64,000 nt of DNA from Bacillaceae bacterium. GTDB lineage: Bacteria > Bacillota > Bacilli > JACDOE01. Both the position numbers and the translations under genes were made by a program. This document shows, piece after piece, positions 1 to 64,000 of the stretch. Every line of letters starts with the position of its first letter. The first letter of the stretch is position 1. Location of the stretch: NCBI GenBank assembly GCA_017656255.1, contig JACDOE010000001.1:62001-126000 (forward strand), given 5' to 3'. A model generated the notes under the pieces. It searched no databases. It was not told the DNA's origin and saw only the letters and a program-made list of their open reading frames with translations.

Positions 1-607
1 CATAAAGATAAATCGGTTCGGTGGGAAGGCGGTAATCCTTGTCTTCTTGTTCACCTTCCGCCAGCGGTTCGGTTTCATCAACATTTCCCAGTGTGATGAT
101 TTCATCCTTGCCGTCACCGTTGACATCCTGTACGGCAAGCGGGAAATAATCAAACATCTTCCCGGTGTAGAGCGGTTCAGATGTCCATTTTTTCATAAAA
201 TGACTTAACAGGGGCACTTCATTTCGCGGCATCAACGGAATGGTTAGAAGCGCTGCGACAATCAGGGCAACGAGTGCGGTCGCAGGCAATTTTCCGTACC
301 ATTTTCCGATTCCCGCCACCAAAAGGATCACCGGAATCGCTCCCAAAACGAGTAGCCATACCGACCATTCCGCTTTATCCATGTTATAGAAGGACTTGTC
401 CATCAGCAGGAACAAGATGCCAAATACGAGAACCTGTCTGCGGTACCGGCGTGGGATAGTCCCTATTAAAAGCAGCAAAGATCCTGACACCAGGATAATG
501 CCCAGATAGGAAAGATCCAGGATTAGCGGTGTCACCAGCAGATGATAGGTAAAATAGAGATAAACGGCGAACAGTATCCATTTGCTGAAGGATAGAAGTT
601 TACTCAT
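1..607 (-). CDS. Membrane protein with FG-GAP-like motif, partial at window edge
   Basis: The reading frame starts at ATG 607-605, has a GGAG ribosome-binding site a few bases upstream, and stays open to base 1, so the C-terminus is missing (about 202 residues seen). The first 140 residues hold about four or five hydrophobic segments. The part after them contains a calcium-loop-like stretch DVNGDGKDEII (near residue 172), typical of FG-GAP/VCBS repeats that form extracellular beta-propellers. The start overlaps the stop of the O-antigen ligase-like gene by 8 bases, so the two are translationally coupled. A role in surface polysaccharide export or modification is inferred from context only; I do not recognise the family. 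Confidence 0.7.
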   Translation of the reverse strand, partial: MSKLLSFSKWILFAVYLYFTYHLLVTPLILDLSYLGIILVSGSLLLLIGTIPRRYRRQVLVFGILFLLMDKSFYNMDKAEWSVWLLVLGAIPVILLVAGIGKWYGKLPATALVALIVAALLTIPLMPRNEVPLLSHFMKKWTSEPLYTGKMFDYFPLAVQDVNGDGKDEIITLGNVDETEPLAEGEQEDKDYRLPTEPIYLY

Positions 608-1850
608 GGCTGTCTCCTTTCTTCAAAAAGGGAAAAGCTAATAACAATCCGCTGAAAAACCAGAAGTAACTGTTCATAAAGGGTACTTCAAAGATGTTTT
701 CCACCCCGTTATGCAGGATGACGGCCAACAGTCCGGTTAATAGTCCTCCGACCAGCCAGTATTCCTTCGTTCCATAAAGGGTTTGCCAGGCCTTTAACAT
801 AAACCGGGTGAGGGAGATCATCAACCAGATGAAAAGAGCGATACCGATCAATCCCAGTTCCGCCAGCGTTTTAAAATAATAACTGTCCACATACGTGGTC
901 CCGAAGTATCGGGCCCCTACCGCTCCGCCGTAATGGCCGATTCCTTTCCCGAAAAAGGGGTCGTATCTCATATAATCATAGGCATTGAGCCAGCGAGCCA
1001 GACGGCCAGCCTGCAAACTCTTATCGAAGTAGGTCTCGGAAAACAGATTAAGAATGCGGATCCGCACCGGGGGCACAAACGCGACAGCGGCTGCCGCAGC
1101 CGCCACTCCGGCGATCAGTAATCGGCGGTCGATGATCACAAACAGGATAGACACCGATCCGAACAGGGCGAGCCATGCTCCACGTGATCCTGACAGAAGC
1201 AGAGCTCCCACCGTGAAAATCAACGCCAGCAGCCAGACCCCTTTCATTCCCTTTTTATGTTCGTACAGAACCAGACCCATGGTCAGCGGGACGATCAGGG
1301 CCATATAACTCCCCAGCACATTGGGGCTGATTACAAAGGAAAAAGCGCGGATTAGTCCCTGCTCGCTGGCGTCAGTCCAGCCGGCGGGGGTTTCGACGCC
1401 GATCACAACCTGGGCTACGCCCACCAGTCCGGCAATGGCCCCGATGACCGCAACAAAACGCATAAAGTTGACGGCATGTTCGATATGATTGATGAGAAAA
1501 AAACCGATCAGGAATGCCAGCATATACTGATAGACAGCGCGAAAACCTTCAATATTCGCAGCCAGATATGGCATATCGATCACCACATGGGCAAGCCCCA
1601 GCATAATGAAGGCGATCAAGGGGACTTTCATCGCGGGAACGCTGCGGTTGCTACCCACCATATGAAACAGGGTAAACATGAACAGCACAAATAAAACCCC
1701 TTCATCCCACAGAGAAGAGACCAGCGGGATAGGGATCCAGTGTTTCAGGATATAGTCAAGCAAGGGATAGGATAAAAACAGATAAAGCCATGTATTCGGC
1801 TGTAAAGGCCATTTCAATAGATTATCTCTTCGAAGTACCGGTTGATTCAT
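600..1850 (-). CDS. O-antigen ligase / polysaccharide polymerase family protein
   Basis: A 416-residue polytopic membrane protein with about ten to twelve hydrophobic segments. The segment LSGSRGAWLA (around residue 220) is the conserved Wzy_C/O-antigen ligase motif, and a large hydrophilic loop follows it, where such enzymes bind lipid-linked glycans. In a Gram-positive it most likely polymerises or transfers a lipid-linked surface glycan outside the membrane. A GGAGG ribosome-binding site precedes ATG 1850. Upstream on this strand is a TATAAT box in the 200-base divergent region shared with the epimerase gene. The acceptor cannot be told from sequence. Confidence 0.8.
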   Translation of the reverse strand: MNQPVLRRDNLLKWPLQPNTWLYLFLSYPLLDYILKHWIPIPLVSSLWDEGVLFVLFMFTLFHMVGSNRSVPAMKVPLIAFIMLGLAHVVIDMPYLAANIEGFRAVYQYMLAFLIGFFLINHIEHAVNFMRFVAVIGAIAGLVGVAQVVIGVETPAGWTDASEQGLIRAFSFVISPNVLGSYMALIVPLTMGLVLYEHKKGMKGVWLLALIFTVGALLLSGSRGAWLALFGSVSILFVIIDRRLLIAGVAAAAAAVAFVPPVRIRILNLFSETYFDKSLQAGRLARWLNAYDYMRYDPFFGKGIGHYGGAVGARYFGTTYVDSYYFKTLAELGLIGIALFIWLMISLTRFMLKAWQTLYGTKEYWLVGGLLTGLLAVILHNGVENIFEVPFMNSYFWFFSGLLLAFPFLKKGDSHE

Positions 1851-2055
1851 GTTGTTCCTCCATTAAAAATAGGTCTGTAACACTCCTCATTATATATGAG
1901 ATATAAAAATGATGCACCTCTTATCAAATATTCGCCCCTGTGTTGGAAATGAGAGGGCCAAAAAAGGATCAACGACCCGGAATGGATGCGCATTGCACCA
2001 GGCCGGTTTCTTAGATAAAATAAATAAATATGATAAATTGCAGAGGAGTGTCGTT

Positions 2056-3006
2056 ATGTCAGATTGTGTCCTGGTGACCGGAGGACTCGGGTTCATCGGC
2101 TCCCATGTTGTCGATGGGCTGATTGAGGACGGGTATCGTGTTGCGGTTGTCGATAATCTCATGACTGGAAAAAAAGAATATGCCCATCCGAAAGCCCGTT
2201 ATTATGAAATAGATATTCGGGACAGACAGCGCCTCACGCAGGTGTTTAAACAAGAAAAACCACAATATATCATTCACCTGGCCGGACAGTCCAGTGTTGC
2301 CGTCTCTATTGAGAATCCGGTGGCAGATGCGGATATCAATATTATGGGGACCCTGAACCTCCTCGAACTGGCTCGGGAGTGGAAGGTGAGAAAATTCGTT
2401 TACTCCTCCTCCGCTGCCATCTACGGTGAGCCGGTGACATTGCCCATCAGGGAGGATCATCGCATCAAACCTCTTTCGTTTTACGGCTTGAGCAAATTTG
2501 TACCGGAAGAATACATACGACTCTATCATGAACTCTATGGGCTCTCTTATACATCGTTTCGCTATGCGAATGTATATGGCCCCAGACAGGATCCGTTCGG
2601 TGAAGGCGGTGTGATTTCCATTTTCATCGGGAAACTGTTGCGGGGAGAAAGACCGGTCATCTTCGGAGACGGGGAACAGACCCGGGATTTCGTTTATGTG
2701 AAGGATGTGGCCCGTGCCAACATTCTGGCCCTTAAAAAAACTGAATCCGCAGTGGTTAATCTGAGTACCCGCAAACAAACGTCAGTCAATCAGCTGGTTC
2801 AGCTGTTAAGTGAGCTGACAGGCACTGAATTTAAACCGGAATATGCCGAAGAAAGACCGGGAGATATCTATCACAGCTATCTCGATCAGCAGGAGATCGA
2901 GTCTTATCTGGGATGGACGCCGCAATTTGAGTTGCGGGAAGGTCTGCGTGAAACGATCCGGTATGAGCAGGAGAAGCAGAAGCTGATAAATTCGAAACAG
3001 GCATAG
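2056..3006 (+). CDS. NAD-dependent epimerase/dehydratase (UDP-glucose 4-epimerase-like)
   Basis: A 316-residue extended short-chain dehydrogenase. The N-terminal TGGLGFIGSH is the Rossmann NAD-binding GxxGxxG motif; the active-site pair is YGLSK (YxxxK), with SSSAAIYG before it and the nucleotide-sugar motif RYANVYGPRQDP after it. The enzyme should epimerise or dehydrate a nucleotide sugar to feed the glycosyltransferases downstream. ATG 2056 is chosen because GAGGAGTG lies just upstream; an in-frame extension to 1909 adds residues without family character. GalE-type is likely but substrate specificity is not visible. Confidence 0.85.
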   Translation: MSDCVLVTGGLGFIGSHVVDGLIEDGYRVAVVDNLMTGKKEYAHPKARYYEIDIRDRQRLTQVFKQEKPQYIIHLAGQSSVAVSIENPVADADINIMGTLNLLELAREWKVRKFVYSSSAAIYGEPVTLPIREDHRIKPLSFYGLSKFVPEEYIRLYHELYGLSYTSFRYANVYGPRQDPFGEGGVISIFIGKLLRGERPVIFGDGEQTRDFVYVKDVARANILALKKTESAVVNLSTRKQTSVNQLVQLLSELTGTEFKPEYAEERPGDIYHSYLDQQEIESYLGWTPQFELREGLRETIRYEQEKQKLINSKQA

Positions 3007-3042
3007 GCGAACAGGATCCGTCTTTAGCCGGGAGAGATGTTA

Positions 3043-4410
3043 ATGAATCAGAACGTAACGCATCAAAATAAAGTGCTGGTTGTGGCCTATCTGTTCCCTC
3101 CCATCGGAGGGATCGGCGTTCAGCGGCCGCTCAAAATGGTCAAGTATCTACGTGATTTCGGCTGGGAACCCTTCGTACTCACCGTCGATCCCGTCTATCA
3201 TGCGACCTATGATGAATCGCTGCTACAAGAGATTCCGGAGGATGTCACGGTGGAAAGGGTTCCGCAGACAGATCCGACTGTTTTTCTGGCTGGGAATAAA
3301 AGCGTAACATCCACGCCCGCCCAGAATCAAACGGCAACCGATCTGACTGCGTCGCCCGGGGCTGTTTCTCGAATGAAGCAGGGCGCGCTTCAGGCAGCAC
3401 GTAGCATGGCCAAGCATATCAAAGATATGATCTTCGTGCCGGATGATCAGGTGTTGTGGTATCTGAGGGCCCGCAGGCGTGCCGTGGAGATGGTGCGAAA
3501 ACATGATATCGATGTCATTTATACCACTTCCGGGCCGCATTCCGATCTGCTGGTGGGGCGTTATGTGAAACAGAAAACCGGCGTCCCCTGGATTGCTGAA
3601 TTTCGCGATCCCTGGACCCAGAACATCCATTTTTCAGCCACCGGCATGCGCAAAAAGATAGAAGAGCGCATGGAAGAGCGTGTCATGCGGGATGCGGATG
3701 TGATCGTCACGGTGACCGATTCATTTGCCCGGGATTTTAAGACCAAATATCCGTGGCTTGACCGGATTAAAGTGATCCATAACGGGTTTGATCCTGATGA
3801 TTATCAGGGAATCGAACCGGTGCCCCATGATGGGAAATTTACGCTGGTCTATACCGGCATTCTGTATGGCAAACGACATCCCCGCTATTTTTTGCAGGCA
3901 CTTCACCAGTTGATTGAGGAGGGAAAAATCCCCCGCGATAAAGTCCGGGTTAAATTTGCCGGCGTCTTTGATTATCCGGGTCAGTCGGAGAATATCGACT
4001 TTGTGAAACGGCACGGACTCGACGATGTGGTGGATGTCCTGGGTTATTTGCCTCATAAAAAGGCCCTCGCTCATCTAAAAGGGGCGGATGTCCAGCTGCT
4101 GATCGGCGACACCGCTCCCCGGTCGGGGGCCTATATTCCGGGAAAACTGTTTGAATACATGGCGCTTGAAAAACCGATTCTGGCCCTGTCTCTTCCCGGT
4201 GAATCCACCCGGATCGTGGATGAGTTCAAGCTGGGCATTTCCGTCGACCCCGTCGATATTTCTGCGATTCAGGACGCGATTTACCGCCTGTATCAGGACT
4301 GGCAAAAAGGAGAAACTGGCGCTCAAAAAAGCCGCTCCGACGGGCTTCATATCTATCGGAGAGATGAACAGGCCCGGATGCTGGCGGAAATCATGAGCAA
4401 TCTTTTATAA
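3043..4410 (+). CDS. Glycosyltransferase, GT4-type
   Basis: About 455 residues with two Rossmann-like halves. The N-terminal LFPPIGGIGVQR is the donor/acceptor loop of GT-B enzymes and YIPGKLFEYMALEKPILAL (about residue 365) resembles the conserved E(x7)E region of GT4 retaining transferases. It should add a sugar from a nucleotide donor to a growing lipid-linked glycan at the inner membrane face. The middle (about residues 85-120) is low in conservation. GGGAGAG lies 7 bases before ATG 3043; an in-frame ATG at 3037 is too close to it. It follows the epimerase by 36 bases in the same direction. Confidence 0.82.
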   Translation: MNQNVTHQNKVLVVAYLFPPIGGIGVQRPLKMVKYLRDFGWEPFVLTVDPVYHATYDESLLQEIPEDVTVERVPQTDPTVFLAGNKSVTSTPAQNQTATDLTASPGAVSRMKQGALQAARSMAKHIKDMIFVPDDQVLWYLRARRRAVEMVRKHDIDVIYTTSGPHSDLLVGRYVKQKTGVPWIAEFRDPWTQNIHFSATGMRKKIEERMEERVMRDADVIVTVTDSFARDFKTKYPWLDRIKVIHNGFDPDDYQGIEPVPHDGKFTLVYTGILYGKRHPRYFLQALHQLIEEGKIPRDKVRVKFAGVFDYPGQSENIDFVKRHGLDDVVDVLGYLPHKKALAHLKGADVQLLIGDTAPRSGAYIPGKLFEYMALEKPILALSLPGESTRIVDEFKLGISVDPVDISAIQDAIYRLYQDWQKGETGAQKSRSDGLHIYRRDEQARMLAEIMSNLL

Positions 4411-4454
4411 AATACGTTATACTAGGTGTGATTTAATTTGTGTGTAGGAGCTGA

Positions 4455-5579
4455 ATGTTAATGGATAGGCCCATTAAGGTAGTTCATATAATCGGGGGCG
4501 GTGAGTACGGGGGAGCGGAAAATCATATTATCCAGTTGATCTCGTCTTTTTCTCCGCAGGTGGAGGCTTCCGTCATCTGTTTCTATGAATCTGCCTTCAG
4601 TGAAGCGCTCCGTAAAAAACAGATCCATGTTGAGGTGCTGGATTATCCCCGTTTTGACCCCCGGATCGCAATCGGACTGGGCCGCGTCCTGGACCAAATG
4701 GGGCCTGATATTCTTCACACCCACGGCGTAAAAGCCAATTTTTTCGGCCGGCTGCTGGCGCGTCGCCGTCATATCAAAGTGGTGACAACGGTTCACAGCC
4801 ATTTGAAACATGATTACGATCGTCTGCCGATTAAGCTGTTAACCTATCTGATGGAATACAGTACACGGCGATTTTCCGATCATTTTATCTGTGTGTCAAA
4901 AGCGATCGGGGAGGATGTGGTCCGTTCCGGTGTTTCAAAGGATAAGGTATCGATTGTCCCGAACGGGATCGAAATGGAACGGTTTCAGGCGTTGACGGAC
5001 CGGACACTTATCAAGCAGGAACTGGGGCTGTCTCCCGATGCCTTCGTGGTGGGCGCTGTGGCCCGTCTTCGCCCCGTCAAGGGCGTTCACCTGCTAATTG
5101 AGGCGGCGGCTCAACTGGTCCGCGATCGGGATGACGTACACGTGGTCATCATCGGTGACGGACCTGAGCGTCCGGAACTGGAACGGCGTGTCAGGGAGCA
5201 GGGCATCGCGGATCACGTGCATTTTCTCGGGTTTCAGCAGCAGATTGAACGTTATATGTACAGTCTGGACTGTTTTGTTAATGCGTCGCTGTCGGAAGGG
5301 CTTCCCCTGGCTGTTCTGGAAGCGATGGCGTGCCGGGTACCGGTTGTGGCCACGTCGGTGGGAGCGGTACCGGAGATGATCGAGCATGAACGTGACGGTA
5401 TCTTGATCGAAAAAAATTCGGTTGAGGCGATTGTGGAAGGTGTCCGTCGGGTGTTGGACGATCCTGCTTTACGCTCGTCAATGGTAGAGAGGGCATATAA
5501 GAAGGTGCTCAACCATTTTACGACTGAAGTGATGGCGCAGCAAAACCAGCACGTGTATCATAGGTTGATGGAGGACTGA
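4455..5579 (+). CDS. Glycosyltransferase, GT4-type
   Basis: A 374-residue GT-B glycosyltransferase. The N-terminus reads VVHIIGGGEYGGAENH (the glycine-rich loop of family GT4), HTHGVKANFFGRLLA follows, and the C-terminal half carries the signature EGLPLAVLEAMA with two catalytic glutamates spaced E(x7)E. It probably acts on the same lipid-linked polymer as its neighbours. TAGGAG precedes the start; ATG 4455 and ATG 4461 are both possible (4 versus 10 bases spacing). It is followed after 5 bases by the flippase gene. Confidence 0.85.
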   Translation: MLMDRPIKVVHIIGGGEYGGAENHIIQLISSFSPQVEASVICFYESAFSEALRKKQIHVEVLDYPRFDPRIAIGLGRVLDQMGPDILHTHGVKANFFGRLLARRRHIKVVTTVHSHLKHDYDRLPIKLLTYLMEYSTRRFSDHFICVSKAIGEDVVRSGVSKDKVSIVPNGIEMERFQALTDRTLIKQELGLSPDAFVVGAVARLRPVKGVHLLIEAAAQLVRDRDDVHVVIIGDGPERPELERRVREQGIADHVHFLGFQQQIERYMYSLDCFVNASLSEGLPLAVLEAMACRVPVVATSVGAVPEMIEHERDGILIEKNSVEAIVEGVRRVLDDPALRSSMVERAYKKVLNHFTTEVMAQQNQHVYHRLMED

Positions 5580-5584
5580 AGAAC

Positions 5585-7150
5585 TTGTTGATACGTTCTG
5601 CTTTTATCATCGTAGCCGTTACCATGGTGGGACGGCTGCTTGGTTTTATAAGAGGGATTTTTATATCACAGGAATTCGGAGTAGGGGCCGAGACGGATGC
5701 CTTTTTTATGGCCTTTGTCATTCCTATGACCCTTCTGATGATTCTGCCGGGAGCGATCAATTCTGTGTTTATTCCCGCGTTGAACCGGGCGCGCACACTG
5801 GAGGAAGGCAGCGAACGGGTCTTGTTTGAAAAGGTGTTTACAATCACGTTTCTGGCGGGTGTTTTGGCCACGGCCCTGATGTATCTGCTGTCCTCTCCTC
5901 TGGTGAGTGTGCTGGCGCCGGGATTTGATCCGGTTAAAAAGGAATTGACACTGGAACTGCTGAAGTGGATGCTTCCTTCCGTTGTGTTAATTGCCCTGAC
6001 CGGTGTTTTTTCAAGTGTATTAAACGTCCATCACCAGTTTTTTTACCCCAGCCTGGGAACGGTGATCAACAGCAGTCTTGTAATTGCTTCCATCTTTTTA
6101 CTGGTGCCGTTCATGGGAATTCACGGGCTGGCACTGGGGACAAGCCTCGGGTTTGCCGGTTACGCCTTGATCATGGTGCCGTCCCTTCTCAAAAAAAAGT
6201 ACCGGTTTCGCATCCGCCGGGAGTGGCGTGGCGATCCGGTCCTGACCGGGATGGGGGAACGGTTTGTTCCGGTTATGATCGGTTCACTGGTCAGCCAGCT
6301 GGCCCTGTTCATTGAGCGAATCCTCGCTTCGGGACTGGGGGACGCCAGAGTTGCATCACTGGCCCTTGCCTACACCGTGATGCAATTGCCGATGGCCGTC
6401 TTCGTCGGCGCCTTTACCGTTCCGCTGTTTCCGCTACTCTCAGAACATGCCCAGCACAAACGGTATGATCAGATGAAGAAACTGCTGGAAAAAGGGGTCG
6501 CCTATCTCGTGCTGATAATGATCCCGATCATGGCCGGGTTGATTATGCTGAGTGAAGACATCATTCGCCTGCTATATGAGCGGGGAGAATTTGACGCAGA
6601 GGATACGCAGTTGACAGCATGGGCCCTAATGTTTTACAGCCTGGCTATTCTGGGCCTCGCACTCAGGGAAACCCTGACCCGGGCCTTCTATGCCCTTGAA
6701 GATACGAAAACGCCGGTGTTGACGGGGTTGGCCGGGATTGTATTCTATGTTGGAATCAGTCTTCTGCTCATGCCGCAACTGGATCACGGCGGTATTGCCC
6801 TGTCATTCAGTTTGGCCGCTTATTTATCAAGTTTTTTGCTGGCGTTCATACTCCGTAAAAAAACGGGCAGAGTACTGTCCGGTCATTTCTGGCTGACCCT
6901 GGTTAAAACCCTGGCAGCATCTGCTGTGATGGCACTGGTGCTGGGATGGATTCACGGATTTCCCGGGGAATATCAGGATGCGGGATGGATGGCCGGCTGG
7001 CCTTCCGTGATTAAGGTGTCATTGTTGATTGTACTCGGGGCGCTGGTCTATGGAGGCGTTCTCCTTATTTTGAAAGAGAAGCTGTTATGGGAAATGATCG
7101 GCCGGTTGTTTCATAGAATCACAGGAAAAAAAGAAAAGGATGTTTCATAA
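5585..7150 (+). CDS. murJ: MurJ/MviN-family lipid flippase
   Basis: A 521-residue protein of the MOP flippase superfamily with about 14 transmembrane helices. The opening GRLLGFIRGIFISQEFG and the stretch ETDAFFMAFVIP are characteristic of MurJ (MviN), which moves lipid II or related polyprenyl-linked sugars across the membrane. TTG 5585 is the start; GGAGG lies about 10 bases upstream inside the end of the preceding gene. Its place inside a glycan cluster next to csaB raises the possibility that it flips the precursor of a secondary cell-wall polymer rather than lipid II; the genome may hold another MurJ or Amj. Basis for the substrate: inference. Confidence 0.88.
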   Translation: MLIRSAFIIVAVTMVGRLLGFIRGIFISQEFGVGAETDAFFMAFVIPMTLLMILPGAINSVFIPALNRARTLEEGSERVLFEKVFTITFLAGVLATALMYLLSSPLVSVLAPGFDPVKKELTLELLKWMLPSVVLIALTGVFSSVLNVHHQFFYPSLGTVINSSLVIASIFLLVPFMGIHGLALGTSLGFAGYALIMVPSLLKKKYRFRIRREWRGDPVLTGMGERFVPVMIGSLVSQLALFIERILASGLGDARVASLALAYTVMQLPMAVFVGAFTVPLFPLLSEHAQHKRYDQMKKLLEKGVAYLVLIMIPIMAGLIMLSEDIIRLLYERGEFDAEDTQLTAWALMFYSLAILGLALRETLTRAFYALEDTKTPVLTGLAGIVFYVGISLLLMPQLDHGGIALSFSLAAYLSSFLLAFILRKKTGRVLSGHFWLTLVKTLAASAVMALVLGWIHGFPGEYQDAGWMAGWPSVIKVSLLIVLGALVYGGVLLILKEKLLWEMIGRLFHRITGKKEKDVS

Positions 7151-7192
7151 ACTTAATAGAGGTATCCTGACATTTGAGAGAGATGGCATCAC

Positions 7193-7214
7193 GGGATCCG
7201 GCCGGATCCCTTTT
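7193..7214 (+). terminator. Possible terminator after the murJ-like gene
   Basis: A perfect 18-base palindrome (GGGATCCGG / CCGGATCCC) is followed by four T. The stem has almost no loop and the T-tract is short, so this is a modest candidate. Confidence 0.4.
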
Positions 7215-7237
7215 GAAAACGGCATCGCATCGGGTAA

Positions 7238-7480
7238 TTATTCCAGATTGAAATCGACCAGCTGGGAGATGGCCCACTGGTTCATTTCATCCGGGTTTTC
7301 ACCGGTAAAAGAGGCGAATATATGTCGATCTCGGGCGACCTGGTCTTCGGAATAGAAATGGACCACCCATTTTTTAGAGGGGTGTTCGACAATTTCATAA
7401 CGAATCCATTCTCCCTGCTGTTTTTTCCAGCGGAACAGCTGTTGTAAAAGAGCCGGGTTTGCCTGGTGAAAGGGTTTCAT
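7238..7480 (-). CDS. Small hypothetical protein (80 aa)
   Basis: Start ATG 7480 has GGGGGA seven bases upstream on the minus strand, and the frame runs to TAA at 7238. The protein begins MKPFHQANPALLQQLF and is soluble, rich in tryptophan and charged residues (KKWVVHFYSEDQVARDRHIF). I do not recognise a domain. The frame can be extended upstream to 7603 but the extra residues are lysine-rich and lack a ribosome-binding site. It stands alone, convergent with the murJ-like gene and downstream of an ATGTTC half-site cluster that may be an operator. Confidence 0.6.
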   Translation of the reverse strand: MKPFHQANPALLQQLFRWKKQQGEWIRYEIVEHPSKKWVVHFYSEDQVARDRHIFASFTGENPDEMNQWAISQLVDFNLE

Positions 7481-7501
7481 GAAGAATCCCCCATTTCTCC
7501 G

Positions 7502-7538
7502 ATGTTCAAATAGGAGGATAATGTTCCTTTTTGAACAT
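7502..7538 (-). promoter_or_regulatory. Candidate operator: three ATGTTC/GAACAT half-sites
   Basis: ATGTTC occurs at 7502-7507 and 7521-7526, and its complement GAACAT at 7533-7538; the last two form a 6+6 inverted repeat with a 6-base spacer. They lie 22-58 bases upstream of the 80-residue minus-strand gene. The spacing differs from a LexA box (GAAC-N4-GTTC), so no regulator is assigned. Confidence 0.35.
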
Positions 7539-7696
7539 ACCATGACTGGTTTTATAATGATTACTTTCTTCTTTTGAACGGGGGATTCCTTCTGTTGTGA
7601 CAAAACTAGTGTCGGTTAGACAGTTTTTGCAAACCGATCCGGGATGGGGAACGGGTCGCTTTATCTGTGCCGAAGTCCCTGTCACGGACGCATTGT

Positions 7697-8809
7697 TCAA
7701 GACTTCAACAGGTCTCTGGCCAGGATACTTCCTCTTTCCGCTTCCCGGATCAAATTCGACATATTTTGATTAAGTTTATGCTGAAGGCCCGGGAGATCCT
7801 GAAGCGATTGTTGCACCCGTTCGGAAAGCTGTTGATAGCTCAGGTCCCGTATGTTTCCCGCTGACGTCATCCCGATCCGCTCCACAAAACGTTCCACTTT
7901 CGGATCATAGGAGAGGGCGACGAAGGGCACCCCGGTCACCGCGGACAAAATGACGGAATGGAGCCGCATCCCCAGCACAAAGTCCATGTTTTCAATCACA
8001 CTGATAATGTCACGGAAATCCATTTTTTGATCCAGTAAAAAGACGCGATGTGGCTTGTCCCGATGGTTCATATGTTTGATAATTTCACGAGATTCGGCAA
8101 TATCTGCCGGATACTGCATGGGAATCAGGTAAATGTTCCAGCCCTGATCAATCATGTCATCCGCCAGTCTGGCCAGTTCCCGGCGGTATCGGGTTTCGTT
8201 CTTCCATTTCCGAACGGATATCGCCATTTTGGGTGAAGCCGAATCGGCAGGCGTGTACTGGTCCAAAATCCGCTGTCCCCGTTCCGGTCCGATTTCTTCG
8301 GGGTTGATGGTGATAGCCGGGTCGGCCGTCACGTGGATCGGTGCCTGGGTCACGCCCAGGTCCTTTAAGTCCTGGCCGGATTGTTCATCTCGAACAGTGA
8401 TAACATCGACCCGATTGACAATTAACCGGATCAATTTTTTGCTTAACGGATGAGAAATGGGGCCCACACCCTGGGCATAAAAGATGACGGGTTTTGTCAG
8501 CATTTTGGCAATCGTTACAATTCCGAGGTAATAGATGACACTGCGGGGACTGGTCGCATCCTGGAGCAGACTTCCTCCGCCCATAACCAGCAGGTCGCAG
8601 TGCTTCACCCGGGTAATGATTTCGGTGGGTTTCCAGCGATTATAAGCGGGAATACCGAAACGTTTTCGGGTTTCATCCGGTTTGTTGGATAAAACGGATA
8701 TTTCTACCCGGTCAAGGTGCCGTTTTAAAGACGAAATGATGCCGTAGAGAACCGCATCGTCTCCGGCATTGTCAAATCCGTAATATCCTGAAATGAGAAC
8801 CCTGGCCAT
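7697..8809 (-). CDS. csaB: Polysaccharide pyruvyl transferase CsaB
   Basis: A 370-residue member of the PS_pyruv_trans family. The N-terminus MARVLISGYYGFDNAGDDA and the central RLHSVILSAVTGVPFVALSYDPKV (conserved RxH motif) match CsaB, which adds ketal pyruvate from phosphoenolpyruvate to the secondary cell-wall polymer. Pyruvylated polymer is the anchor for proteins with SLH domains, so the species probably has an S-layer or SLH proteins. No SLH protein lies in this window. A TATACT box lies about 70 bases upstream on this strand. The gene is convergent with the rest of the glycan cluster and transcribed away from the CAP protein gene. Confidence 0.9.
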   Translation of the reverse strand: MARVLISGYYGFDNAGDDAVLYGIISSLKRHLDRVEISVLSNKPDETRKRFGIPAYNRWKPTEIITRVKHCDLLVMGGGSLLQDATSPRSVIYYLGIVTIAKMLTKPVIFYAQGVGPISHPLSKKLIRLIVNRVDVITVRDEQSGQDLKDLGVTQAPIHVTADPAITINPEEIGPERGQRILDQYTPADSASPKMAISVRKWKNETRYRRELARLADDMIDQGWNIYLIPMQYPADIAESREIIKHMNHRDKPHRVFLLDQKMDFRDIISVIENMDFVLGMRLHSVILSAVTGVPFVALSYDPKVERFVERIGMTSAGNIRDLSYQQLSERVQQSLQDLPGLQHKLNQNMSNLIREAERGSILARDLLKS

Positions 8810-8978
8810 CCGTTCAAACCTTCTTTCTGCTCGTCCTGAAAAAATAAATCACACTTTAGTATATCAGGTTGTCCCGTTGAAGGGAAGAGACATCCGACCG
8901 TCAGGAAAACAGGCCGGGACACGAATGCTATATAAAGGACTGGTACAGAAATAGCTGTGAATACAGGGGGGGTTCAGC

Positions 8979-10271
8979 ATGCGTTTTATTCGAAATTCTT
9001 TTATGTGGGGCGTCCTGTGCGGAGCCTTTATCGTCATGGCTTTATACGGGGGTTCTGCCGTGGCTGAGCAGTTTGCCAGAACAATAGCCGTTCATCAATA
9101 TCCGGTTTCTTTTTATATCAATGGGGAAAAAGTGAACCCGAAAGACACCCGGCCCGGCTATTTTTTTAATGGAAAAGCTGAAGTACCGCTTTCATTTATA
9201 TATAAAGGGACGACGTATGTGCCGATCCGTTTTATTGGTGAGAGTCTGGGGCAGGAGGTCGGATGGGACGGCAACTCCTATTCGGTCTGGGTCGGAGATA
9301 AGCCGGCACGTTTTTTGAAGAGTTCTGAGGCTCCGAATCAGCCGTCTGTGGTTGAGGAGTCAAGTACTGTTTACGGGATTCGGACAGGAGATTCGGTTGA
9401 CCGGGTCCGGGAGATTCTCGGAAATCCCGATCGCCGGGATTTCAGTCATATCGGGGTGGAATGGTGGATTTACAAGAAGGATCCGGAACATTACATGCAG
9501 GTCGGGATCCGGGACGGCAAAGTTGAGACAATATACAGCAATGGAACCGGCTGGCAGTACGAAAAAGTTAAGATGGGGATGACGCTGGACCGTCTTACGC
9601 AAATCTGGGGGGATCCTGAGGCAAAGCTTTATATTACCGACTCTTTCCGAATTGAACAGGACGGCGGCGGGGAAAAGTTGATTTACAAGAAAAACGGACG
9701 AGTCATTGTCTTATATCTTGATCGTCTGGATAGCAACAAGGTGAGGGGCATTCGGGTATCGACACCGGAACTTTTTATGCGAACAGTTCCCTCGGGTTTC
9801 TCCTATGCCTATCGGGATCCCGCTGATATTCAGCTGCCTGAACTGACTGAACAGGAACGTGCCCGGGCTGAATCGTCCTATGAAAAACAGATGTGGGATT
9901 TGACCAATGTGATTCGATACCGGCACGGATTGCCCATTTTGCAATATAATGATCAGGTAGCAGCGATTGCCAAATCCCATTCTCAGGACATGTATCAAAA
10001 CAATTTTGTCTCTCATCAGTCTCCCACCACCGGCGGGCTGATGGATCGCCTGAAACGCTCACCGCTTCCGGTGAGTGCGTTCGGTGAGAATATTGCCGTC
10101 GGATATGTCGACGCGATCGATGCAGTGGAGGGATTGATGAACAGTCAGGGGCACCGGGAAAATATTTTAAATGACTACGCCAACGAAATGGGAGCCGGGG
10201 TCATTCTCAGATCCAACGCCTCATACACCCATTTCTACACGCAAAATTTTTATTATAATCAAAATCGGTAA
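8979..10271 (+). CDS. Exported CAP-domain protein with copper-amine-oxidase-like stalk domain
   Basis: The 430-residue protein starts with a signal peptide (MRFIRNSF..., hydrophobic to about residue 28, cleavage near AVAEQ). Three parts follow: a copper-amine-oxidase N-terminal-like 'stalk' repeat (about 40-110, VPIRFIGESLGQEVGWD), a CAP-associated domain with two internal repeats (about 125-265; YGIRTGDSVDRVREILG and VKMGMTLDRLTQIWG) and a C-terminal SCP/CAP domain (about 300-430) with HSQDMYQNNFVSH, FGENIAVGY and GHRENIL, as in YkwD. It is probably a wall-associated exoprotein of unknown substrate. A six-G ribosome-binding site lies 6 bases before the ATG. Confidence 0.85.
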   Translation: MRFIRNSFMWGVLCGAFIVMALYGGSAVAEQFARTIAVHQYPVSFYINGEKVNPKDTRPGYFFNGKAEVPLSFIYKGTTYVPIRFIGESLGQEVGWDGNSYSVWVGDKPARFLKSSEAPNQPSVVEESSTVYGIRTGDSVDRVREILGNPDRRDFSHIGVEWWIYKKDPEHYMQVGIRDGKVETIYSNGTGWQYEKVKMGMTLDRLTQIWGDPEAKLYITDSFRIEQDGGGEKLIYKKNGRVIVLYLDRLDSNKVRGIRVSTPELFMRTVPSGFSYAYRDPADIQLPELTEQERARAESSYEKQMWDLTNVIRYRHGLPILQYNDQVAAIAKSHSQDMYQNNFVSHQSPTTGGLMDRLKRSPLPVSAFGENIAVGYVDAIDAVEGLMNSQGHRENILNDYANEMGAGVILRSNASYTHFYTQNFYYNQNR

Positions 10272-10321
10272 AGCAGAGCCCTGTTTCAGGAAACTGGAAT
10301 CAGGTGGAAACGGGGAATGCA

Positions 10322-10350
10322 TTGTTTTCCTGTTTTCGAAAAGCTATAAT
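10322..10350 (+). promoter_or_regulatory. SigA-type promoter of the LCP gene
   Basis: TTGTTT (10322-10327) and TATAAT (10345-10350) are separated by 17 bases, 45 bases before the LCP start codon. Confidence 0.7.
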
Positions 10351-10394
10351 ATGAATGGGATTTTTTCATAAATACTTGCAAGAAGGGAACGGCC

Positions 10395-11399
10395 ATGTCT
10401 AAAAAGAAGAAAAAAAAAGACCGTTTATATAAAGGGATATTAATTGTGATCACGATGCTGGTGGTGATGGTTTTCGGCATCGTGGGGTACGGCGCCTATC
10501 AATATCAGGATATGGTAGATCGGTGGCATAAACCCTGGGAGGATTCGCCGGCTGATCAGAAGCAGGATGGTAAGGATGCGGAGCGTGATCAAGAACGGGA
10601 TATGATGGATCCGTTTACGATATTATTGCTCGGTGTGGACAGCCGGGGGGCAGAGCACTCCCGTTCCGACACCATGATGCTGGCTGCGGTCAATCCCCGG
10701 GAGGAAAAGGTGCTTCTCATTTCGATCCCCCGGGATACCTATGTGAAAATTCCCGGTTACGGGTATGACAAGTTTAATCATTCCATGTTTTACGGGGGAC
10801 CGCCGCTGGTCAGGAAAACCATCGAAAATTTCCTCGGTGTGGACGTGGATCACTATGTCTCCGTTGATTTTGAAGGATTTCGCCGGGTTGTGGATGAACT
10901 GGGTGGCATTGAAATCGACGTTAAAAAACGGATGGTTTATTATGATCCGTCCGATGGCACGTCCATCGATCTTTACCCGGGCCTGCAGACGCTGGATGGG
11001 GAAAACGCACTGGATTATGCCCGCTATCGGATGAGCAGCATCGGCCCGCCTGACAGTGACTTTGATCGTATCGAACGCCAGCATGAAGTGATTCGGGCCC
11101 TGATTGAAAAAGGGAAACAGTTCGGCTCGGTGTTGAAGGTTTTTTCCTTGATGGATATTCTGGGAGATCATGTGCAAACTAATTTGACCTCTGAAGAAAT
11201 CCGTGAACTGTTTTTGACATTCCATGATTTTTCATCCGAGCGGCTGGTGACGGAAGATGTCTACGGTACGAATCAACGGATTGAAAGCCACAACCTGAAA
11301 CTGTGGTTCTATGTGGTGGATGAGAATGAACGGGAGCGATTGCGGGCGTTGATCGAATCTTATCTGGAAGTTAACAATACAGTTGAACAGGGACAATGA
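10395..11399 (+). CDS. LCP (LytR-CpsA-Psr) family wall-polymer ligase
   Basis: A 334-residue protein with a lysine-rich cytoplasmic start, one transmembrane helix (about residues 15-37), and an extracellular LCP domain. The domain shows LLLGVDSR, SRSDTMMLAAVNP, ISIPRDTYVKIPG, KFNHSMFYGG and later ALDYARYR, all LCP signatures including the arginine and aspartate residues that bind the polyprenyl pyrophosphate. Such enzymes transfer lipid-linked teichoic acid or secondary polymer to peptidoglycan. It is thus a good candidate for attaching the glycan made by the cluster upstream. It has its own promoter and terminator. Confidence 0.92.
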   Translation: MSKKKKKKDRLYKGILIVITMLVVMVFGIVGYGAYQYQDMVDRWHKPWEDSPADQKQDGKDAERDQERDMMDPFTILLLGVDSRGAEHSRSDTMMLAAVNPREEKVLLISIPRDTYVKIPGYGYDKFNHSMFYGGPPLVRKTIENFLGVDVDHYVSVDFEGFRRVVDELGGIEIDVKKRMVYYDPSDGTSIDLYPGLQTLDGENALDYARYRMSSIGPPDSDFDRIERQHEVIRALIEKGKQFGSVLKVFSLMDILGDHVQTNLTSEEIRELFLTFHDFSSERLVTEDVYGTNQRIESHNLKLWFYVVDENERERLRALIESYLEVNNTVEQGQ

Positions 11400-11406
11400 A
11401 AAGAAT

Positions 11407-11433
11407 CCGGGCCAGGAGAGGGCCCGGTTTTTT
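11407..11433 (+). terminator. Rho-independent terminator of the LCP gene
   Basis: CCGGGCC / GGCCCGG stem with a 7-base loop, followed by six T. Confidence 0.9.
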
Positions 11434-11548
11434 ATGTCCGTTTGCATTTTCCGTTGCCTGTTTTTAAGCATGTCCAGATTGTTGTCATAATCAGCCCCCT
11501 TTTTCATACGATTAAATAGAATCGTATAAACGGAAAGGGGAAAAGGCA

Positions 11549-11803
11549 ATGAGTTTCGCGACCGGCGAGGAGATGCCTGTATCAAGGGAAGAGTTGACAA
11601 GAGCGAGAGAAGCGCTGTCTCGAGCGTTGAATCATTTTAACTGGGTGGAGCCGGGTGACCCGTTGATGGTGGATGCGGTCATCTATGAATACAACGCAGC
11701 GCTGGCCCGGTACCGATCGTTGCTTCGTCGAACGAAATCCTGTCCGGAGAGGGCGGGGGAAGATCTGTTTTCGGAGTTGGAAAGGGTTCAGGTGAATGAA
11801 TGA
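11549..11803 (+). CDS. DUF2508 / YaaL-like small protein
   Basis: An 84-residue helical protein preceded by GGAAAGGGGAAAAGG. The central pattern (ALNHFNWVEPGDPLMVDAV followed by IYEYNAALARYRSLLR) fits DUF2508, in which a short helix pair surrounds a 'D-x-L-I-D-x-A-I-Y' motif. YaaL of B. subtilis belongs there and sits near recR and bofA; here the gene stands alone. Function is unknown. The assignment rests on recalled motif similarity. Confidence 0.6.
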   Translation: MSFATGEEMPVSREELTRAREALSRALNHFNWVEPGDPLMVDAVIYEYNAALARYRSLLRRTKSCPERAGEDLFSELERVQVNE

Positions 11804-11825
11804 GATATTTCTAGTAGGCAAAAGG

Positions 11826-11846
11826 TCCTCCGCTACGGGCGGAGGA
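11826..11846. terminator. Bidirectional terminator between convergent genes
   Basis: TCCTCCGC / GCGGAGGA stem with a short loop lies between the DUF2508 gene and the convergent permease gene. The T-tract is short on both strands, the minus-strand side being better (CCTTTT). Confidence 0.6.
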
Positions 11847-11856
11847 TAGTTTATGT

Positions 11857-12732
11857 CTACTGCTGATACCGATTGAATAGAATAATCCCGGTCAGAAGAA
11901 TGATTCCCCCGATCCCCTGCTGCAGACTGATGGTTTCTCCCAGGAGCAGATATGCCAGCAGCGCCGCCCCCAGTGCCTCCCCCAGGACACTGACGGACAC
12001 CACGGACGCACTGACATATTTAAGCGACCAATTAAACACCGAGTGCCCGAGCAGGGTAGGAAAAACAGCCAGTGCCACAAAAATCAGCCACTCCTGATAC
12101 GGATAGGCAAACAAAGGCTTTTGAATGAAAAGACTGTACACCAGAAGCACCACCGTACTCGCACCGTAAACCACAAACGTGTAAGTATAAGAATCCGTCA
12201 CTTTACGAAGACTCTGTCCGATCATCCAGTAGACGGCAATGAAGAAGGCCGCCAGAAAAGCCAGCAGATCTCCGATGACGGCCTCGATCCCGAAGGCAAA
12301 ATCCCCCCAGCCGATGATCATGCCCCCGCTGATTGCCGTCAGACTCCCGACAATCGCCGGCACTCCCGGTTTTTCGTTAAAAAACAGGCGTCCCCCGACC
12401 AGCGTAAAAATGGGGCTGAGACAGACCAGTACCACGGAACTGGCCACCGACGTCAGTTCCAGTGAGATAAACCAGAAGATAAAGTGATAGGCGAGCATTA
12501 CCCCGGAAACGATGGACAGCAGCCAGTGTTTCTTTTTCATTTGGTCGAGGCTCAGGCGTCGTCCGGTCAGCAAAAGGGGAAGCATGAACACGAATGTAAA
12601 CAACAGCCGGTAAAATGCAATGATCTCGGCAGGTGCCGTTGACCAGCGAACCAGAATGGCGGAGGTAGAAATAAATATGACACCCATGATCAGGGCAAGA
12701 TAAGGTGGAAAAAGCGGTTTCTCGTTTTTCAT
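11857..12732 (-). CDS. EamA/DMT-family permease
   Basis: A 291-residue protein with ten hydrophobic helices in two EamA repeats, for example STSAILVRW and FYRLLFTFVFMLP in the first and GHSVFNWSLKYV and EALGAALLAYLLLGE in the second. This is the drug/metabolite transporter superfamily; the substrate is not predictable. ATG 12732 is chosen because GAGGG lies about 10 bases upstream; a longer form to 12771 lacks a ribosome-binding site. Confidence 0.85.
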   Translation of the reverse strand: MKNEKPLFPPYLALIMGVIFISTSAILVRWSTAPAEIIAFYRLLFTFVFMLPLLLTGRRLSLDQMKKKHWLLSIVSGVMLAYHFIFWFISLELTSVASSVVLVCLSPIFTLVGGRLFFNEKPGVPAIVGSLTAISGGMIIGWGDFAFGIEAVIGDLLAFLAAFFIAVYWMIGQSLRKVTDSYTYTFVVYGASTVVLLVYSLFIQKPLFAYPYQEWLIFVALAVFPTLLGHSVFNWSLKYVSASVVSVSVLGEALGAALLAYLLLGETISLQQGIGGIILLTGIILFNRYQQ

Positions 12733-12801
12733 GTTCGGTTTCCCTCTCTGTGCATAAGTGGCCGAGTTCATACAATTTTAAACATATCAATCTTCCTACT
12801 T

Positions 12802-12830
12802 TTTTTCAATTCAAATAAATGTGATAGAAT
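12802..12830 (+). promoter_or_regulatory. Candidate promoter of the CNNM gene
   Basis: TAGAAT (12825-12830) with an extended -10 TG one base before it; the -35 region (TTTTTC, 17 bases upstream) is weak. It would give a leader of about 85 bases that holds the hairpin described separately. Confidence 0.4.
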
Positions 12831-12890
12831 ATTAGCTGACACGGTTTGGAACGGTACCCATATTTATGACATATCTGTACATCATGTAAA

Positions 12891-12924
12891 GGAGGTGTAA
12901 TCCTAACAGTCAGGTTAGGAAATG
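12891..12924 (+). promoter_or_regulatory. Strong Shine-Dalgarno separated from ATG by a hairpin
   Basis: GGAGGTG at 12891-12897 is 24 bases from ATG 12922, too far for direct use. Between them TCCTAAC (12901-12907) and GTTAGGA (12914-12920) form a 7-bp hairpin with a 6-base loop. Folding leaves four unpaired bases between the Shine-Dalgarno and the start. Alternatively a TTG at 12928 could be used with AGGA of the 3' arm. Confidence 0.5.
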
Positions 12925-14250
12925 CCATTGGACACATTTATAATTGTTACACTGAACATAATTTTGGTCTTATTTCTGGTTTTTTTAAACGGATTCTTCG
13001 TCGCTGCCGAGTTTGCCATGGTTAAGGTTCGGGAAACCCGGGTGACCCAGCTGGCGGAAGAAGGAAACCGCAAAGCCGCCGTTGCCAGGCGAATTGTCCA
13101 CAACCTGGATGCCTATTTGTCCGCCTGCCAGCTCGGCATTACACTGGCTTCACTGGGTCTCGGGTGGGTCGGTGAACCGGCCATCGCGGAATTGATCACG
13201 CCGCTTCTGGCCCGATTTGATATTCCTGAGGCCGGTATTCATACCATTGCCTTTGTCATCGCCTTTTCAATCATTACTTTTTTACATATCGTACTGGGAG
13301 AACTGGCTCCCAAATCACTGGCAATCCAGAGAGCGGAAGGCGTCAGCCTGTGGACGGCCGGTCCCCTTAACCTTTTTTACAAAGTGATGTATCCGTTTAT
13401 TCAGGGGCTCAACTGGACGGCCAATCGGTTGTTGAAGATGCTGGGCATCGAGCTGGTGGACAGTCATGAATCGGCCCACACCGAAGATGAAATCCGTATC
13501 TTGATGAACCAGAGTCATCAGAAGGGTTACATTGATAAAACGGAACTGACGCTGGTGGACAACATTTTTGATTTTACGGAAACCCTGGTGCGGGAAATCA
13601 TGATTCCCCGGACGGATATGCAGGTGCTCAACATCCAGTCTTCTTTTGAAGAAAACCTGGATTTAGCCCGCAAAAGCCACCATACGCGGTACCCGGTGGT
13701 GGACGGGGATAAGGACCATATCATTGGGCTGGTTCACATCAAGGATCTTTATGTCGAAGCGTTAAAAACGGAAGGCAAAAAGCTGGAATCGATCATCAGG
13801 CCGGTGATTACGGTGCCGGAATCGATGTCCATCAGTAAGCTGTTGCGCCGGATGCAGAAAGACCGGGAGCAGATGGCGATCGCCATTGATGAATTCGGGG
13901 GGACGGCCGGTCTGGTGACCGTTGAAGACATCCTGGAAGAGATCGTCGGGGAAATCCAGGATGAATTTGATAATGAACGCCCGATTATTGAAAAAAGGGA
14001 AAATGCCTTCTCCATTGACGGTCGCATGCTTCTGGAAGAGGTCAATGAGCATTTTGGTACCGATCTGCATTCTGAAGAAGTGGATACCATTGCCGGATGG
14101 GTCTATAATGAACTGGGTCGTACCCCGAAGGTGGGGGACAAAGTGCCCTACGGTTTCATCGAATTTGAAATCGAGGATACGGATCATTTGCGGATCACCC
14201 GTCTTTTGTTGAGAAAAAAGGGGACTGAAACGAACAAAGAAACGAAATAA
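12922..14250 (+). CDS. CNNM/CorC-type hemolysin-family protein
   Basis: A 442-residue membrane protein. Residues 1-200 form a CNNM (DUF21) transmembrane domain (NGFFVAAEFAMVKVRETRV, LGLGWVGEPAI, LGELAPKSLA). A CBS pair follows at about 215-340 (REIMIPRTDMQVL and later IDEFGGTAGLVTVEDILEEIVGEI), and a CorC_HlyC domain at about 350-430. Relatives (YhdP, YugS and MpfA) take part in magnesium export or homeostasis; the name hemolysin is historical. Transport of magnesium is inferred from family. The gene lies alone between two terminators. Confidence 0.9.
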   Translation: MPLDTFIIVTLNIILVLFLVFLNGFFVAAEFAMVKVRETRVTQLAEEGNRKAAVARRIVHNLDAYLSACQLGITLASLGLGWVGEPAIAELITPLLARFDIPEAGIHTIAFVIAFSIITFLHIVLGELAPKSLAIQRAEGVSLWTAGPLNLFYKVMYPFIQGLNWTANRLLKMLGIELVDSHESAHTEDEIRILMNQSHQKGYIDKTELTLVDNIFDFTETLVREIMIPRTDMQVLNIQSSFEENLDLARKSHHTRYPVVDGDKDHIIGLVHIKDLYVEALKTEGKKLESIIRPVITVPESMSISKLLRRMQKDREQMAIAIDEFGGTAGLVTVEDILEEIVGEIQDEFDNERPIIEKRENAFSIDGRMLLEEVNEHFGTDLHSEEVDTIAGWVYNELGRTPKVGDKVPYGFIEFEIEDTDHLRITRLLLRKKGTETNKETK

Positions 14251-14272
14251 CATAACATCATCCTTTATCTAT

Positions 14273-14304
14273 CACCTGATGACTGCGGTCGTCAGGTGTT
14301 TTTT
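14273..14304 (+). terminator. Rho-independent terminator of the CNNM gene
   Basis: CACCTGATGAC / GTCGTCAGGTG hairpin with a TGCG loop, followed by six T. Confidence 0.9.
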
Positions 14305-14335
14305 ATTTGAAGAATCTCCTGTCATTCACGCTCCT

Positions 14336-14408
14336 GTTACAACCATACCCGTGAGTATGGATGTAACAGAGAGGTGTAACAGAACTGATTTACATGAATC
14401 TGGTTACA
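14336..14408 (+). promoter_or_regulatory. Cluster of GTTACA/TGTAAC half-sites upstream of nagZ
   Basis: Arms at 14336-14348 and 14355-14367 form a 13-base inverted repeat with one mismatch around a 6-base spacer; their outer ends are GTTACA and TGTAAC. A further TGTAAC lies at 14375-14380 and GTTACA at 14403-14408. The cluster ends 38 bases before the nagZ start codon, so it looks like an operator region. No known factor is recognised. Confidence 0.5.
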
Positions 14409-14445
14409 TCGGGAAAACTTTGACTAAAACGGGGGAGTCAGGATT

Positions 14446-16098
14446 GTGAACGAGATCAATCTCAGCAAGATGGACCTGCCGGACAAAGTGGGACAGTTGA
14501 TGATGTTCGGATTTGCCGGAACAACACCTTCCGGTGAAATCAAAGAAATGATTCGTCGCTACCGGGTGGGCGGTATCATTTTGTTCAGTCGAAATATTGA
14601 AGATACCAAACAGGTGTTGCAACTGAATCGTGAACTTCAGGAGACAGCCCGAAAAGCGGTACACCCGCTTCCTCTCCTGATTGCCACGGATCAGGAAAAC
14701 GGGATTGTGCACCGCCTGGGGCAGGGGAGCACCGTTTTTCCGGGCAATATGGCCCAGGCCGCCATCAGTAGAGACCGGGACCGGCTGGTTTACAGAATCA
14801 GCAGGGCGACGGCCAAAGAATTGAAAGCGCTGGGGTTCAACATGAATCTGGCTCCTGTGCTTGATGTCAATCATAACCCGACCAACCCGGTGATCGGAGT
14901 ACGCAGTTTTGGCGAAGATCCGCAGAACGTGGCAAAACTGGGTACGATTCATCTGCAGGGACATCGGGATGCCGGCGTCATTCCGGTCATCAAACATTTT
15001 CCGGGTCACGGGGATACCGAACATGATTCCCATCTGGAACTGCCGGTCGTGGAGCATGACCCGGAAAGACTGGCCCGGGTCGAATTATTTCCTTTCCGGC
15101 AGGCAGTGGAGGCCGGTGCGGAAAGCGTGATGGTCGCGCATATCCATTTTCCGGCGTGGGATCCGGACAATCAACTCCCCGCAACCCTGTCGGACAATAT
15201 TATCAACAACTTGCTGAGAAAACAAATCGGATTTCAGGGCGTGACCGTCAGTGATTGTATGGAAATGAAGGCGATTACAAACCGGATGCCAACCCCGGAG
15301 GCCGTTGTCCAGTCCATTAAAGCGGGTATGGATCTCATCCTGATCTCGCACAGCTACTCCCTGCAGAAGGAGTCTGTGTTACAGGTGATTCGAGCCGTTC
15401 GGCAAAAGGAACTGGACGAAAGCCTGATCGACCGGGCCTGCCAACGGGTTATGCAGTTGAAGCGAAAGTACCTGGACTGGCATCAGGTCCGATCCGAAAC
15501 AAAGCTCACGGTACCCGGTTTTGTCGGGGGAACCCGCCACCGGGAACTGGCTCGTGAAGCGTACCAGTCCGCCGTGACGCTGGTCCAAAATAAAGAGGGG
15601 GTCATTCCGCTGTCCCCCCGCGGAGGCGAGAAGACACTCGTTCTATGTCCTCAAACAGCTCGGCTCACGCTGGTCGAAGACCGGGACATCGATTCGGTTT
15701 ATCTGAGAAACGTCGTCGAACGAACACTCGTAAACGGTCATCTTCATTTTTATTCCCTGGACCCCGACGAAAACGAGACAGATAAGTGCCTGCGCATGGC
15801 GGATCATCACACGAACATCATCGTTTTTACCGTTAATGCCACGCATCATCCGGGGCAGGCGCAACTGGTGAGAAAGCTAGTCGATCGCCAGAACCGAACG
15901 GTGATCGCAGTAGCCCTTCGAAGTCCGTATGATGGGTCCCTTTTCCCTGAAGTCCCCGCTTTTCTTGCAACCTATGAATATGCTCATGCCGCCATTGAAA
16001 CAGCCTTCCTGGTGATCAGCGGAAGGATTGAAGCACGGGGGAGGCTGCCCGTTTCCATTCCGGATGGTGATGGAAAATCAGGGAGTCCCTGTTTATGA
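14446..16098 (+). CDS. nagZ: GH3 beta-N-acetylhexosaminidase
   Basis: A 550-residue glycoside hydrolase family 3 enzyme without a clear signal peptide. The NagZ signature KHFPGHGDTEHDSH (about residue 184) carries the catalytic Asp-His dyad, VSDCMEMKAI supplies the nucleophile aspartate, and RSFGEDPQNV and MNLAPVLDVN are family landmarks. A C-terminal GH3 domain (about 370-540) is present, as in Bacillus NagZ/YbbD, where it is extra compared with E. coli NagZ (about 340 residues). The enzyme removes GlcNAc from muropeptides in wall recycling. GTG 14446 follows GGGGGAG. Missing export signal suggests a cytoplasmic site, unlike secreted YbbD. Confidence 0.88.
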   Translation: MNEINLSKMDLPDKVGQLMMFGFAGTTPSGEIKEMIRRYRVGGIILFSRNIEDTKQVLQLNRELQETARKAVHPLPLLIATDQENGIVHRLGQGSTVFPGNMAQAAISRDRDRLVYRISRATAKELKALGFNMNLAPVLDVNHNPTNPVIGVRSFGEDPQNVAKLGTIHLQGHRDAGVIPVIKHFPGHGDTEHDSHLELPVVEHDPERLARVELFPFRQAVEAGAESVMVAHIHFPAWDPDNQLPATLSDNIINNLLRKQIGFQGVTVSDCMEMKAITNRMPTPEAVVQSIKAGMDLILISHSYSLQKESVLQVIRAVRQKELDESLIDRACQRVMQLKRKYLDWHQVRSETKLTVPGFVGGTRHRELAREAYQSAVTLVQNKEGVIPLSPRGGEKTLVLCPQTARLTLVEDRDIDSVYLRNVVERTLVNGHLHFYSLDPDENETDKCLRMADHHTNIIVFTVNATHHPGQAQLVRKLVDRQNRTVIAVALRSPYDGSLFPEVPAFLATYEYAHAAIETAFLVISGRIEARGRLPVSIPDGDGKSGSPCL

Positions 16099-16160
16099 AA
16101 TGGGGACCGGCGGGCCATACTAATTGAGAATGACAGAGAAACGACAGAGGTGATGAACAA

Positions 16161-17267
16161 TTGACACAGATGTTACTGGAACGAAAAGATATTTCATTTC
16201 GGGAAGATGAACTGGAATTTCAACAGCTTCAGGTTTTGAAGGAAAACGGGGAAATTAATCATGACTGGGACCCCGGCCTCTCAGATGACAAGCTGAGGGA
16301 CATTTACAGCTGGATGGTCAAAATGCGCATCCTGGATGGCCGATCCATCAAATTGAATCGGCAGGGGCGCCTCGGTTTTTATGCGCCGATGGGAGGGCAG
16401 GAAGCTGCGATGATTGCCAGTATTGCCGCCCTCAACCGGGATGATTATGCCCTGCCCAGTTATCGGGATGTAGCGGTCAGTCTTTATCACGGTCTTCCTC
16501 TGACCTCCTTTTTCCAGGGTTCCCGGGGGGAGATGGGAGGCAGCTGGCCGGATGTTAATGTGCTACCGCCTCAGATTATTATTGCTGCTCAGGTAACGCA
16601 GTGTGCCGGGGTGGCCTGGGGACTCAAGTTAAAAGGTGAAAAAAAGGTCGCCATTTGTTATTTCGGCGACGGGGCCACGTCACAGGGCGACTTTCACGAG
16701 GGACTCAACTTTGCAGCGGTACATAAAGTACCGGCCATCTTCTTTTGCCAGAACAACCTGTATGCGATCAGTGTTCCACTGACCAAACAGACGGCGAGTG
16801 ATACCCTGGCCCAGAAAGCGGTGGCTTACGGAATGCCCGGTGTTCAGGTGGATGGAAATGACGCGCTGGCCGTGTACCGGGCCGTACATGATGCGGCTGA
16901 GAGGGCGCGCCGCGGCGAAGGGCCCACCCTGATCGAAGCGGTCACCTATCGGCATGGTCCTCACACGATGGCTGGCGATGATCCTTCCCGTTATCGGAAA
17001 GAGGAAGAACTGGACGAGTGGCAGCAACGGGATCCCATCCACCGTTTGCGTACGTATCTGGAGAAGAAAGGTATCTGGTCTGATGAAGATCAGCAACGGG
17101 TGGAAGAGGAGATGAAACAGGAAATTTCCAATGCGATGGATCGCCTGGGGGCCATGGGTAAATCCAATGTGCTGGAGATTTTTGATCTGGTCTATTCCGA
17201 GACGCCCGAGCACCTGAAAGAACAGAGACAGGAACTGGAACAGATCTTAAAAGGAGGGAAGTCATAA
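16161..17267 (+). CDS. pdhA: Pyruvate dehydrogenase E1 component, alpha subunit
   Basis: A 368-residue thiamine-diphosphate enzyme subunit; B. subtilis PdhA has a similar length. GDGATSQGDFHEGLNF...QNN is the GDG-(x)n-NN cofactor-binding motif, and NRQGRLGFYAP, SYRDVAV and HTMAGDDPSRYR match PdhA closely rather than branched-chain E1alpha. The start is TTG 16161 after GAGGTG. The stop shares one base with the start of the beta subunit gene (TAATG). With the next two genes it makes acetyl-CoA from pyruvate; the E3 gene is not part of this operon. Confidence 0.93.
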   Translation: MTQMLLERKDISFREDELEFQQLQVLKENGEINHDWDPGLSDDKLRDIYSWMVKMRILDGRSIKLNRQGRLGFYAPMGGQEAAMIASIAALNRDDYALPSYRDVAVSLYHGLPLTSFFQGSRGEMGGSWPDVNVLPPQIIIAAQVTQCAGVAWGLKLKGEKKVAICYFGDGATSQGDFHEGLNFAAVHKVPAIFFCQNNLYAISVPLTKQTASDTLAQKAVAYGMPGVQVDGNDALAVYRAVHDAAERARRGEGPTLIEAVTYRHGPHTMAGDDPSRYRKEEELDEWQQRDPIHRLRTYLEKKGIWSDEDQQRVEEEMKQEISNAMDRLGAMGKSNVLEIFDLVYSETPEHLKEQRQELEQILKGGKS

Positions 17268-18247
17268 TGGCCAACCTCACCCTGGTACAGGCCGTACAGC
17301 ATGCCCTTAAAACTGAAATGGCGCTGGATGAGAGTGTGATTGTTCTGGGAGAAGATGTCGGGGTCAACGGGGGTGTATTCCGGGCCACGGACGGGTTATA
17401 TGACCAATTTGGCGAAGATCGGGTGATTGATACACCGCTGGCGGAATCCGGTATCATCGGTACCGCGCTGGGACTGGCGATTACCGGTTTTAAACCGGTG
17501 GCGGAAATTCAATTCATGGGGTTTATTTATGAATGTATGGACGCTATCTGCTCCCAGTCCGCCCGTTTATATATGCGGTCAGGGGGGAAATTCAATGTTC
17601 CCATGGTAATCCGAACGCCTTACGGCGGAGGCGTGAAGACACCGGAAATGCACTCTGACAGTCTGGAAGCTCTGTTTCTGCATACCCCCGGGGTCAAGGT
17701 GGTGACACCCAGTTCCCCTTACGAAGCCAAAGGGTTGTTAATCTCAGCGATTCGGGATCCGGATCCCGTTCTGTTTATGGAACCGATGAAATTATACCGG
17801 TCTTTCCGTGAAGAGGTTCCCGAAGAAGCCTATACCATACCACTTGGCAGGGCACGGGTGGTTCGGGAAGGTTCGGATCTGACCATGATTGCCTACGGCC
17901 CCACCGTGCCAACTGCAGAGAAAACGGCGGAGGAACTGGAAAAGAGGCGGGGGATTCGGGCCGAAGTGATCGACTTGAGGACGATTGCTCCCCTCGATAT
18001 GGATACGATTATTCAATCCGTGGAAAAAACGAACCGGGCCGTGATCATACACGAAGCGGTCAAATCTGCGGGCGTTGGTGCGGAAATTGCCGCACAGATC
18101 AATGAAAGAGCCATTCTTCACCTTGAATCTCCGGTTCTCAGAGTCACCGGGTTTGATACGCCCTATCCGCCCAACAGCATTGAGGATGAGTGGCTGCCAA
18201 ACATTGAAAGAACCATGTGGACCGCAGAAAAAGTATTAGATTTTTAA
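17267..18247 (+). CDS. pdhB: Pyruvate dehydrogenase E1 component, beta subunit
   Basis: A 326-residue transketolase-type beta chain. VLGEDVGVNGGVFRATDGL, DTPLAESGIIGTALGLA, and MRSGGKFNVPMVIRTPYGGG are the conserved segments, and the C-terminal domain ends with RVTGFDTPYPP. It forms the alpha2beta2 E1 with the gene before it. GGAGGG lies within the end of the alpha gene. Confidence 0.94.
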   Translation: MANLTLVQAVQHALKTEMALDESVIVLGEDVGVNGGVFRATDGLYDQFGEDRVIDTPLAESGIIGTALGLAITGFKPVAEIQFMGFIYECMDAICSQSARLYMRSGGKFNVPMVIRTPYGGGVKTPEMHSDSLEALFLHTPGVKVVTPSSPYEAKGLLISAIRDPDPVLFMEPMKLYRSFREEVPEEAYTIPLGRARVVREGSDLTMIAYGPTVPTAEKTAEELEKRRGIRAEVIDLRTIAPLDMDTIIQSVEKTNRAVIIHEAVKSAGVGAEIAAQINERAILHLESPVLRVTGFDTPYPPNSIEDEWLPNIERTMWTAEKVLDF

Positions 18248-18262
18248 CTGGAGGGACTTGTC

Positions 18263-19567
18263 ATGGCGTATGAATTCAAGTTGCCGGATATCGGTGAAGG
18301 CATCCATGAGGGAGAGATTATCAAATGGCTGGTGAACGAAGGGGACCAGGTCGAGGAAGATCAGGCGATTGCGGAAGTTCAGACGGATAAAGCCAGTGTG
18401 GAGATCCCTTCCCCGGTCTCCGGCACCGTCACCTCACTCAAATATAAAGAAGGGGACATTGCAAAAGTCGGGGATGTGCTGGTTGTATTTGACGGGGCTG
18501 AAGGCGATACGGCGCCGGCAGATCCTGCGGAAGAGACACCTCAACCACCGGCTGAAGAAAAGCCGGCCAGAGATGAAACACCCCCGGCAGAACCGGACGG
18601 AACCGGAGAACAAATGGCCGAAAAACCGGCTGTTACCGCTGACAAAGCGGAAACACCGCCTGTACCAGGACGGGTACTGGCAACGCCGGCCGTCCGGAAA
18701 TATGCGCGGGAAAAAGGGGTGGATATCTCAGCCGTGGAAGGGACGGGTCCCGCTGGCCGGGTAACCCGCCAAGACATCGACGCATTTGCTGAAGGAAAAA
18801 CGGGCAAAGCGGAGGCGCAGCAACCTGAGCGTGCCCGTGAAGCGGTACAGCCGGTCCAGACAAGAGAAGCAGAACGTATCCCGCTGCGTGGGATTCGCAG
18901 AACCATTGCCCGGCATATGAAGACGTCCTATCACGAGGCCGTGCATGTCACGTTGATGGATGAGGCGGATGCAACCGAACTGGAAGCCTTTTATCAGACC
19001 GTCAAGCCAGTCGGTGAACAAAAAGGAATTAAGATCTCTTACCTTCCTTTCATCGTCAAGGCCGTTGTGGCTGCGTTAAAAGAATATCCCTATCTCAATG
19101 CATCGATTGATGAAGAGAAAGAAGAGATTGTGCTCAAACAGGATTACAACATCGGGATTGCCGTTGCCAGTGATGAAGGGCTGTTTGTTCCCGTGGTCAA
19201 AGGGGCCGATCAAAAGAACGGGTGGCAGATCGCCGATGAAATCGCGCAACTGGCCGGTAAAGTTCGAAACGGCAACATTTCCGTGGATGAGATGCAGGGC
19301 GGCACCTTTACTATCACGAACATGGGACCGATCGGCGGACGCTTTTTTACCCCGATCATCAATCATCCGGAAGTGGCGATTCTCGGCATTAATCCTATCT
19401 ATGAAAAGCCGGTTGCGCGAAACGGTGAAGTGGTCATTTCTAAAGTAATGGGGCTTTCACTCACCTTTGATCACCGGTTGATCGACGGTGCCCTGGCCGG
19501 ATATTTTCTGAATCATGTAAGGGCATCGCTTGAACACCCGCAACTGCTGATGATGGAAATGATGTAG
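18263..19567 (+). CDS. pdhC: Dihydrolipoamide acetyltransferase E2
   Basis: 434 residues. One lipoyl domain (1-78) with lysine 43 in QTDKASVE, then a linker rich in Pro, Glu and Ala (about 80-135), a peripheral-subunit-binding domain (about 137-175; [28 protein letters not shown]), and a catalytic domain (about 205-434) with the acetyl-transfer motif DHRLIDGA. It transfers acetyl from lipoate to CoA and forms the core of the complex. One lipoyl domain is usual for Bacillus E2. The gene follows pdhB by 15 bases. Confidence 0.93.
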
Positions 19568-19741
19568 CCGGGTTGTCGACTGAATGGCCACTATATACGA
19601 TCATTGCTCCGGGGATGGCGGCAGAAGACCCCGGCCCCCTGCCCAAGGTTTGCTTTATTGTCACATTTGGAGAAATTGGAATGCGATATACTTTAGATGA
19701 AAGTCGATAAACAGTATGATTTGTCGGGAGGGGATGGGAGT

Positions 19742-20341
19742 ATGGCCCAGAGTAAAAAGAAATGGATCTGGATATCCGGGGTTTTAACCGTGGTGATTAT
19801 CGGAGCACTGGTTTACTGGTTTGTCCTCGGTGGCAACCGATTGCCCGTACTTAAACATGTGAATTCTTTCACGCTGATCAATACCGAAAACGAATCCTAT
19901 GCCTTTGATGAAAATGGCGACAAAGTCCGGCTCGTTTCGTTCATCTACATCAACTGCCCGGACATCTGTCCCATCACCACCATTGAAATGCAGAAGATGC
20001 AGGAAAAACTGAAAGAACAGGGATTGTTCGGTGACAAAATAGAGTTTGTGTCCATTACGATGGATCCGAAACGGGATACCCCTGAGGCACTGCTTGAGTA
20101 TGCCAAAACACATAAGGCCGACCTGTCCGGCTGGACGTTTTTGACGGGGGATGAGGAGACCATCAAGGGTGTACTCGAAGATTTCGGGTTTTATGCAGAA
20201 GAACTGGATAACGGGATTTATCTGCACGCCACCCGAACTTATCTCGTCGACAGTAAAAATAACATCCGGGCCATTTATGGCATGGGAAATCAAATGGAGA
20301 CAGAAGAAATATTGAAAGATCTGGTCAATATGGCTAATTAA
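19742..20341 (+). CDS. SCO1/SenC family copper chaperone
   Basis: A 199-residue protein with an N-terminal membrane anchor (about 8-29) and a thioredoxin-like domain outside. The copper ligands are Cys72 and Cys76 in NCPDICP and a histidine in YLHATRTYLV. SCO proteins load copper into the CuA site of cytochrome c oxidase. ATG 19742 follows a GGGAGGGGA ribosome-binding site; an upstream ATG at 19697 is less likely. The gene is followed by a YtkA-like lipoprotein gene, a common pairing in copper delivery. Confidence 0.9.
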   Translation: MAQSKKKWIWISGVLTVVIIGALVYWFVLGGNRLPVLKHVNSFTLINTENESYAFDENGDKVRLVSFIYINCPDICPITTIEMQKMQEKLKEQGLFGDKIEFVSITMDPKRDTPEALLEYAKTHKADLSGWTFLTGDEETIKGVLEDFGFYAEELDNGIYLHATRTYLVDSKNNIRAIYGMGNQMETEEILKDLVNMAN

Positions 20342-20359
20342 GCTGGGGGGAGAGGCAGA

Positions 20360-20749
20360 ATGAAGAAAAAAAGTCTGTTGTTGCTGATTTTCATTGTCGT
20401 TTTCTTACTGGCAGCCTGTAACCAGCAGGAACAAATCGAGTTCAATACCGAACCCCTGACGGTTGAATTTGAAACGGACCCTGCTCAAGACTTACAGTCC
20501 GGTCAGCCGGTTGAAATGACGGTGGTTGTGTATCAGGGGGACGAGCTGGTGGATGATGCCAGTGATGTACAGTTTGAAATCTGGCCGGAAGGCCAGGATG
20601 ATCATGAATTTATACCGGCTGAAAACAAGGGAGAAGGAAGATACAGCATCACCCGGACGTTTGAGGAACCCGGCCTGTATTATGTGATGTATCATGTGAC
20701 GGCACGGGATTATCATAACATGGAACGGATGGAATTAAATATTAAGTAA
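20360..20749 (+). CDS. YtkA-like lipoprotein
   Basis: A 129-residue lipoprotein: charged start, hydrophobic helix and lipobox LAAC at about residue 19, then a single immunoglobulin-like domain with EIWPEGQDDHEF and the closing LYYVMYHVTARDYHN. This fits the YtkA/FixH-like family, whose members are found with cytochrome oxidase and copper genes. Histidines and methionines near the C-terminus could bind copper. Strong GGGGGGAGAGG ribosome-binding site; cotranscription with the SCO gene is likely (18-base gap). Confidence 0.78.
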   Translation: MKKKSLLLLIFIVVFLLAACNQQEQIEFNTEPLTVEFETDPAQDLQSGQPVEMTVVVYQGDELVDDASDVQFEIWPEGQDDHEFIPAENKGEGRYSITRTFEEPGLYYVMYHVTARDYHNMERMELNIK

Positions 20750-20760
20750 AATCGGGGTTT

Positions 20761-20809
20761 CATGAACTTCACCTTACGGGGCATAACTAAAAGGGAGGTG
20801 AAGTTTATG
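20761..20809 (+). promoter_or_regulatory. Inverted repeat that can hide the splB ribosome-binding site and start codon
   Basis: Bases 20761-20773 pair with 20797-20809 over 13 positions, with one G-U pair. The 3' arm includes GGTG of the Shine-Dalgarno AGGGAGGTG and the whole ATG (20807-20809). The loop is 23 bases. If formed in the mRNA it would block initiation. Confidence 0.6.
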
Positions 20810-21829
20810 AAACCTTTTCAGCCTGATCTGGTCTTTTTTGAACCGGGAGCACTGGATTATCCACTGGGAAAAGAGCTTTATGATCGTTTTTCACAGACAG
20901 ATATTCCGGTTCGGATGACGACCTCCCATAACCGGGTCACCGGGATTCCCGGGGATACCGATCTGGAAAAATATCGAATGGCCAAAAGAACCCTGGTGGT
21001 CGGGGTACGTAAAACACTTAAATTTGATACTTCCAAACCATCGGCCGAATATGCGCTTCCCCTGGCTACAGGGTGTGCCGGTCACTGTCACTACTGTTAC
21101 CTGCAGACGACACTCGGTAAACGACCCTATGTCCGCGTCTATGTTAATGTAGATGAGATTCTGGAGGCGGCCGAGAACTATATCAAAGAACGGGAACCGG
21201 AAATCACAAGGTTTGAAGCAGCCTGTACCTCCGATCCGGTCAGTATCGAACATCTCACCGGATCTCTCAAACGAACCATTGAATTTATGGGAGAACAACC
21301 ATATGGACGGCTGAGATTCGTTACCAAATTCGACACGGTGGAATCCCTGCTTGATGCGCGGCATAACGGACATACCCGTTTTCGATTCAGTATCAATGCT
21401 GATTATGTGATTCGTCATTTTGAACCGGCAACGGCCCCTTTTCTCGATCGGATTGAAGCGGCGGGTAAAGTGGGGCATGCCGGATACCCGCTGGGTTTTA
21501 TCATTGCTCCCCTGATGGTATTTGACGGATGGGAAGCGGAATATGAAGATCTGTTAAAAAGATTGCAGCAGACATTACCGGACGATATTGAAGACATTAC
21601 TTTTGAATTGATCACCCATCGTTTTACGAAAACAGCGAAACGAGTAATTCTGGAACGCTATCCGAAAACAAAGCTTGAGATGAATGAGGCAGAAAGAAAA
21701 TATAAATGGGGAAAATACGGACGCGGAAAATATGTTTACCCCGATGACAAAGCTTCTATGTTACGAGAACATCTGGAGCAGATGATCGGTCATTATTTTC
21801 CGGCCTCCCGCATTGAGTATTTTACTTAA
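20807..21829 (+). CDS. splB: Spore photoproduct lyase
   Basis: A 340-residue radical SAM enzyme. Cys90, Cys94 and Cys97 (GCAGHCHYCYL) bind the 4Fe-4S cluster and Cys140 (EAACTSDP) corresponds to the hydrogen-donating Cys141 of B. subtilis SplB. It reverses 5-thyminyl-5,6-dihydrothymine in spore DNA during germination. ATG 20807 follows GGGAGGTG. The small gene splA is absent from this locus. The start region lies in an inverted repeat (see separate entry). Confidence 0.95.
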   Translation: MKPFQPDLVFFEPGALDYPLGKELYDRFSQTDIPVRMTTSHNRVTGIPGDTDLEKYRMAKRTLVVGVRKTLKFDTSKPSAEYALPLATGCAGHCHYCYLQTTLGKRPYVRVYVNVDEILEAAENYIKEREPEITRFEAACTSDPVSIEHLTGSLKRTIEFMGEQPYGRLRFVTKFDTVESLLDARHNGHTRFRFSINADYVIRHFEPATAPFLDRIEAAGKVGHAGYPLGFIIAPLMVFDGWEAEYEDLLKRLQQTLPDDIEDITFELITHRFTKTAKRVILERYPKTKLEMNEAERKYKWGKYGRGKYVYPDDKASMLREHLEQMIGHYFPASRIEYFT

Positions 21830-21845
21830 CAGTACGGTGATAAGC

Positions 21846-21874
21846 TTGCCATTTGTCAGGGAATAGGGTATCAT
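21846..21874 (+). promoter_or_regulatory. Candidate mntR promoter
   Basis: TTGCCA (21846-21851) and TATCAT (21869-21874) with a 17-base spacer, about 50 bases before the mntR start. Confidence 0.5.
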
Positions 21875-21925
21875 GATTCATACATCAGACATATGATACG
21901 GTAGATATTTTTGGGGGAGATGGAA

Positions 21926-22357
21926 TTGCCTACACCCAGCATGGAGGATTATCTGGAGCGCATTTTTAATTTAATCGAGGAAAAGGGTTATGCCCGTGTC
22001 TCTGATATTGCGGAAGCCCTGGAAGTACACCCGTCTTCTGTGACAAAGATGGTCCAGAAACTTGATAAGGACAAGTATCTGGTTTATGAAAAGTACCGGG
22101 GACTTGTGCTGACACCCAAAGGAAAGAAGATGGGAAAAAGGCTGGTGGACCGTCATACATTGCTGGAGGACTTTCTCCGGATCATCGGGGTATCGGAGGA
22201 TAACATCTACGATGATGTTGAAGGGATCGAGCATCATTTGAGCTGGGATTCCATCACCTGTATCGAGCATCTCGTTCAATACTTCCAGGAAGATCCGAAA
22301 CGGGTGGAGGCACTTCATCAATTGCGGGTGGAAAATGAGAAAGAAGAAATCACGTGA
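21926..22357 (+). CDS. mntR: Manganese-responsive repressor MntR (DtxR family)
   Basis: With TTG 21926 as start (GGGGGAGA five bases upstream) the protein is 143 residues and residue numbers match B. subtilis MntR: Asp8, Glu11, His77, Glu99, Glu102 and His103 of the manganese sites are all present. The N-terminal winged helix ([24 protein letters not shown]) binds DNA. MntR represses manganese uptake and activates export. An ATG at 21911 is in frame but would shift the metal ligands and has no room for a ribosome-binding site. Confidence 0.95.
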
Positions 22358-22366
22358 TGAGTAAGG

Positions 22367-22397
22367 CTGATCGCTGGAAACTGGCGGTCAGTTTTTT
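22367..22397 (+). terminator. Rho-independent terminator of mntR
   Basis: CTGATCGC / GGCGGTCAG stem containing G-U pairs, followed by six T. Confidence 0.75.
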
Positions 22398-22453
22398 ATT
22401 TGTTCTATCATATATATAAACACAAAAAATGTCAGGGTTAGAGGAGCGACAAA

Positions 22454-23407
22454 ATGAAGTTGAATGCTGTTTTTGAAGGGGGAGGTGTCAAGGCCATCGC
22501 GCTGGTGGGGGCGGTTCAAACCTTCGAAGAGCATGGTTTTCGCTGGAATATGCTGGCGGGAACCTCTGCCGGATCTCTGGTGGCAACGTTGATAGCTGCG
22601 GGGTACAACGGCCAGGAACTGTATGACATTCTGATTCAGAATAAGTTTGCCGATCTGTTACAGAAAGATCGCTGGAATCGCATTCCGCTGGCGGGGAATC
22701 TGGTGGCCCTCTGGTTTCGTTATGGCATATACAGCGGGGATCATCTGAGGGAATGGGTTTTTCAACTGCTTGCCCGCAAAAACATTTATACGTTTGGTGA
22801 TTTACCCGACAATCGTTTAAAAATCATAGCGTCTGACATTTCAAACGGAAGAATGCTGGTTCTGCCCGATGATATTTCCCGATATGGTCTGAATCCCGAA
22901 CGTTTCCTGGTCGCGCGGGCGGTACTGATGAGTTGTTGCCTGCCCTATTATTTCCGGCCGGTTGTATTGAAAGGCAGAAGGAAAAAAATTTTTATTGTAG
23001 ACGGCGCTATCCTCAGCAATTATCCGATCTGGATTTTTGATAAGGTGGAAGAGGGGGTGCCCACCATCGGTTTCCGCCTTTCAAGCAAAAAGAAACTTGA
23101 AGACGGTTATCAAAAAATCACCAGTCCGTTCGGAATGTATCGGCAGGTCCTGCGCACCATGATGGATGCCCATGACCGGATGTATATTGATAACGAAGAT
23201 GCGAAACGGACTGTTTTTATTCCGACAGCCCCGATTTCAACCACTGATTTCAATTTAACTTCCGACGAGAAAGAGGAACTCTATCAACGGGGGCGCCGGG
23301 CAGCGGAAAAATTTATTGCTAAATGGAAAAAAAGACCCTTTCTTATGCATCCAGCCCTGCAGGCATATGGCGGGAAAATTGCCCGCATTCAAACGCATTC
23401 GGTGTAA
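22454..23407 (+). CDS. yqhO: Patatin-like phospholipase (YqhO)
   Basis: A 317-residue patatin-family esterase. It shows the oxyanion loop FEGGGVKAIALVG, the nucleophile elbow GTSAGS (Ser about residue 38) and the catalytic aspartate in VDGAILSNYP, the Ser-Asp dyad of the family. Its place after mntR and before yqhP/yqhQ matches B. subtilis yqhO. The substrate lipid is unknown. The ribosome-binding site is GAGGAG. Confidence 0.88.
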   Translation: MKLNAVFEGGGVKAIALVGAVQTFEEHGFRWNMLAGTSAGSLVATLIAAGYNGQELYDILIQNKFADLLQKDRWNRIPLAGNLVALWFRYGIYSGDHLREWVFQLLARKNIYTFGDLPDNRLKIIASDISNGRMLVLPDDISRYGLNPERFLVARAVLMSCCLPYYFRPVVLKGRRKKIFIVDGAILSNYPIWIFDKVEEGVPTIGFRLSSKKKLEDGYQKITSPFGMYRQVLRTMMDAHDRMYIDNEDAKRTVFIPTAPISTTDFNLTSDEKEELYQRGRRAAEKFIAKWKKRPFLMHPALQAYGGKIARIQTHSV

Positions 23408-23466
23408 AAAGAAATGGTATAAAAGGTAATGATAGTTCAAACTTGAGAGGGATTAGAAGAGTAGAA

Positions 23467-23518
23467 AAAAGACCTTCCATGGCCACGTATGAACGGTATC
23501 GTGACCAGAAGGTCTTTT
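23467..23518. terminator. Bidirectional terminator between yqhO and yqhP
   Basis: An 11-bp perfect stem (AAAAGACCTTC / GAAGGTCTTTT) is extended inside by TGGCCACG / CGTGACCA with one mismatch. T-rich ends flank it on both strands, fitting the convergent genes. Confidence 0.85.
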
Positions 23519-23525
23519 AATGTTT

Positions 23526-23837
23526 TTAATGTAAATACTTCTTCTTTTCCGTTTTTCCCTTATTGCCGTCGATGACTTGAAAGGGAATGTTCTTTCTGCT
23601 TCTGGCAGCCTTCTTTTTCTGTTTCATTTGCTGTTTTTGCCGGCGAACTGCCTGCTGGTATTTGGAATCAACACCGGCGGAACGTCGGCCGGAGAAACGA
23701 TGAATCACGAAAACAACCAGAGCTGCCAGGGCGAACATGAAGATCACACCCGACAGGTTGTATAACAGGGAATTGACCAAACCGATGACCGCCAGCACCA
23801 TAAGGATTCCAAAAAACAACTGTTTTTTAAAAGTCAA
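23526..23837 (-). CDS. yqhP: SA1362/YqhP-family small membrane protein
   Basis: A 103-residue protein with two N-terminal transmembrane helices (about 7-46) and a basic C-terminal tail rich in Lys, Arg and Gln (RRQKQQMKQKKKAARSRK). Size, topology and location beside the DUF1385 gene fit B. subtilis YqhP. Function unknown. It is probably translated from the same mRNA as the upstream DUF1385 gene (22-base gap). Confidence 0.72.
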   Translation of the reverse strand: MTFKKQLFFGILMVLAVIGLVNSLLYNLSGVIFMFALAALVVFVIHRFSGRRSAGVDSKYQQAVRRQKQQMKQKKKAARSRKNIPFQVIDGNKGKTEKKKYLH

Positions 23838-23859
23838 AACAGAACCTCCCTTTTCCGGT

Positions 23860-24810
23860 TTATCCGGTTGAGGCTAATTCGGTTTTCTGCTCCAGCTGAT
23901 TATCCGCTTCACGCATTTTGTTAAAAGAGGCAATAGCCACTTCCACCTGTTGATCATCCGGTTGTCGGGTGGTTAATTTCTGCAACCATAATCCGGGATA
24001 ACCGAGATACTGCAGAACCGGAATGTCTCTTAACTTGTTGGTAAACTGCAGGGTTTCATACGAAACGCCAATTACGACGGGGAGAAGCAGAATCCGCAGA
24101 TAGACCCGCTCCCAGATGGTGTCGTAGTCAAAGATGGGAAGCGAATAGATCAGAACTCCCACCAGAACCGTAAAGATCATGAAACTGCTGCCGCAACGGT
24201 AATGAAGGGTGGAGAAACGCTGGACATTCTCTACTGTTAAGTCTACCCCGGCTTCATAAGCATTAATCACTTTATGTTCCGCACCATGGTATTGAAATAA
24301 CCGCTTGATGATCGGCGTCTGTGATATGGCCAGAATGTAGCCGACCAGCAGGGTTACTTTAATTAAGCCTTCAAGGAGGTTGTTCAGGAACAGAACCGGA
24401 ACCAGTTCGTCGAACAATAGGCTGGCAAGCACTGCCGGAACTACAGTGAAAATCAATTTTCCGAGAATCAGAGACAATACACCGGCCAGTGCCACGCCCA
24501 GGATCAGGGTGAGCTTGCCTGTCTCAGAATCATTGACCTGTTTATCCTCGGAAGGATCGACATCATAGCGTTCTGAAGCAAAATTCAAATGGCGGGAACC
24601 ATTGGCTGCTGCATACACGAGGGCGACAATTCCCCGGACAAAAGGCATTTTTTTCAGGGGTTGCACCCACTTCGGTTCTTTCTTGATCTCCTGATAGTAA
24701 TCTATACTGTTGTCTTTACGGCGAATAGCGGTAACTGTCACCTTTTTGCCGCCGAACATCACACCTTCGATCACAGCCTGGCCGCCGTAAAGCGTCTCCT
24801 GATTTGCCAT
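23860..24810 (-). CDS. yqhQ: DUF1385 membrane protein (YqhQ)
   Basis: A 316-residue protein starting MANQETLYGGQAVIEGVMFGG, the hallmark of DUF1385. Several transmembrane segments occupy about 95-260 and the conserved FQYHGAEHKVINAYE lies near 175-190. ATG 24810 has GGAAGGTGG just upstream. The biochemical role is unknown; in B. subtilis yqhQ has the same neighbours. Confidence 0.88.
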   Translation of the reverse strand: MANQETLYGGQAVIEGVMFGGKKVTVTAIRRKDNSIDYYQEIKKEPKWVQPLKKMPFVRGIVALVYAAANGSRHLNFASERYDVDPSEDKQVNDSETGKLTLILGVALAGVLSLILGKLIFTVVPAVLASLLFDELVPVLFLNNLLEGLIKVTLLVGYILAISQTPIIKRLFQYHGAEHKVINAYEAGVDLTVENVQRFSTLHYRCGSSFMIFTVLVGVLIYSLPIFDYDTIWERVYLRILLLPVVIGVSYETLQFTNKLRDIPVLQYLGYPGLWLQKLTTRQPDDQQVEVAIASFNKMREADNQLEQKTELASTG

Positions 24811-24965
24811 GCATTCCACCTTCCTTTAGCTTTATTGTAACTGAAAACGTCGTTGATTTCTATATTGAACCCGTGAGGAGCTTCCGTTCCGTCTGCTTTA
24901 CTGTTCAAAACAGCCGCTTTTATGATACAATAACCTGGAAAAAAGCCATTTTCAGGAGGGAAGCT

Positions 24966-25415
24966 ATGCCCGCGATTCTTTTGGTTAACGGACCCAATCT
25001 TAATATGCTTGGCAAACGTGAGCCGGGTATATACGGAAGCGATACCCTCGCCGATGTGGAGCGTCTGGTTTCAGAGAAAGCGCATCAACTTGGCTATCAG
25101 ATCATCACCTTTCAATCCAATCACGAAGGCGAAATTATTGATAAGATTCACGAAATGCGTGAGCAAGTGGAAGGGATTCTCATTAATCCGGGAGCATTTA
25201 CCCATTACAGTTATGCTATTCGGGATGCCATTTCCGCTGTATCACTGCCGGTGGTGGAAATCCATATTTCCAATGTGCATGCCCGGGAGACGTTTCGTCA
25301 CCAATCAGTGATTGCTCCCATTGCCGTCGGTCAGGTAGTCGGCCTGGGAATCAAGGGATATGAACTGGCACTTGAAGGCCTGGTTCATTATCTTCAATCA
25401 CAAGACAGGGAGTGA
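24966..25415 (+). CDS. aroQ: Type II 3-dehydroquinate dehydratase
   Basis: A 149-residue enzyme of the shikimate pathway that dehydrates 3-dehydroquinate. The start MPAILLVNGPNLNMLGKREPGIYG contains the conserved active-site Asn and the flexible lid Arg/Tyr; NPGAFTHYSYAI and EIHISNVHAREXFR-type motif (NVHARETFR) with the catalytic His follow. ATG 24966 after GGAGGG replaces a longer frame from 24804 that runs through the divergent promoter region. Confidence 0.95.
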   Translation: MPAILLVNGPNLNMLGKREPGIYGSDTLADVERLVSEKAHQLGYQIITFQSNHEGEIIDKIHEMREQVEGILINPGAFTHYSYAIRDAISAVSLPVVEIHISNVHARETFRHQSVIAPIAVGQVVGLGIKGYELALEGLVHYLQSQDRE

Positions 25416-25421
25416 GGCAGG

Positions 25422-26492
25422 TTGAATAAACACCGCATTGAAGCATTAAGGCAGGCTCTGAATGAGAAAAATCTGGACGGGATTATCATCACCAGTTCCT
25501 ATAACCGCAGATACATAACGGGTTTTACCGGGACTGCCGGTTATGTCGTCATAACCGAGGATTCGGCTGATTTCATCACCGATTTTCGATATGTAGACCA
25601 GGCTGAAAAGCAGGCACCGCTGTTCAACATCGTCCGTCACACCGGTCCGATCCTGGATACGGTTAAAGAAGTCCTGAATCAACGGGGCATCAAACGGCTT
25701 GCCTTTGAAAAAGAGCATGTGACGTTTTCCCTGTATGAATCGATGAAGGAAAAGCTGGATGGGGTGGAACTGGTTCCGGAATCCGGCATGGTGGAAAAGA
25801 TCCGGGCCATTAAAGATGAACAGGAAATCCGGATCATGGAAGAAGCAGCGTCGATCGCCGATGAGGCCTTTTCCCACATTCTATCCCATATCAAACCCGG
25901 TGTTACGGAAAAGGAGATTGCCCTGGAACTGGAATTTTTCATGCGCAAAAAAGGCGCAGATTCCTCATCATTTGATATGATTGTGGCCTCCGGTTATCGT
26001 TCGGCCCTTCCGCACGGTGTCGCCAGTGATAAAGTGATCGAGAAGGGAGAGCTGGTCACCCTCGATTTCGGTGCCTATTACAAAGGTTATTGTTCGGACA
26101 TTACAAGGACCGTTGCCGTGGGGGAACCGGATGATAAACTGAAAGAAATCTACGAGATTGTCCGACGTGCCCAGTTAAACGGTGTTGAGCATGTCAAGGC
26201 GGGTATGACCGGCATCGAAGCCGATGCTCTGACCCGTGATATTATAAAAGAGGCGGGGTATGGTGACTATTTCGGCCACAGTACGGGACACGGTCTCGGC
26301 ATGGAAGTTCATGAAGCACCCGGCCTGTCGCCACGGGTGGACACGATCCTTCAACCCGGCATGGTCGTGACCATTGAACCCGGAATCTATATTTCCGGCC
26401 TGGGTGGTGTCCGGATTGAAGATGATGTTGTCATTACGGAAAAAGGGTGTACAATATTAACGAAGTCTAAAAAAGACCTGATTATTTTATAA
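25422..26492 (+). CDS. pepP: Xaa-Pro dipeptidase (M24 family, YqhT-like)
   Basis: A 356-residue metallopeptidase. Residues 1-125 form a creatinase N-terminal domain; the pita-bread catalytic domain follows with the metal ligands Asp (LDFGAYYKGYCSDITRT), His (HSTGHGLGMEVHEAP) and Glu (VTIEPGIY, GVRIEDDVVIT). TTG 25422 follows GAGGCAGG. The order aroQ-pepP-efp is that of B. subtilis. Confidence 0.92.
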   Translation: MNKHRIEALRQALNEKNLDGIIITSSYNRRYITGFTGTAGYVVITEDSADFITDFRYVDQAEKQAPLFNIVRHTGPILDTVKEVLNQRGIKRLAFEKEHVTFSLYESMKEKLDGVELVPESGMVEKIRAIKDEQEIRIMEEAASIADEAFSHILSHIKPGVTEKEIALELEFFMRKKGADSSSFDMIVASGYRSALPHGVASDKVIEKGELVTLDFGAYYKGYCSDITRTVAVGEPDDKLKEIYEIVRRAQLNGVEHVKAGMTGIEADALTRDIIKEAGYGDYFGHSTGHGLGMEVHEAPGLSPRVDTILQPGMVVTIEPGIYISGLGGVRIEDDVVITEKGCTILTKSKKDLIIL

Positions 26493-26525
26493 AGACATTG
26501 AAACAGGCAAGGAGGAATATCATCC

Positions 26526-27083
26526 ATGATTTCAGTTAATGATTTTCGAACTGGTTTGACAATTGAAGTAGACGGAGACATCTGGCAGGTTATTGATTTC
26601 CAGCATGTCAAACCGGGTAAGGGAGCCGCTTTTGTCCGCTCCAAGCTTCGCAATCTCCGTTCCGGAAGCATTCAGGAGAAAACCTTTCGAGCCGGAGAAA
26701 AAGTACAGAAGGCCCGCATTGATACGAAGGAAATGCAGTATCTTTATGCCAGCGGAGATCAGCACACGTTTATGGATACCAGCTCCTATGAGCAGGTAAC
26801 CCTGAGTGCCGATCAGATTGAACGGGAGTTGAAGTTCCTCAAGGAAAATATGATGGTCAACATGATGGAATATGATGGTGAGATCATCGGGGTTCAGCTT
26901 CCCAACACGGTTGAACTTGAAGTCACTGATACCGAACCCGGCATCAAAGGGGATACCGCTTCCGGGGGAACCAAGCCGGCTACGATGGAAACCGGTCTGG
27001 TGGTTCAGGTTCCGTTTTTTGTGAATGTCGGGGATAAACTGATTATTGATACACGCAGCGAAGAATATGTATCCCGGGCGTAA
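26526..27083 (+). CDS. efp: Elongation factor P
   Basis: A 185-residue three-domain KOW/OB protein that relieves ribosome stalling at polyproline. The loop [15 protein letters not shown] carries the lysine (about residue 32) that is modified in many bacteria, and [25 protein letters not shown] is the OB-domain signature. GGAGG lies about 9 bases before the ATG. A terminator follows. Confidence 0.97.
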
Positions 27084-27100
27084 GCTCATGAATGATAAAA

Positions 27101-27134
27101 AAATCCCGTCCCTGTTCAAAGGGCGGGATTTTTC
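27101..27134 (+). terminator. Rho-independent terminator of efp
   Basis: AAAATCCCG-T-CCC pairs with GGG-CGGGATTTT, and the T-tract lies in the 3' arm. Confidence 0.85.
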
Positions 27135-27268
27135 AATGTCATAAAACAATCGTTTTAAGACCAGTGGATAGGCTAATGGGAGGAGGAAACCTGATGATAA
27201 CGGAAATACTTTCGCTCCCTTTAAATCCGACTTCTGGCCACTGACCTCCGACCTCTGTTTAGCATGCA

Positions 27269-28240
27269 TCAAATAAAAAATTTAACCAGCGTTCCGTCAT
27301 CCTCACGCCGAATCTGATTTTCCTTTTCCAGATAAACCAGATGCGCCAGTGCTTCAGACATGGCAAAACGGAGCTGATGCAGATCGAGTTCCCGGTGTGA
27401 GAACAGCTTTCGGCAGATCTCATAAGCGGTCTGTTCGCCTTCTTTGAGATATCCCAGCACTTCCTCAAGCCGCTCGTCATGATGGTGGAGCAACTCATCA
27501 ATCCGTTCCTTCGCCTCTGTAAAGATGCGGCCGTGGCCGGGAAACACCTTTCGAATTGGCAATTCCTTTAATTCTTTTAACGATGTGATATAAGATTGCA
27601 GCGGGTTTGGATCCATATTAGGCCACAGGCTGACGTTAGGCGATATTTTTTGAAGCAACTGGTCTCCGCCGATGAACAGGCCGCTTTTCTCCCCTAAAAA
27701 CGCAAAATGGCCGTCGCAATGTCCCGGTGTCAAAATCGGCAGATGCTCTTCTCCCACCGTCAGTGTTAATTTTTCACCGTTCCTGATTTCTTTGATGGGC
27801 GGAAGAGGCGTCATAAATCGCATGAAATCGATCATATGTTGTTCGATGTCACGGGTTTCATGCTCGGGCATGCCATGTCGGGTGAAAAATTCAGCCGTTT
27901 CCTTTGCCTGGGGTTGCGCCGGATCCCAAATATATAACGCCGCTTTTTTGCCCGGCTCTGACATGCGTACCGGCGCTCCGGTCAATTCATGAAGCCATCC
28001 CGCCAGACCCAGATGGTCCGGGTGATAGTGGGTCAGAATAATTTCCACAATGTCTTTTTCCGGTTGAATGCCCAGTTCAGAAAAAGCTCTGTTCCAGGTC
28101 TCTTTTCCTTCCCGGGTGTTCAGGCCGGTATCAATGATCCTCCAGCCATCTTCAGCTTTGAGCAGGTAAACATTGACAAACTTCAACGGAATCGGTACGG
28201 GTACAGGAATCTGTACATAGTATTGTTCATCTTTCGTCAT
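27269..28240 (-). CDS. MBL-fold metallohydrolase
   Basis: About 323 residues. The metal motif THYHPDHLG (HxHxDH) at about residue 84, a further His in LTPGHCDGH and FPGHG give a complete binuclear site of the metallo-beta-lactamase fold; a C-terminal winged-helix-like part (about 240-323) is typical of glyoxalase II-like LACTB2/YobT relatives. The substrate is unknown. The start is uncertain: ATG 28240 has AAGGAG 14 bases upstream, while an in-frame ATG at 28309 lacks one. The gene is convergent with efp. Confidence 0.82.
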   Translation of the reverse strand: MTKDEQYYVQIPVPVPIPLKFVNVYLLKAEDGWRIIDTGLNTREGKETWNRAFSELGIQPEKDIVEIILTHYHPDHLGLAGWLHELTGAPVRMSEPGKKAALYIWDPAQPQAKETAEFFTRHGMPEHETRDIEQHMIDFMRFMTPLPPIKEIRNGEKLTLTVGEEHLPILTPGHCDGHFAFLGEKSGLFIGGDQLLQKISPNVSLWPNMDPNPLQSYITSLKELKELPIRKVFPGHGRIFTEAKERIDELLHHHDERLEEVLGYLKEGEQTAYEICRKLFSHRELDLHQLRFAMSEALAHLVYLEKENQIRREDDGTLVKFFI

Positions 28241-28388
28241 GGTTAAGTGTAAATCTCCTTTATCATGTTGGTGTTGCATACGTTGAACTAAGTTCCTGCT
28301 TAGTTTCACGGTATGTTTCCATTAATAGTGTAACATAAAAGATTTGAATCTTGTAATGAGCTGAAGGGACTTGCTGTCTGCAAACATA

Positions 28389-28422
28389 AACGCACCGGAA
28401 CCGTGTTGGAATTCGGTGCGTT
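28389..28422 (-). terminator. Terminator of the DUF441 gene
   Basis: A perfect 9-bp inverted repeat (AACGCACCG / CGGTGCGTT) overlaps the stop codon of the minus-strand gene. The T-tract downstream is interrupted (TTTATGTTT). Confidence 0.55.
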
Positions 28423-28879
28423 ACTTGAAACCCAGAATTTGAAACAATTTGATCAAAAAGGCCGTAATGCCGGCTGCCATCAGAGGCCCTACGGGAATTC
28501 CCCTCAGAAAAACAATGCCGATGATCGACCCGATCACCAGTCCCACAATTAACTGCGGCTCCAGGCGAAGAATCTCAAGTCCTTTCCCATTCATATAGGT
28601 GGCGACGGCTCCGCCAACGAGGGCGAGAATTCCAGTCCAGGAAGTAAAAAGGGGACTGATTTCTTTGAGACCGATTTTCTCATTGGCAAAGGGCACCAGG
28701 ACCGCCATCGTCAGAAACAGCAATCCCAATTCCAGTCCCCGTCTTTCAACCGCAGGAAAAAAACGTTCCAGGGAGGTTAATTTCAGGATTAGCAAAAAAC
28801 TGGCTGCTGTCGCAATGATATGAGAACGACCCACCAGTCCGATGATAATCAATAAGACCAGCAACAGTTCACCACTCAA
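28421..28879 (-). CDS. DUF441 membrane protein (YtwI/YeaL family)
   Basis: About 152 residues with four hydrophobic segments and the family features [21 protein letters not shown] and [15 protein letters not shown] 28879 is preferred because AGGAG lies 10 bases upstream and the N-terminus then matches YtwI; an in-frame ATG at 28906 has no ribosome-binding site. Function unknown; a transporter has been suggested only from topology. Confidence 0.8.
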
Positions 28880-28918
28880 AACCGAACAACTCCTGTCCTT
28901 GTTCATATTTAAAATGTA

Positions 28919-29632
28919 TTAAGGACAGATTGCAATTATGCGTTCATTTTGGACGAAGGGCACCAGTTGCTGACTGTCTAACTGTGCGCATATGGCAACA
29001 TCCTGTTCCAACCCCATTCGGATGAGTCGTTGCCCCGTTGCCGATTCCGTCAGGGCTGCTGTCAAACGCCCCCGATTTTGCCTGAAACAGGCTTCGAGGG
29101 CTATTCCCAGGTCGTCAACACATATAGAGGAATGGAGCTGTTTCAGTTTAGATATGATCATCCCGGCTGCCATGCCGTCTTCGAGGGCAAACTGTTGCCG
29201 GGAACCTGCACATACGAGTGTAATGTCTTTTTGAAAATGGAAAGCTTGTTGTGCACAGATCGAGCCGTTCATCAGACACCCGATCAGAACCTTTTCTCCT
29301 TTTTGTGCTTTACGGATAGCTTTTGTTCCATTGGTGGTCGTCAAGACCAGTGTCGGACGAACATCGGTATGAGAAATGAGTTCATGGGGAGAATTGCTGA
29401 AATGAAATCCCTGAATTTTTTTGCCGTATCGTTCACCGGCTAAATAGGTGTCACCCGAGTGCAGTTGATGGGCCTGACCGATGGTATCGACGGGAATTAC
29501 CTGTTTATAACCGAGGGATAAAGCGGTGACGATTGTGCTGGATGACCGCAGCACATCCATGATGATAACCGTTTTGTTGATTAAATCACAGGTGCGGAGT
29601 TCATCCAGCCTGGGCACGACATCGACCTTCAT
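28919..29632 (-). CDS. comB: 2-phosphosulfolactate phosphatase
   Basis: A 237-residue ComB-family enzyme: MKVDVVPRLDEL, IIMDVLRSSSTIVTAL, GFHFSNSPHEL, TTTNGTKAIRKA and GSRQQFALEDGMAAG are conserved segments. It dephosphorylates 2-phospho-3-sulfolactate to 3-sulfolactate. ATG 29632 follows GGAGGGG. It lies directly downstream of comA, as in the B. subtilis yitD-yitC pair; sulfolactate is a known component of Bacillus spores. Confidence 0.9.
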   Translation of the reverse strand: MKVDVVPRLDELRTCDLINKTVIIMDVLRSSSTIVTALSLGYKQVIPVDTIGQAHQLHSGDTYLAGERYGKKIQGFHFSNSPHELISHTDVRPTLVLTTTNGTKAIRKAQKGEKVLIGCLMNGSICAQQAFHFQKDITLVCAGSRQQFALEDGMAAGMIISKLKQLHSSICVDDLGIALEACFRQNRGRLTAALTESATGQRLIRMGLEQDVAICAQLDSQQLVPFVQNERIIAICP

Positions 29633-29658
29633 TTTACCCCTCCTTAACACATAAAGGG

Positions 29659-30459
29659 CTACAATCCAAAGGTAAACGTGTCTGATCGAAGCCCTCTGCG
29701 CAGCGATTCGATGGAATAGACATCATGGGATGCGACATTTCCCAGATTGACCTGGGGACCGAAGAACTCCAGCAACTGTACCTGCTGGTCTTTATGCGGG
29801 GCTTCCCAGATCAGGGATTCTGTCTGTTCGCCCAGCCTTTCCTGAATGTGTTGCAGCACCTCTATATTGGCAACACCGCTACGGTCATAAATACCGACAT
29901 TTTTGCCGGATTCCCGGCCTTCTACAATCATGTAGGAAGCGCCGCTTTGTGTGTCGGCATAAAATGTTTCGGCCAACCGGTCAATATCGACCCGGGAACC
30001 CTGTACTTTTTTTCCATATTCACTGAGTACAACAAACCCCATCTCACGTGCCAGATGGATGGAATCAGACCGGTATTTGCGGGAAATTTCAATCGTTCCA
30101 TCGGAAATTTCAACAGCAGAAAAGCCAATTTTTTTCACCGTGTTCAAATAATCTTCCAGTTTTCCTTTCACGGTGGCCACTTCAAAAAAGGTTCCGCCCG
30201 GATAGATTGCAACCTGATGCTGGTCGGCCAGCGCTACTTTTTTCTGTAAAATCTCATCAGGGTAAAGGGCGGAGGTGCCGAACCCCAGTTTTATGAAGTC
30301 AATGAAAGGAGCTGCTGTTTCAAGGATATCCTGGAAAGCATGCAGCCCCAATCCTTTATCGATGACGACGGTTACCCCTTTTTTACGCGGTTTCGACACC
30401 CTGCAGGCAGACGGGTCCGCCAGGGTCGAACTCCAGGTGGAATTAATATTTGTCTGCAT
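29659..30459 (-). CDS. comA: Phosphosulfolactate synthase
   Basis: A 266-residue TIM-barrel enzyme that adds sulfite to phosphoenolpyruvate. Family segments are KPRKKGVTVVIDKGLG, IDFIKLGFGTSALYP, YPGGTFFEVA, EISDGTIEIS and VNLGNVASHDVYSIESLRRGLRSDT. ATG 30459 has GAGGAGAG upstream. With comB it makes 3-sulfolactate, the first steps of the archaeal coenzyme M route but used in bacilli for a spore solute. The gene for a sulfolactate dehydrogenase (comC) is not here. Confidence 0.92.
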   Translation of the reverse strand: MQTNINSTWSSTLADPSACRVSKPRKKGVTVVIDKGLGLHAFQDILETAAPFIDFIKLGFGTSALYPDEILQKKVALADQHQVAIYPGGTFFEVATVKGKLEDYLNTVKKIGFSAVEISDGTIEISRKYRSDSIHLAREMGFVVLSEYGKKVQGSRVDIDRLAETFYADTQSGASYMIVEGRESGKNVGIYDRSGVANIEVLQHIQERLGEQTESLIWEAPHKDQQVQLLEFFGPQVNLGNVASHDVYSIESLRRGLRSDTFTFGL

Positions 30460-30544
30460 TCCGACTCTCCTCACTGTTTTTGGTGTGATGTATGTCAACA
30501 ATATATGCACGCCGGCCCAGGAGAGTTCGAAAAAATTGACGGGA

Positions 30545-31822
30545 TTATTTAATCCGGTGACCTGCCGGATGGGGCCGCAGAATGACTCTGGAATGCCCTT
30601 TTTTGCCTTTTATTTCCCGTGGTCGATGAATGAAAAACAGAGCGAGGATGGCATTAATCACAGCCAGAACCGCAATTCCCCAGAACAACCAGTTGATACG
30701 TTCCATCATCGCCCCGAAAACAGGAGGCCCGGCGGCCACTCCCAGAAACCGGACACTCCCGTAAAGGGATGTAATAATCCCCCGCTCTTTAGATCCGACC
30801 GCCGAGGTGATCATCGTATTGAGGCAGGGAAGGATGAATCCGCTGCTGATGCCGCTGATCACAAGCAGACCGATCAGCAGTATGTTGTTGTCGACAAACG
30901 GGACAATGCCGCTAACCAGGCCCAGCGAGAAAAGCCCGATGACAATCAGGGTTTTCATCAGATGTTTACGTTTTTGAATGAAGGTCCCGGTCCAATAGGC
31001 GGAGATGGTCAGCGCCAGCAGGGGAATCGCCAGTACCAGCCCTTTTTTCACGCCTTCGATTTTATAGGTTTTTTCCAGAATTTCTGAGAGGTAAAACAAA
31101 ACCCCAAACAGAATAAACAGCGTAACCGCGCCTGCCAGAAAGGCAACGGACAACCATTTACCCTGTCTTTTCCACACTCTCTTCAGATCCTGGGCATATT
31201 GGGAAAGTGGAACCTTGTCACCTTTAAGCGGTGGTTCCTTAACCAGCAACCAGATACCCAGAGCTGACAGAAAGGTGAGGACAGGAAAGGCGAAAAAAAC
31301 GGAATACCAGGTAATCAGCGCAATTAAGGAGCCCAGGATCGGGCTGAGTACTTTTCCCATAGCATTGGAAGATTCAATAATTCCGAGAGCTTTGCTTCGC
31401 TCCTGTCGGGTATAGATGTCACTGACCAGGGCCATGACGATGGGGGCTGTCCCGGCTGCTCCGATTCCCTGAAGGATTCGGCCCGTCAGGACCCAGTAAT
31501 AAGGGTCTTCCAGCAGTAGGATAAAAACTGCGGCGAAGACACCTCCCAGTCCGTAAAGGATGAGACTGGGGATAATCACCTTTTTACGTCCGATCCGGTC
31601 AGACAGGATTCCGGCGATGGGGATCACGATCCCGGCGGGAACGGAAAACAGGGTGATAACCAGACTGACCTGAAATTCCGTAACATCCAGCACGGATTTC
31701 ATTTTGGGGAGGACCGGGATCAGCATGGAGTTTCCTAGCACCATAATCAGCGGTACACTGCTTAAGGCCAGAATGACAGCCAGTCCTTTTTTGACACTAT
31801 TACCCGATTGTTCCTGTGACAT
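30545..31822 (-). CDS. MFS transporter (YitG-like)
   Basis: A 425-residue major facilitator with 12 helices. LSDRIGRKKVI is the loop 2-3 motif and GRILQGIGAAGTAPIVMALVSDI is motif C of antiporters. It lies 35 bases before comA on the same strand; in B. subtilis yitG, also an MFS gene, is near yitC and yitD. Movement of sulfolactate or sulfonates is a possibility from context only; drug efflux is an equal alternative. GGGGGGAAG precedes ATG 31822. Confidence 0.85.
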   Translation of the reverse strand: MSQEQSGNSVKKGLAVILALSSVPLIMVLGNSMLIPVLPKMKSVLDVTEFQVSLVITLFSVPAGIVIPIAGILSDRIGRKKVIIPSLILYGLGGVFAAVFILLLEDPYYWVLTGRILQGIGAAGTAPIVMALVSDIYTRQERSKALGIIESSNAMGKVLSPILGSLIALITWYSVFFAFPVLTFLSALGIWLLVKEPPLKGDKVPLSQYAQDLKRVWKRQGKWLSVAFLAGAVTLFILFGVLFYLSEILEKTYKIEGVKKGLVLAIPLLALTISAYWTGTFIQKRKHLMKTLIVIGLFSLGLVSGIVPFVDNNILLIGLLVISGISSGFILPCLNTMITSAVGSKERGIITSLYGSVRFLGVAAGPPVFGAMMERINWLFWGIAVLAVINAILALFFIHRPREIKGKKGHSRVILRPHPAGHRIK

Positions 31823-31905
31823 TGTCTTCCCCCCTTAAATACATGGACAAAATGACAGCTTGTTGGCATAGACATAAGAATAAATTGATTTCAGGAGTGG
31901 TCGTT

Positions 31906-32178
31906 ATGTTTGGTATTCTGGAAAAAGCTGTTCTAGGTATGGCGTTACTTCGTATTCTGTCGGGATGTCTTGAATTGCTTGCTGCAGGGTTGATGATTAA
32001 GTTTAATCAGGTTGAAAAAGCGATTATCATCAATTCGCTTCTGGCTGTTGTCGGTCCGCTGATTTTGATTTCCACTACGACTATCGGACTGATCGGTATT
32101 GCTGATCGTGTGTCATTAAGTAAACTGGTGTTGATCCTGCTCGGTGTGGCGTTGATTCTGATCGGAATTCGAAAATGA
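31906..32178 (+). CDS. yqhV: YqhV-family membrane protein (DUF2619)
   Basis: A 90-residue protein with three hydrophobic helices. GMALLRILSGCLELLAAGLM and INSLLAVVGPLILISTTTIG match B. subtilis YqhV, which also precedes spoIIIAA. ATG 31906 follows CAGGAG. Its last 63 bases overlap the convergent hydrolase gene. Function unknown; sporulation is suggested by position. Confidence 0.85.
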   Translation: MFGILEKAVLGMALLRILSGCLELLAAGLMIKFNQVEKAIIINSLLAVVGPLILISTTTIGLIGIADRVSLSKLVLILLGVALILIGIRK

Positions 32179-32988
32179 CGGAGAAAATGACGTATGATCG
32201 GGATTAAGTCGGTGTAAATGGTCGGCAACCAGCTGGTTGAATACATCAGCGGCCCGTGTCGGGCAGGCATGATTACTTCCCGGGATCAGCGCCACTTCCG
32301 AGTAGGGATGGATCGTCAATAATTGATGACGGTAACGCATCATGTATTTTTCTCCGGTTCCATAAACATGAAGAACCGGTCGCTTTATCTGTTTAATTTT
32401 TTGAGTCAGGTCAATATATAAATTCGAGGTTAGGAAATAGGTCATTTCACTGGAACTGGACCGGCGGGCTTCATGTAAAAATAATTTAAATTGGCGGATT
32501 GAACGGCTGTTGGTGAAGGCAGCTCCGTACTCAAGTAAACCGCGCATTCCCAGTTTATTCAAAAGATGCGATGCCCCCAACCTTCCCCAGAGAGAAGGGT
32601 TTATACCCACTCTTGGATAAACGCCGGAGAGAACGGCTCCTGTTACCTGTGAAGGATAGAAATACATATAGTTGAGGGCGATTAACGATCCCATGGAATA
32701 ACCCAGCAATATCGTTTGCTTCACGTTAAGATGACATAATAGAGCTCGTAAATCCAGGGTTAATTGATCCAGATAATCCCGTGGCGTGGTCGTATTCTTT
32801 GCGGAGATTCCACTTTTACCGTGCCCGCGAAGATCATAAGTGATAATCCGGTAGTCTCGGGAAAACCGGTTGACCTGTTCGATCCAGTTTTTATGAGATA
32901 ATCCGAGTCCGTGAATGCAGGTAATCGGAAAACCTGAACCGGTGTCTTCATAATAGATCGGAATGTCGTTTAATCGTACGGTCGGCAT
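32116..32988 (-). CDS. Alpha/beta hydrolase
   Basis: A 290-residue alpha/beta-hydrolase fold protein: HGLGLSHKNW oxyanion loop, ITYDLRGHGKSG, nucleophile elbow GYSMGS (Ser about residue 97) and the catalytic His in PGSNHACPTRA. The final 40 residues are polar and low in complexity. AAGGAG lies 10 bases before ATG 32988. Substrate unknown. The 3' end runs 63 bases into the convergent yqhV gene. Confidence 0.85.
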   Translation of the reverse strand: MPTVRLNDIPIYYEDTGSGFPITCIHGLGLSHKNWIEQVNRFSRDYRIITYDLRGHGKSGISAKNTTTPRDYLDQLTLDLRALLCHLNVKQTILLGYSMGSLIALNYMYFYPSQVTGAVLSGVYPRVGINPSLWGRLGASHLLNKLGMRGLLEYGAAFTNSRSIRQFKLFLHEARRSSSSEMTYFLTSNLYIDLTQKIKQIKRPVLHVYGTGEKYMMRYRHQLLTIHPYSEVALIPGSNHACPTRAADVFNQLVADHLHRLNPDHTSFSPSFSNSDQNQRHTEQDQHQFT

Positions 32989-33105
32989 CGGCGGTTTGCT
33001 CCTTTCGTTTCACAGATATATTGTTCCCGGATGGGTAAAGCGTAATTCAGACACAATTTGGGGAATACTAGCTAAGGAAATCGGAGAAAAAGGAGGATTT
33101 TTAAG

Positions 33106-33618
33106 ATGGAATCTTTGTCAAACCGCATTGCCTATCTACAGGGATTGACGGATGGACTGGATTTAAGCGGGAGTAAAGAAGGTAAAATCATTCAGGAGAT
33201 GATTCATCTTTTTGATCACATGGCTGACACACTTGAACAGTTTGAGCAACAGATGAATGAACAGGAAGAATATATTGAGGCTGTGGATGAAGACCTGAGT
33301 GAACTCGAAACCTTGATTTATGATGAAGACACACTCGAAGACACGGATTACCTCGATGATGATGGATTTGCCCGTGAAATTGAGGAGTACGATGATGAGG
33401 AGTTGTATGACGATGATGATATCGGTTTTTTTGAAATTGAATGTCCGCACTGCGACAATCTGATTGCCGTCAGTCAGGATATTTTCGATGACGATATGGT
33501 GGCGGAAGTGATTTGCCCCGAATGTGATTACCATATCATTGTCAATGAAGATCCTGATGAAGATGGTCAGTTTGTTCGTTATATTATAGAAGATGATGAA
33601 AGTAAAGTAAGGTCGTAA
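33106..33618 (+). CDS. CD1247-type acidic zinc-ribbon protein
   Basis: A 170-residue, very acidic protein. Residues 1-65 are helical (NRIAYLQGLTDGLDL, a conserved start of the CD1247 N-terminal family), about 60-105 is an Asp/Glu-rich linker, and 110-150 holds two CxxC knuckles (CPHC, CPEC) that probably bind one zinc. Relatives are often found in spore-forming Firmicutes next to spoIIIA, as here, but have no known function. AAAGGAGG is a strong ribosome-binding site. Confidence 0.75.
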   Translation: MESLSNRIAYLQGLTDGLDLSGSKEGKIIQEMIHLFDHMADTLEQFEQQMNEQEEYIEAVDEDLSELETLIYDEDTLEDTDYLDDDGFAREIEEYDDEELYDDDDIGFFEIECPHCDNLIAVSQDIFDDDMVAEVICPECDYHIIVNEDPDEDGQFVRYIIEDDESKVRS

Positions 33619-33626
33619 AGGAAAAA

Positions 33627-33670
33627 TCCCCCGAAGGACTTGCCTTTCTGCCAAGGCGTCCTTGACGGGA
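33627..33670 (+). other. Extended hairpin of unknown role
   Basis: AAGGAC-(TT)-GCCTT pairs with AAGGC-GTCCTT around a TCTGCC loop, and the outer CCCG / CGGG can extend the stem. No T-run follows, so it is not a standard terminator. Confidence 0.4.
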
Positions 33671-33811
33671 AAAGGCAGTTTGATAAGAAGGTTGGGATCG
33701 ATTTCAGGTTTCCTGTTTTATGGTAAATGGCTCGCTGCCCATGCCCCAACGCCCCGCTATAAGTCGGCCCGGGCCCCACTATCCATAATTTTAGCTAGAC
33801 TGAACACAAAC

Positions 33812-33838
33812 GCCTCTCGTTCGTAACGAGGGGCTTTT
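33812..33838 (+). terminator. Rho-independent terminator upstream of spoIIIA
   Basis: GCCTCTCGTT / AACGAGGGGC stem (one G-U pair) with a CGT loop, followed by four T. Confidence 0.75.
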
Positions 33839-33952
33839 CTCATTCATGACGTGTCAATCGCTTTCCTTATTCTATCCCTGATGTTGAACCAGGGCAAGTG
33901 TACCAGAATAGAACCGGAACCGGACAGCTTCACCACCAAACGGGTTTTTTTA

Positions 33953-33983
33953 GGCATAAATGGGCCAAGCGTCCGCATATGTA
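33953..33983 (+). promoter_or_regulatory. Candidate SigE promoter of the spoIIIA operon
   Basis: GGCATAAA and CATATGTA are separated by 15 bases, resembling SigE -35 and -10 boxes (KMATATT, CATACA-T). It lies about 40 bases before the spoIIIAA start. spoIIIA of B. subtilis is SigE-dependent. Confidence 0.4.
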
Positions 33984-34019
33984 TGTGTTAAGTCAGAGTG
34001 GACAAAGGGGGGTGGCAAA

Positions 34020-34976
34020 TTGGAAGAGATCTGGTCCATTCTTCCGCTTGAAATTCGGCACAGGCTCACGTCTCTTCCGCCTGAGGTGATTGACAACCTC
34101 GAGGAAATACGCCTGAGGACCGAACGTCCTGTAGAAATTGTCTCTAATCAACAGTCATCTTTTGTTACCGAAAAAGGAACGTTGACACAGAACCCTGCAC
34201 ATGGCTGGATCCTGGACAGGATGACGGCAGACAAACTGTTAAATCTAATTTCAGATCACTCTTTTTATGCGATGGATGAGCAATTGAAACGGGGATATGT
34301 GACGGTCAAAGGCGGACACCGGATCGGGATTGTGGGAAGAGTTCTTGTTGAAAACGGGCGCATTGAGGGAATCAAGGAAGTGGCATCCTTCAACATTCGG
34401 GTTGCCAGAGAGAAAAAAGGCATTGCGCATCCCATACTCCCTTATTTGATTGAAGGGAATCATTTGCTTCATACGCTGATCATTTCACCGCCCCAGTGTG
34501 GGAAAACCACGCTTCTGCGGGATATTGCCCGACTCGTCAGCTATGGCAATGCACATATGTCCGGCAAAAAAGTGGGGATTGTGGATGAACGATCAGAAAT
34601 TGCCGGGTGTGTACAGGGTATGCCCCAGAAAGATGTCGGGGTCCGGACCGATGTTCTCGACGGTTGTCCTAAAGCGGAAGGCATGATGATGATGATTCGT
34701 TCCATGTCTCCCGATGTGATGGTAACGGATGAAATCGGAAAAAAGGAGGATGCCCGGGCCGTTCAGGAAGTACTCAACGCCGGCGTTGTGCTGCTGGCCT
34801 CAGCCCATGGCCGCGATGTCGAGGAAATAGCACGCAGGCCAACCCTCTCTGACATTTTAAACATGGGTTTTTTTCAACGTTTTGTCGTTCTGAGCCGTCG
34901 TCAGGGACCCGGTACCGTTGAAGGGATCTATGACGCGAATTTACGTCCTCTCCTGAAGGAGAGATCCATATGTTGA
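34020..34976 (+). CDS. spoIIIAA: Stage III sporulation protein AA (ATPase)
   Basis: A 318-residue AAA-type ATPase of the secretion-ATPase family. Walker A is PPQCGKTTL (about residue 160) and Walker B lies in SPDVMVTDEIG. It powers the SpoIIIA-SpoIIQ channel between mother cell and forespore. TTG 34020 is chosen: GGGGGGTGG precedes it and the protein then begins MEEIWSILP like its relatives. The stop overlaps spoIIIAB by 7 bases. Confidence 0.96.
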   Translation: MEEIWSILPLEIRHRLTSLPPEVIDNLEEIRLRTERPVEIVSNQQSSFVTEKGTLTQNPAHGWILDRMTADKLLNLISDHSFYAMDEQLKRGYVTVKGGHRIGIVGRVLVENGRIEGIKEVASFNIRVAREKKGIAHPILPYLIEGNHLLHTLIISPPQCGKTTLLRDIARLVSYGNAHMSGKKVGIVDERSEIAGCVQGMPQKDVGVRTDVLDGCPKAEGMMMMIRSMSPDVMVTDEIGKKEDARAVQEVLNAGVVLLASAHGRDVEEIARRPTLSDILNMGFFQRFVVLSRRQGPGTVEGIYDANLRPLLKERSIC

Positions 34977-35488
34977 AAATGATCGGAGCCCTTTTAATTC
35001 TGGGAGCCAGTACCTGGTTCGGTTTTTACCTGGCCGGAACCTTCTCCAGACGCCCGGCAGAAATTCGTCACCTGCAAAACGGTTTGCAATTACTGGAAAC
35101 AGAAATTGTATATGGGGCGACGCCGCTGATTCAGGCTCTAAAAAAAACAGGTTCGTTAATCGGGCCTCCGGTGGGAACCATTTTTCTGACGGCCTCCCGA
35201 AAATTAGAGGGCAATGATGGCGAATCAACGTTTTACTGCTGGAAGGAGGCTGTTGAAGAGGCCTGGCCTGCGACAGCAATGAAGACAACGGAAAAAGAAA
35301 TTTTGCTGGGAGCCGGGCAGGCTCTGGGACGAACCGATCGTATGGATCAGAAAAAACACCTGCGTCTTGCCATTCAACATCTGGAGCGGGAAGGGGAGCA
35401 GGCCCGTGAGGAACAGAATCAGTACGAGAAGATGTGTAAAAGCCTTGGATTTTTGGGTGGCATGCTGGTTGCCCTTTTGATGATGTGA
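34970..35488 (+). CDS. spoIIIAB: Stage III sporulation protein AB
   Basis: A 172-residue protein with transmembrane segments at both ends (about 4-22 and 155-171) and a helical cytoplasmic domain with ETEIVYGATPLIQAL and LGRTDRMDQKKHL, characteristic of SpoIIIAB. It is related to type II secretion GspF-like platform proteins. The start lies within the end of spoIIIAA. Confidence 0.95.
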   Translation: MLKMIGALLILGASTWFGFYLAGTFSRRPAEIRHLQNGLQLLETEIVYGATPLIQALKKTGSLIGPPVGTIFLTASRKLEGNDGESTFYCWKEAVEEAWPATAMKTTEKEILLGAGQALGRTDRMDQKKHLRLAIQHLEREGEQAREEQNQYEKMCKSLGFLGGMLVALLMM

Positions 35489-35528
35489 AACAGGTAAGGA
35501 AATGAGTTAAAAAGGACGGGATTTTCCG

Positions 35529-35732
35529 ATGACATATGAGGTCAACACCATTTTCTATATCGCAGGCATTGGGATTATTGTAGCGATGATTCACACCGTG
35601 TTGAAACAGATGGGAAAAGAAGACTGGGCCCACTGGGTGACCCTGGTTGGTTTTATTATCGTGCTTTACATGGTGGCCACCTTTATCAGTGATCTGTTTA
35701 CTGAAATCAAACGTACATTCCTGTTTAAATAG
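35529..35732 (+). CDS. spoIIIAC: Stage III sporulation protein AC
   Basis: A 67-residue two-helix membrane protein; IIVAMIHTVLKQMGKEDWAHW and VGFIIVLYMVATFISDLF match B. subtilis SpoIIIAC (68 residues). Part of the mother-cell channel base. Confidence 0.95.
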   Translation: MTYEVNTIFYIAGIGIIVAMIHTVLKQMGKEDWAHWVTLVGFIIVLYMVATFISDLFTEIKRTFLFK

Positions 35733-35744
35733 GAGGCCCGTGCT

Positions 35745-36134
35745 GTGGAAATCATTCAGATTGTGGGGCTGGGTCTGGTGGCTACAATCCTGACACTGGT
35801 GATAAAAGAACAAAAACCGATGTTTGCTTTTTTGCTGGCGACATTCACCGGGGTCATGATCTTTTTATTCCTGATCGGCAAAATTGCCGAAGTGATCCGG
35901 GTACTAGAGCGACTGGCGACTCAGGCCGGACTCAATCTGGTTTATCTGGAGACGATTTTAAAAATTATCGGGATCGCCTATATTGCGGAGTTTGGTGCCC
36001 AGATCACCCGGGATGCCGGGCAGGGTGCGATTGCTTCCAAAATTGAACTGGCGGGTAAAATTCTTATCCTGGTGATGGCCATTCCCATCATTACCGTCAT
36101 TATTGAAACCGTCATCCGGCTGCTTCCGTCCTGA
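35745..36134 (+). CDS. spoIIIAD: Stage III sporulation protein AD
   Basis: A 129-residue membrane protein with about four helices, including YLETILKIIGIAYIAEFGAQI and GQGAIASKIELAGKI, conserved in SpoIIIAD. GTG 35745 follows AGGAGG by 8 bases. It follows spoIIIAC by 12 bases. Confidence 0.95.
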   Translation: MEIIQIVGLGLVATILTLVIKEQKPMFAFLLATFTGVMIFLFLIGKIAEVIRVLERLATQAGLNLVYLETILKIIGIAYIAEFGAQITRDAGQGAIASKIELAGKILILVMAIPIITVIIETVIRLLPS

Positions 36135-36177
36135 CTGGCGGGATATAGGGATGATGAAACGACAGGAGTTGACAGTC

Positions 36178-37422
36178 ATGTTGACATCAAACCAGCAGAG
36201 AATTTTTAAATTTTTGATGTTTTTCTTATTCTTTATCCTGTTGGCACAGTCTTATCCCGTTCACAGCCAGACAAACGGACATTCGGTCCCTGTTGAGGTT
36301 ACCGAAGACCGGGAAAAGTCAGGTTCACCGGTTGACACCATTGTCAATAGTCAACTGAATCAGCTGGATACCGAACAAATTGAACAATTCTGGCAAAAGA
36401 TTCAGGATGAATATAACGGCTATCTTCCGGAAGTCCGCACCCCGGGAATTATACCCATGATTACCGGCAATTCTGAAGGCCTTACCTTTACTGGCGTGGT
36501 TAAAGGCCTGTTAAAATACCTGTTTCATGAGGTTTTGATCAACTTCAAATTACTGGGCACGATTATTATCATTACTGTGTTCGCGATGATTCTGGAAACC
36601 ATGCAGACCGCTTTTGAACGAAATAACGTAAGTACGGTAGCCTATGCCATTTCCTATATGGTGCTGATCATCATCGCGTTAAACAGTTTTCAGGTGGCCA
36701 TCGGTTATGCCAGGGAGGCCATATCAGACATGATTGACTTTATGCTTGCCCTGATCCCGCTTGTCCTTGCCTTACTGGCGGCAATGGGAAACTTCTCCAC
36801 GGCCGCCATGTTTCATCCATTGATTATTTTCATGGTCAATGTCAGCGGAACGTTGATTTATACCATTATCTTTCCGCTGTTATTTCTGTCAGCCGTGCTT
36901 TATATCGTCAGCAGTCTTTCGGATAAGTACAGGGTGACCCAATTGGCCGCCCTGTTGCGAAACTTGAGTATCAGCATACTGGGTATTTTCCTGACATCCT
37001 TTCTGGCTGTGGTCTCGGTACAGGGGGCAACAACAGCCGTGGCGGACGGGGTAACCGTTCGGACGGCCAAATACATCACCAGCAATTTCGTACCGGTGGT
37101 CGGGAGGATGTTTGCCGATGCCACGGATACCGTGATGGGGGCTTCCCTGCTGGTAAAAAATGCCGTTGGACTGGCAGGCGTTGTGATCTTAATCCTGATC
37201 TGTCTGTTTCCTGCCGTCAAGATTTTCTCGCTGGCTCTCATTTATAATTTTTCCGCGGCGATTATGCAACCGCTGGGAAATAGCCCGATCATCGAGTGTC
37301 TGTCCGTTATCGGAAAAAATCTGGTATTCGTGTTTGCGGCTCTGGCGACCGTCGGGTTGATGTTCTTCCTGGCGATCACCATTTTAATAACAGCAGGTAA
37401 TCTTTCTGTGATGGTCAGGTAG
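36178..37422 (+). CDS. spoIIIAE: Stage III sporulation protein AE
   Basis: A 414-residue polytopic protein with an N-terminal signal-like helix (to about residue 30), a soluble part to about 105, then about seven helices (YAISYMVLIIIALNS, MIDFMLALIPLVLALLAAMG). ATG 36178 has CAGGAG nine bases before it and gives a clean signal sequence; upstream in-frame ATGs at 36151 and 36154 are less likely. Confidence 0.95.
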   Translation: MLTSNQQRIFKFLMFFLFFILLAQSYPVHSQTNGHSVPVEVTEDREKSGSPVDTIVNSQLNQLDTEQIEQFWQKIQDEYNGYLPEVRTPGIIPMITGNSEGLTFTGVVKGLLKYLFHEVLINFKLLGTIIIITVFAMILETMQTAFERNNVSTVAYAISYMVLIIIALNSFQVAIGYAREAISDMIDFMLALIPLVLALLAAMGNFSTAAMFHPLIIFMVNVSGTLIYTIIFPLLFLSAVLYIVSSLSDKYRVTQLAALLRNLSISILGIFLTSFLAVVSVQGATTAVADGVTVRTAKYITSNFVPVVGRMFADATDTVMGASLLVKNAVGLAGVVILILICLFPAVKIFSLALIYNFSAAIMQPLGNSPIIECLSVIGKNLVFVFAALATVGLMFFLAITILITAGNLSVMVR

Positions 37423-37430
37423 GTGAACCT

Positions 37431-38156
37431 ATGATTGAATTTCTAACCAACTGGCTCAAAGAAATTATCATCGTTGTTCTGCTGGCTGTATTTCTGGATT
37501 TGCTCCTGCCCAATACCTCGATGCAGCGCTACGTAAAAATGGTGATGGGCCTATTCATCCTGATGACCATGCTCTCACCTGTTCTCAGACTTTTAAATGA
37601 CGATTTCGATTTCAGCAAAATGGAATTATGGACCACAACCGCTCAATCCGCAGAAACGGAAAAAGTGGCGGACTACACGCAAAAATTAAAGGAGTGGCAA
37701 CAACAGCAATCTCAAAAATACGTGGAGAGCCAGATTGCTTCCCTGGTTAAACAGGATATTGAGTCCACCTATCCGGTTGACGTGATAGAGGTCAACGTGA
37801 CAACCGCACTCCCTTCGGAAAACAGAGATTCAGAAGGAAATGACAATCTGCCGAAGATTGCGGCGCTTCAGATTCTGGTCAAAGAGCGGGAAGACAGTTC
37901 AACATCACAGTCATCAGGAGCTGTTGGTGTTATCAAACCCATAGAGCCTGTCGTTATCGATCCCGTTACAATAGGAGATCGGCCAGAACGGGAACAGGAG
38001 ATTCAGGATACAGAGCGACAGAAACTGTCGGATCAAAACCAGACATTACTCAGAAACATTGAACAGGGCGTTCAAACCAAATGGCTGTTGAAGCCGGGAC
38101 AAGTCAAAGCGTACTGGATGAATCGTGAAGGAGGCGAAATCCATGAGTCAGGGTAA
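37431..38156 (+). CDS. spoIIIAF: Stage III sporulation protein AF
   Basis: A 241-residue protein with two N-terminal helices (about 9-25 and 36-54) and a soluble ring-building-motif domain (about 70-170). The C-terminal 70 residues are polar. It overlaps spoIIIAG by 14 bases. Confidence 0.93.
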   Translation: MIEFLTNWLKEIIIVVLLAVFLDLLLPNTSMQRYVKMVMGLFILMTMLSPVLRLLNDDFDFSKMELWTTTAQSAETEKVADYTQKLKEWQQQQSQKYVESQIASLVKQDIESTYPVDVIEVNVTTALPSENRDSEGNDNLPKIAALQILVKEREDSSTSQSSGAVGVIKPIEPVVIDPVTIGDRPEREQEIQDTERQKLSDQNQTLLRNIEQGVQTKWLLKPGQVKAYWMNREGGEIHESG

Positions 38157-38796
38157 CTGGTTTGATCGATTAAAAGAAATGTGGTCGAACAGTGGTGACA
38201 GTGAGCAATCAAGTGAACAAAAAAAGATTCCGATCTTACAAAAAATGCTGCTTGTTTTTCTGATCGGCATGGGCGTGATGATTGTTGCCTCTTTCATATC
38301 CGTGGAAAAAGAGACCCTGCCACCGCCGACTCCTGCAGGACCTGATGAAGAACAGGAGCAACCTGCTTTTTCCTCAAAAAATCAGGATTACACCATCGAA
38401 GACTTTGAAAATATGTATGAAACCCAGTTGAAAGAAATTCTTGAAGATGTCGTCGGGGTGGGGGAGGTAGAAGTGATGGTGAATCTGGACTCCACCCGGG
38501 AAATCGTGGTTGCCCGAAATGTGAGCGAATCCCAACGAGCGACCCGGGAAACGGATCAAAATAAGGCGACCCGGGACATTGAAGATCAATCCAGGGAAGA
38601 ACAGGTCGTTCTCATTCAAGATGATCAGGGAGAGCAACCTGTCATTATAAAAACTTTAAAGCCTGCAGTAAGGGGGGTATTGGTGGTTGCCAGAGGTGCA
38701 GAGAATATTCGGATAAAACAATGGATCATGGAAGCCGTACAGCGGGTTCTGGATGTGGAGCCGCACAGGATATCCATACTTCCGAAAAAAGGTTAG
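38143..38796 (+). CDS. spoIIIAG: Stage III sporulation protein AG
   Basis: A 217-residue protein with one transmembrane helix (about 33-51) and an extracellular ring-building motif: YETQLKEILEDVVGVGEVEVMVNLDSTRE and PAVRGVLVVARGAEN. In B. subtilis it forms a 30-fold ring in the intermembrane space. ATG 38143 follows AAGGAGG. Confidence 0.95.
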   Translation: MSQGNWFDRLKEMWSNSGDSEQSSEQKKIPILQKMLLVFLIGMGVMIVASFISVEKETLPPPTPAGPDEEQEQPAFSSKNQDYTIEDFENMYETQLKEILEDVVGVGEVEVMVNLDSTREIVVARNVSESQRATRETDQNKATRDIEDQSREEQVVLIQDDQGEQPVIIKTLKPAVRGVLVVARGAENIRIKQWIMEAVQRVLDVEPHRISILPKKG

Positions 38797-38806
38797 GAGG
38801 GTTAAC

Positions 38807-39397
38807 ATGATTTTAAAAAAGCAAACGGTCTGGTTGTTATCCATGCTGACGATTATGGTTGTCTTATCGGCGTACTACATGGTACAGGGACCGGTTGAAC
38901 AGGTACCGGTTGTCACCGAGGATCAGCAGAGCGAAGAGGGGCAGGCATCCGAAATCAACGTTCAGACAGATGAATTGTCCATGGATCGCATGGAGGGATT
39001 AGAAACTTCCGATTCCGATTCAGAGGTTGCGGTTCCCAATCAGAGTGGAAGTGACTACTTTATTGCTTACCGCATGGAACGGGATGCTTGGCAATCGAAG
39101 CAAATGGAAGAGCTGATGTCCGTCATGTCTGATACCAGCGCCTCTTCAGAAGAGATTGCCGAAGCGAAAGAAGAATATGAGGAACTGGCATCTTTAAAAG
39201 ATGCGGAGACGACGGTTGAAGAGTTGATTAAAGCGAACGGGTATCAGGATGCCATCGTGGTTGCCCGTGATGATCGGGTTAATGTGATTGTCCAGGCGGA
39301 ACAACTTGATGAATCACAGGTTGTGGAAATCATCGGGATGGTAACCCAGCATTTTGATGTACCGGGAAACAATGTGGTCGTCAGTTATAAAGAATAA
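38807..39397 (+). CDS. spoIIIAH: Stage III sporulation protein AH
   Basis: A 196-residue protein with an N-terminal transmembrane helix and a YscJ-like extracellular domain (about 85-196; QSKQMEELMSVMSDTSASSEEIAEAK, VEEIIGMV-like VVEIIGMVTQHF). It binds forespore SpoIIQ. ATG 38807 after GGAGGG. Last gene of the operon, before a terminator. Confidence 0.95.
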   Translation: MILKKQTVWLLSMLTIMVVLSAYYMVQGPVEQVPVVTEDQQSEEGQASEINVQTDELSMDRMEGLETSDSDSEVAVPNQSGSDYFIAYRMERDAWQSKQMEELMSVMSDTSASSEEIAEAKEEYEELASLKDAETTVEELIKANGYQDAIVVARDDRVNVIVQAEQLDESQVVEIIGMVTQHFDVPGNNVVVSYKE

Positions 39398-39419
39398 AAA
39401 AGTGCGACATCATGATACG

Positions 39420-39444
39420 AAAGGCAGTAAATCTGCCTTTTTTT
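39420..39444 (+). terminator. Rho-independent terminator of the spoIIIA operon
   Basis: AAAGGCAG / CTGCCTTT stem with a TAAAT loop and a T-run overlapping the 3' arm. Confidence 0.9.
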
Positions 39445-39497
39445 ATTTTATCCGGTCATTCAGGTCTTGTTAGCCCGATAGAAAATCCCGCTGATTG

Positions 39498-39506
39498 TGA
39501 TATAAT
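39498..39506 (+). promoter_or_regulatory. Extended -10 promoter of accB
   Basis: TGATATAAT is a perfect extended -10 box, 47 bases before the accB start; the -35 region is poor, as is common for this class. Confidence 0.6.
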
Positions 39507-39553
39507 ACTAGAGATGTTATGAACACACACTGATTTTACGAGGAGTGGGAAGC

Positions 39554-40060
39554 ATGTTTAAGATGCATGAAATTCGGGAGATTATCAAGCTTGTTGATCA
39601 ATCTTCCATTTCTGAATTTGAAGTGGAAGGAGAGGATGGGGTTCGTCTGACCATTAAAAAACAGGGAGCAACAGCATCTCTGCAGCCTGTCCAACCTGTT
39701 GAGACGGTAGCTGAACCTTCTCCTGAAGCAGCCAATGCACCTCAAGTCGAAGTGCAACAGGACGTTTCCCCTGCACCTGCTCCAAAACAGGAGAACGTGC
39801 CATCTGAAGATGATGCCGGTTTACATAAAATAGTATCCCCCATGGTAGGGACGTTTTACAAAGCTCCTGAACCGGGTGCCGATCCCTTTGTAAAACCGGG
39901 GGACAGTGTGCAGGAGAACACCGTGGTCTGTATTGTCGAAGCCATGAAACTCTTTAATGAGATTGAAGCGGAAGTTCGCGGCGAAATCGTGGAAGTCCTG
40001 GTGGAAGACGGCCAGCTAGTTGAATATGGACAACCGCTGTTCCTGGTGAAACCGGCGTAA
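39554..40060 (+). CDS. accB: Biotin carboxyl carrier protein of acetyl-CoA carboxylase
   Basis: A 168-residue carrier. A conserved N-terminal part (1-40) is followed by a Pro/Ala/Glu-rich linker (about 45-85) and a biotinyl domain with the acceptor Lys132 in VEAMKLFNE and the thumb [13 protein letters not shown] 39554 follows GAGGAG. The TAA shares a base with the ATG at 40060. Confidence 0.96.
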
Positions 40061-40074
40061 TGGAGGGCGAGTCC

Positions 40075-41433
40075 ATGTTTAAAAAAATATTGATAGCCAA
40101 CCGCGGGGAGATTGCCGTCCGAATTATCCGTACCTGCCGGGAAATGGGGATTGAAACTGTCGCTGTCTTTTCAACAGCTGACCGCGATGCGTTACATGTC
40201 AGGCTGGCGGACGAAGCGTATTGCATCGGTCCTACCGCCAGTAAAGACAGCTACTTAAATTTCACCAATTTGATGAGTGCCGCCACCTTAACCGGTTGTG
40301 ACGCCATCCATCCGGGATATGGTTTCCTTGCGGAAAATGCCGACTTTGCCCAGTTATGTGCCGATTGCAATATCGAATTTATCGGGCCCAGACCGGATGC
40401 CATTCAAAAAATGGGGGCCAAGGCCGTGGCCAGAGAAACCATGAAAAAAGCCGGTGTTCCGACCGTTCCTGGAACAGACGGGATCATTGAAGATGTTGAG
40501 GAGGCTGTTGTTATCGCCGGGAAAATCGGATATCCGGTGATCGTTAAGGCAACAGCGGGTGGTGGCGGAAAAGGCATGCGCGTCGCCCATGATGAAGAGG
40601 AACTGCGAAAAGCGATTCGTCAGGCACAGAAAGAAGCGGAAACGGCATTTGGAAATCCCGGTGTCTATCTAGAGAAATTCCTTGAAAAACCGCGCCATAT
40701 TGAAATTCAGATTATGGCTGACAAAAAGGGTAACGTTGTTCATCTGGGGGAAAGAGACTGTTCCATTCAGAGACGTCATCAAAAACTGGTCGAAGAAGCA
40801 CCTTCTCCGGTTATCGATGAAGAAAAACGCATGGAGATGGGAAAAGCGGCGGTGGCCGCGGCTAAAGCCGTCCAGTATCATGGTGCCGGTACGGTTGAAT
40901 TTCTCTATGAAAATGGTGAGTTTTATTTTATGGAAATGAACACCCGGATTCAGGTAGAACACCCTGTTACTGAGATGGTAAGCGGGATTGATCTGATCCG
41001 GGAGCAAATCCAGGTGGCTGCCGGTTACCCGCTATCATTCAGCCAGGAGGACATCCAGATTGACGGTTGGTCCATCGAATGCCGGATCAATGCTGAAAAT
41101 CCGGCGCAAAATTTTATGCCTTCACCGGGAGAAATCGACATGTACCTTCCTCCCGGGGGATTTGGGGTTCGGGTAGACAGTTCGGTTTATCCCGGATACC
41201 AGATCAGCCCCTTTTATGATTCGATGGTGGCCAAGTTGATTGTCTGGGGAAAGGACCGAATGGAAGCGATTGAACGGATGAAACGGGCCCTGGGTGAATT
41301 TGTTATCGAAGGTGTCCATACCACGGTCCCGTTCCATCTTAAGTTGTTGGAACACCCTGATTTTATTGAGGGTGATTTTAATACCAAATTTCTGGATACC
41401 CACCGGATCGACCTGGATGAGGAACAGGATTAG
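40075..41433 (+). CDS. accC: Biotin carboxylase subunit of acetyl-CoA carboxylase
   Basis: A 452-residue ATP-grasp enzyme: [19 protein letters not shown], the glycine-rich ATP loop [30 protein letters not shown] and [14 protein letters not shown]. It carboxylates the biotin on AccB. ATG 40075 is chosen over an in-frame ATG at 40060 because GGAGGGCGAG lies between them and the family starts at MFKKI. Confidence 0.97.
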
Positions 41434-41440
41434 GAAAAAA

Positions 41441-41469
41441 TTGCATCCCGTCCATTCAGCCTGTATAAT
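41441..41469 (+). promoter_or_regulatory. SigA-type promoter of the Asp23-family gene
   Basis: TTGCAT (41441-41446) and TATAAT (41464-41469), 17-base spacer. The leader to the first gene would be about 130 bases. Confidence 0.75.
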
Positions 41470-41607
41470 GGATTCAGAATTTGTTTAAGGTGAAGATAAG
41501 AAGGTTTAATATTCGCCGGCAATGCCGTCTGTTGCCGGTCATCGTAACACAGTGGCTGTTTTTGGATGATCACCTGTTATTTTTAATACGATAAGGAGGT
41601 GGCAAGT

Positions 41608-42024
41608 ATGGACTCAGTCATCGACCATTATGACAGAACGGAACTGGGTAAAATTGAAATTGCACCTGAAGTGATTGAAATCATTGCCGGACTGGCTGCC
41701 GGTGAAATAGACGGGGTTGTCCAATTGAGCGGCAATCTGGTCGGGGATCTGGCAGAGCGCTTTGGACGCAAAAACCTTGGAAAAGGTGTCAGGGTGGACA
41801 TCGGGCAAAAAGAAGCCGCGATCGATATATCCGTTGTGATTGAATTTGGCAGACGCATTCCGGATGTCGCCGGAAACATTCAGGAGAATGTGCAGAAAGC
41901 TATTGAATCCATGACCGGTCTCCACGTTGTGGAAGTCAATGTACATGTTGTGGACGTGGAATTTACCGAGAAAGAATCCGATGATCCAGCGGAGATTCCG
42001 GAAGAGAAACAGCGTGTTCGATGA
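41608..42024 (+). CDS. yqhY: Asp23/Gls24 family protein (YqhY)
   Basis: A 138-residue Asp23-domain protein: IAPEVIEIIAGLAAGEIDGVV, KGVRVDIGQKEAAIDISVVIEFG, VAGNIQENVQKAIESMTGL and VVEVNVHVVDVEF. In B. subtilis YqhY lies after accC and affects acetyl-CoA carboxylase activity; staphylococcal Asp23 is tethered by AmaP, whose gene follows here. ATG 41608 after AAGGAGGTGG. Confidence 0.92.
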   Translation: MDSVIDHYDRTELGKIEIAPEVIEIIAGLAAGEIDGVVQLSGNLVGDLAERFGRKNLGKGVRVDIGQKEAAIDISVVIEFGRRIPDVAGNIQENVQKAIESMTGLHVVEVNVHVVDVEFTEKESDDPAEIPEEKQRVR

Positions 42025-42073
42025 GGAGGCCCTTTTTTATAAAAGGGTCCCTCCCCGTTAAAGGAGGGAGACT

Positions 42074-42625
42074 GTGAATTTATTTGATCGTTTGATCCTT
42101 ACATTATATAGCCTGTTACTCACCCTGTTTTCGTTACTCGTTATGGCTGTCAGCCTGCAGTTGATCCCGATAGAATATGTTGATGTAGCCCTGGAAGATC
42201 TATATGAATCTGATCGTGTGCAACTTACATACTTTATTACAGCCCTGATTTTCTTTGTTATCAGCCTTCGCTTTCTGTTTATGGGTTACAAACGAAATAA
42301 GCCTGCTCCGTCCATTGTCCAGTTCGGTGAACTGGGTGATATCAAGATCACCCTTGATACCATCGAAACACTGGCGGTCAAGGCCTCTAAAAAAATCAGA
42401 GCTATCCGGGATTTAAAAGCGAAGGTCCAGCCCACTGAGAACGGTACGATTATTCATTTAAAAGTTTCAGTTGACGGTGAAACGCCCATACCTCAATTGA
42501 CGGATGAACTGCAAAAAAATGTGAAGCATGACATCGAACATATTGCAGGGATCCAGGTTGAAAAGGTTACCGTGGTGGTTTCGGAAGTCCAACGTACACC
42601 AATGCCCCGTTCGCGGGTAGAATAG
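42074..42625 (+). CDS. amaP: Alkaline-shock membrane anchor protein AmaP
   Basis: A 183-residue protein with two N-terminal helices (about 4-27 and 52-72) and a cytoplasmic Asp23-like domain (PSIVQFGELGDIKITLDTIETLA; IAGIQVEKVTVVV). AmaP binds Asp23 to the membrane. GTG 42074 follows AAGGAGGGAG. An imperfect hairpin (AAAAGGG arms near 42030-42050) lies between it and the preceding gene. Confidence 0.9.
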   Translation: MNLFDRLILTLYSLLLTLFSLLVMAVSLQLIPIEYVDVALEDLYESDRVQLTYFITALIFFVISLRFLFMGYKRNKPAPSIVQFGELGDIKITLDTIETLAVKASKKIRAIRDLKAKVQPTENGTIIHLKVSVDGETPIPQLTDELQKNVKHDIEHIAGIQVEKVTVVVSEVQRTPMPRSRVE

Positions 42626-42635
42626 AGGGTTGCCT

Positions 42636-42854
42636 ATGTTCTGGAAACTCATGGAACAACATGCAGGCAAATTCCTGGGATTGGTTGCTGGTATTGTACT
42701 GGGTGTGGTTTATCTGGCTTTTGGTTTTCTCGATACGGTTGTCTTTTTTGTCATCGTTGCGACAGCGGTATATCTGGGAAACAAATATGATAAAAAAGAG
42801 GATCTGGCAGATGTGCTGGATCGCATACTGCCGGGGAAATTTACGAAACAGTAG
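42636..42854 (+). CDS. DUF2273 small membrane protein
   Basis: A 72-residue protein with one or two helices (GLVAGIVLGVVYLAFGF and FVIVATAVYLGNKYDKKEDL), the DUF2273 pattern that accompanies asp23 and amaP in many Firmicutes. ATG 42636 has GAGGG six bases upstream. Confidence 0.85.
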   Translation: MFWKLMEQHAGKFLGLVAGIVLGVVYLAFGFLDTVVFFVIVATAVYLGNKYDKKEDLADVLDRILPGKFTKQ

Positions 42855-42877
42855 CCACCAGAAATGGTGGTTTGTTT
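42855..42877 (+). terminator. Candidate terminator after DUF2273 gene
   Basis: CCACCA / TGGTGG stem with a GAAA tetraloop, followed by TTTGTTT. The stem is short. Confidence 0.5.
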
Positions 42878-42931
42878 CATGCCTAAAACCACAGATGCAG
42901 AGAGATAATAAAATGGAAAGGTGGTGGAAAT

Positions 42932-43363
42932 ATGTCCAGAAGATTGGCCAGGGAAAAAGCGTTACAGGCTCTTTTTCAGATTGATATGACCGGGGAAGAA
43001 CCGAGTAGAGCGATGACGTCCGTGCTGGAACATGGGCAGGAAGAACTGATACCTTATGATTTTTTGTCTGATCTGGTTTCCGGGACGGTTTCCCATCAGG
43101 CGGCCGTTGATGAATTGATCGGGTCACACCTGGAAGGATGGACACTGAGCCGGCTGTCATACGTGGACCGCAACATATTAAGACTGGCCACTTATGAAAT
43201 GTTGTATCGGGATGACATTCCAGAAAAAGTGTCTGTCAATGAAGCCATTGAACTGAGCAAATTGTTCAGTACCGAAGAATCATCCAGATTTATTAACGGT
43301 GTACTCTCCAGTATTATGAACCGGGATAAAGTGGAAGCCGGAGGCGCGAAGGAAGGGGAATAA
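42932..43363 (+). CDS. nusB: Transcription antitermination factor NusB
   Basis: A 143-residue helical protein: SRRLAREKALQALFQIDM, LSYVDRNILRLATYEMLYRDDIP and NEAIELSKLFSTEESSRFINGVL match NusB closely. It binds boxA with NusE in rRNA antitermination. Confidence 0.95.
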   Translation: MSRRLAREKALQALFQIDMTGEEPSRAMTSVLEHGQEELIPYDFLSDLVSGTVSHQAAVDELIGSHLEGWTLSRLSYVDRNILRLATYEMLYRDDIPEKVSVNEAIELSKLFSTEESSRFINGVLSSIMNRDKVEAGGAKEGE

Positions 43364-43370
43364 CAGCGTG

Positions 43371-44354
43371 ATGAAACAAAGGGTAATCCTGGGATTCGAT
43401 ACCAGCAATTACCGAACGTCAACCTGTTTAATTGATCTGAACGGAACAATTTTGGCCGAAAAGAAAGAATTATTGCAAGTTCCCCGGGGAGAGCGGGGAT
43501 TAATGCAATCTGAAGCCGTTTTTCAACATGTCAAACAACTGCCCGAACAGATGGAACATATATTTGATCAAGACTGTGAGGTGGTTGCGATATCTGTTAG
43601 CACTGCTCCCAGACCGGTAGAAGGATCCTATATGCCGGTTTTTAAAGTGGGCGAAATGCTGGCCCGTTCACTCGCCGCCGCATTTGGAGTTCCTCTCTAT
43701 CTCACGACCCATCAGGAAGGACACATCGCAGCTGCTGAATACAGTAATCCCGAAAGACCTGAATCCAGTCGGTTTCTTGCTGTTCATCTTTCCGGCGGGA
43801 CCAGTGAAATTTTGCATTGTGAACGAACCTCAACCGGGTATTCCATTGAAAAAATAGGCGGAACCCGGGACCTCCATGCCGGTCAATTAATTGACAGAGT
43901 TGGAGTGGCTCTCGGCCTGGCCTTTCCTGCCGGCCCCGGGTTGGAAGCCCTGGCCTTAAAAAGCAGTCCTCATACTGCTTTTCATGTTCCATCATCGGTT
44001 AAAGGACTTGATTTCCACCTGTCAGGACCAGAAACGGCTTTATTGAAAGCCATCCGTGAAAATACAGCACCACCTGAAGAAATCGCCAGAGCGACGGAAA
44101 AAGTGATTGCCAATAGCCTGGAGAAAGCTCTTCGAAATGCGGTTGAACAGGGATTTCCTGCCCAAGTTCTGATTGTGGGTGGGGTAGCGTCCAATCGGTA
44201 TCTCAAAAGCCGTTTGAAGAAAAGACTGGAGCATCCGGCGGTGGGATGCCGTCTTTTTTTTACTGAACCGGCCTATTCCGGGGATAATGCTTATGGCGTC
44301 GCAAGGATTGGATTATTGCACTGGCAACAGCAACAAAATAAACCCGAACATTAA
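43371..44354 (+). CDS. Kae1/TsaD-like protein (peptidase M22 family paralogue)
   Basis: About 327 residues with an actin-like ASKHA fold. GFDTSNYRTS replaces the GIETSCDET start of TsaD; the metal pair His114/His118 is kept in THQEGH, and HLSGGTSEI and VGGVASNRYL are phosphate motifs. It is clearly related to TsaD (tRNA threonylcarbamoyladenosine synthesis) but divergent, so a different role is likely. GTG 43368 and ATG 43371 are both possible starts after GGAAGGGGA. It lies 4 to 7 bases after nusB. Confidence 0.78.
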   Translation: MKQRVILGFDTSNYRTSTCLIDLNGTILAEKKELLQVPRGERGLMQSEAVFQHVKQLPEQMEHIFDQDCEVVAISVSTAPRPVEGSYMPVFKVGEMLARSLAAAFGVPLYLTTHQEGHIAAAEYSNPERPESSRFLAVHLSGGTSEILHCERTSTGYSIEKIGGTRDLHAGQLIDRVGVALGLAFPAGPGLEALALKSSPHTAFHVPSSVKGLDFHLSGPETALLKAIRENTAPPEEIARATEKVIANSLEKALRNAVEQGFPAQVLIVGGVASNRYLKSRLKKRLEHPAVGCRLFFTEPAYSGDNAYGVARIGLLHWQQQQNKPEH

Positions 44355-44380
44355 AAAATATCATTTTATTTTATATTCGT

Positions 44381-44409
44381 GTTTACAACAAAAACTGAAC
44401 GATGTAAAC
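44381..44409 (+). promoter_or_regulatory. GTTTACA-N15-TGTAAAC dyad upstream of folD
   Basis: Perfect 7-base arms at 44381-44387 and 44403-44409, 55 bases before the folD start. The arms overlap a weak promoter-like pair (TTTACA, 17 bases, TAAACT), so this may be a promoter-operator. Confidence 0.4.
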
Positions 44410-44463
44410 TAATTACGGATAAAATATTCATTTTTTTCAGGGCGAACTGACAGGAGGGTCAAT

Positions 44464-45318
44464 ATGTCTGCTACAATTCTGGATGGAAAGGAAATTGCCG
44501 CGGATATTCGCAGTGAGATCAAAAGTGAAGTGGAAGAACTGAAGCAAAAAGGAATCACACCGGGCCTCACCGTTGTACTGGTAGGAGATAACCCGGCTTC
44601 CCAATCCTATGTCAGAGCGAAAGCGAGAGCGTGTGAGGAAGTGGGTATCTATTCGGAAGTGATTCGCAAACCTTCCACCATCACTCAACAGGAGTTGCTG
44701 GACCAGATTGCCGATTTAAATGAAAATCCGAACATTCATGGTATTCTGGTTCAACTTCCCCTGCCTGATCATATTTCTGAGAGAGCTGTTATCGATGCGA
44801 TTCGGGTGGAAAAGGACGTGGACGGGTTTCATCCGTTGAATGTGGGCAATCTGGTGATTGGAAACGGAGCTATGTTACCCTGTACGCCTTACGGTATTAT
44901 AGAAATGATCAAGCGGACGGGAACGGAAATAGCCGGGAAAAACGCGGTCGTTGTCGGGCGCAGCAACATTGTCGGAAAACCAGTTTCCATGTTATTATTG
45001 CATGAGAATGCAACGGTCTCGATCTGTCATTCCAGAACCCGTGACTTGAAGGAGATGACCCGGCAGGCTGATATTCTGGTAGTTGCAGCCGGACGCGAGG
45101 GTATGGTCGGGAAGGAACATATCAAGCCGGGCGCGATTGTGATTGACGTGGGGGTTAACCGGACGGCCGAGGGGAAATTGACCGGGGATGTCCGATTTGA
45201 TGAAGCAAGGGAAGTGGCTTCCTATATTACACCGGTACCCGGTGGTGTCGGCCCGATGACGATCACCATGTTACTCAAAAACACACTCACGGCAGCGAAG
45301 CAGATCGAATCGGTTTAA
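44464..45318 (+). CDS. folD: Methylenetetrahydrofolate dehydrogenase/cyclohydrolase FolD
   Basis: A 284-residue bifunctional folate enzyme. Signatures: [23 protein letters not shown] with the catalytic Lys, [16 protein letters not shown] and [12 protein letters not shown], plus [17 protein letters not shown] lies before ATG 44464. Confidence 0.97.
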
Positions 45319-45343
45319 ATTGTAAAAGCAAGGGGGATAAACC

Positions 45344-46711
45344 TTGCAGGAACCTAAAATTTATTCTGTAAAAGAAATTACAAGACTTGTCAAAAATGTT
45401 CTGGAAGCCAATTCAGAGCTTCAGGACTTCTGGGTACGGGGTGAAATTTCAAATTTTAATCATCATGCCAGGGGCCATATGTATTTTACCGTCAAAGACG
45501 AAGAAAGCCGCTTAAGAACGGTGATGTTTGCGGGGTACAACCGCTATTTGAAATTTATTCCCAAAAACGGCATGAAGGTATTGATCCGGGGATCTATCGG
45601 GGTTTACGAACGGGACGGTCAATACCAGTTCTATGCCAAGGAGATGCAACCGGACGGATTGGGCAATTTGCATCTGGCCTTTGAACAATTAAAGAAAAAA
45701 CTGGAACAGGAAGGGCTGTTTTCGCCGGATCGGAAACGGCCTCTCCCTGTTTATCCGAAAGTGATCGGTGTTATCACTTCCCCTACAGGAGCAGCGGTTC
45801 GCGATATTGTGACCACGATACGCCGCCGTTATCCGGCAGCCGAGGTACTGCTCTATCCGGTACTCGTTCAGGGTGAACAGGCACCACGTTCCATATCCAG
45901 AGCAATTGCTTACATGAGTCAACGAACTGAGGTTGATGTGCTTATCGTGGGGCGGGGCGGTGGTTCTCTCGAAGAATTATGGGCGTTCAATGAAGAGATC
46001 GTAGCCCGTAGCATTCATGCCTGCAGCATTCCAGTTATATCAGCAGTGGGACATGAAACGGACTTCACCATCGCAGACTTTGTCGCTGATGTGCGTGCGG
46101 CAACACCAACGGCAGCAGCCGAACTGGCTGTACCGCATCTGAAAGAGATTCATCAAAAACTGGACATGCTACGCATGCAACTGGTCAATAACCTGCAACA
46201 AAAGCTGAAAGAGAAACGAAATCGACTCGAGTCACTTCAAAAATCCTACGCTTTCCGACACCCGAAAAACCTGGTACTGCAATATGAACAGCGTCTGGAT
46301 CGCGCCCAGGAACGCCTGTTGCACCGGGGCAGCAAAATGGTTGATTATAAACGGGAATATCTTAAGTATCAAATCCAGCGTTTGCTTGTGGCCAATCCCC
46401 GCAAAAAATTGCAGAACATCCAGAAAGAACGGTTGCGATTGAATAAAGAACTGGCCCGCAACATGCATAACCGCATTCGGGAGGTACGACAGCACCGGGC
46501 GCATCTGATCGGGCAACTGGATGCATTGAGTCCGCTGAAGGTCATGCAAAGAGGTTATTCACTCGTTTATAATGAAGATAATCAACTCATTAAATCGGTT
46601 CGAAAGATTAATCCGGGTGATGCCGTCAGGGTCAAAATGACCGACGGCCAACTGGATTGTCAGGTCTGGGGAATCGAAGAAGGGGGAAATAATGAGTCAG
46701 GAAGCGAATAA
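45344..46711 (+). CDS. xseA: Exodeoxyribonuclease VII large subunit
   Basis: A 455-residue protein: N-terminal OB fold (about 1-100; WVRGEISNF), catalytic domain with SPTGAAVRDI, VGRGGGSLEELWAFNEE and AVGHETDFTIADFVADVRAATPTAAAE, and a long coiled-coil C-terminus (about 265-400). TTG 45344 follows AAGGGGG. Overlaps xseB by 20 bases. Confidence 0.96.
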   Translation: MQEPKIYSVKEITRLVKNVLEANSELQDFWVRGEISNFNHHARGHMYFTVKDEESRLRTVMFAGYNRYLKFIPKNGMKVLIRGSIGVYERDGQYQFYAKEMQPDGLGNLHLAFEQLKKKLEQEGLFSPDRKRPLPVYPKVIGVITSPTGAAVRDIVTTIRRRYPAAEVLLYPVLVQGEQAPRSISRAIAYMSQRTEVDVLIVGRGGGSLEELWAFNEEIVARSIHACSIPVISAVGHETDFTIADFVADVRAATPTAAAELAVPHLKEIHQKLDMLRMQLVNNLQQKLKEKRNRLESLQKSYAFRHPKNLVLQYEQRLDRAQERLLHRGSKMVDYKREYLKYQIQRLLVANPRKKLQNIQKERLRLNKELARNMHNRIREVRQHRAHLIGQLDALSPLKVMQRGYSLVYNEDNQLIKSVRKINPGDAVRVKMTDGQLDCQVWGIEEGGNNESGSE

Positions 46712-46979
46712 AAATCAGGAGAAAAAAGAACTTCAGGAACTGGAGTCTGAAGAAATGTCGCTTGAGGAAGCATTGTCCCGCCTGGAGGAAGTTGTCGAAA
46801 AACTGGAACAGGAAGATATACCGCTTGAAGAAGCCATCGAGCTTTTTCAGGAAGGGATGAGGCTGTCCAAATTATCGGGTGACAAATTGGACAGGGTGGA
46901 ACAGAAAGTTAATATGCTAATTGAAGAAGAAGGAAAATTGGTCACCCGTCCTTTTGAAATAAAGGAGGACGACGCGTGA
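46692..46979 (+). CDS. xseB: Exodeoxyribonuclease VII small subunit
   Basis: A 95-residue helical protein with SLEEALSRLEEVVEKLEQEDIPLEEAIELFQEGM, the XseB core. An extra acidic N-terminal tail of about 20 residues makes it longer than the usual 75-85. GGGGG precedes ATG 46692; the stop overlaps the ispA start (GTGA). Confidence 0.93.
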   Translation: MSQEANKNQEKKELQELESEEMSLEEALSRLEEVVEKLEQEDIPLEEAIELFQEGMRLSKLSGDKLDRVEQKVNMLIEEEGKLVTRPFEIKEDDA

Positions 46980-47872
46980 TCGGAAACATTGACTTGCGAC
47001 AGTACTTACAAGAAAAGGCTGCTCAGGTAGAAAAAGGGTTTAAAACCTATCTCACGGACGAGGATGTCCCGGAACCGTTGCGCGAATCGGTTCGATATTC
47101 CCTTTTTGCAGGAGGAAAAAGGTTGCGTCCGGTACTGCTCCTGGCGACAATGGAAGCTTTAAACGGGAACAGTGACAGCGGATTACCTGCAGCCTGTGCG
47201 GTTGAAATGATTCATACTTACTCCTTGATCCATGATGATCTGCCGGCCATGGATGATGACGATTATCGAAGGGGAAAACCGTCCAACCATAAAGTATTTG
47301 GTGATGCGATGGCGATTCTGGCCGGGGATGCCCTCCTGACCCACGCGTTTGAGACAATCAGCCATCTTGTAGATACGGGACACGATGCCGACAAAGTGGT
47401 CCGACTGACCCGGGAACTGGCGCATTTCGCAGGGATTCGGGGGATGGTAGGCGGACAGGCGGCGGATCTTCTAGGTGAAAATCAGCAGCTTACCCTTGAA
47501 GAATTGCAATATATCCATCAACACAAGACAGCAGACATGATCGTATTTTGTGTGAGAGCAGGTGCGATACTGGCGGATGCTTCTCCATCCCAAATCAACG
47601 CCCTGACGCGTTATGGCCGTCATATCGGCCTGGCTTTTCAAATCCAGGATGATATCCTGGATGTGATCGGAGACGAACAAAAACTGGGGAAAGCGGTAGG
47701 CAGTGATGAGGCAAAAAATAAATCCACCTACCCCGCGCTGATCGGACTTGATTCTTCCCGGCAAAAACTGAACGACATGATCAAAGATGCCAAACAGGCA
47801 CTGGCGGAAGCCGGTGTGGAAAAAACGGTACTGGCACAGATCGCCGATTTCGTGATATCCCGGGACCAATAA
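46976..47872 (+). CDS. ispA: Polyprenyl (farnesyl/geranylgeranyl) diphosphate synthase
   Basis: A 298-residue trans-prenyltransferase. First aspartate-rich motif DDLPAMDDDD (about residue 84) and second motif QIQDDILDVIGD (about 222), with GGKRLRP and GGQAADLL. It joins IPP units to make farnesyl or geranylgeranyl diphosphate. GTG 46976 follows AAGGAGG. Together with dxs downstream it frames the OLE RNA. Confidence 0.95.
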   Translation: MIGNIDLRQYLQEKAAQVEKGFKTYLTDEDVPEPLRESVRYSLFAGGKRLRPVLLLATMEALNGNSDSGLPAACAVEMIHTYSLIHDDLPAMDDDDYRRGKPSNHKVFGDAMAILAGDALLTHAFETISHLVDTGHDADKVVRLTRELAHFAGIRGMVGGQAADLLGENQQLTLEELQYIHQHKTADMIVFCVRAGAILADASPSQINALTRYGRHIGLAFQIQDDILDVIGDEQKLGKAVGSDEAKNKSTYPALIGLDSSRQKLNDMIKDAKQALAEAGVEKTVLAQIADFVISRDQ

Positions 47873-47901
47873 TTGTTCCGAATTCAGCAATATGGTATAA
47901 T
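47873..47901 (+). promoter_or_regulatory. SigA-type promoter of the OLE RNA
   Basis: TTGTTC (47873-47878) and TATAAT (47896-47901) with a 17-base spacer, beginning right after the ispA stop. The predicted start (about 47908) lies next to the 5' strand of the OLE closing helix. Confidence 0.8.
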
Positions 47902-47907
47902 AACATT

Positions 47908-48530
47908 AAAGTGAAGAGTGGTGCAGTATTCTAGTCAACCTACCTTTTCTGAAGGCGGGGCTAAAAATCCGCTAAAGGGCACATCGATGAAGTCCCTGGT
48001 GCAGGCTTACGACGCCCAGTTGTGGGTCTGTGCTGGGGGTTAAGGTAGCAGGGCGATCCACAAAGGCATGTGGGCGTAGACCCTGCTTCCGCGGAGGCCC
48101 AAGTTCGTGGCGTTTTGTTAACATGCAAAATGTTACGGCTTGGGGTATGAACCTATATGCGAGCTGCCACGCTTGTGTATAGCGTAGCCTGCCTTGAGTG
48201 GTGGAGAGGGGATTATAGGAATCAGGAGTCATGCACTCTTTGGCCAAAAGTACATGATTCCGGTGCTATATGAAATCTTCACTGCAAAAGAGGCTAGGAA
48301 AAGGTTAAAGGTTGTTGAGGAAAACTCCTAGACTGCTCGCTCGTAGGCGTACCTTTATGGGGATTATAGTGTGGTCTAAGTGGTGATCCAGTTCGGCGTA
48401 CGGTGACGGCGTCGAGAAGGGCCTAAGGGGAAACCGCCGGAACGGCGACGTTCGGGTGCTCTTCTGGGAAAACCTACTGGACCTTAAGCCACAATGTTTA
48501 CTCATAAAGGATCCACTCTTCCGTTTATAT
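47908..48530 (+). ncRNA. ole: OLE RNA (ornate, large, extremophilic)
   Basis: A noncoding stretch of about 610 bases lies between ispA and dxs, the known setting of OLE RNA. The ends pair: GAAGAGTGG (47913-47921) is fully complementary to CCACTCTTC (48513-48521), closing a 609-base structure, which is the canonical length. It is GC-rich, with many G-rich segments and local inverted repeats, and no frame on either strand has a ribosome-binding site and family character. It has a promoter and a terminator of its own. OLE RNA binds the membrane protein OapA and L7Ae-like partners and helps Halalkalibacterium halodurans withstand cold, alcohol and magnesium stress. The usual neighbour oapA is absent here. 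Family call from location, size, ends and recalled sequence; no covariance search was run. Confidence 0.9.
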
Positions 48531-48537
48531 GTATGAT

Positions 48538-48563
48538 AAGCCGCTTTCAACAGCGGCTTTTTT
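48538..48563 (+). terminator. Rho-independent terminator of the OLE RNA
   Basis: AAGCCGCT / AGCGGCTT stem, TTCAAC loop, and six T overlapping the 3' arm. Confidence 0.92.
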
Positions 48564-48584
48564 ACTTGCCTTTTCACATATGGA

Positions 48585-48614
48585 TTGGAAAAGCATTATA
48601 TGTTAGGATAAAAT
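48585..48614 (+). promoter_or_regulatory. Candidate dxs promoter
   Basis: TTGGAA and TAAAAT with an 18-base spacer, about 100 bases before the dxs start and downstream of the OLE terminator. Confidence 0.45.
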
Positions 48615-48715
48615 TAATTGTGATCTGACAATCCATAATCAAATATGAAAAAATTGTTAAACATAAAAGAAGAACCATGACATTGAATGGTGTGAGAAAG
48701 TGAGGAGATTTAGGC

Positions 48716-50602
48716 TTGCGTCTGGCTGATATTGATTCTCCCGAGCAATTAAAAAAATTAAAAGTAAAAGATCTGGAAAAACTGGCTGAGGAAATCCGCC
48801 AGTTTATTATAGAAAAATTGTCCGTGACCGGAGGACACCTTGCGCCCAACCTGGGGGTTGTGGAATTAACACTGGCTCTCCATTACTGCTTTAACAGCCC
48901 GGAGGATAAATTTATCTGGGATGTCGGGCATCAATCCTATGTACACAAGATCCTGACCGGAAGACAGGATCAGTTTGATACCCTGCGACAGTACAAAGGT
49001 CTGAGCGGATTTCCCAAAATGTCCGAGAGCGAACATGATGTCTGGGAAACCGGGCACAGCAGCACATCCCTGTCCGCTGCCATGGGTATGGCTATCGCCA
49101 GGGATCTCAAGGGAGATACCAATAAAGTGGTCGCCATAATCGGGGATGGTGCCCTCACCGGTGGTATGGCCCTGGAAGCTTTAAACCACATCGGGCATGA
49201 ACAGAAAGATCTGATCGTGGTTCTCAATGATAATGAAATGTCCATTTCTCCTAACGTCGGTGCTCTGCACAACTATCTCGGGAAGCTGCGTACGGACCGG
49301 CATTACCGGAAAGCAAAAGACGAAATTGAACAACTTCTCTATAAAGTTCCCTCCGTCGGAGGTAAAGTGGCAAGAACGCTGGAAAAGATAAAGGATAGCA
49401 TGAAATACTTGCTGGTTTCCGGTGTTTTATTTGAAGAACTGGGCTATACTTACCTCGGTCCGATTGACGGGCACAATATCACAGAACTGCTGGAATCCTT
49501 CAAACAGGCGGCGCAAACGCGTGGCCCTGTGCTGGTCCACGTGGTGACGCAAAAAGGAAAAGGATACAAACCGGCTGAGCTCAATTCAGACACGTATCAC
49601 GGTGTCGGCGCGTACAAGATTGAATCAGGGGAACAGGTGAAAAAAGCGGGCCCTCCCGGTTACACTAAAATTTTTGCCAGTACCCTCATCCGACTGGCGA
49701 AGGATAATCCTAATATCGTCGCTGTTACTCCTGCTATGCTCGGAGGTTCGGGGTTAAACAAATTTATCGAAACTTATCCGGACCGTTGCTTTGATGTCGG
49801 TATAGCCGAGCAGCATGCCGTTACCATGTCGGGGGGACTGGCTGCTGAAGGGCTGAAACCGGTCTGTGCTATCTATTCTACTTTTCTGCAACGGGGATAT
49901 GACCAGGTCATCCATGATGTCTGCAGGCAAAACCTGAATGTCTTTTTTGCGGTAGACCGGGCCGGTCTGGTCGGGGCGGACGGGGAGACCCACCAGGGGG
50001 TATTTGATGTGGCATTTCTCCGCTGTGTTCCCAATATGGTCCTCATGATGCCCAAAGATGAAAATGAGTTTCAGCATATGATTTATACAGCGATTGAATA
50101 TCATGAAGGACCCATTGCGGTCCGTTATCCACGAGGAAACGGAATCGGCGTGGAGATGGACTCGGATCTCAAATTGCTTCCGATCGGTAAGTCGGAAGTG
50201 GTTCGGGAAGGGAAACACGTTGCTATTCTGGCACTGGGACCGATGGTTCAGGTCGCTGAAAAAGCAGCGGAACTGTTACTCAAAGAAGGTATACAGCCCA
50301 TGATTATCAACGCACGGTTCGTCAAACCGCTGGATGAAAAACTGCTAATGTCTCTGGCGGATCAGGATTATTCCATCATCACCCTTGAAGAAGCATCGGT
50401 GAAGGGCAGTATGGGAAGTGCCGTGCTGGAGTTTTATGCAGAAGCCGGCATTCATGACATTGTTGTTGAAAACATTGGTATTCCCGATTACTTCGTCGAG
50501 CACGGCAGTGTGGACGATCTTCGTGAAGAAGTGGGACTGACTCCGAATCGGGTCGCACAAAAGGTCATGTCCATGTGGCCGAGAAGAAGACAGAGGGCAT
50601 AA
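48716..50602 (+). CDS. dxs: 1-deoxy-D-xylulose-5-phosphate synthase
   Basis: A 628-residue thiamine-diphosphate enzyme, first step of the MEP isoprenoid pathway. ThDP motif [16 protein letters not shown]...NDNEMSIS, the conserved start [28 protein letters not shown], and the transketolase half with [19 protein letters not shown] 48716 follows GAGGAG. Confidence 0.96.
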
Positions 50603-50604
50603 AA

Positions 50605-51432
50605 ATGGCAAATAAAGAAAGATTAGATGTTCAACTGGTTGAAAGAGGATGGTTTGCCAGCCGTGAGAAAGCAAAGTCAGCGATCATGGCTGGCATTGTG
50701 TTCGTGAACGGGGAAAGGCATGATAAACCCGGCACCAAATTTGAACCGGATGTCGATATCCACGTTAAAGGTGACGTGCATCCTTACGTCAGTCGCGGCG
50801 GATTAAAACTGGAAAAGGCGATTGATATATTCGGTCTGGATCTTAAAGGTCGGATTGTTCTCGATATCGGGGCATCCACGGGCGGATTTACCGATTGTGC
50901 CCTGCAGAACGGAGCGACACGGGTTTATGCCATCGATGTTGGCTATGGCCAGCTGGCCTGGTCCCTTCGCCAGGATGAGCGGGTCATCGTTATGGAGAGA
51001 ACCAATTTCCGGCATCTGAAACCGCAGGATTTGACGGCTGAACAACCGGATTTTGCGTGTATTGATGTATCGTTCATCTCACTTCGTATTATCCTGCCGG
51101 TGCTCGCTCAATTTTTGCCGGAAAACGGGGAAACGGTGGCCCTGGTCAAACCCCAGTTCGAAGCCGGCCGTGAACAGGTCGGCAAAAAAGGGATTGTACG
51201 GGAGCCAAAGGTGCATGAAGCAGTTCTCGAACATATGTTTACGTTAGCTGAAGAAACCGGTTTCACTGTAAAGGGCCTGACCTTTTCTCCGATACAGGGC
51301 GGGGAAGGAAATATTGAATTCCTGTTGTACCTGAAGTATAAAAATAATGAAGACAGTATAGCGAAAACGCAGATCTCACAAGTTGTCAGGGAAGCGCATC
51401 ACGCCTTTCGTGGTCCGGAACAGGAAGGGTGA
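50605..51432 (+). CDS. TlyA-family rRNA 2'-O-methyltransferase (YqxC)
   Basis: A 275-residue protein with an N-terminal S4 RNA-binding domain (LDVQLVERGWFASREKAKSAIMAG) and an FtsJ-like methyltransferase domain: VLDIGASTGGFTDCALQNGA binds SAM; the K-D-K-E catalytic set is represented by SRGGLKLEKA and LVKPQFEAGREQ. ATG 50605 follows AGAGGG; the frame can be extended upstream but into dxs. Confidence 0.9.
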   Translation: MANKERLDVQLVERGWFASREKAKSAIMAGIVFVNGERHDKPGTKFEPDVDIHVKGDVHPYVSRGGLKLEKAIDIFGLDLKGRIVLDIGASTGGFTDCALQNGATRVYAIDVGYGQLAWSLRQDERVIVMERTNFRHLKPQDLTAEQPDFACIDVSFISLRIILPVLAQFLPENGETVALVKPQFEAGREQVGKKGIVREPKVHEAVLEHMFTLAEETGFTVKGLTFSPIQGGEGNIEFLLYLKYKNNEDSIAKTQISQVVREAHHAFRGPEQEG

Positions 51433-51517
51433 GCCAAATATTTGCTGATAAAAGGATTTCCGGATTGGAAGCAGGAATAGTATAGTATATTGAAGCGAAC
51501 CGATGAGGTGTTTTAAT

Positions 51518-52375
51518 GTGAAAACAATCGGCCTGGTTATTAATAAAGGCAAACCGAATGCGTGGGTTGTGGCTAAAGAATTAACCTTTCTTCTGGAGGA
51601 AAAACAGGCAGGTGTTTATCTGGAACCCACTGTCGCCCAGTATATCGGGCGCGGGGATCTGGGAATGCCTCTTGACGATTTTCACAAGCACGTGGACATC
51701 CTGTTTGTGCTTGGCGGAGACGGAACCTTGCTGGGAATTGCACGCAAGTTTGCGCCGTATGATATACCGATTCTCGGGATCAATCTGGGACATCTGGGTT
51801 TTCTTTCTGAAGCCGAACCGGATGATCTTCCCCATGCCGTTGACCAGATTTTGGACGGCGATTATTATGTGGAAGATCGCATGATGCTTGAAACCGAGTT
51901 AATTCGAAAAGGAAAACGGCTCGAAACGTTTACTGCGTTTAATGATGTGGGCATTGCCAAGGGATCGTTTAGCCGGATAATACGCTGTGCCGTTTATGTG
52001 GAAGATCTGTATCTGACGACGTTCAGTGGGGATGGCGTCATCGTTTCCAGTCCCACTGGTTCAACGGCATACTCACTCTCAGCGGGTGGCCCGATTGTAG
52101 CTCCCAATGTGGATTGTCTGCTGTTGACACCTGTTGCTCCCCACAGTCTGGTGGCCAGGCCTTTTGTGTTATCCCCTGACGATGAAATACGCATTCAGGT
52201 TGATGCCACACATCAGGACATCGGATTAACGGTAGACGGACAGCTCGGCCTGGAACTGGAAGTTCAAGATGAGATCAAGATTCGCCGATCTCCTTATATC
52301 ACGTCTCTGATCAAATGGAAAAAACGCAATTTTTTTTCCGTCGTGAGAAAGAAACTTCAGGGAGAATCTTGTTAA
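51518..52375 (+). CDS. nadK: NAD kinase
   Basis: A 285-residue kinase of the ATP-NAD kinase family: [18 protein letters not shown] and [16 protein letters not shown] are the signature motifs. It makes NADP. GTG 51518 is chosen since GAGGTG lies 7 bases upstream and the protein begins [12 protein letters not shown]; an in-frame ATG at 51503 lies before that site. Confidence 0.94.
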
Positions 52376-52388
52376 TGGAGGAACTAAA

Positions 52389-52838
52389 ATGAACAAAGGT
52401 CAGCGTCATATCAAAATCAGAGAAATCATCGCCAATCATGAAATCGAAACCCAGGATGAACTGGTTGAAAAGTTAAGAGAAGCGGGTTTTAACGTCACAC
52501 AGGCCACGGTTTCAAGAGACATTAAAGAACTGCATCTGGTCAAGGTGCCGACCGCTGACGGACGGTATAAATACTCGCTTCCTGCCGACCAGCGTTTTAA
52601 TCCTCTGCAAAAATTAAAACGGGTGCTGATTGACAGTTTTGTGAGCATTGATCACTCCGGCAATCTTGTCGTCATGAAAACCATGCCTGGTAACGCCAAT
52701 GCAGTAGGGGCCCTGATTGACAATCTGGATCGAGATGAAATTATGGGTACCATCTGCGGGGATGATACGATTTTGATTATCTGCAGGACGCCGGAAGGGG
52801 CTGAACAGGCGTCCAGGGAGTTTCTGGATATGCTCTAA
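52389..52838 (+). CDS. argR: Arginine repressor ArgR/AhrC
   Basis: A 149-residue regulator: winged-helix N-terminus ([44 protein letters not shown]) and C-terminal hexamerisation domain with [27 protein letters not shown] that binds arginine. Controls arginine biosynthesis and catabolism. GGAGG lies before the ATG. Confidence 0.96.
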
Positions 52839-52858
52839 TCCCGGGATGAGGTGATGGT

Positions 52859-54589
52859 ATGATTCTTGAATTATCCGTGAAAAATCTGGCGGTTATTAAG
52901 TCAGTGTCTCTCGAATTCGGACAGGGCCTGAATGTGTTAACCGGAGAAACAGGTGCGGGAAAATCCATTCTGATCGATGCGATTGGATTGCTTTTGGGAG
53001 CCAGAAGTTCCTCAGATCTCGTACGTTCCGGTGCCCGGAAAGCGGAAGTGGAAGGGCTTTTTCAGGTGGAACCCGGTCATCCGGTTCAGGAGTTGTTGAC
53101 GGATTGGGGCATTGAACCCGAGGAAGACGGTACCCTTGTGATTCGCCGTGAAATTTCAAGTCAGGGAAAAAGCGTTAGCCGAGTTAATGGTCAGGTGGTC
53201 ACACAGGGTATGTTAAAGCAAATCGGTCCCTGGTTGATCCAGGTACATGGCCAGCATGAATATCAGTCTCTGTTATCCACCGAGCAACATCTCCGCTGGC
53301 TGGATGTGTTTGGTGAAAAAGAAATCAGCGGAACCAGCAAGAAATATACGTCCCTTTACAAAACGTATCAGGAAATCAGGCAGGAACTGGACAGGCTTCT
53401 GGCAAATGAACGGGAAGCCACGCACCGCATTGATCTGCTTCAGTTTCAACTTAAAGAAATTCAGGAAGCGAATCTGCAGCCGGGAGAGGATGAATCCCTG
53501 TTACAGGAACGAAATCGCCTGGTTCATGCCGAGAAACTGTATGAAAGTATTGAGGAGGTTTATCAGGCTATTCAGGGAGAACAGCAGGGGCTGGATTGCG
53601 TGGGTCATGCTCTTGCCGGTCTCGAAACCGCTGCTTCTTATGATCCGGACAGCCTGAAGGACCCCCTTGACCAGGTGCAGGCTGCTTTTGTTCAACTTGA
53701 AGAAACGGCAAGAACCCTGAGGGAATACCGGGACCGCCTCGAATTTGAGCCGGGGCGGTTGACTGAACTGGAAACACGGTTGGACGAAATAAGCAGACTT
53801 AAAAGAAAGTACGGTAAAACGGTTGATGAGATTCTGCAGTATGCGGAGCAAATTGAGCAAGAACTGGATATTCTGCAAAATAAAGAAGATCATCAGGAAC
53901 AGCTTCAGAAAAAATTATCTCAAATTTCAGAAGAACTGGCGGTTGAAGCGGAAAAATTGTCGCAACTTCGTAAAAAAGTTGCAAAAAAACTAGAAGCGGT
54001 CATTAAACAGGAATTAAAGGATTTATTAATGGAACGGGCCGATTTTAAAATCGAACTCAATCACAGGGAAGACGAAAACGGGGTCAACATCCGTGGAAAA
54101 CGTATAAAAGTGCGGGAAACAGGTATTGATGAGGCATCTTTTCTAATTGCGCCAAACCCGGGTGAACCCTTAAGACCGGTGGCCAAAATTGCTTCGGGCG
54201 GTGAACTGTCCCGGATTATGCTGGCATTGAAATCCATTTTTGCCCATACGGAACAGATTGACTCGCTGATTTTTGATGAGATTGATACCGGTGTCAGTGG
54301 AAGAGCGGCTCAATCAATTGCAGAAAAACTGGTCAAAGTTTCCCAGAATGCCCAGGTTCTCTGTATTACGCATCTGCCCCAGGTGGCGAGTATGGCGGAC
54401 CACCATTTTTACATCGACAAAACCATTGACGGACAGAAAACCGTGACATCCGTCAATAAATTGGACCAAAAAGGGCAAATCATGGAGTTGTCACGTATGC
54501 TGGGTGGTGCCGAACTAACTGAGGTCACCATCCAACATGCGGAAGAAATGATCCGCCTGGCTGCGGAGGCCAAGAAAAAAATTTCTTGA
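52859..54589 (+). CDS. recN: DNA repair protein RecN
   Basis: A 576-residue SMC-like ATPase. Walker A GETGAGKSILIDAIGLLLG, a coiled-coil arm (about 150-380), and the C-terminal ABC signature ASGGELSRIMLALKS with Walker B LIFDEIDTGVSGRAA. It acts in double-strand-break repair. argR-recN is the conserved order. ATG 52859 after GAGGTGATG. Confidence 0.96.
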   Translation: MILELSVKNLAVIKSVSLEFGQGLNVLTGETGAGKSILIDAIGLLLGARSSSDLVRSGARKAEVEGLFQVEPGHPVQELLTDWGIEPEEDGTLVIRREISSQGKSVSRVNGQVVTQGMLKQIGPWLIQVHGQHEYQSLLSTEQHLRWLDVFGEKEISGTSKKYTSLYKTYQEIRQELDRLLANEREATHRIDLLQFQLKEIQEANLQPGEDESLLQERNRLVHAEKLYESIEEVYQAIQGEQQGLDCVGHALAGLETAASYDPDSLKDPLDQVQAAFVQLEETARTLREYRDRLEFEPGRLTELETRLDEISRLKRKYGKTVDEILQYAEQIEQELDILQNKEDHQEQLQKKLSQISEELAVEAEKLSQLRKKVAKKLEAVIKQELKDLLMERADFKIELNHREDENGVNIRGKRIKVRETGIDEASFLIAPNPGEPLRPVAKIASGGELSRIMLALKSIFAHTEQIDSLIFDEIDTGVSGRAAQSIAEKLVKVSQNAQVLCITHLPQVASMADHHFYIDKTIDGQKTVTSVNKLDQKGQIMELSRMLGGAELTEVTIQHAEEMIRLAAEAKKKIS

Positions 54590-54606
54590 ATCTAACCATC
54601 AATAAT

Positions 54607-54657
54607 CGTCGTTTATCGGTGATCAGATTGGATCCCTGTAAACGACGTTTTTATTTT
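54607..54657 (+). terminator. Rho-independent terminator of recN
   Basis: CGTCGTTTA / TAAACGACG stem with an inner GATC/GATC pair, followed by TTTTTATTTT. Confidence 0.85.
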
Positions 54658-54783
54658 CCCTGAAAAAAGTTATGTTAATTCCAGTTTACCCTGATGATGC
54701 TGTTATAAATGGGACGGTCCACGGAAAAATTATAGATACAGTGCTCTGGAGGTGCAGGCAGGAGTGTAGGAGAGTGATCCTTT

Positions 54784-56094
54784 TTGACGCAAAATAGAAA
54801 ATTATGGATCGGTCTGTTTTTAATCATGATAACGGTACTGGTGGTCTGTTCCCCCCCTTTTCAACAATTTGCCTCGATTCCCGGTGAGATTCGCTTGTTC
54901 GAAGGTTCTTTAAAAACACTGAACTTTTCAATGCCGGTAACCGGACAATACCAGACCACAAACCCGAATGTGGTTGAGGTAAACGGTACAACCCGGAAAA
55001 GTGGCGAAGTAAACCTCAATGAACCAATCAAATTGAAGACAAAACACGCGGGTAACGCGAAGATTTTGTTAAAATGGGGCATGATTCCGTTTAAATCAGT
55101 TGAGGTTAATGTGCTTCCCGACATCAAAGTTTATCCGGGAGGAGAGTCCATCGGGGTTAAATTAAAATCGGCCGGAGTCATGGTAGTGGGACATCATCTG
55201 GTCCAATCCGGAGATAACAAAATATCGCCTGCCAAAGAGGCAGGGATCCAAACCGGGGATTTGATTGTCAGGATAAACGGTCGTTATATTCATGATCTCA
55301 AGGAAGTCAGCGAGCTTGTCAATGAAGCAGGACAAGAAGGAAATAAAATCAAGCTGGAAATCTTGCGCGGGAAAGAAAAGAAAGAAATTGCCATTACCCC
55401 CGTCCAGGATCGAGAAAACAAAAAATACCAACTGGGTATCTACATTCGCGATGAATCCGCAGGTGTTGGAACATTAACGTTTTATCACCCTGAAACCCGT
55501 AAATTCGGAGCTCTGGGACATGTTATCTCAGATATTGATACAGGCAAGCCAATCGTTGTCGGAGACGGGTATATCGTCAGAGCGGATGTATCCTCCATTG
55601 AAAAAGGATTAAATGGAAGTCCCGGAGAAAAGTTCGCTTCCTTTAAAAAACAGAAGCTTGGTAAAATTACAGGAAACACACCCTTTGGCATTTTCGGTAA
55701 AATGAATCAGGAACCGGATTTTATCAAGGATAAAAAAGCCATGCCCATTGCGCTGTCGGAACAGGTCAAAGAAGGTCCCGCCCGTATTTTGACCGTCGTT
55801 GAAGGACAGAAAGTGGAGAGTTTTGATATTGAGATTGTGAATGTTATTCAACAGCGTTATCCGGCCACCAAGGGTATGATAATTAAAGTGACGGATCCCG
55901 ACCTGCTCGATAAAACTGGAGGAATTGTTCAGGGGATGAGTGGAAGCCCCATCATTCAGGATGGTAAAATTGTCGGGGCAGTCACTCACGTGTTTGTGAA
56001 TGATCCTACATCCGGTTATGGTGCATTCATTGAGTGGATGTTGAAGGATGCAGGTATCAATTTGAGTCAGACAACGGAACTGAAAGCCTCTTAG
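54784..56094 (+). CDS. spoIVB: SpoIVB serine peptidase
   Basis: A 436-residue forespore protease of family S55. A membrane anchor (about 9-25), a PDZ domain (about 120-210; KEAGIQTGDLIVRINGRYI) and a trypsin-like domain with the catalytic His in GALGHVISD and Ser in GMSGSPIIQDGKIVGAVTHVFVND. It crosses to the intermembrane space and triggers SigK processing. TTG 54784; a GGAGAG site lies about 12 bases before it. Confidence 0.95.
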   Translation: MTQNRKLWIGLFLIMITVLVVCSPPFQQFASIPGEIRLFEGSLKTLNFSMPVTGQYQTTNPNVVEVNGTTRKSGEVNLNEPIKLKTKHAGNAKILLKWGMIPFKSVEVNVLPDIKVYPGGESIGVKLKSAGVMVVGHHLVQSGDNKISPAKEAGIQTGDLIVRINGRYIHDLKEVSELVNEAGQEGNKIKLEILRGKEKKEIAITPVQDRENKKYQLGIYIRDESAGVGTLTFYHPETRKFGALGHVISDIDTGKPIVVGDGYIVRADVSSIEKGLNGSPGEKFASFKKQKLGKITGNTPFGIFGKMNQEPDFIKDKKAMPIALSEQVKEGPARILTVVEGQKVESFDIEIVNVIQQRYPATKGMIIKVTDPDLLDKTGGIVQGMSGSPIIQDGKIVGAVTHVFVNDPTSGYGAFIEWMLKDAGINLSQTTELKAS

Positions 56095-56112
56095 GGGCTT
56101 TTGGTTCTTTTT
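56083..56112 (+). terminator. Terminator of spoIVB
   Basis: AAAGCCTC / GGGGCTTT stem around the stop codon, followed by TTGGTTCTTTTT. Confidence 0.6.
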
Positions 56113-56231
56113 ACATAGCCTGGCAGGAGCCGCTGTTTGATTCATGTCAAACCTCAAAATTAGTCGAAAACAGTAGAAAACAGTCGTAATTTTAAATTTT
56201 ATTAAAAAAACAGTTATTTTCAAAAAAATTG

Positions 56232-56260
56232 GCAGGAACTCTCTTCCATGTGTCGAATTA
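56232..56260 (+). promoter_or_regulatory. SigH promoter with overlapping 0A box upstream of spo0A
   Basis: GCAGGAACT (56232-56240) fits RnAGGAwWW, and GTCGAATTA (56252-56260) fits RnnGAATwW, with an 11-base spacer. TGTCGAA (56251-56257) is a perfect Spo0A box inside the -10. A weaker box-like TATCGAA follows at about 56264. This resembles the sporulation promoter Ps of B. subtilis spo0A. Confidence 0.75.
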
Positions 56261-56299
56261 AATGTATCGAAGAAGATGTTGGGAAAAGGGGAGAGGAAA

Positions 56300-57079
56300 T
56301 TGAGTAAAGCGCAGGTATTACTTGCTGATGATAATCGTGAATTTACCAAGTTACTTGAAGAGTACATCAATCAGCAAGAAGACATGGAAGTAGCAGGTGT
56401 AGCGTACAACGGAAATGAAGTTCTTGCCTTTCTGGAGAACTCTGTTCCGGATGTGCTTGTGCTTGACATTATTATGCCCCATCTCGACGGGCTGGCCGTA
56501 CTGGAAGAACTTCAGGAAATGGACCTGGAAAAGGAACCGAAAATTATTATGCTCACGGCTTTCGGACAGGAGGATGTAACCAAAAAAGCGGTTGAATACG
56601 GAGCATCTTATTACATTCTAAAACCATTTGACATGGAAATTCTGGTTAACCGGATCAGACAGGTAATGGGCAATAAATCCGTTACCCTTAAGTCCAACAG
56701 CAAATCCTCTTCATCCTTGAAATCTAAAAGCCTGGACCAGAGTATCACGCACATCATCCATGAAATTGGTGTTCCTGCCCATATTAAGGGATACCTGTAT
56801 TTAAGAGAAGCCATTGCTATGGTTTACAACGATGTGGAATTACTCGGGTCCATCACCAAGGTCTTATATCCGGATATTGCCAAGAAGTATAATACGACTT
56901 CCAGTCGTGTAGAAAGGGCCATCCGTCATGCCATCGAAGTCGCATGGAGCAGAGGCAATCTCGAATCCATCAGTTCTCTGTTCGGTTACACCGTAAGCAA
57001 CACCAAGGCCAAACCGACCAATTCCGAATTTATCGCCATGGTCGCAGACAAATTAAGGCTTGAACACAAAGCCGGTTGA
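56300..57079 (+). CDS. spo0A: Sporulation master regulator Spo0A
   Basis: A 259-residue response regulator. With TTG 56300 the phosphorylated residue is Asp56 ([11 protein letters not shown]), as in B. subtilis; Asp10/Asp11 and Lys in LKPFDME complete the acidic pocket. A Lys/Ser-rich hinge (about 125-142) leads to the C-terminal DNA-binding domain with [39 protein letters not shown] precedes the TTG. It follows spoIVB, the conserved order. Confidence 0.97.
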
Positions 57080-57114
57080 TATTTCAATCGGTTTATAACA
57101 GAGTCTCATATTAG

Positions 57115-57151
57115 GCAACCACCTGAAGCAGAGCGGTGGTTGCTTTTTTTT
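57115..57151 (+). terminator. Rho-independent terminator of spo0A
   Basis: Perfect 9-bp stem GCAACCACC / GGTGGTTGC followed by eight T. Confidence 0.95.
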
Positions 57152-57234
57152 GTACAATCATTCCCGGTGTATATAAAAAAAGCCGAAAATGAACATAATA
57201 ACACATAATGGAAAAATCACGGCAGGGGGTGGGA

Positions 57235-58395
57235 ATGATTCTTCCCAGACTCTCCAAAACCACTCCTCATCTCAGGGGAAGCATTGTGGCCGATCATAAG
57301 ACGAAAGATCTGGTCAAACGAATAAAGCCGGGGCAGGTAGCGGTTGTTTGTCATCGTGATATTGATCAAATGGCGGCACAGGGTTTAATTGAGGCCAAAG
57401 TAAAAGCCGTAATCAATTGCGAACCTTCTATGACGGGTGCCTATCCGGCCGTTGGAACCCGATTGTTGATGGAACAAAACATTCCGGTATTTGATGTCAT
57501 TGTTTCGGCACCTCATATCCCGTTGCGGGATGGCATGAACGTTTTGATCGAGAATCAGAATGTCTATATCGAGGACCAGGGACAGAAAATGTACTGGGCC
57601 ACAGGCAAACGCTTGACCTGGAAATTCGTTGAACAAAAGACGGAAGAAGCGCGCAACAATATGCAGGCATGTCTCAAATCCTTTATCGAGAATACGCTGG
57701 ATCATGCCCGTAACGAAAAGGACTATTTTCTTGAACCACTTCCTGAGATTCCTGTCAGGACCCGGATTCGCAACCGAGACGTCCTGGTGGTGGTGAGAGG
57801 AAAGCATTATAAAGAGGATTTGTATGCGATTCGGTCTTACATCCAGGATTACCGGCCGGTTTTAATCGGTGTGGATGGAGGGGCGGATGCCCTAATGGAA
57901 AATGGCTATGTCCCGGATTACATTATGGGGGACATGGATAGTGTATCGGACGAAGCTTTACAATCTGCTGCGAATGTTATTGTACACGCCTATCCTGACG
58001 GCAGGGCCCCCGGCATGAAACGAATCCGGGAACTGGGGATTGAAGCCAGCCTGCTTCCTTTTCCGGGAACCAGTGAAGATGTCGCGATGCTTTTTGCTTA
58101 CGAGCAGGGAGCCAGATGGATTGTCACCCTCGGCGCCCATTCCAACATGATCGATTTTCTGGAAAAAGGGCGCAGAGGTATGGCCAGTACCGTTCTCGTC
58201 AGGATGAAAATCGGAACCAAACTGATCGATGCCAAAGGCGTCAGCATGCTGTATCAAAAACGGGTCAAATGGCAAAACCTGTTCTACCTGGGGATCGCCG
58301 CTATTTTTCCGGTGTTGGCTTTCAGTTTGGTCAGTCCGGCTACCCGTCATATGTGGCAAATCATCAGGTTACAGTTCAAAATCTTATTTTCTTAG
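57235..58395 (+). CDS. steA: SteA-like protein (thiamine pyrophosphokinase-like fold)
   Basis: A 386-residue protein. The N-terminal half (KPGQVAVVCHRDIDQMAAQGLIEAKVKAVINCEPSMTG split around 45-85) is typical of COG4825. The central part, VLIGVDGGADALMENG and PDYIMGDMDSVSD, resembles the catalytic core of thiamine pyrophosphokinases. One transmembrane helix is near the C-terminus (about 350-370). Actinobacterial SteA works with SteB in septal wall hydrolysis; a Firmicutes role is unknown. ATG 57235 follows AGGGGGTGGGA; an in-frame ATG lies at 57208. First of four closely packed genes. Confidence 0.82.
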   Translation: MILPRLSKTTPHLRGSIVADHKTKDLVKRIKPGQVAVVCHRDIDQMAAQGLIEAKVKAVINCEPSMTGAYPAVGTRLLMEQNIPVFDVIVSAPHIPLRDGMNVLIENQNVYIEDQGQKMYWATGKRLTWKFVEQKTEEARNNMQACLKSFIENTLDHARNEKDYFLEPLPEIPVRTRIRNRDVLVVVRGKHYKEDLYAIRSYIQDYRPVLIGVDGGADALMENGYVPDYIMGDMDSVSDEALQSAANVIVHAYPDGRAPGMKRIRELGIEASLLPFPGTSEDVAMLFAYEQGARWIVTLGAHSNMIDFLEKGRRGMASTVLVRMKIGTKLIDAKGVSMLYQKRVKWQNLFYLGIAAIFPVLAFSLVSPATRHMWQIIRLQFKILFS

Positions 58396-58405
58396 GTGAT
58401 ATATC

Positions 58406-58966
58406 ATGGTGACCCATCGCTACCACATCACCACTGTGATCGCCATCTTTCTGTCCCTGGGAATCGGAATTCTGCTCGGGGCGGGTGCCGGTCAAAAATG
58501 GCTTTCTGAAAAAGAACAGGATCTTTTGAATCGCCTGGAAATGAAGTATGAAGAGGCCGTGGAAAGTAACAACCGCCTGCAACAGCAACTGGAAGAATTG
58601 AATCACAAAATTGAAAGTACCAATCAGGACCTGATTCAACTGGTCATACAGAATTACTCCCCGGAATTAAAGGGTAAGAAGATTGCCATCTGGTATGAAA
58701 ATGACATGAGTGGCCAGCAAATAACGGATATGTTATCCCGGGTCGGCATGGATATTATTCAGTACCAGCCGAACTTGATGCAAAAAGGGACCCTGCCTGT
58801 GCTGGTGGTCGGTTCCAATCCACCCCGGTGGGTTGAAACTATCCCGCAACAGTCTCGGTACCATGTTGCGACGCCGCCCGTGAGTCCCATTGAACAGTGG
58901 AATCTGTTTCAGCAAGTATTATTACTGGTAAAGGGGTCAAACGATCAACATGTCACAGGAGAATAA
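58406..58966 (+). CDS. steB: SteB/MctB-like membrane protein with coiled coil
   Basis: A 186-residue protein with one N-terminal helix (TVIAIFLSLGIGILLGAGAG, about 9-29), a coiled coil (about 35-78; EKEQDLLNRLEMKYEEAVE) and an extracytoplasmic alpha/beta part (KGKKIAIWYENDMSGQQITDML). This matches the MctB ('copper transporter') family, to which actinobacterial SteB belongs, though it is shorter than the usual 290-310 residues. It follows steA by 10 bases and overlaps the GT2 gene by 17. Confidence 0.78.
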   Translation: MVTHRYHITTVIAIFLSLGIGILLGAGAGQKWLSEKEQDLLNRLEMKYEEAVESNNRLQQQLEELNHKIESTNQDLIQLVIQNYSPELKGKKIAIWYENDMSGQQITDMLSRVGMDIIQYQPNLMQKGTLPVLVVGSNPPRWVETIPQQSRYHVATPPVSPIEQWNLFQQVLLLVKGSNDQHVTGE

Positions 58967-59669
58967 CAGTGTCACAAAGCATAAAATCAGTTGTATCGTT
59001 CCGGCATACAATGAAGAACCTTATATTTCTTCTACCCTGTCTGCTCTCCGTTCTCTTCCCGAAATCGATGAAATCATCGTCGTAGATGACGGAAGTCACG
59101 ATCAGACCTCCCGACTGGCCGGTATCTGGGCGGACCATGTTATGATCCACCCGGTTAACCGGGGAAAAGGATCCTCTTTGTTAACGGGGGTTCAGGCCGC
59201 AACCGGTAATATCTATCTGTTTATTGACGGTGATCTTGGCCTGTCTGCCCGAAATGCAGCCGGGCTACTTCCTCCTTTGCTGTCGGATGAAGCGGATATG
59301 ACAGTGGCCGTCCTGCCGCCTGCCCGAACAAAAGGTGGGATCGGGCTGGTGAAGAAGATGGCGTCAGCCGGCATCAAACAATTAACCGGATTTTCACCCC
59401 GTGCGCCTTTATCCGGACAGCGCGGCCTGACTTCAAAGGCAGTGGAAGCCATCCTCTCATGGGATGCCGGATATGGTATCGAAGTGGGGATGACAATCGA
59501 CATCCTGAGAGCCGGTTATCGACTCTGTGAACTGGAGATTCCCTTTCAACACCGTGAAACCGGGAGGAATCTGAGAGGTTTTTATCATCGGGGGAAACAG
59601 TTTGTATCGGTTGGCCACATCCTTCAGGGGAAATGGAAACGTTACGGCGGGAAGGTGATTTCCGAATGA
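58950..59669 (+). CDS. Glycosyltransferase family 2
   Basis: A 239-residue GT-A enzyme with VPAYNEEPYISSTL, EIIVVDDGSHDQT, HPVNRGKGSSLLTGV and the DxD metal motif in LFIDGDLGLS. GQRGLTSKAVEAIL and GYGIEVGMTIDILRAG lie in the acceptor region, as in DPM1-like or glucosyl-phosphoglycerate synthase-like enzymes. No membrane helix is seen. It could load a polyprenyl phosphate or glycosylate the product of the MraY-like gene that follows with an ATGA overlap. Confidence 0.85.
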   Translation: MSQENNSVTKHKISCIVPAYNEEPYISSTLSALRSLPEIDEIIVVDDGSHDQTSRLAGIWADHVMIHPVNRGKGSSLLTGVQAATGNIYLFIDGDLGLSARNAAGLLPPLLSDEADMTVAVLPPARTKGGIGLVKKMASAGIKQLTGFSPRAPLSGQRGLTSKAVEAILSWDAGYGIEVGMTIDILRAGYRLCELEIPFQHRETGRNLRGFYHRGKQFVSVGHILQGKWKRYGGKVISE

Positions 59670-60550
59670 TGCTGAACGGGACGGTATCATTTATTCCCGG
59701 TGATGCCCGGTATCACGCCATGGCTGTGTATCTCCCTCTGTTGTTATGGGGAGTCTTTTTATATGGTTTTTCCCGTATCATTTTTCCTTATTTCCTGACC
59801 TTTTTTCGCACACATGGCCTGGTTGAACGCAATTTTAAAGGGGATGCCGTCCCGCAGGGAACCGGTCTCTGGATCAGTATTCTGTACTTTGCTTCTCTGC
59901 CGCTGGTCGTCTATATGGTTCAACCTGACCGGCAACCCATTTTCTTTTTCCAGTTGTGTGCGATCCTTGCCCTGAATCTTGCAGGCTGGGTGGATGACCA
60001 TCACGGCAGCCGAAAAGTTAAAGGCATCCGAGCCCATTTTCGTTCTTTTTACAACGGACATATCACCACCGGCATCATAAAAGCAATGGTCGGGTCCTTT
60101 ATTGCTTTGTGCGCCGTGTTACTTGTTCCGGTTCCCTGGTATGAACGTGTGACCGGTTTTTTGCTTTTGCTGTTATCGATCAATTTTATGAACTTGATGG
60201 ATTTAAGACCGGGGAGGGTATGGAAAATAAGTCTGTTTCTCACCGGAATTCTGTTGATTCAGGGGATGAATCTCTTTATTTCAGTGCTGGCCATGCCGCT
60301 TCTGGTTGCGGCATTTTTCCTGTTTCCACTGGATATGAGGGGACAGTTAATGCTGGGGGATACCGGGGCCAACGCCATCGGATTTTTAATCGGGTTCTGG
60401 ATCTTTCTGTTTACGTCGCCCCTGTTCCAGTTGGGATGGTTGTTATTTCTCATCCTTGTACACTGGTATGCGGAGAGAAAGTCGATTACCCGTTTGATTG
60501 AACAGGTTCCCGTTCTTCGGAGGATGGATGAATGGGGGAGGATATCGTGA
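59666..60550 (+). CDS. MraY/WecA-like phosphoglycosyltransferase, divergent
   Basis: A 294-residue membrane protein with about nine helices. DDHHGS fits the first aspartate motif of the polyprenyl-phosphate glycosyl-1-phosphate transferase family (Glycos_transf_4), and LMLGDTGANAIG the third. The usual NxxNLxDGLDGLA is changed to NFMNLMDLRPGRVWK, and the basic HxHH loop near the C-terminus is missing; SITRLIEQVPVLRRMDEWGR stands there instead. ATG 59666 overlaps the GT2 stop. The substrate is unknown; peptidoglycan and teichoic acid synthases look different. Confidence 0.75.
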   Translation: MMLNGTVSFIPGDARYHAMAVYLPLLLWGVFLYGFSRIIFPYFLTFFRTHGLVERNFKGDAVPQGTGLWISILYFASLPLVVYMVQPDRQPIFFFQLCAILALNLAGWVDDHHGSRKVKGIRAHFRSFYNGHITTGIIKAMVGSFIALCAVLLVPVPWYERVTGFLLLLLSINFMNLMDLRPGRVWKISLFLTGILLIQGMNLFISVLAMPLLVAAFFLFPLDMRGQLMLGDTGANAIGFLIGFWIFLFTSPLFQLGWLLFLILVHWYAERKSITRLIEQVPVLRRMDEWGRIS

Positions 60551-60835
60551 TTAACGGTTATTTTGTTTTTTCATCCATTCTTCCACATTGGATTTCCGCT
60601 GCAATTTTTTCTGAAGCCGGCCCAGTTTTTTTTCACGGTTATAAAGGAATCCTGCGATAAATGCGAGTCCGCCGAGAAAAAAGACAAAACCAGCTGCAAA
60701 TTTTAACCATAAAAAAGATCCGGCGTTCGGACCGACAGCTTCGAAGATGACATCGCGCATGATTTTGACCCCATACATACTGACAGCACCCGGAATGACA
60801 AGGATGAGTACGGCAATGATTCGCTGGAATAACAT
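60551..60835 (-). CDS. yqzF: DUF2627 membrane protein (YqzF)
   Basis: A 94-residue protein with two helices (AVLILVIPGAVSMYGVKIMRD and KFAAGFVFFLGGLAFIAGFLYNR) and a basic tail, matching YqzF, which also lies before the bkd genes in B. subtilis. It is convergent with the MraY-like gene, the two being directly adjacent. Function unknown. Confidence 0.85.
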   Translation of the reverse strand: MLFQRIIAVLILVIPGAVSMYGVKIMRDVIFEAVGPNAGSFLWLKFAAGFVFFLGGLAFIAGFLYNREKKLGRLQKKLQRKSNVEEWMKKQNNR

Positions 60836-60914
60836 GGCTGGATCCTCTTTTCCCTGTGAAACTTTATTTATCTAAATATTTTATAGAAAATCCGACAAAA
60901 AGTCTATTGGTTGA

Positions 60915-60944
60915 TTGTTCACGGATTAATCATTAAAATATAAT
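60915..60944 (+). promoter_or_regulatory. SigA-type promoter upstream of bcd
   Basis: TTGTTC and TATAAT with an 18-base spacer. It would produce a leader of about 400 bases. Confidence 0.6.
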
Positions 60945-61094
60945 AGGGTCGCCATTTGGGGATGTAACATATTTCCTGTTAATGGAGAATGGACTGAAAT
61001 CCGTACAATTCTGTATGACGACCTCGATGCAGTAGGATGTGGTGGTTGGTCAGTTTTTGGCCGGATGTTGATCACATCGTATTATCTGCATTCG

Positions 61095-61108
61095 AGAAAA
61101 CGTTTTCA
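61095..61108 (+). promoter_or_regulatory. cre-like CcpA site
   Basis: AGAAAACGTTTTCA matches 13 of 14 positions of TGAAAACGTTTTCA, a good fit to the cre consensus (TGWNANCGNTNWCA) except for the first base. Downstream of the promoter, it would act as a roadblock. Confidence 0.5.
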
Positions 61109-61348
61109 TTGTCCAAGCCGAGTGTAGAGGGCCTTTATGATGAATGTTACATAGACAAGTTGAGTCAAGGTTGATGACCTGTTTTTAATGTCCTTCATCC
61201 GGTGGAAAAAGACACAACTTCCCGATGTCCTGCCAGGCTGACCGTTTATTCCCCGTGTCGTTGCCCGATCGTTCATTTCCCGGGAAAAAAGGCAGATCTA
61301 TTAAAAAAGAATCAGGTTGGATTTCACACATATGAGGAGGGCTGCAAG

Positions 61349-62449
61349 TTGGAAATTTTTGAATACCTGGAGGGTTATGATTACGAACAACTGGTATTCT
61401 GTCAGGACCGGTCATCCGGTTTAAAGGCGATCATCGCCATTCACGATACAACGCTGGGTCCCGCTCTGGGAGGAGCACGAATGTGGAATTATGGGAGTGA
61501 AGAAGAAGCGATTGTTGATGCACTTCGTCTGGCCAGAGGCATGACTTATAAGGCAGCTGCAACCGGCTTGAATCTGGGCGGGGGCAAAACGGTAATCATC
61601 GGGGATCCGAAAAAAGACAAAAATGAAGCTATGTTTCGGGCTCTCGGGCGTTACATCCAGGGGCTTAACGGACGCTATATCACGGCTGAGGATGTCGGGA
61701 CGACGGTGGCGGATATGGACATTATTCATCAGGAAACTGATTTTGTAACCGGGGTTTCTCCGGCTTTCGGCAGCAGCGGTAACCCGTCTCCCGTGACTGC
61801 ATACGGCGTTTATCGGGGGATGAAAGCCGCCGCCAGGGAAGCGTTTGGGTCAGATGACCTTTCTGGTAAGACCATTGCCGTTCAGGGGGTGGGGAATGTT
61901 TCCTACAACCTGTGTAAACTGCTTCATGAAGAGGGAGCAAATCTGGTTGTCACTGATATTCGGGAGGAGAATATCAAACGGGCTGTGGAAGAATTCGGTG
62001 CCCGGGCTGTGGGGGTAGATGACATCTATGATGTCGACTGCGACATTTTTTCACCCAATGCCCTTGGGGGTGTCATCAACGACCAGACAATACCACGGCT
62101 GAAGAGTCAAGTGATTGCCGGGGCCGCCAACAATCAGCTGCAGGAAGAACGTCACGGGGACCGGATTCATGAAATGGGACTGGTGTATGCCCCGGATTAT
62201 GTGATTAATGCCGGAGGATTGATTAACGTAGCAGATGAGCTGTATGGTTACAACCGGGAGCGTGCGATGAAAAAAGTAGAAACCATCTACGACAATCTGC
62301 TCAAGGTTTTTGAAATCTCAGCCAGAGATGGCATTCCGACGTACAAAGCTGCTGATAGGATGGCAGAAGAACGCATTGAAAAAGTTAAAAATTCTCGGGG
62401 AGCTTTTTTACGCAATGAAAAGAACATTCTTTCTTTTAATCGGCCCTGA
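61349..62449 (+). CDS. bcd: Leucine/branched-chain amino-acid dehydrogenase
   Basis: A 366-residue NAD-dependent dehydrogenase. With TTG 61349 (GAGGAGGGC upstream) the start [20 protein letters not shown] matches B. subtilis Bcd. [11 protein letters not shown] carries the catalytic Lys; [14 protein letters not shown] is the NAD fold; [14 protein letters not shown] is family-specific. It deaminates Leu, Val and Ile to keto acids, the substrates of the BCKDH complex. ptb and buk, which flank it in B. subtilis, are absent. Confidence 0.94.
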
Positions 62450-62571
62450 CTGTTTCTTCGAAAGGACCGGAACATAAGAAAAAGAAATGAAAGCGCTTTC
62501 CGGTGATGGATCGGTAGCTAAGGGTTGATGGGAACAAACAGAAGTCGACGTTAAAGCAGAGGTGAACCGAA

Positions 62572-63996
62572 ATGGCAGAGGAATTCGATTTAGTTGTATT
62601 AGGCGGGGGAACAGGCGGATATGTCGCCGCGATCCGGGCGGCACAGCTCGGCATGAAAGTAGCGGTGGTTGAGAAGGACAAACTGGGCGGCACCTGTTTG
62701 CACAGGGGGTGTATTCCAAGCAAAACGTTACTGAGAAGCGCCGAAGTTTTTCATACCCTAAAAAACAGCGAAGAATTTGGCGTCATGTCAGGGGAAGTCA
62801 GCGTGGACTATGCCAGGGTTCACGAACGGAAAAGGAAAGTGGTGGACCAGCTTCACAAAGGGGTTCAGCACCTGATGAAAAAAGGGAAAATTGCCGTTTA
62901 TGAAGGCATCGGCCGCATCATGGGACCTTCGATTTTCTCCCCCCAGCCCGGTGTGATTTCTGTTGAAAGACCGGACGGAGGAGAGTCGGACATGTTGAAT
63001 CCCAAATTTGTTCTGGTTGCCACCGGCTCAAGACCAAGAAGCCTGCCTGGTCTTGAAGTTGATGGAAATTATGTTTATACCAGTGATGAGATTTTACTAC
63101 TTGAAGAATTGCCGGAATCGCTTCTGATCATTGGAGGAGGCGTCATTGGTATCGAATGGGCTTCATTATTCAGTGATTTCGGTGTGAAAGTGGAAGTCGT
63201 GGAATATGAAGACCGCATTTTGCCCTTTGAAGATGAGGAAATCAGTAAAGAAATGACCCGCCTGTTAAAACGCAAAAAAGTGAAAGTCCATACCGGGGTG
63301 AAAGTACTTCCCGATACGCTTGAATCTGGAGACAACGGGGCCACGATTCAGGGAGATAAAAAAGGTGAGACCGTCACCTTCGCTGCTGATAAAATTCTCG
63401 TATCCGTGGGCAGACAGGCCAATACGGAAGGTATCGGACTGGAAAACACGTCTATTAAAGTGGAAAATGGGCATATCGTGGTCAATGACATGTTCCAGAC
63501 GGCGGAATCCCATATCTATGCCATCGGCGATGTGATCGGCGGGCTTCAGCTGGCGCATGTCGCATCCCATGAGGGGATTCTTGCTGTTGAGCATATGGCT
63601 GGTCTGGAGCCGGATCCCATTGATTATGATATGGTTCCCAGATGTACCTACAGCCGTCCGGAGATTGCCAGTGTCGGGCTCACTGAGAAGCAGGCCAGGG
63701 AACAGGGTTATCAGGTTAAAACCGGAAAGTTTCAATTCAGAGCGATTGGAAAAGCATTGATTTATGGCGAACATGACGGTTTTGTCAAACTGGTGTCCGA
63801 TGAGACAACCGGTGATTTGCTTGGTGTTCACATGATCGGCCCCCATGTGACGGACCTGATCTCGGAAGGGGCACTCGCCAGAGTACTCGATGCTACCCCG
63901 TGGGAAATTGGTCATACGATTCATCCTCATCCAAGCCTGTCTGAAATTATGGGAGAAGCAGCTCTGGCCGTAGATGGAAAGCAAATTCACAGCTGA
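62572..63996 (+). CDS. lpdV: Dihydrolipoamide dehydrogenase (E3)
   Basis: A 474-residue flavoprotein. FAD motif VVLGGGTGGYVAAIRAAQLG, redox-active cysteines GGTCLHRGCIPSK, NAD fold IIGGGVIGIEWASLF, and the C-terminal His-Glu pair in HPHPSLSEIMGE. Position after bcd marks it as the E3 of the branched-chain keto-acid complex (lpdV), and since the pdh operon lacks E3 it may also serve that complex. The stop (TGA) overlaps an ATG at 63996 that may begin the next gene. Confidence 0.94.
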   Translation: MAEEFDLVVLGGGTGGYVAAIRAAQLGMKVAVVEKDKLGGTCLHRGCIPSKTLLRSAEVFHTLKNSEEFGVMSGEVSVDYARVHERKRKVVDQLHKGVQHLMKKGKIAVYEGIGRIMGPSIFSPQPGVISVERPDGGESDMLNPKFVLVATGSRPRSLPGLEVDGNYVYTSDEILLLEELPESLLIIGGGVIGIEWASLFSDFGVKVEVVEYEDRILPFEDEEISKEMTRLLKRKKVKVHTGVKVLPDTLESGDNGATIQGDKKGETVTFAADKILVSVGRQANTEGIGLENTSIKVENGHIVVNDMFQTAESHIYAIGDVIGGLQLAHVASHEGILAVEHMAGLEPDPIDYDMVPRCTYSRPEIASVGLTEKQAREQGYQVKTGKFQFRAIGKALIYGEHDGFVKLVSDETTGDLLGVHMIGPHVTDLISEGALARVLDATPWEIGHTIHPHPSLSEIMGEAALAVDGKQIHS

Positions 63997-64000
63997 TGAT

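Follow-up and report, generated by a model that had tools for sequence, protein, structure and literature searches.

A complete OLE RNA gene between ispA and dxs

Within the 64,000-nucleotide stretch of a Bacillaceae bacterium genome that we analyzed (hereafter the window), the polyprenyl synthetase gene ispA (46976-47872, + strand; an ORF matching Pfam PF00348, E 2.6e-64) is separated from dxs (48716-50602, + strand; Pfam PF13292, E 7e-127) by an OLE RNA gene, which a sequence-only reading of this DNA had already placed between these two genes and called complete. The search with the Rfam OLE model that this reading suggested bears it out: cmscan matches RF01071 at 47902-48532 (+ strand; predicted 5′ end near 47908) over the whole model (1-616 of 616), with 537.6 bits (E 7e-155) against a gathering score of 50 bits. 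It is the sole RF01071 match in the whole genome, which was searched, and belongs to the full-length class of OLEs, with a score among the highest in our sample of Bacilli genomes. The window OLE is a complete and ordinary member of a known RNA family, with a promoter and a terminator also present, and the RNA itself, a large one that associates with the bacterial membrane, is common, scoring above the cut-off in 85 of 399 Bacilli genomes and in 284 of 398 genomes sampled across the phylum. One further Bacilli genome (G108:C1:9598-9671, − strand) has a partial OLE match of 22.9 bits, below the cut-off, together with no OapA match; this fragment may be a decayed OLE or a chance match.

The ends of the RNA are joined by a perfect 9-bp helix, lying where it had been described, in which GAAGAGTGG (47913-47921, + strand) and CCACTCTTC (48513-48521, + strand) form 9/9 pairs and close 609 bases. 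The helix is backed by covariation across OLEs: among 73 OLEs its outer five pairs are formed in 287 of 365 cells, whereas swapping partners between loci, repeated 2000 times, gave 201 on average and 228 at most. The inner four pairs served as anchors and were left out of this count, and the loci, like those compared for the promoter below, are related, such that the counts are not independent events.

A conserved promoter and likely read-through from ispA

Directly behind the ispA stop codon begins a predicted ole promoter (47873-47901, + strand), with a −35 hexamer TTGTTC (47873-47878), a 17-base spacer, and an extended −10 element, TGGTATAAT, whose TATAAT lies at 47896-47901. These elements are present where the earlier reading had put them, although the distance to the helix is 11 bases; the 12 bases given there reach the first helix base. 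The −35 hexamer agrees with the consensus at only 3/6 bases, and because it is weak the promoter is not listed by a generic promoter scan of the sequence.

Comparison with other loci gives the promoter its weight. Of 59 (related) Bacilli loci, 54 have an exact TGnTATAAT in the 60 bases ahead of OLE, whereas dinucleotide shuffles would give 0.4; the box is mostly 14-20 bases before GUGG, and the −35 hexamer is often TTGAGC or TTGTTA. The extended −10 is kept also in loci with other spacing, and, judged by eye, most of the distant OLE loci in the phylum sample have the same box. A promoter of its own has been reported for H. halodurans ole (PMC9723947), and we rejected the notion that the promoter is peculiar to the window copy; being conserved across Bacilli loci and reported for H. 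halodurans, it is a normal part of ole genes. The comparison made here measures its conservation, which suggests that ole genes are as a rule transcribed separately.

The gap between ispA and ole is only ~40 bases and contains no terminator, and read-through into ole from upstream is therefore likely, in addition to initiation at its own promoter. The same short, terminator-free gap, and the report that the H. halodurans ole cluster is one polycistronic RNA (PMC12265935), would fit an alternative in which OLE is mostly cut from a long xseA-xseB-ispA transcript and the promoter- and terminator-like sequences play a minor part. We consider this unlikely, given an extended −10 that is retained in nearly all of the Bacilli loci, at differing spacings and in distant loci of the phylum, and given the promoter reported for H. 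halodurans ole itself.

The gene for OapA lies elsewhere

OapA is an essential protein partner of OLE. Its gene, oapA, is the one most often found next after ole (PMC12265935), and genomes with either OLE or OapA are described as almost always having the other (PMC11332333), yet the 150-base gap between ole and dxs in the window holds no oapA. There is no proper OapA family in Pfam or NCBIfam, for lack of which we built an alignment of 21 members. The possibility that the genome is missing OapA could be rejected: oapA is found at G000:C1:1005028-1005708 (− strand), ~895 kb from ole on one 1.2-Mb contig, and its product carries the DxxxD motif as DVVGD and agrees with the alignment at 17 of its 17 invariant columns.

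The separation recurs in other genomes. OapA is present in 85/85 OLE-bearing Bacilli genomes, and inspection of coordinates places oapA directly behind ole in 78 of these and elsewhere in the other 7 (G000, G012, G033, G137, G148, G169, and G180; hereafter split, as opposed to linked), which come from four families; the window genome, G000, is the sole genome of its order in the sample. An assembly artifact could be imagined, the genome being a draft of 36 contigs, but it is so improbable as to be negligible: ole and oapA both lie deep within the same contig, and the split is repeated in six other genomes, five of which share the new oapA neighbors with G000.

The seven split OapAs group together in an OapA tree as a single clade (support 100/100), and they are ~30-40% identical to the linked OapAs. 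A tandem-CBS gene lies beside or near oapA in six of the seven split genomes, mostly together with YugN and FtsW genes; at locus L099, for example, oapA (5026-5709, − strand) is accompanied by a stand-alone tandem-CBS gene (8136-8591, − strand). In several linked genomes this CBS gene adjoins YugN or FtsW without oapA, and in G012 oapA is in a third context. The shared CBS neighbor and the single OapA clade point to one old relocation of oapA, and a single insertion at the CBS-YugN/FtsW block would explain the split, with a second move needed for G012. An IspA tree, which is poorly resolved, did not recover the split genomes as one clade.

The sequence-only reading had not noticed that this is a lineage with the RNA and its partner gene apart, and herein lies the added value of the comparison. 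We found no report of the split in the literature searched, which did not reach the original OLE publications from 2006-2012, and novelty is not established.

A predicted terminator after ole where oapA is gone

On the 3′ side of ole, hairpin scanning and folding identify a putative intrinsic terminator at 48538-48563 (+ strand), composed of a stem, AAGCCGCT-TTCAAC-AGCGGCTT (48538-48559), and a following T run. It had been predicted as a strong terminator 17 bases past the helix; it is there, with the distance being 16 bases, and the 46-nt stretch has a folding energy of −14.1 kcal/mol compared with a shuffle mean of −5.8 (z = −4.0).

Terminator-like hairpins are found within 150 bases after OLE in 7/7 split loci, and between OLE and oapA in 9 of 51 linked loci (Fisher p = 4e-5, a value that ignores relatedness and unequal gap lengths). 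The linked figure replaces an earlier 22/51 that took in hairpins inside oapA; in the replacement only hairpins between OLE and oapA were counted, under a less strict G-C threshold that also raised the split loci from 6 to 7/7. The pattern suggests that where oapA is adjacent, the polymerase usually meets no terminator ahead of it, and that where oapA has gone, ole is closed off.

Promoter and terminator thus flank OLE, giving the sequence bounds of a stand-alone unit, and ole is predicted to be a transcription unit with its own start and end. The proposal that the window gene stands alone holds in so far as it has a conserved promoter and a terminator; it needs amending in that the promoter is not special, read-through from ispA is likely, and the absence of oapA had been missed. 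At the window locus, the terminator pattern backs stand-alone transcription better than the promoter does.

Two other observations concern the 3′ side of OLE genes. The hexamer TACATA, which is outside the Rfam OLE model, is found in 43 of 59 Bacilli loci no more than 60 bases past the closing helix, where shuffles would give 1.4, at 0-45 bases downstream of the 3′ helix strand (as in L137, L083, L084, and L115); it is rarer in distant OLE loci, absent from the Paenibacillus loci and from window positions 48522-48581, and is possibly a 3′ processing or binding element. Separately, in a Paenibacillaceae MAG (L013, 7325-7963) OLE runs directly into dxs, without an intervening oapA or terminator.

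Partner proteins and magnesium exporters

In the known OLE particle, a membrane RNP, the RNA is joined by OapA, OapB, and OapC (PMC11332333), and the window genome codes for relatives of all three. An OapB homologue lies between map and infA and matches PDB 7k9b, 'OLE-associated protein B' (E 5e-29), and a YbxF/OapC homologue lies between rpoC and rpsL (E 4.5e-22). OapB and OapC are common but not universal companions of OLE, just as an adjacent oapA is usual but not obligatory.

With its partner gene no longer adjacent, the window OLE might be viewed as a decaying remnant outside any RNP, and defective OLE genes are mentioned in genomes without OapA (PMC11332333). This is highly improbable for an RNA scoring 537.6 bits, with a perfect closing helix, in a genome that has not only OapA with its conserved motif but OapB and OapC as well.

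OapA is a distant CNNM-like protein, scoring 20.2 bits, below the CNNM cut-off of 28.4, and has no CBS or CorC_HlyC domain. Its separation from ole and its proximity to a tandem-CBS gene raise the idea that OapA and the neighboring CBS protein could together constitute a split MpfA relative that adds nucleotide sensing to the OLE particle. We regard this as quite improbable because the CBS gene, an old one with a wide distribution, is found elsewhere beside YugN/FtsW without oapA; the CBS neighborhood alone is weak evidence for an OapA-CBS partnership. The genome has a single full CNNM protein, a complete MpfA-type protein (CNNM, CBS, and CorC_HlyC) encoded in the window at 12922-14250 (+ strand), 34 kb from ole. 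An anticorrelation between MpfA and OLE has been reported (PMC11332333); here, one MpfA copy coexists with OLE despite this.

A probable working OLE particle from separate loci

We consider it very probable, as an explanation taken as a whole, that the window carries a functional full-length OLE gene with its own promoter and terminator, separate from a relocated oapA, and contributing to a working OLE RNP. In this explanation ole would be transcribed from its conserved extended −10 promoter, would probably also be reached by polymerases reading through from the xseA-xseB-ispA operon, and its transcription would end at the intrinsic terminator ahead of dxs, although some read-through may continue past ole. 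As in H. halodurans, a dimer of two OLE copies would bind OapA at the membrane in a particle that also includes OapB and OapC, and this particle would aid the cell under stress, such as cold, alcohol, Mg2+, or a poor carbon source. We propose a single relocation of oapA in a common ancestor, away from its place directly behind ole to one beside the tandem-CBS gene, so that the OLE RNA and its membrane partner would now come from separate transcription units. That the window OLE is transcribed, localized to the membrane, and functional is what we infer as most likely from sequence comparison.

The split lineage could help in working out what OLE does. With ole and oapA at separate loci, the stoichiometry of RNA and OapA would be free to vary independently, and the diverged OapA clade provides a natural experiment on which portions of OapA and OLE have to be compatible.

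Comparison with known systems

The window ole resembles that of H. halodurans (RF01071, full-length class) in matching the full model, in having its own promoter, in the presence of OapA, OapB, and OapC in the genome, and in its place among xseA, xseB, ispA, and dxs; it differs in that oapA does not come next, and a terminator and then dxs follow instead. It also resembles the OLEs of Ammoniphilus (G137 / L004) and its relatives G033, G148, and G169, as well as those of G180 and G012, with which it shares the split, the terminator after ole, and the OapA clade. In all of these except G012 oapA is beside the tandem-CBS gene, whereas in the window genome FAA hydrolase and Lar_N-type genes sit between the two. 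The MpfA / CorC-type Mg2+ exporters give a third comparison: OapA is remotely CNNM-like and the split oapA has a stand-alone tandem-CBS gene nearby, but OapA is without CBS or CorC_HlyC domains and falls below the CNNM cut-off, and the true MpfA of this genome is encoded separately.
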